Translations under genes and position numbers: made by a program
Shown: in pieces, positions 1 through 20,328 of the stretch
Layout: the number at the start of each line of letters is the position of its first letter
How positions within the stretch are numbered: position 1 is the first letter of the stretch
From: a virus
Reading direction: 5' to 3' (one strand)
DNA: 20,328 nucleotides
Virus record (IMG/VR): IMGVR_UViG_3300042468_000045
Coordinates: 1-20,328 of that record
The notes under the pieces: generated by a model
Seen by the model: the letters and a program-made list of their open reading frames with translations, nothing else
What the model was told of the DNA's origin: nothing
The model's database searches: none

Positions 1-887
1 CCGCCACCACCACCGCCACCACCGCCGCCACCGCGACCACCACTGGCAGCCAGCGCGCGGCGATAGGCCGTGTCAGCCTTCTCGCCCTCGATCTCGGCCT
101 CCAGTTTCTCGCGCCGCAGAGGGGCTAGTTTCAGGTCTTCTTCGCCCTTCTGCATGTCCTGCTTATGCTCGGCCTGCGCACGCAACTCCTGCGCGGTCGA
201 GTTCACCAGCGACATCTCATCAGCAGCCAACTTCTCGCCAGCCTGCATCTTCTCCAGCGCCCGCGCCTTCGCGTCTTCCAGCGCCCGATACCTGTCCAGA
301 ACGGCCTGATCCTGCCTCTCCAGGATGCTCGCCTTGCGCTCGGCAGCCTCGGCCTTCGCCTTGCTGAACCCTTGCAGACCGGCGTCCAGACCCTCGGCGA
401 GCGCGGACATAAAATACGGCGACTGACTGGACGCCATCTTCGCACCGGCCATAGCCACGGCCAGCCACATCGCCTGCTTGCGTTCCTTCTCGGATGTTTC
501 GAGGTCACCTTCAGCGCGGGCCTCGCGGCGACGGAGAACTTCCGCGATCTCAGCCGGAACCTCTGCTCCCGCCTCGGCTTGCTGAACCCTCTGTGCTGCC
601 GACTCACGGGCACGACGAATGATATCCTCGGCGGGGGATATATTCTGCCGCAGCGTATCCTGATTGCGGTAATCCGCTACCGGAGCCGCGACGGGTGCAG
701 GCGCGTCGATCTGCACGCCGGGCTGTACGGGGGCGGGTGTTCCGGGCGACACGGTTACAGGCGGCGTCTCCATCGGCAGCGAGTCGCCAGCCATGAGCAT
801 AGCCATGACCTGCTGCGGATCGCGGCCCTGTAGGTACGCCGGATTGCGCTGGAGGAAGCTCTGAACGGCTTGAATGGGCAGCGGCAT
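1..887 (-). CDS. Partial internal virion protein, at least 295 aa
   Basis: The frame opens at the ATG at 887 (TAATG overlap with the preceding gene) and stays open to the window edge, so no stop codon is visible here. The product begins MPLPIQAVQSFLQRNPAYLQ, then has a Pro/Val-rich linker (residues 40-70), a long charged helical region (SAAQRVQQAEAGAEVPAEIA; LETSEKERKQAMWLAVAMAG; SPYFMSALAEGLDAGLQGFS; ILERQDQAVLDRYRALEDAK) and a coiled coil to about residue 275. It reaches the left edge inside a polyglycine tract of at least ten Gly. The 'AMAGAKMA...SPYFMSALAEGL..GL' block is typical of podophage ejection proteins. Long coiled coils and position after two similar genes support an internal virion role. 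Confidence 0.75.
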   Translation of the reverse strand, partial: MPLPIQAVQSFLQRNPAYLQGRDPQQVMAMLMAGDSLPMETPPVTVSPGTPAPVQPGVQIDAPAPVAAPVADYRNQDTLRQNISPAEDIIRRARESAAQRVQQAEAGAEVPAEIAEVLRRREARAEGDLETSEKERKQAMWLAVAMAGAKMASSQSPYFMSALAEGLDAGLQGFSKAKAEAAERKASILERQDQAVLDRYRALEDAKARALEKMQAGEKLAADEMSLVNSTAQELRAQAEHKQDMQKGEEDLKLAPLRREKLEAEIEGEKADTAYRRALAASGGRGGGGGGGGGG

Positions 888-2374
888 TATGCGACTTCCT
901 TCAGCCAGCCGAGACCGCGACGGGTGACGCGACCACCCTTCTTATACACCGGGCGGTTCGGCGTGAACGGAGTGTTCACTGTCCCCGTCCCCGGAGACGT
1001 TCCAGCAGGCGGCGTGACACCACCGCTACCCCCACCAGGGAACAGGCTCCCCAGCCACCCGTTCTGGCCGAAGCCTCCGGTCGCACCGATGGTCCCGATC
1101 AGCGACGTACCAAGCCCAGCGATCTGAGACAGCGTGCTTGGACCCTGGCCCGTCGTCGTGCCGGTCATGTTCGTCGTGGTCGTCGTCGGGACATTGATAC
1201 CCGCCGCAAGACCGGACAAGTCCTTAAGGCGCTCCATCGGGAAGCTCTGCTGGCGCAGGAAATCCTGATAGGCCGTGTCCATCGACCGCTGATCGAGCGC
1301 CTGCTGTGCGCTACCGATGCCCGCGATAGCGTTGACGTCCGTGCCGAACTGACGCTGCTGCTGCTCGCCAAGCCCTGAAATCTGCGATCCGGCCTGAAGC
1401 GCAAGCTGCTTCTCATACGCCTGACGCTGGAGATCGGCCTGCGTGAGATCGCCTGTGATGCGCCCGGCGTCGATATAGCGCCCGGCTTCCTGCCCGGTCA
1501 GCGCGCCGACCGTCTGCCCGGCTTGCAGGCTCCGGTTCGCCACGTCGCCCGTGATGTCGGCATACGAACGCCCGGTCTCCAGCATACGCTGAAGGTCAGC
1601 CTGCGACAGTTGCCCCGCGATCTGAGCACCCTGAGCCGCACGCGACGCATCGCTCGCGAAGATATCCGCAGCCTGACCGTAGCCGCGCTCCATAGCCCCG
1701 GCCTGCTCAGCCAGAGCCGCCTCGTTGGCATCGCGGATTGCTCGCGCCGTGAACTCCTGACTGCGACTCCCGCCGAACGTGCCGCCGCCGATGAAGGTGC
1801 GGTTCACGCCGGGAAGCAGGTTCTCCCGCAGATTCCGACCGGCGCGCTCGCCGATTACATCCACGACCCGCTCGGTGTACGGGCTCATGTACTCATTGAC
1901 GGCCTGTGGGAATCGCTCCTGCGAGACCGAGAGGTAGGGCTGTGCGGTCGCAAGCGCCGACCCGATGCCAGCGCGCGCAAGGTATGGGTCAGCCGCAGCG
2001 ATAGACTCACGCGACGTGCCCGCCGTCAGGAACGGTGAGGCTGCGCCGGTCTCGGAGAACGACAGGCCGCGCTGGAGGAACGGTTGCGCCGCACCAGCCG
2101 CCGAGCCCTCGATAGGCGCGAGCGTGCCCTGAGCAATCGACGATGCCTGATTGATGAACGGCTGGTACTGACCGATGCCGGAGCGCGTCATGGTGAACGC
2201 TTGCTCTTGCTCCGGCGTGAAGCCTGCAATGCGCGGTGCGCCGTAGGTCTGGTACGGCGTGTCGGCCAGCGACAGCCCGCGCCCGAGAACTTCGGTGTAG
2301 TACTGCTGCGCCCAGGCCGGGAGTTCCTGAACCTGCGTCGTCGTTTGTGTCTGAGTGCTGGTTTTCTTCGCCAT
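887..2374 (-). CDS. Putative internal virion / ejection protein, 495 aa
   Basis: It starts at a TAATG overlap. A Thr/Gln-rich N-terminus precedes ELPAWAQQYYTEVLGRGLSL and YQTYGAPRIAGFTPEQEQAF, an opening common in podophage minor virion proteins ('P.W......GR...L......Y....IAGFT..Q..A'). The middle is helical, rich in Ala, Gln and Arg, with EYMSPYTERVVDVI then GRNLRENLLPGVNRTFIGGG and an imperfect duplication (LSQADLQRMLETGRSYADIT and LTQADLQRQAYEKQLALQAG). The C-terminal quarter has Thr- and Gly-rich linkers and ends with RPVYKKGGRVTRRGLGWLKE, a basic tail. No signal peptide. Its stop overlaps the next start. Ejection-protein function is inferred from composition, order and family resemblance. 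Confidence 0.72.
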   Translation of the reverse strand: MAKKTSTQTQTTTQVQELPAWAQQYYTEVLGRGLSLADTPYQTYGAPRIAGFTPEQEQAFTMTRSGIGQYQPFINQASSIAQGTLAPIEGSAAGAAQPFLQRGLSFSETGAASPFLTAGTSRESIAAADPYLARAGIGSALATAQPYLSVSQERFPQAVNEYMSPYTERVVDVIGERAGRNLRENLLPGVNRTFIGGGTFGGSRSQEFTARAIRDANEAALAEQAGAMERGYGQAADIFASDASRAAQGAQIAGQLSQADLQRMLETGRSYADITGDVANRSLQAGQTVGALTGQEAGRYIDAGRITGDLTQADLQRQAYEKQLALQAGSQISGLGEQQQRQFGTDVNAIAGIGSAQQALDQRSMDTAYQDFLRQQSFPMERLKDLSGLAAGINVPTTTTTNMTGTTTGQGPSTLSQIAGLGTSLIGTIGATGGFGQNGWLGSLFPGGGSGGVTPPAGTSPGTGTVNTPFTPNRPVYKKGGRVTRRGLGWLKEVA

Positions 2375-3525
2375 TACGCTGCGCCTCCGACAGCCATCAA
2401 CATCTGCTCAATCCCACGCTGGGGCTTGGCGATGGACTTCACGTTCTTCCGGCCAGCCTGCTTGCGGACCATCTGGCGCATCTGGTCGAGACGGCGAACA
2501 CCGGCATCCGTCGAGCCGTCACCGAGATCAGCCACGTCCTGAGCCGACCAGACGTATTCGCCGTCAGACAGCCACGCCGGGATTTTATCATCCTGACCAG
2601 AGCCGATTCCTCGAACCTGTCCCGGTCCCTGATGACCACCGCCCTGAGCGTAGGCGATCAGATGACGGATCGTGTCGGAGTGCGGTTCGTCGATCTCGCC
2701 GCCCTCGGCTTTTCTGACAGGCTCAGTGCCGACGTTGTAGACCGGCTGATTGAAGAACCGGAACTCGCCGCCCCTCTGCCCGTAGGTCTTCGGGTCGAAC
2801 GTGTAGGCGTTCTGTTCCATGGCGATAGGCTTGTAGGTCAGGCGGTCGTTCATGCCGAGCCCGCCGATGCCGGATGTGGGCGTGGTCGGTGCGCCGGGCT
2901 GAGCCGGAGCCGCACCGCCGCCGCCGCCGGAACCCATTAGTGCGTTCACCAGCAGACCACCGCCGATGCCCGCGACGCCAGTGCCGACGGCGTTCGCCAA
3001 TGCCGGGTTCTTAATGCCCGTCATGGCCCCGATCTTGCCGCCGAGACCGCCCGTCAGCGCACCGCCAAGACCACCGGCAATCGCACCACGCGCGCCACCG
3101 GATGCACCACCCAGCGCGGCACCGGCCAGAGCCGAGCCCGCCATACTGCCGATACCCAGCGCGCCACCAATCGCCGGGCCAATGACCGGGATGAACAGCG
3201 ACGCAATCGGGGCGACCTTCTTGACCGCCTTCCAGACCTTCTTCAGAAAGAACTCTGGCATCCCCGTCTCCGGGTTGATGCTCGGCGGACCCCACATCCG
3301 GGTCAGTTCTTCCAGTTCCTCCGGGTTGATATGGATGGTCTCGCTGTCACCGTAGCGACCGGCCCCACGAATCTTCTGCGCCGCAGCAACCAGCCCGCCC
3401 TCGGCGTACTGGCCCACGTCGTCGTCCTCGTAATACAGAGAAACGGGCGACGTCTTACCGGCCCCGCTCAGGTTGATGGCGGAGGGATAAGGCGCTCCCG
3501 GCTCGTCGTATTGAAACAGCGCCAT
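2374..3525 (-). CDS. Putative internal virion / ejection protein, 383 aa
   Basis: It starts one base after the upstream stop. Three regions are visible. The N-terminus (about 1-90) carries YAEGGLVAAAQKIRGAG and EELTRMWGPPSINPETGMPE. Residues 92-200 form a long hydrophobic Gly/Ala segment (VAPIASLFIPVIGPAIGGAL then AGGLGGALTGGLGG) resembling membrane-inserting parts of ejection proteins. The C-terminus (about 300-380) contains GSGQDDKIPAWLSDGEYVWS, DVADLGDGSTDAGVRRLDQM and KNVKSIAKPQRG, a motif ('G..D.IPA.LS.GEYV....V..LG.GS...G...LD..R..VR') I recognise from the ends of many podophage internal or tail proteins. A role in forming a channel during DNA ejection is inferred from composition and position, just after the nozzle. 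Confidence 0.72.
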   Translation of the reverse strand: MALFQYDEPGAPYPSAINLSGAGKTSPVSLYYEDDDVGQYAEGGLVAAAQKIRGAGRYGDSETIHINPEELEELTRMWGPPSINPETGMPEFFLKKVWKAVKKVAPIASLFIPVIGPAIGGALGIGSMAGSALAGAALGGASGGARGAIAGGLGGALTGGLGGKIGAMTGIKNPALANAVGTGVAGIGGGLLVNALMGSGGGGGAAPAQPGAPTTPTSGIGGLGMNDRLTYKPIAMEQNAYTFDPKTYGQRGGEFRFFNQPVYNVGTEPVRKAEGGEIDEPHSDTIRHLIAYAQGGGHQGPGQVRGIGSGQDDKIPAWLSDGEYVWSAQDVADLGDGSTDAGVRRLDQMRQMVRKQAGRKNVKSIAKPQRGIEQMLMAVGGAA

Positions 3526-3526
3526 G

Positions 3527-3766
3527 CTATGACCCTTGGTTCAGTAGGTCTATAAAGCGAAACGCCCAATCCTTCCAGCCCGAGAACTCATACGGATTAG
3601 GAATACCAAGCGACGCGATACCCTGAAGCGCCAGAAGTCCAGCACCCCAATCCTGCCAATCTTCCTCGCGAAACACTCGGCCTATCGCCCCGTATTCTTC
3701 GAGATCAGGGACCATGTAGTCGGCCCACTCGACGAAACTGTTTATGCCACGAGGATCAACAGCCAT
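3527..3766 (-). CDS. Small acidic protein of unknown function, 79 aa
   Basis: It starts at a TAATG overlap with the nozzle gene. The protein is acidic and aromatic-rich (FVEWADYMVPDLEEYGAIGR, FREEDWQDWGAGLLALQGIA, PYEFSGWKDWAFRFIDLLNQ) and mainly helical, with six Trp in 79 residues. No signal peptide is visible. Similar small proteins sit between nozzle and ejection protein genes in several podophages, from memory, but I know no function. The stop is one base from the next ATG (TAGCATG). Preserved frame, position and coupling support a real gene. Confidence 0.75.
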   Translation of the reverse strand: MAVDPRGINSFVEWADYMVPDLEEYGAIGRVFREEDWQDWGAGLLALQGIASLGIPNPYEFSGWKDWAFRFIDLLNQGS

Positions 3767-5379
3767 TACGACCTCATGCGGCCATCAGCCGGGATCATAT
3801 GCAGAAGCACCTGACCCATCTGATAGTCCCCGTTGACCGTATTGGATTCAAACCGGAAGCGCATCTCCCGGCGCTGTTCCTTGAAGAACACGACCTGCTC
3901 ATCCGGCGACGTAGCGACATCCGGGAACGACACGGGATCACTGATAACATCCGGCGAGCGGGCATTGACCCGGCCCGTGACGCGGACACTCATGTCACCA
4001 GTCTGCACGAAGTCGGGCTCGATAGCCGTGATCGTGAGTGCGCGAGACTTCGGTTCGGATGACGTAAGCAATGAGAAATCCGCCGTCTCGAAATACGACC
4101 GGATCGCGTTCAGGTTCTGGCCGTCGATCTCGTTAACGCCGATCTCATGCCGCCAGATTTTATAGGTCGGGTCACTGACATCGGTGAACAGGAAGTCGTT
4201 GTCTTCCGTGATGAAACTATCGCCGTCCTCCGTGACCAGCAGGTCAGGGTCATCCGACATCGGGTCAATGCCCGCCATGATGGGCGAATGGAAGACCTGT
4301 GCGTAAATCCCCGCCGAGCGACCATTGTTCGGAAGCTCAGTGTCGTACCACGTCCCCTCGCGCACGTTCAGGATAATAGCGTGCGTGCATTCCGTCGCCG
4401 TTCCGCGAGGGTAGCACCACCAGATTTCCCCAAAGCGCGGAACCTTGTAGGCAAACACCTTATTGGAATACTCGGTGTTCAGGCCCTCGAAGAAATAGTT
4501 CAGGTTCATTTCGTTGGGGACTTCTTTCACGACCCCGTTGAACATCAGGAACCTGTCCATCCCGATCCAGTAAAAGATACCGTCGTACTCAATGATGCTA
4601 TTGGCCGACAGGATCGAAGACGAGGCCGTGATGGTGTCGAACGCGAAGACATCTGCGCCGCCTGTGTAGGAAACCCGGATCACGCGATCCAGCGTCCAGG
4701 CAATACCCGCCGGAGCCTGACCGCCGCCACGCAGGGGCAGCATCTTTACGATCTTGGAGGAGTCGATGTTCGCGTCCCCGGCGTCTCCACTGGCGAAGTT
4801 CTCCGGGTCGCCCGCGTCGGACCACTGGACGTAGCCGTTCGATCCGTAGACGAACAGGTAGGGGTGCAACACGCAGACACCGCCCGACGCCGTGACTCCG
4901 GAAATCGGGGTGAGCGCGGTGGTCGCATAGATGTTCCCGATGTAGACCTGTTGAGCCGTGCCCTGAGAGATATCCAGCAGCGTGTTCGTCGCGACGCCGA
5001 TGATCACCGGAGAGCCGCTACCCGTGGAGTCGAACATGGCGTCGAACTGCCACGTATAATTAGCGCCACCCGTAAATCCTACCGGCGTGCGGTCAACCGG
5101 CGCGGACGCATTGCCGAGCGTGTCGATGGTCAGGCGCTCTACGCCAGAGCCGTAGCCCATGTGCGTATAGACGAAGTTGTTCAGCGCCTGCGTGTGGAAC
5201 TGACGAACGATGTCGCCAGCGAAATTGCTGATTTGCCGATAGCCCCACATCTTGCGCGGCAGTCGGCGCTGCCAGCGGACCCACTGTCCGTCCACGCAGG
5301 CGCTGCCTTCAAAGCGCGTACCGTCCCGTTTGATGCCGGGATCGAAGCGCATGGGCGCGATGATTGATCCGTCGGCCAT
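3766..5379 (-). CDS. Nozzle / tail hub protein (P22 gp10-like), 537 aa
   Basis: This is the likely tail nozzle or stabilisation protein, forming the hub through which DNA leaves the capsid. The N-terminus (VDGQWVRWQRRLPRKMWGYR, then ISNFAGDIVRQFHTQALNNF) and repeated beta-propeller-like blades (VCVLHPYLFVYGSNGYVQWS then DAGDPENF; APAGIAWTLDRVIRVSYTGG; SIIEYDGIFYWIGMDRFLMF; NKVFAYKVPRFGEIWWCYPR; IILNVREGTWYDTELPNNGR) match the phage-stabilisation (gp10-like) family. Residues 400-420 contain a duplicated 'LLVTEDGDSF/ITEDNDFLFTD' stretch. The C-terminal domain is another beta sandwich. About 500 residues is normal. It is preceded by the putative adhesin and followed by a 79-aa protein, and start and stop codons overlap at both ends. 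Confidence 0.85.
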   Translation of the reverse strand: MADGSIIAPMRFDPGIKRDGTRFEGSACVDGQWVRWQRRLPRKMWGYRQISNFAGDIVRQFHTQALNNFVYTHMGYGSGVERLTIDTLGNASAPVDRTPVGFTGGANYTWQFDAMFDSTGSGSPVIIGVATNTLLDISQGTAQQVYIGNIYATTALTPISGVTASGGVCVLHPYLFVYGSNGYVQWSDAGDPENFASGDAGDANIDSSKIVKMLPLRGGGQAPAGIAWTLDRVIRVSYTGGADVFAFDTITASSSILSANSIIEYDGIFYWIGMDRFLMFNGVVKEVPNEMNLNYFFEGLNTEYSNKVFAYKVPRFGEIWWCYPRGTATECTHAIILNVREGTWYDTELPNNGRSAGIYAQVFHSPIMAGIDPMSDDPDLLVTEDGDSFITEDNDFLFTDVSDPTYKIWRHEIGVNEIDGQNLNAIRSYFETADFSLLTSSEPKSRALTITAIEPDFVQTGDMSVRVTGRVNARSPDVISDPVSFPDVATSPDEQVVFFKEQRREMRFRFESNTVNGDYQMGQVLLHMIPADGRMRS

Positions 5380-6113
5380 TAGCTGGTTACCGTGAAGGTG
5401 CCGTTGGAGGTGAAGGTATGGATGGTATAACTGCCGGACGTGGTGACCGTACCGCCGGTCGCTCGCTGCGGCCCGAAGTACCGGATGATAACGATGCCGT
5501 CCTCGCCATCAGTCGGGCTGCCGCCGCCGCCACTTCCCGGGGTTCCCGAGCCAATGCTAACGCCGCCGCCAGCGCAGTAGGTAACGGACGATCCGCTGAT
5601 TGAACTCGCTACGCCCGCCCCCGGTGTGGCTCCAGATGCAGCCCCTCCAGCGCCGCCGCCGGTTCCTGGGTTGGTTAGGCTATTGGCCCCGCTACCAGCG
5701 AACCCCTGACCGGCGGTCCCCGTGCCGCCGGTTGTCGGGCCTGCGTCGGTGTTCGAGCCGCCGCCGCCGGAGCCACCGTTGCCGCCGTTCGCGATAGGCG
5801 CTGCGCCGTAGCCGCCGCCGATAGCCGTTAATCCAAAGGCTGACGAGTTGCCACCCGGAGAACCATTGTCCCCCTCTAGCGCGCCACCGTTACCGCCTGC
5901 CCCGACGGTGATTGTGTAGGCTATCGTCAGGAGTGACGTAGAGCCCGTGAGTAAACCACCCGCGCCACCACCGCCTGCGGCCCCCAGCGATCCGTCAACG
6001 ATCTTACCGCCGCCGCCGCCACCAGCGGCAATCAGGTACTCAACGCCTAGCCCGCTCTGGCTAAAGCCGAAGCCTCTGACAGAAGCTGCCGCGCGAGTGG
6101 CGAGAACAGGCAT
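5379..6113 (-). CDS. Glycine-rich tail protein / putative adhesin, 244 aa
   Basis: The TAATG start overlaps the fibre stop. The protein is extremely Gly-rich, with the opening VEYLIAAGGGGGG, then YTITVGAGGNGGAL, SSAFGLTAIGGGYGAAP, repeated short Gly runs, and GEDGIVIIRYFGP near the C-terminus. This is the phage 'glycine-rich domain' (Pfam Gly_rich_2 type), thought to form stacked polyglycine-II-like structure, as in tail-tip adhesins. The final 25 residues (GGTVTTSGSYTIHTFTSNGT then FTVTS) match what is usually the first strand pair of such a domain, here placed at the very end. Directly following the fibre, it could be a fibre-tip adhesin. The stop overlaps the nozzle start (TAATG). Confidence 0.75.
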   Translation of the reverse strand: MPVLATRAAASVRGFGFSQSGLGVEYLIAAGGGGGGKIVDGSLGAAGGGGAGGLLTGSTSLLTIAYTITVGAGGNGGALEGDNGSPGGNSSAFGLTAIGGGYGAAPIANGGNGGSGGGGSNTDAGPTTGGTGTAGQGFAGSGANSLTNPGTGGGAGGAASGATPGAGVASSISGSSVTYCAGGGVSIGSGTPGSGGGGSPTDGEDGIVIIRYFGPQRATGGTVTTSGSYTIHTFTSNGTFTVTS

Positions 6114-7918
6114 TACAGCGCCGATGCGATAGATGCGAGCACGGTAAAGGTCGATGCTCCCGTCTTGATAATCACATAGCTGTAGACCGCGATGCTGTTA
6201 ATCGTGCCTGACGATGGAGCCCCGTTAAGCCATTTCGTCGTCACACCAACAGCCGTACCATCAACTTGCACGGCGCTGTTGTAGTACGCCGTGCCGCCCT
6301 GAGTTACCATAAAGACGACGGTAACAGACTCGCCCGTAGCCATGAGGCTGTTCAGGGTATTCGATCCGTTGCCACGCAGGTTCACGGTCCAGTTCGCAGA
6401 GGCGTTCGTGGTGTAATACAGGACGCTCTGCGTGGTGATATCGTAGTTAATCGTGCCGGTCGCTGCGGTTGCAGAGATCGTCACGACTTCCAGAGCGTTC
6501 GCGAGTTTCGCGGCAAGCGTTGCCGTGCCGCCACTCAGGGTCTGTTTCGCCGTCCACGTCGAAGCCGTATCCGGCTTGGCATAATCCGTGCCTGCGGTCG
6601 CTGCCGAGAATGCCGACGTTCCGTTGCCCTTCAGCACGCCCGTCAGCGTCGCCGCACCAGAGCCGCCCTGAGCAACCGACAGTGGCGTCGTTAGGCCCGA
6701 CAGGGACGTGATGTCGCTGTTCGCCCCCAGCGCCGCAGCAGAGATAGCCGCGCGACCGGCACCAGCGTTGGCCGCCGTGAACACCGCATTGCCGACCGAC
6801 GTGGCCCCGAGGTTCGTGCGCGCGCCTGATGGCGTGACAGCGCCCGTGCCTCCCTGAGCGATAGTGACGGGGAACGAAATCGTCGAGGTGTCGGCGTCGA
6901 TGACGTTCGTGCCGTCGCAGTACACGATAGCCCGAGCGCCGCGCGACAGAGCAACGCCCGAGCCAGCCGATGTCTTCACCGTGATCGTGTACGGATCGGA
7001 CGCGAGATCAGTGTCGTTGCCCGGCCAGTATTGCTGCACCGTATTCGGGACCACGACTTCCATGTTCCCGGTCAGCGTGCCCCCGAAGCTGTAGGCGATG
7101 CGGTTCAGTTCCGCGCCGGACAGGACATACGGAGACGTCTCACTGGTCAGGTCGATGGAGACGTAATCGAACGCGAACTCCGCCGCTTGACCAAAGCCGA
7201 CCGTGAAGAAATTCGTGCCGTCGCAAACGATAATGCCGCTGTCGCCTGGATTGAACAGCAGAGTCGCCGCGCCATTGATCTCCTGGCCACCGACCGTCGT
7301 CTCAACCGTGATCGCGCCCGTGCCGCCATTGCGAAGGTGGAAGAACCAGTCGTTACCCAGCGTCGCCGCCGACGGCAGGCTGATCGTGCCAGCGCCACTA
7401 TCCCACAGGAACGCAGCCGCGCGATCCGGGGCCTGCGGCGTGTAATCCGTGGAGATCGTCGTGACCTCCATGGACTGGTTCAGCGTTGCCCCGATAGCCT
7501 TGATGCCCGCGCCAACCAGAGACCCAGCCGTGGCGGACGACGTGCCCGCGCCATAGGCTACGGACCCCCACGTTCCGTTCGTGGTAGCGTTCGTCTTGAG
7601 GTAGACCTGCCACGCCTCGCCGGGGTCAACCGACACAATGGTATTGCCGCCCGCGTCCGTGACCGTGAAGGCAAACGAGCCGACGTTGAAGATCAGCGTC
7701 GCTTCGCCCGGAGACGCCTGATTCGCGGGCGGCATCCGCAGGTCCCAGCCAGCCTGATTCGGCGTGACATCCATGATGTTCGCGACGATGTTGCTATCGG
7801 TCGCGACCTCAACCGGCCACGTCAGCGCCAAATCAGACGTCAGCGCAAACGCCCGGTAGGACGCCTGCGCTGGGAAGATGGTCCCGCCCCCGAACGTAGA
7901 TGTAAATGCTGCGGGCAT
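6113..7918 (-). CDS. Tail fibre protein, 601 aa
   Basis: It starts at a TAATG overlap. The N-terminal third (residues 1-140) contains LTWPVEVATDSNIVANIMDV and GWDLRMPPANQASPGEATLI, a beta domain common at the base of podophage fibres ('SPGE...I.N.G...FTV....G..I..V..G'). The middle repeats this theme with FLWDSGAGTISLPSA and LLFNPGDSGIIVCDGTN. Two copies of the fibre-shaft motif follow: IAQGGTGAVTPSGARTNLGA and SVAQGGSGAATLTGVLKGNG. The C-terminal region is beta-rich (LYYTTNASANWTVNLRGNGS). No signal peptide or enzyme motif is visible. The architecture fits a trimeric fibre attached near the nozzle. Its neighbours, a glycine-rich adhesin-like protein and the nozzle, support this. Confidence 0.82.
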   Translation of the reverse strand: MPAAFTSTFGGGTIFPAQASYRAFALTSDLALTWPVEVATDSNIVANIMDVTPNQAGWDLRMPPANQASPGEATLIFNVGSFAFTVTDAGGNTIVSVDPGEAWQVYLKTNATTNGTWGSVAYGAGTSSATAGSLVGAGIKAIGATLNQSMEVTTISTDYTPQAPDRAAAFLWDSGAGTISLPSAATLGNDWFFHLRNGGTGAITVETTVGGQEINGAATLLFNPGDSGIIVCDGTNFFTVGFGQAAEFAFDYVSIDLTSETSPYVLSGAELNRIAYSFGGTLTGNMEVVVPNTVQQYWPGNDTDLASDPYTITVKTSAGSGVALSRGARAIVYCDGTNVIDADTSTISFPVTIAQGGTGAVTPSGARTNLGATSVGNAVFTAANAGAGRAAISAAALGANSDITSLSGLTTPLSVAQGGSGAATLTGVLKGNGTSAFSAATAGTDYAKPDTASTWTAKQTLSGGTATLAAKLANALEVVTISATAATGTINYDITTQSVLYYTTNASANWTVNLRGNGSNTLNSLMATGESVTVVFMVTQGGTAYYNSAVQVDGTAVGVTTKWLNGAPSSGTINSIAVYSYVIIKTGASTFTVLASIASAL

Positions 7919-8565
7919 TAGTCTTCTCGCCTAACGATGGAGCGGTCGGAAATCATGCGGATGTCTTCGCCGTTCAGGACCGAGATGGCGCGGTTCAGGA
8001 AACCTTCCCACGTCTTGATGCGGGCGTCGTCCTTCAGGAACGGCGTGGCCTCCAGCAGGGACGCATACAGCAGAGCGTCGGGCGCTTTCTCGGTGTACCA
8101 GTTCGTCTGCGTGGTTTCATCCAGCAGCGGCGGAAGTTCGTAGCACAGAACCTCATACGGGTATGCATCATCCGGCGTCGGGGCCACGATCCAGTTATCG
8201 AAGTCGTAGTCCGCATAGAAGCGCGGCACGCCCTCATTGGTCTGATCCGGCCAGAACATGCGGATGTACTCATAGGCGCGCGGGTAAATCTCAGACAGCG
8301 TATCGTTCGATGCGCCGGTCCCGACGCGCATGGATACCGTTTCGCGCCAGCGGTCTGGCTTGGCGATGCGAGGTTCACCCTGAACGAAGGTCGAGGCCAG
8401 CACCGTGACGGTGCCCTGAATCTTCAGTTCTCGCGCAAGCCTGCGCTCAGCCAGATTGACCAGGGTCGGCAGTTGATCATAGACCGTAGGGTCAGACAGA
8501 TTGCCGCGCTCAAGATATCTCCTGAGATCGCTAAGCAGTCCCGTGTATGTCATCGCCGTAGGCAT
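7918..8565 (-). CDS. Second adaptor-like tail protein (SU10-adaptor type), 215 aa
   Basis: Two in-frame ATGs are possible: 8565 (MPTAM) and 8553 (MTYTG). The second aligns better with the common 'MTYT.L...' opening of this family, but the first is the longer frame. The protein has a helical N-terminus (LVNLAERRLARELKIQGTVT), a middle beta part with GVPRFYADYDFDNWIVAPTP and YPYEVLCYELPPLL, and a C-terminal helix (LLYASLLEATPFL, ARIKTWEGFLNRAI). The pattern 'G.P.FYA....N.I..AP.P...Y..E..Y...PP.L......N......P..LLYA.L.EA..FL' is typical of SU10-adaptor-like podophage proteins. It precedes fibre and nozzle genes and overlaps the next start (TAATG), so a head-tail adaptor at the nozzle is likely. 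Confidence 0.78.
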   Translation of the reverse strand: MPTAMTYTGLLSDLRRYLERGNLSDPTVYDQLPTLVNLAERRLARELKIQGTVTVLASTFVQGEPRIAKPDRWRETVSMRVGTGASNDTLSEIYPRAYEYIRMFWPDQTNEGVPRFYADYDFDNWIVAPTPDDAYPYEVLCYELPPLLDETTQTNWYTEKAPDALLYASLLEATPFLKDDARIKTWEGFLNRAISVLNGEDIRMISDRSIVRRED

Positions 8566-8579
8566 AGAGGGAACCTATC

Positions 8580-8828
8580 CTATTTGCTTGACTTAGGCCA
8601 CGCCTTCACTGTCGCCGAATGTTTCGCGGCGCACTCGGCATAGGCGATGATCAATTCGGCCTCCCACTCGGATCGCGGTGGATCAACGAACGGCGTCGGT
8701 GTCTTCGACAGGGGCGGACATGGTGACGCCAGATTGGCCTGAAGCGACGGAGTTTGCGCGAGCAACGAGGCCGTCGAGCAGGCTGACAGCACCGGCAGGA
8801 GGAGCGCAATCAGCGCGGACTGGAACAT
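8580..8828 (-). CDS. Outer-membrane lipoprotein spanin (Rz1-like), 82 aa
   Basis: The frame is open further upstream, but the real start is the ATG at 8828. It has AGGGAG upstream and gives a signal sequence with a lipobox: MFQSALIALLLPVLSAC, with Cys17 as the predicted lipidation site. The mature part is short and proline-containing (PCPPLSKTPTPFVDPPRSEW), then helical with two further Cys. It begins within the i-spanin gene in a different frame and extends about 100 bases beyond its stop, so the pair is overlapping rather than fully nested. At about 66 mature residues it is longer than lambda Rz1 but within the range of o-spanins. It should pair with the neighbouring Rz-like protein across the periplasm. 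Confidence 0.85.
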   Translation of the reverse strand: MFQSALIALLLPVLSACSTASLLAQTPSLQANLASPCPPLSKTPTPFVDPPRSEWEAELIIAYAECAAKHSATVKAWPKSSK

Positions 8829-9072
8829 CTCTGAAAATCTCCCTGATCGTATTGCGGCTCTCGACGCGGGCAGGCTCAATGGTGGCCCGGAACGCCTCGA
8901 ATTCCGTGGCCTTGGCGTCGATCTTCGCCTGCATCTGAGCCTGAATACGCTCGGTCTTGCGAACAGCAGCAAGCGCATCCGCGTCGGCTTTCCAGTCACG
9001 GACAGTCCAGCCGCCGAGAACGCCAGCAACGACACACCCGGCAGCGACGTAGGCGACAGAGGGGACCTGCAT
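8683..9072 (-). CDS. Inner-membrane spanin (Rz-like), 129 aa
   Basis: This is the i-spanin of a two-component spanin pair, which fuses inner and outer membranes in the last step of lysis. An N-terminal membrane anchor (about residues 5-24, SVAYVAAGCVVAGVLGGW) is followed by a charged coiled coil (LAAVRKTERIQAQMQAKIDA then KATEFEAFRATIEPARVESR) and a periplasmic C-terminal region with a cysteine (VRADCAPPAG). Length and layout match lambda Rz-type proteins. The ATG lies one base after the stop of the 44-aa membrane protein gene. The Rz1-like gene begins inside its 3' half in another frame, the usual overlapping arrangement. Confidence 0.85.
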   Translation of the reverse strand: MQVPSVAYVAAGCVVAGVLGGWTVRDWKADADALAAVRKTERIQAQMQAKIDAKATEFEAFRATIEPARVESRNTIREIFRDVPVRADCAPPAGAVSLLDGLVARANSVASGQSGVTMSAPVEDTDAVR

Positions 9073-9073
9073 G

Positions 9074-9208
9074 TCAGCGCGACTTGCCCAACAGTTTCGA
9101 CACGAAAGCCTTATACGCGACGATCAGAACGAACGCGACAACCTTCACCGCGACCAGCAAGCCGACCAGGAACCCGATGATCAGGACCAGCCATTCTGAA
9201 CCGTACAT
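9074..9208 (-). CDS. 44-aa membrane protein in the lysis block
   Basis: This short gene has an ATG at 9208 with GGAG seven bases upstream, at 9219-9216. Its TGA (9076-9074) is one base from the i-spanin ATG. The product begins MYGSEWLVLIIGFLVGLLVA, continues through VKVVAFVLIVAYKAFV, and ends SKLLGKSR. That is a hydrophobic helix of about 28 residues, perhaps two short helices separated by one Lys, with a basic tail. It is preserved between the phosphoesterase and spanin genes with correct spacing and typical codon use. A small holin, pinholin or antiholin is the most natural reading, but size and hydrophobicity alone cannot prove it. Confidence 0.72.
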   Translation of the reverse strand: MYGSEWLVLIIGFLVGLLVAVKVVAFVLIVAYKAFVSKLLGKSR

Positions 9209-9246
9209 CTCCGGGCTCCGAGAAGGTCATAGGTTATGCGCGATGT

Positions 9247-10455
9247 TCATGAGGCCGTCTTGCCGACCGACCACTTGCCACGCCGCCATGCCAGATATTC
9301 GGTGGCGTCTTCCAAAGAAAAGAACGGCTTGATGTAGCGAACCGGGTCGCCGATGTGGTCAGGATCAATGACCGCCGCCAGCGAGCGAGCCCAATTGCCG
9401 TCTTGGAAGCCCTTCTCCTTGGCGTAGTGATCCATGTCTTTGTAAGCGCCTACCCGGAAACCGTGGCAGAGCCGCTTCGGGTCATTGTGCCAGATCGGGA
9501 TGTACCCGGTTGTGTGCCGGTGTCCGCAAGCCAAGATGTGGTCGCGGTGGCCGAACAGGGTTTCTCGCACCAGAGCGTGGGCTGGGTTGAACTGCGAGCC
9601 GCCGGGAAAGTCGTGGCGGACGTGCAGCCGGAACGCAGCCCCGCTGGGCAGGTTCAGTTCAAGCCGCGCTCCGCTTTCCTCCAGACCGCCGATTTGACCA
9701 AACAGGCGGTGAATGTAATCCGAGACATCGCCCTTCTCGGTGTGCCAGCTATCGTGATTTCCCTTGATCCGCAGGAGCCACGGAAGCGAGCCCATCAGCC
9801 ACTCGATCAGCTTCAGCGACTGCTTGGCGGTAATCTCCTGATGGGCGTATAACTTCGCAAGGCGACCGACCCAGTTGTTGCTGTCGTCGCCCACATCCAC
9901 AGCTAGGACACCCTCGGTGTCGCGGCACAGGCGGACGTCGCGGTCGAGATCGCCCCAAGCGCAGCCGGGGTCATCGACGTGCGGATCGCCGAAGAAGGCA
10001 AGCATGATTGGGCCGTCGATATTGACCTGCACCTGACGCAGTTTGGCCGCATCGTGGTGGGCCTTCCGCTTTGCATGACGCTCTGTCAGCGCCGCGATCA
10101 GTTCCTCGGCGGTCTGCTCGCCGTCGTGCGGAAGGTCGTCAAATGTAAAGTCTGGCTTGACATATTCGTCCAGCTTCAAACCGTAGCGATTGACCGCGAC
10201 GTTAAGCCGGTGCGTCGTGGTGTTGAGATCGAGGCACATCCGGCGGGCAGTTTCAGCGCGCGCTGAAAAGTTCCTCCGCCCACCCCTGTTGACTCCGGTG
10301 CCGTAACCTTCGGCGACGCACTCGTTATAGACCGCGACCGTGCGCTCAGCTTCTTCGATGGTTAATTGCTTTGCAGCCACTACAGCACGTAGGGGATGCG
10401 CGAACCCGTAGGCGTCGCTAGGAATACAGTCATAGCCGCTTTTCCCTCTGCTCAA
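9247..10455 (-). CDS. Calcineurin-like metallophosphoesterase, about 402 aa
   Basis: The domain from about residue 148 has the full metallophosphoesterase set: GDPHVDD (156-162), GDDSNNW (189-195), GNHDSW (232-237), a conserved His region (LHVRHDFPGG) and GHRHTTG (311-317). This predicts a two-metal hydrolase acting on a phosphodiester or phosphomonoester; the substrate is unknown. The first 145 residues are different: helical and basic, with an HTH-like stretch (LTIEEAERTVAVYNECVAEG, then NFSARAETARRM), suggesting nucleic-acid binding. The start is uncertain: TTG at 10455 gives the longest frame and overlaps the endolysin end by 26 bases, with no clear ribosome site, and no in-frame ATG is close. 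It stands between the endolysin and the spanins, an odd place for a nuclease-like enzyme. Confidence 0.82.
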   Translation of the reverse strand: MSRGKSGYDCIPSDAYGFAHPLRAVVAAKQLTIEEAERTVAVYNECVAEGYGTGVNRGGRRNFSARAETARRMCLDLNTTTHRLNVAVNRYGLKLDEYVKPDFTFDDLPHDGEQTAEELIAALTERHAKRKAHHDAAKLRQVQVNIDGPIMLAFFGDPHVDDPGCAWGDLDRDVRLCRDTEGVLAVDVGDDSNNWVGRLAKLYAHQEITAKQSLKLIEWLMGSLPWLLRIKGNHDSWHTEKGDVSDYIHRLFGQIGGLEESGARLELNLPSGAAFRLHVRHDFPGGSQFNPAHALVRETLFGHRDHILACGHRHTTGYIPIWHNDPKRLCHGFRVGAYKDMDHYAKEKGFQDGNWARSLAAVIDPDHIGDPVRYIKPFFSLEDATEYLAWRRGKWSVGKTAS

Positions 10456-11161
10456 GCCATTTGAAGATCATGACGGCGATGCCGCCAGCTACGATCAGCC
10501 CCGCCACAATGGCCGCTAGGGTCTGAAGGTGTTCGTGATACTGCATCTGCGGCGCAACCAACGCCTGAACCTGCTGTGCCCCCGCAACCACGCCAGATGC
10601 CGCGACGCCCGCGCCAGTCCACATCGTCTTAGAGACAGTCAATGGCTTCTCGATGACAGGTGTTGGCGGAGTCATGCCGATCATACGCAGCGTCGTGGAC
10701 GGCGGAACCTCGGGCTCGTCATCAACCTGCTCCCACAGCGCGGCTTCAGCGGCGCGACGGCGAACAAGGCCCGGAAGGCGCTTGCCTCCAGCATTAACGA
10801 AGCGCATCAGTTGCGCGGGCACGGCGTCGAACTGACGCGCATTGATCCGCTTCCAGATCGCCCACTTCGCTCCCGCGCCCAGATTGAACACGAACGAAAG
10901 GAGCGCCGCGTATTGGCTATCCGAGAGGTCTGCCAGTACGTCGGCCTTGACCACGCCCGATAGCCGTTTGGCGGCGTGCGCGATGTCAGCCCGCAGCCAC
11001 GCCTCCGCACGGGCGCGCGTGTATTTCATCCCGACCTTGACATCAGGCCCGGTGTGCCCCCATCCGGCAGTCGCGATGCCAGCCGGGCAGTTATAGCCCG
11101 TGAGTTTAAGGCCCTCGAACTCTTTGATGATTTCGAAGGCTTGCTGTGGTGTGGGCCTCAT
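10430..11161 (-). CDS. GH24 (T4-type) endolysin with hydrophobic C-terminus, 243 aa
   Basis: This is a lysozyme/muramidase that cuts the glycan strands of peptidoglycan for lysis. Residues 15-37 carry the GH24 catalytic arrangement E16-x8-C25-x5-T31 (EGLKLTGYNCPAGIATAGWG then HT). Cys replaces the usual Asp, a variant known in this family. The DSQYAALLSFVFNLG segment and the C-terminal catalytic-domain motif GLVRRRAAEAALW (near residue 140) complete the domain. Unusually, about 90 residues follow: a Pro/Thr-rich linker, then two hydrophobic stretches (about 180-202 and 214-235) and a charged end, QREKRL. So the enzyme may be membrane-tethered at its C-terminus. Most free GH24 endolysins are about 150-165 residues. 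The lysozyme call is strong; the role of the tail is inferred. Confidence 0.9.
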   Translation of the reverse strand: MRPTPQQAFEIIKEFEGLKLTGYNCPAGIATAGWGHTGPDVKVGMKYTRARAEAWLRADIAHAAKRLSGVVKADVLADLSDSQYAALLSFVFNLGAGAKWAIWKRINARQFDAVPAQLMRFVNAGGKRLPGLVRRRAAEAALWEQVDDEPEVPPSTTLRMIGMTPPTPVIEKPLTVSKTMWTGAGVAASGVVAGAQQVQALVAPQMQYHEHLQTLAAIVAGLIVAGGIAVMIFKWLEQREKRL

Positions 11162-11529
11162 GGCGACGGCGGAGCCCCCTTAAAGAAATGCGCCACCTTG
11201 TCGCCCACCAGCCACCACAGGAACGCGGCGGCGACACTGAAGGCCCCCGCGATGGTGGACGTCACCCAGATCACGCGGGCCTTGAACATCTCCCACGCGA
11301 AAACCTTATCCTTGATGGCGGCTATATCCTCGCGCATTTCATTCAGTGCGTGCAAGACCGCCTCCGACATCCTGGCGTTGTGATCGACTTGCGCCTGAAT
11401 AACCTGCAACCTGTCGTCGTGTCCACTGGCGCGAACCTCAAGGTTCTCGATCTGCTGAGACGTCGCGCCAAGCTCGACGTACACCTTCTTGATGTCGTCC
11501 TTGAGTTCGGCGTGGGTCGGTTGGGTCAC
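11158..11529 (-). CDS. Coiled-coil single-TM protein, putative holin-like, 123 aa
   Basis: I choose the GTG at 11529, which overlaps the preceding TGA (GTGA), rather than a start inside the previous gene, because the upstream residues have a shadow-frame composition. Residues 6-80 form a charged coiled coil (ELKDDIKKVYVELGATSQQI, then EMREDIAAIKDKVFAWEMFK). One membrane helix follows (about residues 86-109, ending AAAFLWWLVG) and a short basic tail with HFFKGAPPSP. This layout resembles XhlA/hemolysin-type accessory holins. Its stop overlaps the endolysin start (ATGA), placing it at the head of the lysis block. A role in membrane permeabilisation is probable, but holins are too varied to be certain. 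Confidence 0.65.
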   Translation of the reverse strand: MTQPTHAELKDDIKKVYVELGATSQQIENLEVRASGHDDRLQVIQAQVDHNARMSEAVLHALNEMREDIAAIKDKVFAWEMFKARVIWVTSTIAGAFSVAAAFLWWLVGDKVAHFFKGAPPSP

Positions 11530-11888
11530 TTTAGGTTTCTCAGCTTGTAGATAGCCGAGAGGTAGACCTCGCTTAATCCGTCGATGAGATTGGCGACCGC
11601 CCGATTGCCCTTGCAGATCGTCTCGTGGTTCTGCTCGATCCATTGGCAGTCCGCCTCCAGCATCTTGAGGATGTCGGTCTCTTTGATGCTCGGGGCAGGG
11701 ATGCCGCCGATCAATTCGTATGCGCCCTGGTATGCCTCAACCAGCGTATCCAGCGCGTCGATCACCGCGTCATAGAACTCGCCGAGCGCCTGATGGCGGG
11801 CGTAACTACCCGCGCCTGTCGCGCGCCAGTGATTCCAGTGGGCGACGTTGCGCGTGAAGAAAACGCGGCTGATCAGTTCCTCGATCAT
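11526..11888 (-). CDS. Helical DUF5856-like protein, 120 aa
   Basis: It starts at the overlapping ATGA junction. The protein is almost entirely helical: ISRVFFTRNVAHWNHWRATG, then SYARHQALGEFYDAVIDALD, VEAYQGAYELIGG, and a C-terminal helix with CKGNRAVANLIDGLSEVYLS. I recognise the pattern 'R...H..H..T.SYA.H.AL..FYD.I.D..D...E.YQG' as the DUF5856 family seen in phages. It recalls the four-helix ferritin/Dps fold, with His and Glu residues in the expected helices, but a ferroxidase centre cannot be confirmed from sequence. It lies at the boundary between virion and lysis genes, with a GTGA overlap to the next gene. Function is unknown; iron or DNA protection is only an inference from resemblance. 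Confidence 0.7.
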   Translation of the reverse strand: MIEELISRVFFTRNVAHWNHWRATGAGSYARHQALGEFYDAVIDALDTLVEAYQGAYELIGGIPAPSIKETDILKMLEADCQWIEQNHETICKGNRAVANLIDGLSEVYLSAIYKLRNLK

Positions 11889-12478
11889 GCGACACGCTCA
11901 ATCACGACATACGATGACGGAATGGCCGGGACCGCCGGAGGGCCAACGACGGCGGCTGTATGGTCAAGCGTTACGGCGGTGTTCTCTGGAAGCCACATGG
12001 CCTGAACATACTGCCCCGCCGTAGCGACCACAGTGTAGGTGGTCTGCGCTGTGTGGACGCCACCGTCGCCGGTTTTGGGAACGGTTTGCTTGCGGGCGGT
12101 GTTGGTGATGTCTGTGCCGCTCAGTCGGAGCCATACCGAGACGTCATGGTCTGAGGCGTCGGAATTCGCAAACTGAAGGCTGTACGAAAGCACATACGTC
12201 CCGGCGTCAGCCAATGTGATGCGCGTGAGGTTCGATCCGTCCGTTACGACCGTGACGCCCGCCGTGTTGATGATGTTCGTGCCGAACTTCACAGCCGTCG
12301 GCGTGCTGACATTTCCAGACTGGTCAGTGACGTCGCAGAACGATCCGTACGACTTCCCGGCATAACCGATGGCCTCGGCGGTCGTCTGCACGCTCACGCC
12401 GCCCTGAACGACGGCGGTGATCTCCCCGCCGTCCAGAGCGGTAGCCGAGGGCAGGTCTGTGAATTTTACGTTCGCCAT
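11885..12478 (-). CDS. Virion protein with TNF/C1q-like beta sandwich, 197 aa
   Basis: The ATG is three bases after the upstream TAG. The first 45 residues (MANVKFTDLPSATALDGGEI then QTTAEAIGYA) match the short N-terminal attachment segments of tail-fibre-like proteins ('FTDLP.A..L.G.E...V'). Residues 48-197 (YGSFCDVTDQ, AGVTVVTDGSNLTRITLADA, GTYVLSYSLQFAN, VSVWLRLSGTDI, YVQAMWLPENTAVTL) are typical of C1q/TNF-like trimeric beta-sandwich domains in phage surface proteins. No transmembrane segment is visible. The stop overlaps the ATG of the next gene (ATGA). A trimeric receptor-binding or decoration knob is plausible; exact position on the particle is unknown. Confidence 0.7.
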   Translation of the reverse strand: MANVKFTDLPSATALDGGEITAVVQGGVSVQTTAEAIGYAGKSYGSFCDVTDQSGNVSTPTAVKFGTNIINTAGVTVVTDGSNLTRITLADAGTYVLSYSLQFANSDASDHDVSVWLRLSGTDITNTARKQTVPKTGDGGVHTAQTTYTVVATAGQYVQAMWLPENTAVTLDHTAAVVGPPAVPAIPSSYVVIERVA

Positions 12479-12481
12479 GGT

Positions 12482-12832
12482 CTATGCCAGCCCATACTCT
12501 ATGTTCAGGTCGATTGATTCCTGATCAGCCGCTGCCGTCTGAGCGTTCGTCGCCGTGTCCTGCGTATCGCGGCGCGGATTATCCACAGGCACCGGATCAG
12601 GTCGCAGGAGTTGCCGACGGTAGTACGGCTGCGGAACGTCATCGCAGGACGCGCACACGTAGAGCCCCAGCCCAACGGGAGCCGATCCGCCGCGATAGTC
12701 TTTCTTCTCGCGAAGGGTTTCGTGCTGAACCATGAAGCCGCAGCCGTCGCAGATCGCCAGAGCACGCGGGCTCTTGGCGTCGAAGTTCGGCCACTCTCGG
12801 AATTTGCGGCCTGCGCCGTGACCGTACTGCAT
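12482..12832 (-). CDS. Zinc-ribbon phage protein, 116 aa
   Basis: I place the start at the ATG at 12832, which overlaps the preceding stop (TGATG) and has GGGTGG upstream. A GTG four codons earlier (12844) is also in frame but less well placed. Two CxxC pairs (C28/C31 in ICDGCG and C60/C63 in VCASCDD, counted from that ATG) about 30 residues apart form a likely zinc-binding ribbon. The N-terminus is basic (YGHGAGRKFREWPNFD) and the C-terminus is acidic and Asn/Gln-rich. It immediately follows the adaptor-like gene, an arrangement I recall from other podophages. A structural zinc site in a small connector-associated or regulatory protein is likely; the partner is unknown. Confidence 0.7.
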   Translation of the reverse strand: MQYGHGAGRKFREWPNFDAKSPRALAICDGCGFMVQHETLREKKDYRGGSAPVGLGLYVCASCDDVPQPYYRRQLLRPDPVPVDNPRRDTQDTATNAQTAAADQESIDLNIEYGLA

Positions 12833-13515
12833 CAGGACAACCACCCGTCGATGGTGATGCGCAGCGGAACGCGCTCGCGGTCTTCCGCAGCAGCGATGTC
12901 GTAGGACTTCTGTGCCAGTATCTGAAGCGTCGCCTGCCGCTCGGGCGCGAACTTCACCGCCAGTTTCGCCGAGAGGCCGGATGCGATGGCTTCCATCCAG
13001 CGGTTCGGCGCGTTCAGGCTATCGGTGAAAGCCCCGGCGTCTTCCTGCATTTTCATGCGGTAGTAATACACAGTGACCGTCGCATCCTGCGGCACCGGCC
13101 ACACAAATATCGACGGCGTGATCGTGCGCTGGAAATAGAACTGCGTAGGACGCGCGCCCTGCTGCGCCTTGTTCGGCAGCGCCGCGTACTCGGCTCGACT
13201 GATCGGCGAGAGCATCAGATCGGTATTGATGCCGCCTGACGTCGTGCGCGCGAAGACCTGAAGCAGATTAACGGTACGCTCCTGGAGTGCGTATTCCGCC
13301 GTGCCAGCGACCAGAGACACGGACTGTAGGTCTACTTCCCAGAGATTCGGCCCGTTATTGGCCCACTCCGAGAACATGAAGTTGATCGACCGGCGCGCGC
13401 TGTCGATGTCATTTGCCGAGAGAGACGATGGCGCACGTCCGCACCGCTCGAACGCTTCAGTGATGAAGTCGATCTGCGCGAGGCTAGAGAACGTGTATGT
13501 CCCACTCGACGTCAT
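12832..13515 (-). CDS. Adaptor-like / P22 gp4-like head-tail connector, 227 aa
   Basis: It probably forms a ring below the portal and helps retain packaged DNA. The N-terminal half is helical (FITEAFERCGRAPSSL then DIDSARRSINFMFSEWANNG), followed by a beta part (DLQSVSLVAGTAEYAL, SPISRAEYAAL, TQFYFQRTITPSIFVWPVPQ, VTVYYYRM) and a C-terminal helix containing NRWMEAIASGLSAKLAVKFA. The order 'A...W...GPNLW', 'G...Y.L', 'P..FYF.R...P.I..WPVP' is characteristic of small podophage adaptor/gp4-type proteins as I know them. Length fits the family. The stop overlaps the ATG of the zinc-ribbon gene. Connector assignment is by sequence pattern plus context, and a second protein of similar layout exists at 8565-7918. 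Confidence 0.72.
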   Translation of the reverse strand: MTSSGTYTFSSLAQIDFITEAFERCGRAPSSLSANDIDSARRSINFMFSEWANNGPNLWEVDLQSVSLVAGTAEYALQERTVNLLQVFARTTSGGINTDLMLSPISRAEYAALPNKAQQGARPTQFYFQRTITPSIFVWPVPQDATVTVYYYRMKMQEDAGAFTDSLNAPNRWMEAIASGLSAKLAVKFAPERQATLQILAQKSYDIAAAEDRERVPLRITIDGWLS

Positions 13516-13568
13516 CAGCCAGCCTTTTTCTTTAGCCTCGCCTACTTATCAGATTTTTCAGCAACCGC
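13516..13568. other. AT-rich intergenic gap before the adaptor-like gene
   Basis: This 53-base gap is one of the longest in the window and is richer in A and T than its surroundings, with an A-rich run on the minus strand just before the next ATG. I find no well-spaced -35/-10 pair and no inverted repeat. The ribosome site is weak (AAGAAAAAGGCTGG). It marks the boundary between the low-GC spike module and the connector genes and may be a recombination joint. Confidence 0.35.
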
Positions 13569-15680
13569 CTACGAGAACGACCCAGAGCCGATCTTGGCGA
13601 ATTGGGTAGCCGCACCGCCCGTTCCGGTGCCATTCCCTAGGTTGAAGCCAGTCCCGTTCCAGGCAGCAGCATTGCCCTGTAGCCAGATAGCCCAAGTGGA
13701 ACCAAGGATATCAACCCCAGCAACGCCGAGGTAGGCCAGTTCACCGGACGTGTTGACGACAGCGTCAAACACAGCAGGATCGTCCATATCCAAGAAGTCG
13801 TCAGTCTGCGCGTACAGATCAATCGCATCGACCCAGGCCGTTGTGAAGCCAGTAGACGATAGATTGGAGTACCCGACGGTTATGTTTTGGGCGTTGCTGA
13901 ACCCAGGATCGTCTGAGACGAAGTTTGTAATATCAGGCCAGTCGCTTTGCACGTCTCCGTTAACTAGCTGGACGAGAGACATTTTGGCTTGGTCAAAGTC
14001 AAAGCCGATTATCAATGTCACCAGACCATCCGCGCTGGAACATGCCACATTGCTAGTCGCGTTAAGGATCGCGGACCCAGCGGCGTTCTCAACGAGGAAC
14101 CTCCAGTTATCGCCGGACAGCCGCTCTATAGAGCAGCGGGTATTGTGATACGTCATCGCGTACCTAGTCGTATTGTCAATCGCAGAGCCAACTTGCAGCC
14201 GGAATATAATCCCACCCACTCTGGGCGAACTCGGTATCCAGGCTATGTTTGACCCAGTCGGATCAGACCTTACCGCCACATCGTTTGTCTTGGTTACAGT
14301 GCTAACTGTTTGCGATGTCACGTTCGTCGTCGATGGAGCAACTACCGCAGGCCAAGACTCAACTCCAGTCTCGAAGTCGTAGTAGTTCGTCGCGCCCGGC
14401 TTAATTGACCAGGAGGAGGCTGGGTGAGCAGGGTTTAGACCAAAAACAACAATGGCGTCTTCTGGTGTTGATATGAGCCCGAATGAAGGCCCTTCAAACG
14501 TATTCGCATACGTTACAAGATTTGTGGCACCAGTAGATGTGTTGTTGGCTGAAAGGTTGTTGAAAAATGAATTGCCAGAACCCCAGCCCTGCGCTCCAAC
14601 GCTAATGTTGGCGCAGATGTTCCCGTAAGACTGTATATCAACCCAATCGTTTACGTAAAAGTTTGGCTGGTTGGACCCGATCTGCGCCGTGTCTGCGGCG
14701 AAAGTGTTCCAAGCAACGAGACAATCCGTGCCAACATCAATCTCAAAAGCCTGCGTATCCGCGACGACAATGAGGTTATTCAGCACGTCGATCCGACGAT
14801 GCCTAAACCCGGTCGCGAACATATCATTAAACTTCATGCCAGATGCGGCTGGCGTTTGACCGTCGTGATCATACCTAGCGCGCCCAGGAAGGGCGATACA
14901 CCCCTGAACGATAATGTCAGTCATGTCCGACGATCCGGACGGCTGCGGACTTATGGGGCCGCAACTTGCGTGCGGTAGCCCAGGATCGCTTCCGGCGGCC
15001 CAAACATTCCAACTCCAGTTGTTCCGGAAGGTCTGGTTGCTACCGACGTTAACGATTGGGTTTTGGTAAAAGTCGTGAATCCGGCAAAACTCAACGAGAA
15101 CATCCGATCCGCTGACCGTCATACCTCTGTTGACATTGTAAATGTAGCAAGACGTAACAGTCAGGTTGTCGCATTTTCCAGAACCGCTTTCAGCAAACCC
15201 GCGATACACCCCGATCCCGTAGCCCATCGTCTTCCCGGACAGGTCGTCATCGTGGAACTCGCAGTCATCGAACGTGATGTAACTGCTCGTCGTGCTGTCA
15301 AAGGAAATTATTCCTGACGTGATCGGGATATTCCCAGATGGGTTGTAAGCCGCGCCATACGACTCATAAAACTCAAGCCATCTGAATGTTATGGGGTCGC
15401 CTGCGGAGCCATCGCAGTTATTGAACCCTATTCTCGGCATAACGCTTTTGGCCGCAGACGACACCCCACGGATCAATAGGCCGGGCCACGTCTTTCCACT
15501 TAGGGATATCCTCGCACCGGAGCAGTTACCATCTACAAGAACCGTCGCGCCGCTAAGGTCGGCTGGCCCCGTCAGAAGATCGTTTAGCTCTGTCCAGTTG
15601 CTAACCGTATAGTCGGGCGGAGTTGGCGGAGCGGGCGTCAGTCGAACGCCTAGTTTTATCAACTGCGCCAAAGTCGCCAT
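13569..15680 (-). CDS. Tailspike / beta-helix receptor-binding protein, 703 aa
   Basis: This is a likely receptor-binding or glycan-degrading tailspike. After a short N-terminal segment (about 30 residues, with PAPPTPPD), residues 30-400 show the repeating short strand-turn pattern of a right-handed parallel beta helix, with rungs such as SYITFDDCEFHDDDL, DNLTVTSCYIYNVNRGMTV, VLVEFCRIHDFYQNPI and RIDVLNNLIVVADTQAFEI. Stacked Asn and Cys positions at turns are typical. A second region (about 430-610) resembles a concanavalin/LamG-like sandwich (YYDFETGVESW to WVDAIDLYAQTDDF). A C-terminal 'F...V..SGELAYLG.AG...LGS..AIWLQG.AA.WN.G' motif recurs in phage LamG-like proteins. Catalytic residues cannot be assigned. 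The N-terminus is shorter than P22-type spike head-binding domains, so attachment may need a partner. GC is markedly low (24 of 60 in 14521-14580), consistent with horizontal exchange. Confidence 0.8.
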   Translation of the reverse strand: MATLAQLIKLGVRLTPAPPTPPDYTVSNWTELNDLLTGPADLSGATVLVDGNCSGARISLSGKTWPGLLIRGVSSAAKSVMPRIGFNNCDGSAGDPITFRWLEFYESYGAAYNPSGNIPITSGIISFDSTTSSYITFDDCEFHDDDLSGKTMGYGIGVYRGFAESGSGKCDNLTVTSCYIYNVNRGMTVSGSDVLVEFCRIHDFYQNPIVNVGSNQTFRNNWSWNVWAAGSDPGLPHASCGPISPQPSGSSDMTDIIVQGCIALPGRARYDHDGQTPAASGMKFNDMFATGFRHRRIDVLNNLIVVADTQAFEIDVGTDCLVAWNTFAADTAQIGSNQPNFYVNDWVDIQSYGNICANISVGAQGWGSGNSFFNNLSANNTSTGATNLVTYANTFEGPSFGLISTPEDAIVVFGLNPAHPASSWSIKPGATNYYDFETGVESWPAVVAPSTTNVTSQTVSTVTKTNDVAVRSDPTGSNIAWIPSSPRVGGIIFRLQVGSAIDNTTRYAMTYHNTRCSIERLSGDNWRFLVENAAGSAILNATSNVACSSADGLVTLIIGFDFDQAKMSLVQLVNGDVQSDWPDITNFVSDDPGFSNAQNITVGYSNLSSTGFTTAWVDAIDLYAQTDDFLDMDDPAVFDAVVNTSGELAYLGVAGVDILGSTWAIWLQGNAAAWNGTGFNLGNGTGTGGAATQFAKIGSGSFS

Positions 15681-16513
15681 CAGGACAGCCCATAAACCGC
15701 GATACGGGCATTGTCAGTACCCGGAGTCGCGGCCCTGACCTGAGCGGAGACTCGCGTTCCAGAGGCGATGCTTCTGTATATGACTGGAGACTGCCCCCGA
15801 GAGATTGGCGTGGCGCTCGCGGCAGCGCCAACAAACCACTGAAAATAAAGAACCTCAGAGGCCGCCGCTCCAGTACCAATCATAAACGTCATAGCCTGAG
15901 CCGCGCCGAAGGCAGTTCCGTTTCCAGCCCCAACCGCCATTACCGCCCCATAGGTGCTAGCCGTGCTGGCGATCAACTCGGTCCATCCAGACGATCCATC
16001 GTCGTCCAGCGGAACATTTGTCGAGGACGGCAGCGTGTTGGCTGTGTCCGCATTCAGGGCGGCAAATGTCGTGAAGCCTGGAGCGTCGTCAGAGCTTCCG
16101 ATAATCCCCGTTACTGCGACACGTATAGTCGCGGAACCAGAGTTCGACTGGCAGCGAGCTACAACCTGAGCGCCATTGCCAACGATTATCGGAATCATGA
16201 TCGGAGCCATACTAGCAGTAGATGACGCCGGGAGCATGAAGAAGTTCGAGACGGCCCAAGTTGACCCATTGTCAAACGACAGATCAATTAGATACCGGGA
16301 CGATGTCGAAGACGCTGTTGATGCGTACAAGAAAATTCCGACATACGCAGACGTGGTGGTGCCAAGGCTTACACCAGTGCCCTTGTTGTTGGCTGACCCT
16401 GATTGAATACTGGTTCCGCTGCCATCCGTGGCAAAACCAAGGTTCTCATAAGTGTAAGTCGGATTAGATGGCGATCCGCTTCCAGACCCCGGAAAGAGTT
16501 GGATGCCGCTCAT
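15680..16513 (-). CDS. Duplicated beta-domain virion protein, 277 aa
   Basis: It starts at an overlapping TAATG junction. A Gly/Ser/Pro-rich N-terminus (SGIQLFPGSGSGSPSNPTYT) leads into two beta-rich halves. The first ends with IMIPIIVGNGAQVVARCQSN then SATIRVAVTGI, and the second ends with SPVIYRSIASGTRVSAQVRA then NARIAVYGL. The matching spacing suggests an internal duplication of one domain. No enzymatic motif, signal peptide or membrane helix is visible. Base composition is lower in GC than the head genes (28 of 60 G+C in 16261-16320). The stop overlaps the ATG of the tailspike gene (TGATG), so the two are probably co-translated. It may be an adaptor or chaperone-like partner for the spike; that is inference from position. 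Confidence 0.6.
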   Translation of the reverse strand: MSGIQLFPGSGSGSPSNPTYTYENLGFATDGSGTSIQSGSANNKGTGVSLGTTTSAYVGIFLYASTASSTSSRYLIDLSFDNGSTWAVSNFFMLPASSTASMAPIMIPIIVGNGAQVVARCQSNSGSATIRVAVTGIIGSSDDAPGFTTFAALNADTANTLPSSTNVPLDDDGSSGWTELIASTASTYGAVMAVGAGNGTAFGAAQAMTFMIGTGAAASEVLYFQWFVGAAASATPISRGQSPVIYRSIASGTRVSAQVRAATPGTDNARIAVYGLS

Positions 16514-17511
16514 TACGCACCCTTTACGTAGTCGATGATTCCCTTGACCGCAGCGGCGCTGGAGGTCGTGATCTGAAACGCCTCATTGTTTGCCGTCTTG
16601 AACCACCAATACGGGCTGTAATCAAACACGATGCTACCGCCAGTGTTCGGAATATCGAAGGCCCCCAGGACCGTTGATGCGCTCTGGAAGGTGATCGTTT
16701 GAGCGGTGCCGGATGCTACGGTCAGGGCTATACGATGAGCCCGCGTGCTTTGGGCGGTGGTGGCGCTGACGATAGACGTGGTTGTCGCAGATGAAATACT
16801 GACGGTGACACGCGTCAAATCGGTGTCGCTGGACGCCACGGGGACCATAGGCGGCAACTCGGTCGCCGGAGTATTCAGAGCGTCCACGGTCGCTTTGCCG
16901 AGCGCGATGAGAGTCCCGTCTCCGCTCGCCCAGGCTGCATCAGCCTTAGCCCCTAGCGCGACGTCAGCCCCGTCGGCAATCGTAACGGCCCCACCACCAC
17001 CGCCACCACCAGCCGATGATCCACTGGCGTAGAAGGTTGGGGTCACAACCAAGGTGCCCCCAACGTAGGCCGTCGTGATGATTCTCAGATATCGACCGCC
17101 GGATGCCGCCGCGTATTGGCCGTTGGCCGTTATGGATGTCGCGGTAGCGCCAGAACCTACAGTCGAAACAGAGCCAGCGACGAAACCAGAGGCGGGAAGA
17201 TTCGACCACTGAACTTGTATCGTGGCGGCGCCGAATCCGCTGACCGTGAGATTAACACCCTCGAACCCCATGGTATCGACAACGATGCTCTCGTTGTTAG
17301 CCCCAATGGTAACGGACCCGTCAGACACAGTTGCTCCGGTTAGGGAGTAGATGTTCCCCTCGGAGGCCACCTCGGATGTTAGTCCAGTTCCCGACGCACT
17401 GACGACCATTTGAGCATAGCCCTGAACGGCCTTCTTCGGGTTGCTTTCCCCGGAGGTCTCAACCAGAACGCCTGCGGTCTGGAAAGCGCCGTTGATGCGT
17501 TCAGCGGACAT
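16513..17511 (-). CDS. Virion surface protein with glycine linker, 332 aa
   Basis: The start overlaps the upstream stop (TAATG). The protein is rich in Ser, Thr, Ala, Val and Gly, has no signal peptide or membrane segment, and looks like several beta-sandwich units. Residues 85-165 contain IVVDTMGFEGVNLTVSGFG and IQVQWSNLP...RYLRIITTAYVGGTL, a 'magnitude of effect plus noise' style beta domain common in phage baseplate or tail-accessory proteins. A poly-Gly linker (about residues 171-178) precedes VTIADGADVALGAKADAAW, a segment recurrent in phage virion proteins. The last 100 residues form another beta domain with YSPYWWFKTANNEAFQI. It is coupled to the next gene by TAATG. A structural role on the particle surface or tail is well supported by context; the exact part is not. 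Confidence 0.65.
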   Translation of the reverse strand: MSAERINGAFQTAGVLVETSGESNPKKAVQGYAQMVVSASGTGLTSEVASEGNIYSLTGATVSDGSVTIGANNESIVVDTMGFEGVNLTVSGFGAATIQVQWSNLPASGFVAGSVSTVGSGATATSITANGQYAAASGGRYLRIITTAYVGGTLVVTPTFYASGSSAGGGGGGGAVTIADGADVALGAKADAAWASGDGTLIALGKATVDALNTPATELPPMVPVASSDTDLTRVTVSISSATTTSIVSATTAQSTRAHRIALTVASGTAQTITFQSASTVLGAFDIPNTGGSIVFDYSPYWWFKTANNEAFQITTSSAAAVKGIIDYVKGA

Positions 17512-17696
17512 TACTTCATTCCTCTCAGCGTCTGCGCCAGTCGAGCGCGCTGGCCGATCTTACCGGGTTTCTTCGCTGCCGCAGCAAGTTTCGCAGCCGG
17601 GATGGGCTTGCCGGGTTTTGCGCCAAGTTCCTTACGGAGCGCGCCTTTATTCTCCGGCTTGATCGCCCCCGCGATCCAGTTCTTCTTCGACCGCAT
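17511..17696 (-). CDS. Small basic phage protein, 61 aa
   Basis: The ATG lies one base after the preceding stop (TGAGATG). The protein is short, highly basic and alanine-rich: MRSKKNWIAGAIKPENKGAL, then KELGAKPGKPIPAAKLAAAA, then KKPGKIGQRARLAQTLRGMK. Small proteins with this 'KKNWI..AI...GAL...LG...GKKIPAAKL..AAK..GK.GQRA.LA.TL' pattern occur widely in phage structural clusters, but I know of no demonstrated function. Its first codons repeat those of the preceding gene (both encode MRSKK). Its stop codon overlaps the ATG of the next gene (TAATG). A nucleic-acid-binding or internal head role is possible from charge alone. Confidence 0.72.
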   Translation of the reverse strand: MRSKKNWIAGAIKPENKGALRKELGAKPGKPIPAAKLAAAAKKPGKIGQRARLAQTLRGMK

Positions 17697-17697
17697 C

Positions 17698-17943
17698 TCA
17701 GCAATCCCATTTCTTGCGGGCGAGCCGCAGTCTGCTGTTCGGGTCTTTAGCAGCTTTCGGGAACATTTTCATCTGTCCCTCTGATCGAGCGCAGAAACTC
17801 TTCTTGCGCGATCCGCCTTCAGGCTGCGGGGGTTTCAGATTGCTGCCGGTCGCACGGTTATACGCAGCACGGCCCTTTTCATTCAGTCCACCGGACGGGC
17901 TCTTGTGCTCCGCCTTGAACTGGAAATCCTTCTTCGACCGCAC
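17698..17943 (-). CDS. Small basic DUF6321-like protein, 81 aa
   Basis: The start is GTG, supported by GGAGG five bases upstream; the overlapping ATG is in a different frame. The protein is strongly basic and contains GGLNEKGRAAYNRATGSNLK, then RKKSFCARSEGQ and a C-terminal SRLRLARKKWDC. The order 'SGGL...GR..YN..TGSNLK..P' then 'KSFCAR' then 'RLAL.KW.C' matches my memory of the DUF6321 family of small phage proteins, first noted in large marine phages. The conserved cysteines (in SFCAR and the C-terminal residue) hint at a metal or structural site, but no function is established. It sits between head and tail-spike genes with a one-base gap to the next small gene. DNA- or RNA-binding is plausible from charge only. 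Confidence 0.72.
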   Translation of the reverse strand: MRSKKDFQFKAEHKSPSGGLNEKGRAAYNRATGSNLKPPQPEGGSRKKSFCARSEGQMKMFPKAAKDPNSRLRLARKKWDC

Positions 17944-17961
17944 ATCAGCCTCCGAAGTGGC

Positions 17962-17983
17962 GGGGCGGCCCTAAGGCCGCCCC
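17962..17983 (-). terminator. Second GC-rich hairpin, after the decoration-like gene
   Basis: A 9-bp perfect inverted repeat (GGGGCGGCC and GGCCGCCCC) flanks a 4-base loop, beginning 6 bases after the stop codon of the 225-aa gene. It has the same stem length and loop length as the hairpin after the capsid gene and also lacks a U-run. Likely roles are partial termination or 3'-end protection of the abundant head transcripts. The GTG start and GGAGG ribosome site of the next gene lie just beyond it. Confidence 0.55.
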
Positions 17984-17989
17984 ATGTAG

Positions 17990-18667
17990 TTAGCCGTTGA
18001 ACTGCGTGACGCCGTAGAGGCCCGCGCGAGTGTCGGTGTCCTTCAGGAACATCCACAGCGTGAAGCGAACGGTGCCATTGCAGGCGGTGTTCGGATCGAA
18101 GGTGCCGCGAACATCGCCGGTCGTGGCGGTCGCCGTGGTGGCATCTGCGGCGACGAACGTACCGTTAGTCACCTGAGCGCCGTTATCGAAGGTCACCATG
18201 TAGTTCCGCGTGGAAACCACATATGGAAGGCCGAGAACGTCGGTGGTGCCCGCGCTGCCGTTGCCAGCCAGAGCCGCCGAGATCGCGACGCGAGTCACGG
18301 TCTTGAAAGCCTTCTTGCCGGAAATCGTTGCGGCCCCGTTGAACGCGATGTTCTCCTGGATGGAGACGCCGTAAGCGTCAGTGCCATACACCGTCGCGGT
18401 TTGCGTGGTGTCGCCCCCGTTGGAGGATGTCACCGACACGCCACGAGGCACGTCGAAGGTCGCGACACCGCCAGAAGCCAGAGCGCCGTTGATGGTCAGG
18501 TTGCCAGCGCCAGCAACGGCCTGAGCTTGAGCGATACCGTCAGCGTCCAGCGTGGCCGGAACGATGTCGTAAATGAAGATCGGAGACGTGGGGCCACCCG
18601 CAAGGGCCGCCGAGCCATTCAGGGTGAAGCTCCGCCCGACACGCACGCCGTCAGAGAAATGAGTCAT
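17990..18667 (-). CDS. Decoration-like head protein, 225 aa
   Basis: The ATG is preceded by CTGGAG with a 7-base spacer. The sequence is beta-rich and dominated by Gly, Ala, Thr and Val. It contains two consecutive segments, AGAGNLTINGALASGGVATF and then VPRGVSVTS...TVYGTDAYG, followed by GKKAFKTVTRVAIS and DVLGLPYVV. I recognise this general pattern from phage structural proteins encoded just after the capsid protein. There is no signal peptide, transmembrane segment or catalytic motif. It has its own ribosome site and is bracketed by two stable hairpins, one after the capsid gene and one after its own stop, suggesting its mRNA level is set separately within the late transcript. Capsid decoration or head-stabilising function is inferred from position and composition. 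Confidence 0.68.
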   Translation of the reverse strand: MTHFSDGVRVGRSFTLNGSAALAGGPTSPIFIYDIVPATLDADGIAQAQAVAGAGNLTINGALASGGVATFDVPRGVSVTSSNGGDTTQTATVYGTDAYGVSIQENIAFNGAATISGKKAFKTVTRVAISAALAGNGSAGTTDVLGLPYVVSTRNYMVTFDNGAQVTNGTFVAADATTATATTGDVRGTFDPNTACNGTVRFTLWMFLKDTDTRAGLYGVTQFNG

Positions 18668-18689
18668 CGTTATTCTCCAGTGGCAAGAC

Positions 18690-18711
18690 GGGGGTGGCCG
18701 GAGCCACCCCC
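18690..18711 (-). terminator. GC-rich hairpin after the capsid gene (UNCG-type loop)
   Basis: A perfect 9-bp inverted repeat (GGGGGTGGC and GCCACCCCC) encloses a 4-base loop. On the transcribed minus strand the loop reads TCCG closed by a C-G pair, the cUNCGg tetraloop class known to be unusually stable. It begins 8 bases after the capsid stop codon. No U-run follows, so it is not a textbook intrinsic terminator. A partial terminator, a pause site or a 3' mRNA stabiliser is more likely. The ribosome site for the next gene lies just downstream. Confidence 0.6.
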
Positions 18712-18718
18712 AATCGGG

Positions 18719-19624
18719 TTAGGCAGCGCCCGAAGAACCCCAAGCCGAGCGGAAGTTGGACACGCCGAAGCTGTATCGCTCAATCGCCTTGGCCTTCAGG
18801 TTATCGGTGTCGAAGTCCGTGTAGACGTCCGTCTCAAGGGCTTCGCGCTCGTAGTACTTCAGCCCGTTCGGAGCGTCGGTGAGCAGGTACCATGCCTTGG
18901 TGGAGGTCAGGAACATGTTCACGCGATGACCCTGCGGGACCGCCGAGTTGCTGTAGATCGCGTTGATGTCGTTGTTCGCCGTGTCAACGCGGAACTGCGA
19001 TTGCAGCAGTCGAGTCGCCGTCCACTGAAGGTCAGGCGGCACGATCAGCTTGGTCGGCTTGGTCATGACACGCAGGCCAGCCGCGTCTCTGAACCGCTGG
19101 ATGCCGACGATGGCGTCCTGAAGCGAGGTTTCGTTCAGGTCCGACTGCGTAGAGAAGGTGTTCGCCACGGTGCCGTTGCTGATCGGGTGAGACGTCGAGA
19201 AGAACGCCTGACCGTCGCCAATCGGGAAGTTGCCCGAGAAGCCGTTGTTCAGCACGCCAGCGCCGAGGACTTCCTTGGTCTGAGCCATCGACTGCTTCAG
19301 GGCCTTGGCCTGGAGCGGGAACGATGACTGGTACAGGTTGTCCTTGATCGCCTGACGGGTGATGATGAAACCGATGGAGGTGTAACGATTGATGTAGTTC
19401 GTCACATACTGCTGGCCCATCTCGCCGTAGGCGGTCGAAGCGCCTTCCGACTTGATCTGAGCGAGGCCGAGCAGCTTCACTTCCACTTCGATTTCCACCG
19501 CCTTGTCGGAGGTGTGCTTCTCGAAGATTTCCGACCACTGACCCGGATACATCGGGTAGTCGCCGAAGACCGCTGCCAGTCCGGGGCGGAGCAGGTCGCG
19601 GATCGCGGTGGTATTGATAGCCAT
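18719..19624 (-). CDS. Major capsid protein (HK97-fold, Mu gpT-like), 301 aa
   Basis: This is probably the shell-forming subunit of the icosahedral head. It begins at an ATG with GGAG about 8 bases upstream. The N-terminus carries no obvious scaffold-like coiled coil. Residues 60-110 (YGEMGQQYVTNYINRYTSIGF, then a stretch with ITRQAIKDN and LKQSMAQTKE) resemble the E-loop and spine-helix region. Around residue 190-200 the LIVPPDLQWTATRLLQSQ segment is the typical 'LIVPP.L...A..LL.S' signature of Mu gpT-like major capsid proteins, followed by a P-domain-like C-terminus. About 300 residues is normal for capsids lacking an N-terminal delta domain. It lies between two other head proteins, and a strong hairpin follows its stop codon, which could stabilise or limit the transcript. 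The capsid call is strong; the exact subfamily is less certain. Confidence 0.9.
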   Translation of the reverse strand: MAINTTAIRDLLRPGLAAVFGDYPMYPGQWSEIFEKHTSDKAVEIEVEVKLLGLAQIKSEGASTAYGEMGQQYVTNYINRYTSIGFIITRQAIKDNLYQSSFPLQAKALKQSMAQTKEVLGAGVLNNGFSGNFPIGDGQAFFSTSHPISNGTVANTFSTQSDLNETSLQDAIVGIQRFRDAAGLRVMTKPTKLIVPPDLQWTATRLLQSQFRVDTANNDINAIYSNSAVPQGHRVNMFLTSTKAWYLLTDAPNGLKYYEREALETDVYTDFDTDNLKAKAIERYSFGVSNFRSAWGSSGAA

Positions 19625-19648
19625 TGCTGTGTCTCCGTGCCTGTGCCG

Positions 19649-20245
19649 TTAGATGCCCAAGATGCCGCTGCGATACAGGTGGTTGTTGATCAGGACCAAC
19701 CAGTTCGCGAAGCTACCGACCGCGTTATCCGGCGACGGATCGAGGTCGATGATCTTGAGGTTCAGAGTTGAGGTGTCCGCCTCACTCGCGTTGTTGATCG
19801 AGACGGCGGACTGACCCGTTGACGTGCTGCCAGCGGTGTAGAGGAAGTTCGCGTTCAGGCCGCGATCCGCCAGAGCGAGCGGGGTGCCCGCAGCGCCAGC
19901 AGCGTTGGTTTCCTGAATGGTGAAGATGACGTTCGGGTCGTCGATGACGATGGCGTCAACGGTCGAGCCGGTCAGGACGCCGGGGTTGCCGGGCCAGAAC
20001 GGGCTGAACTTCGGGACGCCGGTCGTGTCGATGTACTTGACGCCCATGAACACGCCGACGATGGGCGAACCGGCAGCGCCGCGCTCAAGATAGCCGCTGG
20101 TGCCGATGGTCACGGGGTCGTACTTGAAGATCGACGTCGCGTAGGTCGTCACGATCTGATACTTGTTTTCCGATGCGGTCCAAGCCGAACCGTCCATCTT
20201 ACGAACGGGAACGAGGCCCGACGGCGCGTTCACATTGAACGACAT
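19649..20245 (-). CDS. Capsid-associated structural protein, 198 aa
   Basis: It starts at an ATG preceded by GGAG with a 7-base spacer. The protein has no signal peptide or membrane segment and looks like a beta-rich virion protein. It opens with NAPSGLVPVRKMDGS and ends with FANWLVLINNHLYRSGILGI. This pattern (an N-terminal 'NAP.GL.PVR', a middle 'DPNV.F.IQE' and a C-terminal 'WLVLINNH..R') is one I recognise from a family of phage structural proteins encoded directly before the major capsid protein in short-tailed phages of Gram-negative bacteria. It precedes the capsid gene by 24 bases. A role as a minor capsid or cement protein is inferred from position and family resemblance; no enzymatic motif is visible. 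Confidence 0.72.
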   Translation of the reverse strand: MSFNVNAPSGLVPVRKMDGSAWTASENKYQIVTTYATSIFKYDPVTIGTSGYLERGAAGSPIVGVFMGVKYIDTTGVPKFSPFWPGNPGVLTGSTVDAIVIDDPNVIFTIQETNAAGAAGTPLALADRGLNANFLYTAGSTSTGQSAVSINNASEADTSTLNLKIIDLDPSPDNAVGSFANWLVLINNHLYRSGILGI

Positions 20246-20275
20246 TGAATGTCTCCAGGCATGTGATTTCAGGGT

Positions 20276-20328
20276 TCACGCCGCGCCAGGGGCGTTCGGC
20301 TCAGTGGGTACGTGACCACCATCGGGAC
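20276..20328 (-). CDS. Possible C-terminal end of an upstream gene (partial)
   Basis: The first bases on the minus strand are open in one frame for 16 codons before a TGA at 20278-20276. The residues are PDGGHVPTEPNAPGAA, a Pro/Gly/Ala-rich acidic tail such as often ends phage scaffold or head proteins. The following capsid-associated gene starts about 30 bases later behind its own ribosome site. A second frame is also open and ends at 20269 (ending LARREP), so the choice rests only on residue composition and codon use. No function can be assigned from this fragment. By position, a scaffold, protease or portal-linked gene would be expected, but that is inference. Confidence 0.4.
   Translation of the reverse strand, partial: PDGGHVPTEPNAPGAA

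Follow-up and report, generated by a model that had tools for sequence, protein, structure and literature searches.

The pinholin of phage 21, S21, has two transmembrane (TM) segments. Like the 44-residue protein described here, it is a small holin-type membrane protein of a lysis cassette. The two systems differ in that S21 combines its two TM segments with an N-terminal SAR endolysin, whereas the present protein is a single helix encoded near a C-terminally anchored endolysin. Its gene lies in a 20,328-base virus record, the whole of which was analysed and is called the window below.

Other small lysis proteins provide further points of comparison. The excerpted text of a preprint (PMC12642591) presents phage 21 as a pinholin–SAR endolysin system and describes class III holins of the T4 T type as having one TM segment plus a periplasmic globular domain. 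According to the same excerpt, phage N4 encodes in its lysis cassette a nonessential TM lysis regulator, gp62, which differs in working with the pinholin gp63 and a SAR endolysin. In Salmonella phage BSPM4, ORF52 is a 64-residue protein with one TM segment that is toxic alone, is pulled down with the holin and delays lysis (excerpt of PMC11657625). Like the 44-residue protein, it is small, has a single TM segment and comes from a phage with a C-terminal TM segment in its endolysin; unlike it, ORF52 has its TM segment at the N-terminus, is 64 residues long and has a tested function. Its gene is also numbered apart from the lysis genes of that phage (orf52 versus orf37, 38 and 40, in the same excerpt). 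Both ORF52 and gp62 are likened to the present protein by description and not by sequence, which makes the resemblance one of kind and not one of descent.

Phages Enc34 and BSPM4 are known to encode endolysins with a C-terminal TM segment, which there have another catalytic domain (PHA02564 in Enc34). The BSPM4 enzyme, M4Lys, can lyse cells without a holin when overproduced (excerpts of PMC8943055 and PMC7143992).

Organization of the Lysis Block

On the minus strand of the window, a gene for a coiled-coil protein with a TM segment is followed by a GH24 endolysin gene, a metallophosphoesterase-like gene (MPE), the 44-residue ORF, the genes for the i-spanin and o-spanin, and an SU10-adaptor-like gene (Table 1).

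Table 1. Features of the lysis block, with positions in the window.
Feature	Positions	Strand	Basis or remark
Coiled-coil protein with C-terminal TM segment	11158..11529	-	ORF reaches to 11643
GH24 endolysin	10430..11161	-	Phage_lysozyme PF00959, E 2e-35; C-terminal TM segment
Metallophosphoesterase-like gene (MPE)	9247..10380	-	phrog_7339, E 3e-33
GGAG Shine-Dalgarno sequence	9216..9219	-	7 nt ahead of small-gene ATG
44-aa single-TM membrane protein gene	9074..9208	-	Homologs, kept hydrophobicity, predicted single helix
i-spanin (Rz-like), 129 aa	8683..9072	-	phrog_1152 / phrog_2536, Rz-like spanin, E 2e-4 and 2e-3
o-spanin (Rz1-like), 82 aa	8580..8828	-	phrog_456, Rz-like spanin, E 3e-5; phrog_2425, unknown function
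SU10-adaptor-like gene	7918-8565	-	After o-spanin

The coiled-coil/TM protein, to which the earlier note had drawn attention, does exist. Comparison with relatives places its probable start at the GTG at 11529, which overlaps the TGA of the preceding gene. A profile built from three relatives (L028, L029 and L128; L numbers denote records and loci of relatives) was used in its comparison, and in L028, L029, L032, L125, L127 and L128 a homolog precedes the endolysin. It is the other holin-type candidate of the block. The MPE ORF runs to 10455, with the GTG at 10380, aligned with the start in L003, as the likelier start. The o-spanin gene overlaps the i-spanin gene in another frame, and an LSAC lipobox can be recognized in it by eye.

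The only strong hydropathy peak of the endolysin covers residues 217-233 of 243. Its N-terminus, MRPTPQQAFEIIKEFEGLK, is hydrophilic, with no N-terminal TM or SAR segment. In the group to which the window belongs, endolysins with a C-terminal TM segment are of either the GH24 or the M15 catalytic type. These unrelated types occupy the same place in the window (10430-11161, minus strand), L032 (4252-4890), L127, L128 and L125. The C-terminal part of the GH24 endolysins, searched with a profile from L028, L029, L008, L019 and L043, also occurs in L044-L047 and L049. Among NCBIfam models, the GH24 part resembles those for SpmX and for BgtA, the Bartonella GTA endolysin, with both matches below the cut-off; a search for literature connecting SpmX with phage lysozyme and Bartonella returned no paper.

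The Small Gene and Its Product

Read from its ATG on the minus strand (9208 to 9074), the small gene encodes the 44 residues MYGSEWLVLIIGFLVGLLVAVKVVAFVLIVAYKAFVSKLLGKSR. The earlier note had described a well-spaced GGAG and ATG, a long hydrophobic stretch split by a single Lys and followed by a basic tail, and an end one base before the i-spanin gene. Each of these is borne out by the letters: the Lys is residue 22, the stop and the next start read TGA-C-ATG, and the downstream gene matches Rz-like spanin PHROGs.

The GGAG is also kept in L032 and L028. Its duplex with the anti-Shine-Dalgarno sequence has an energy of -5.8 kcal/mol, which is attained at 12.3% of 243 other ATGs on the minus strand of the window; the signal is thus good and moderately above background, not exceptional. 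A dual start, suggested by ATGATG in L028 and L032, was dropped because the window reads GAGATG there. The GC content at codon positions 1, 2 and 3 is 0.57, 0.30 and 0.82, and the third position is likewise the maximum in four of the five neighbouring genes, the i-spanin gene being the exception.

AlphaFold predicts one continuous helix from residue 3 to 43, with a mean pLDDT of 87. Topology can be predicted from the positive-inside rule. Because the N-terminus is near neutral and four basic residues lie near the C-terminus, the product is predicted to be a single-pass inner-membrane protein with its N-terminus outside and its C-terminus inside.

The same features bear on the kind of protein it may be. 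The proposal that it is a pinholin in the phage 21 sense fails on two counts, since the protein has one predicted continuous helix in its 44 residues instead of two TM segments, and the endolysin of the block has no N-terminal SAR segment. It is also unlike class III holins of the T4 T type, having no domain besides the helix. Antiholins and lysis regulators include small membrane proteins encoded in lysis cassettes. With its place in the cassette and its predicted membrane location, the protein fits the antiholin reading.

Evidence for a Gene

Homologs were sought by three routes: tblastn and profile searches of loci retrieved through neighbouring genes, a scan of viral contigs queried by an alignment of the small protein itself, and a further scan that used the Rz of two relatives as query. 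Ten IMG/VR contigs contain the intact frame, namely the window and nine others (L002, L032, L028, L003, L004, L005, L025, L026 and L127), which together hold six distinct protein sequences. Partial copies at contig ends occur in L029, which has the N-terminal part only, and in L126, which has only the C-terminal part (the 3' end of the gene). The conserved small ORF upstream of Rz for which the earlier note had proposed to look is present in relatives.

Identity to the window protein falls as low as 35%. Across all six sequences the peak hydropathy (KD19) stays between 2.90 and 2.97, and M1, E5, G12, L14, K22, V24, A25 and A31 are invariant. Neutral simulation gives a measure of this conservation. 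Over the divergence between the window and L003, an open frame with a KD19 of at least 2.9 is left in 0.25% of 20,000 runs, and over that between the window and L025 in 0.035% of 20,000 runs. For two close pairs the hydrophobic frame survives 35% and 45% of runs, so the simulation is uninformative there.

In two independent close pairs, synonymous and nonsynonymous changes stand at 6.5 to 3.5, compared with an expected 27% synonymous (binomial 0.006-0.03, from ten changes only). The synonymous excess is absent from the deep pairs, whose dN/dS values (0.43/0.67, 0.70/0.79 and 0.71/0.72) show no strong constraint on individual residues.

One alternative is that the frame is not a gene but a stretch of intergenic sequence that is open and hydrophobic by chance. 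It is short, and one antisense frame is likewise free of stops in all six sequences, so that openness by itself is weak evidence. Against chance stand the homologs in other contigs, which keep both hydrophobicity and residues, and the strong hydrophobicity of the frame. Its KD19 of 2.94 is the highest among the 208 ORFs of at least 30 residues in the window, and when the whole window was shuffled 60 times with dinucleotides preserved, no equally hydrophobic ATG ORF of 40-80 residues arose. A chance frame is very improbable, and the 44-codon frame is very probably a real gene. The view that the lysis block contains an overlooked small membrane protein thus finds support in its conservation, its kept hydrophobicity and its linkage to Rz.

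Relation to Known Families

The window, L003 and L025 forms of the small protein have no significant family match in Pfam, NCBIfam, PHROG or PDB. The best E-values are 0.025 for PHROG, 0.025 for NCBIfam (far below the cut-off) and 0.094 for Pfam (below the cut-off), and the PDB search returned nothing at E 1. Annotated phage records searched with the 44-residue protein gave no match at E 10. The L025 homolog gave three Vibrio phage matches at E 6, which were treated as chance. Genome contigs scanned with the small protein and with the Rz of the L003/L025 type yielded no confirmed relatives; therefore, no host is named.

No description of the family was found in titles and abstracts on single-TM holins and antiholins, small lysis membrane proteins and phage microproteins, and a search for literature on genes upstream of spanins found none. 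Judged by sequence, the small protein is a new family, while its kind, the small membrane protein of a lysis cassette, is already known.

The Slot before Rz

In all ten contigs, the small gene lies directly ahead of an Rz-like gene. The junction reads TGACATG, with a gap of one base, in the window, L002, L032, L028, L025, L026 and L127, and TGATG, with an overlap of one base, in L003-L005. The Rz genes that follow fall into two groups, the window type and the L003/L025/L127 type, between which there is no tblastn match. A scan of the window, L028, L032, L003-L005, L025 and L127 located a lipobox frame (Rz1) after or overlapping Rz in the window, L028, L032, L003, L004 and L025; none was seen in L127, and in L005 it is lost. 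The o-spanin frame of L005 (6612-6791) is shortened, with its lipobox gone, compared with L003 and L004, which may reflect sequencing error or decay.

This fixed position is what one would expect if the small protein worked with the spanins, either in the assembly of Rz or simply as a leader whose translation lets ribosomes restart on Rz. The weak Shine-Dalgarno sequence of Rz in the window and L032 (-2.4 kcal/mol) agrees with such a role. However, the corresponding signals in L028, L003 and L025 are stronger (-7.6, -7.2 and -10.7 kcal/mol), two different groups of Rz follow the small gene, and L128 is among the records in which Rz occurs without it. A translational leader alone would, moreover, have no need of conserved hydrophobicity. 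Taken together, a partnership with the spanins is improbable.

The gene ahead of the small gene is more variable. It is the MPE in the window, L002 and L003-L005, a 24-residue TM ORF in L028 and L032, and an overlapping GH24 endolysin in L025. In L127, a homolog of the 24-residue ORF lies within a 68-codon frame that overlaps the small gene. The MPE is not at this position in L028, L032, L025 or L127.

Other relatives fill the slot differently. In Caulobacter phage GB2A (gp071c), L038 and L039-L041, the same position directly before Rz holds proteins of 76-86 residues with two hydrophobic peaks, unlike the small protein. Of the proteins of L041, GB2A and L038, that of L041 matches a holin PHROG (E 2e-5), and the other two gave no significant match. 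The slot is empty in L128 and L043, where Rz overlaps the endolysin stop, and the TM endolysin of L008 and that of L019 are each immediately followed by an Rz-like gene, recognized by eye. Between endolysin and Rz there is thus a hotspot, which can hold the small gene, the 24-residue TM ORF together with the small gene, a holin-like protein with two TM segments, an unrelated gene, or nothing.

Some further features of these cassettes were observed. In L125 a 353-residue gene of unknown function (2943-4004) takes the place of the micro-ORFs between endolysin and Rz. In the window and L003 the MPE separates the endolysin gene from the small gene, whereas L028, L032 and L025 lack it there and have another metallophosphoesterase-like gene, by eye, upstream of the endolysin; this resembles the mobility of cargo inside lysis cassettes. 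A holin-like frame with two TM segments is interrupted in L005 (4119-4529) compared with L003 and L004, by sequencing error or decay.

A hotspot could also have received a membrane peptide unrelated to lysis, acting for instance in superinfection exclusion, as a type I toxin-like peptide or as moron cargo. The MPE and the 353-residue gene found in the same slot are compatible with this, as is the patchy presence of the small gene. On the other hand, its linkage to Rz is fixed down to 35% identity, through tight, operon-like junctions, which makes an unrelated cargo peptide improbable.

The short TM ORF was observed in L028 (5736-5810), L032 (4894-4968), L127 (3777-3983), L009 (6289-6429), L013 and L022. 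It has 24 residues in L028 and L032 and 46 in L009 and L022, in addition to the 68-codon frame of L127. Its opening, MWxLxHxxEGxxxGVxxxWxCWR (MWALAHxxEGxxxGVxxAWxCWR in the 24-residue form), is conserved across divergent phages. In L009, L013 and L022 a TM ORF of 34-38 residues overlaps it in another frame.

One bolder reading joins the 24- and 44-residue one-helix ORFs into a removable module of two microproteins, placed after the endolysin gene and ahead of those for the spanins. The module would regulate C-terminal-TM endolysins of two unrelated catalytic folds, GH24 and M15, as a holin/antiholin pair in which each partner is a single helix. We regard this as improbable.

An Apparently Optional Gene

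Of 14 records searched in full, 3 gave a match to the small protein (L003, L127 and L028). There was no match in L125, L128, L043, L038, L039, L041, L008, L019, L009 or GB2A, and in L126, the eleventh record without a match, the copy is cut by the contig end. Many of the records are fragments, and absence applies to the cassette seen, not to the whole virus. Among 22 loci retrieved by way of the MPE gene, several of them incomplete, 4 have a match to the protein (L002-L005). The family thus seems narrow, since most records and MPE loci searched have no match. The earlier note had named absence or disruption of the frame in relatives as evidence against it; this holds in part, as no homolog was found in the records of L128, L125, L043, L008 and L019, but wherever the homologous region occurs, in ten contigs, the frame is open.

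L127 and L128 have an M15-TM endolysin and a type of Rz in common, and L128 is without the small gene. In L003, the small gene stands beside a soluble M15 endolysin and an ORF with two TM segments that is holin-like by size and hydropathy only, with no family match. The small gene looks optional because some relatives with C-terminal-TM endolysins lack it and L003 keeps it beside the two-TM ORF. The former makes it unlikely to be an essential trigger, and the latter argues that it is not simply a holin replacement. A strict pairing with TM endolysins was rejected, as the L003 endolysin is soluble and L128, L043, L008 and L019 have TM endolysins and no small gene; a role as sole holin was rejected on the same four records and on the co-occurrence in L003. 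Judged by this pattern of presence and absence, the gene seems to be an optional addition to the lysis cassette and not an essential holin. Together with its conservation, this suggests a selected, optional member of the lysis gene block.

Possible Roles in Lysis

The link of the small gene to lysis is by position only, and no holin partner was identified. The reading we prefer, at roughly even confidence, is that it encodes a small, optional membrane protein that tunes lysis, as an antiholin or an accessory holin, by way of a lysis-triggering membrane protein. It would then act in the manner of BSPM4 ORF52 or N4 gp62, the closest precedents with a tested function. The protein would insert in the inner membrane in the predicted orientation, where the invariant Lys22 within the hydrophobic run and the invariant Glu5 could favour helix–helix contacts. 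It may then form hetero-oligomers with the TM segment of the endolysin, with the coiled-coil/TM protein, or with both. Such complexes would shift the timing of lysis, the protein acting as antiholin or auxiliary holin, and it may itself weakly depolarise the membrane.

Alternatively, it may be a small holin or pinholin proper, which would oligomerise, depolarise the membrane and thereby trigger the membrane-anchored endolysin. The window, L028 and L032 all have C-terminally anchored endolysins, and by eye no separate holin with two TM segments was seen among their hydrophobic lysis-block ORFs. Two-TM proteins occupy the same slot in relatives, and the highly hydrophobic helix contains a conserved Lys. 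The Enc34 authors suggest, as a speculation, that a holin with a C-terminal-TM endolysin as its partner may function in the manner of a pinholin (excerpt of PMC8943055). Yet the protein has one helix, not two, L128, L043, L008 and L019 pass from a C-terminal-TM endolysin to an Rz-like gene with no match to it, and its presence beside a two-TM holin-like ORF in L003 makes it seem neither necessary nor unique. A holin proper is therefore rather unlikely.

Significance

Holins and antiholins are the least recognizable of lysis genes, and the smallest of them are easily missed by gene callers. A conserved but removable one-helix gene beside C-terminally anchored endolysins provides natural pairs with and without it, such as L127 and L128, for studying how these endolysins are released.
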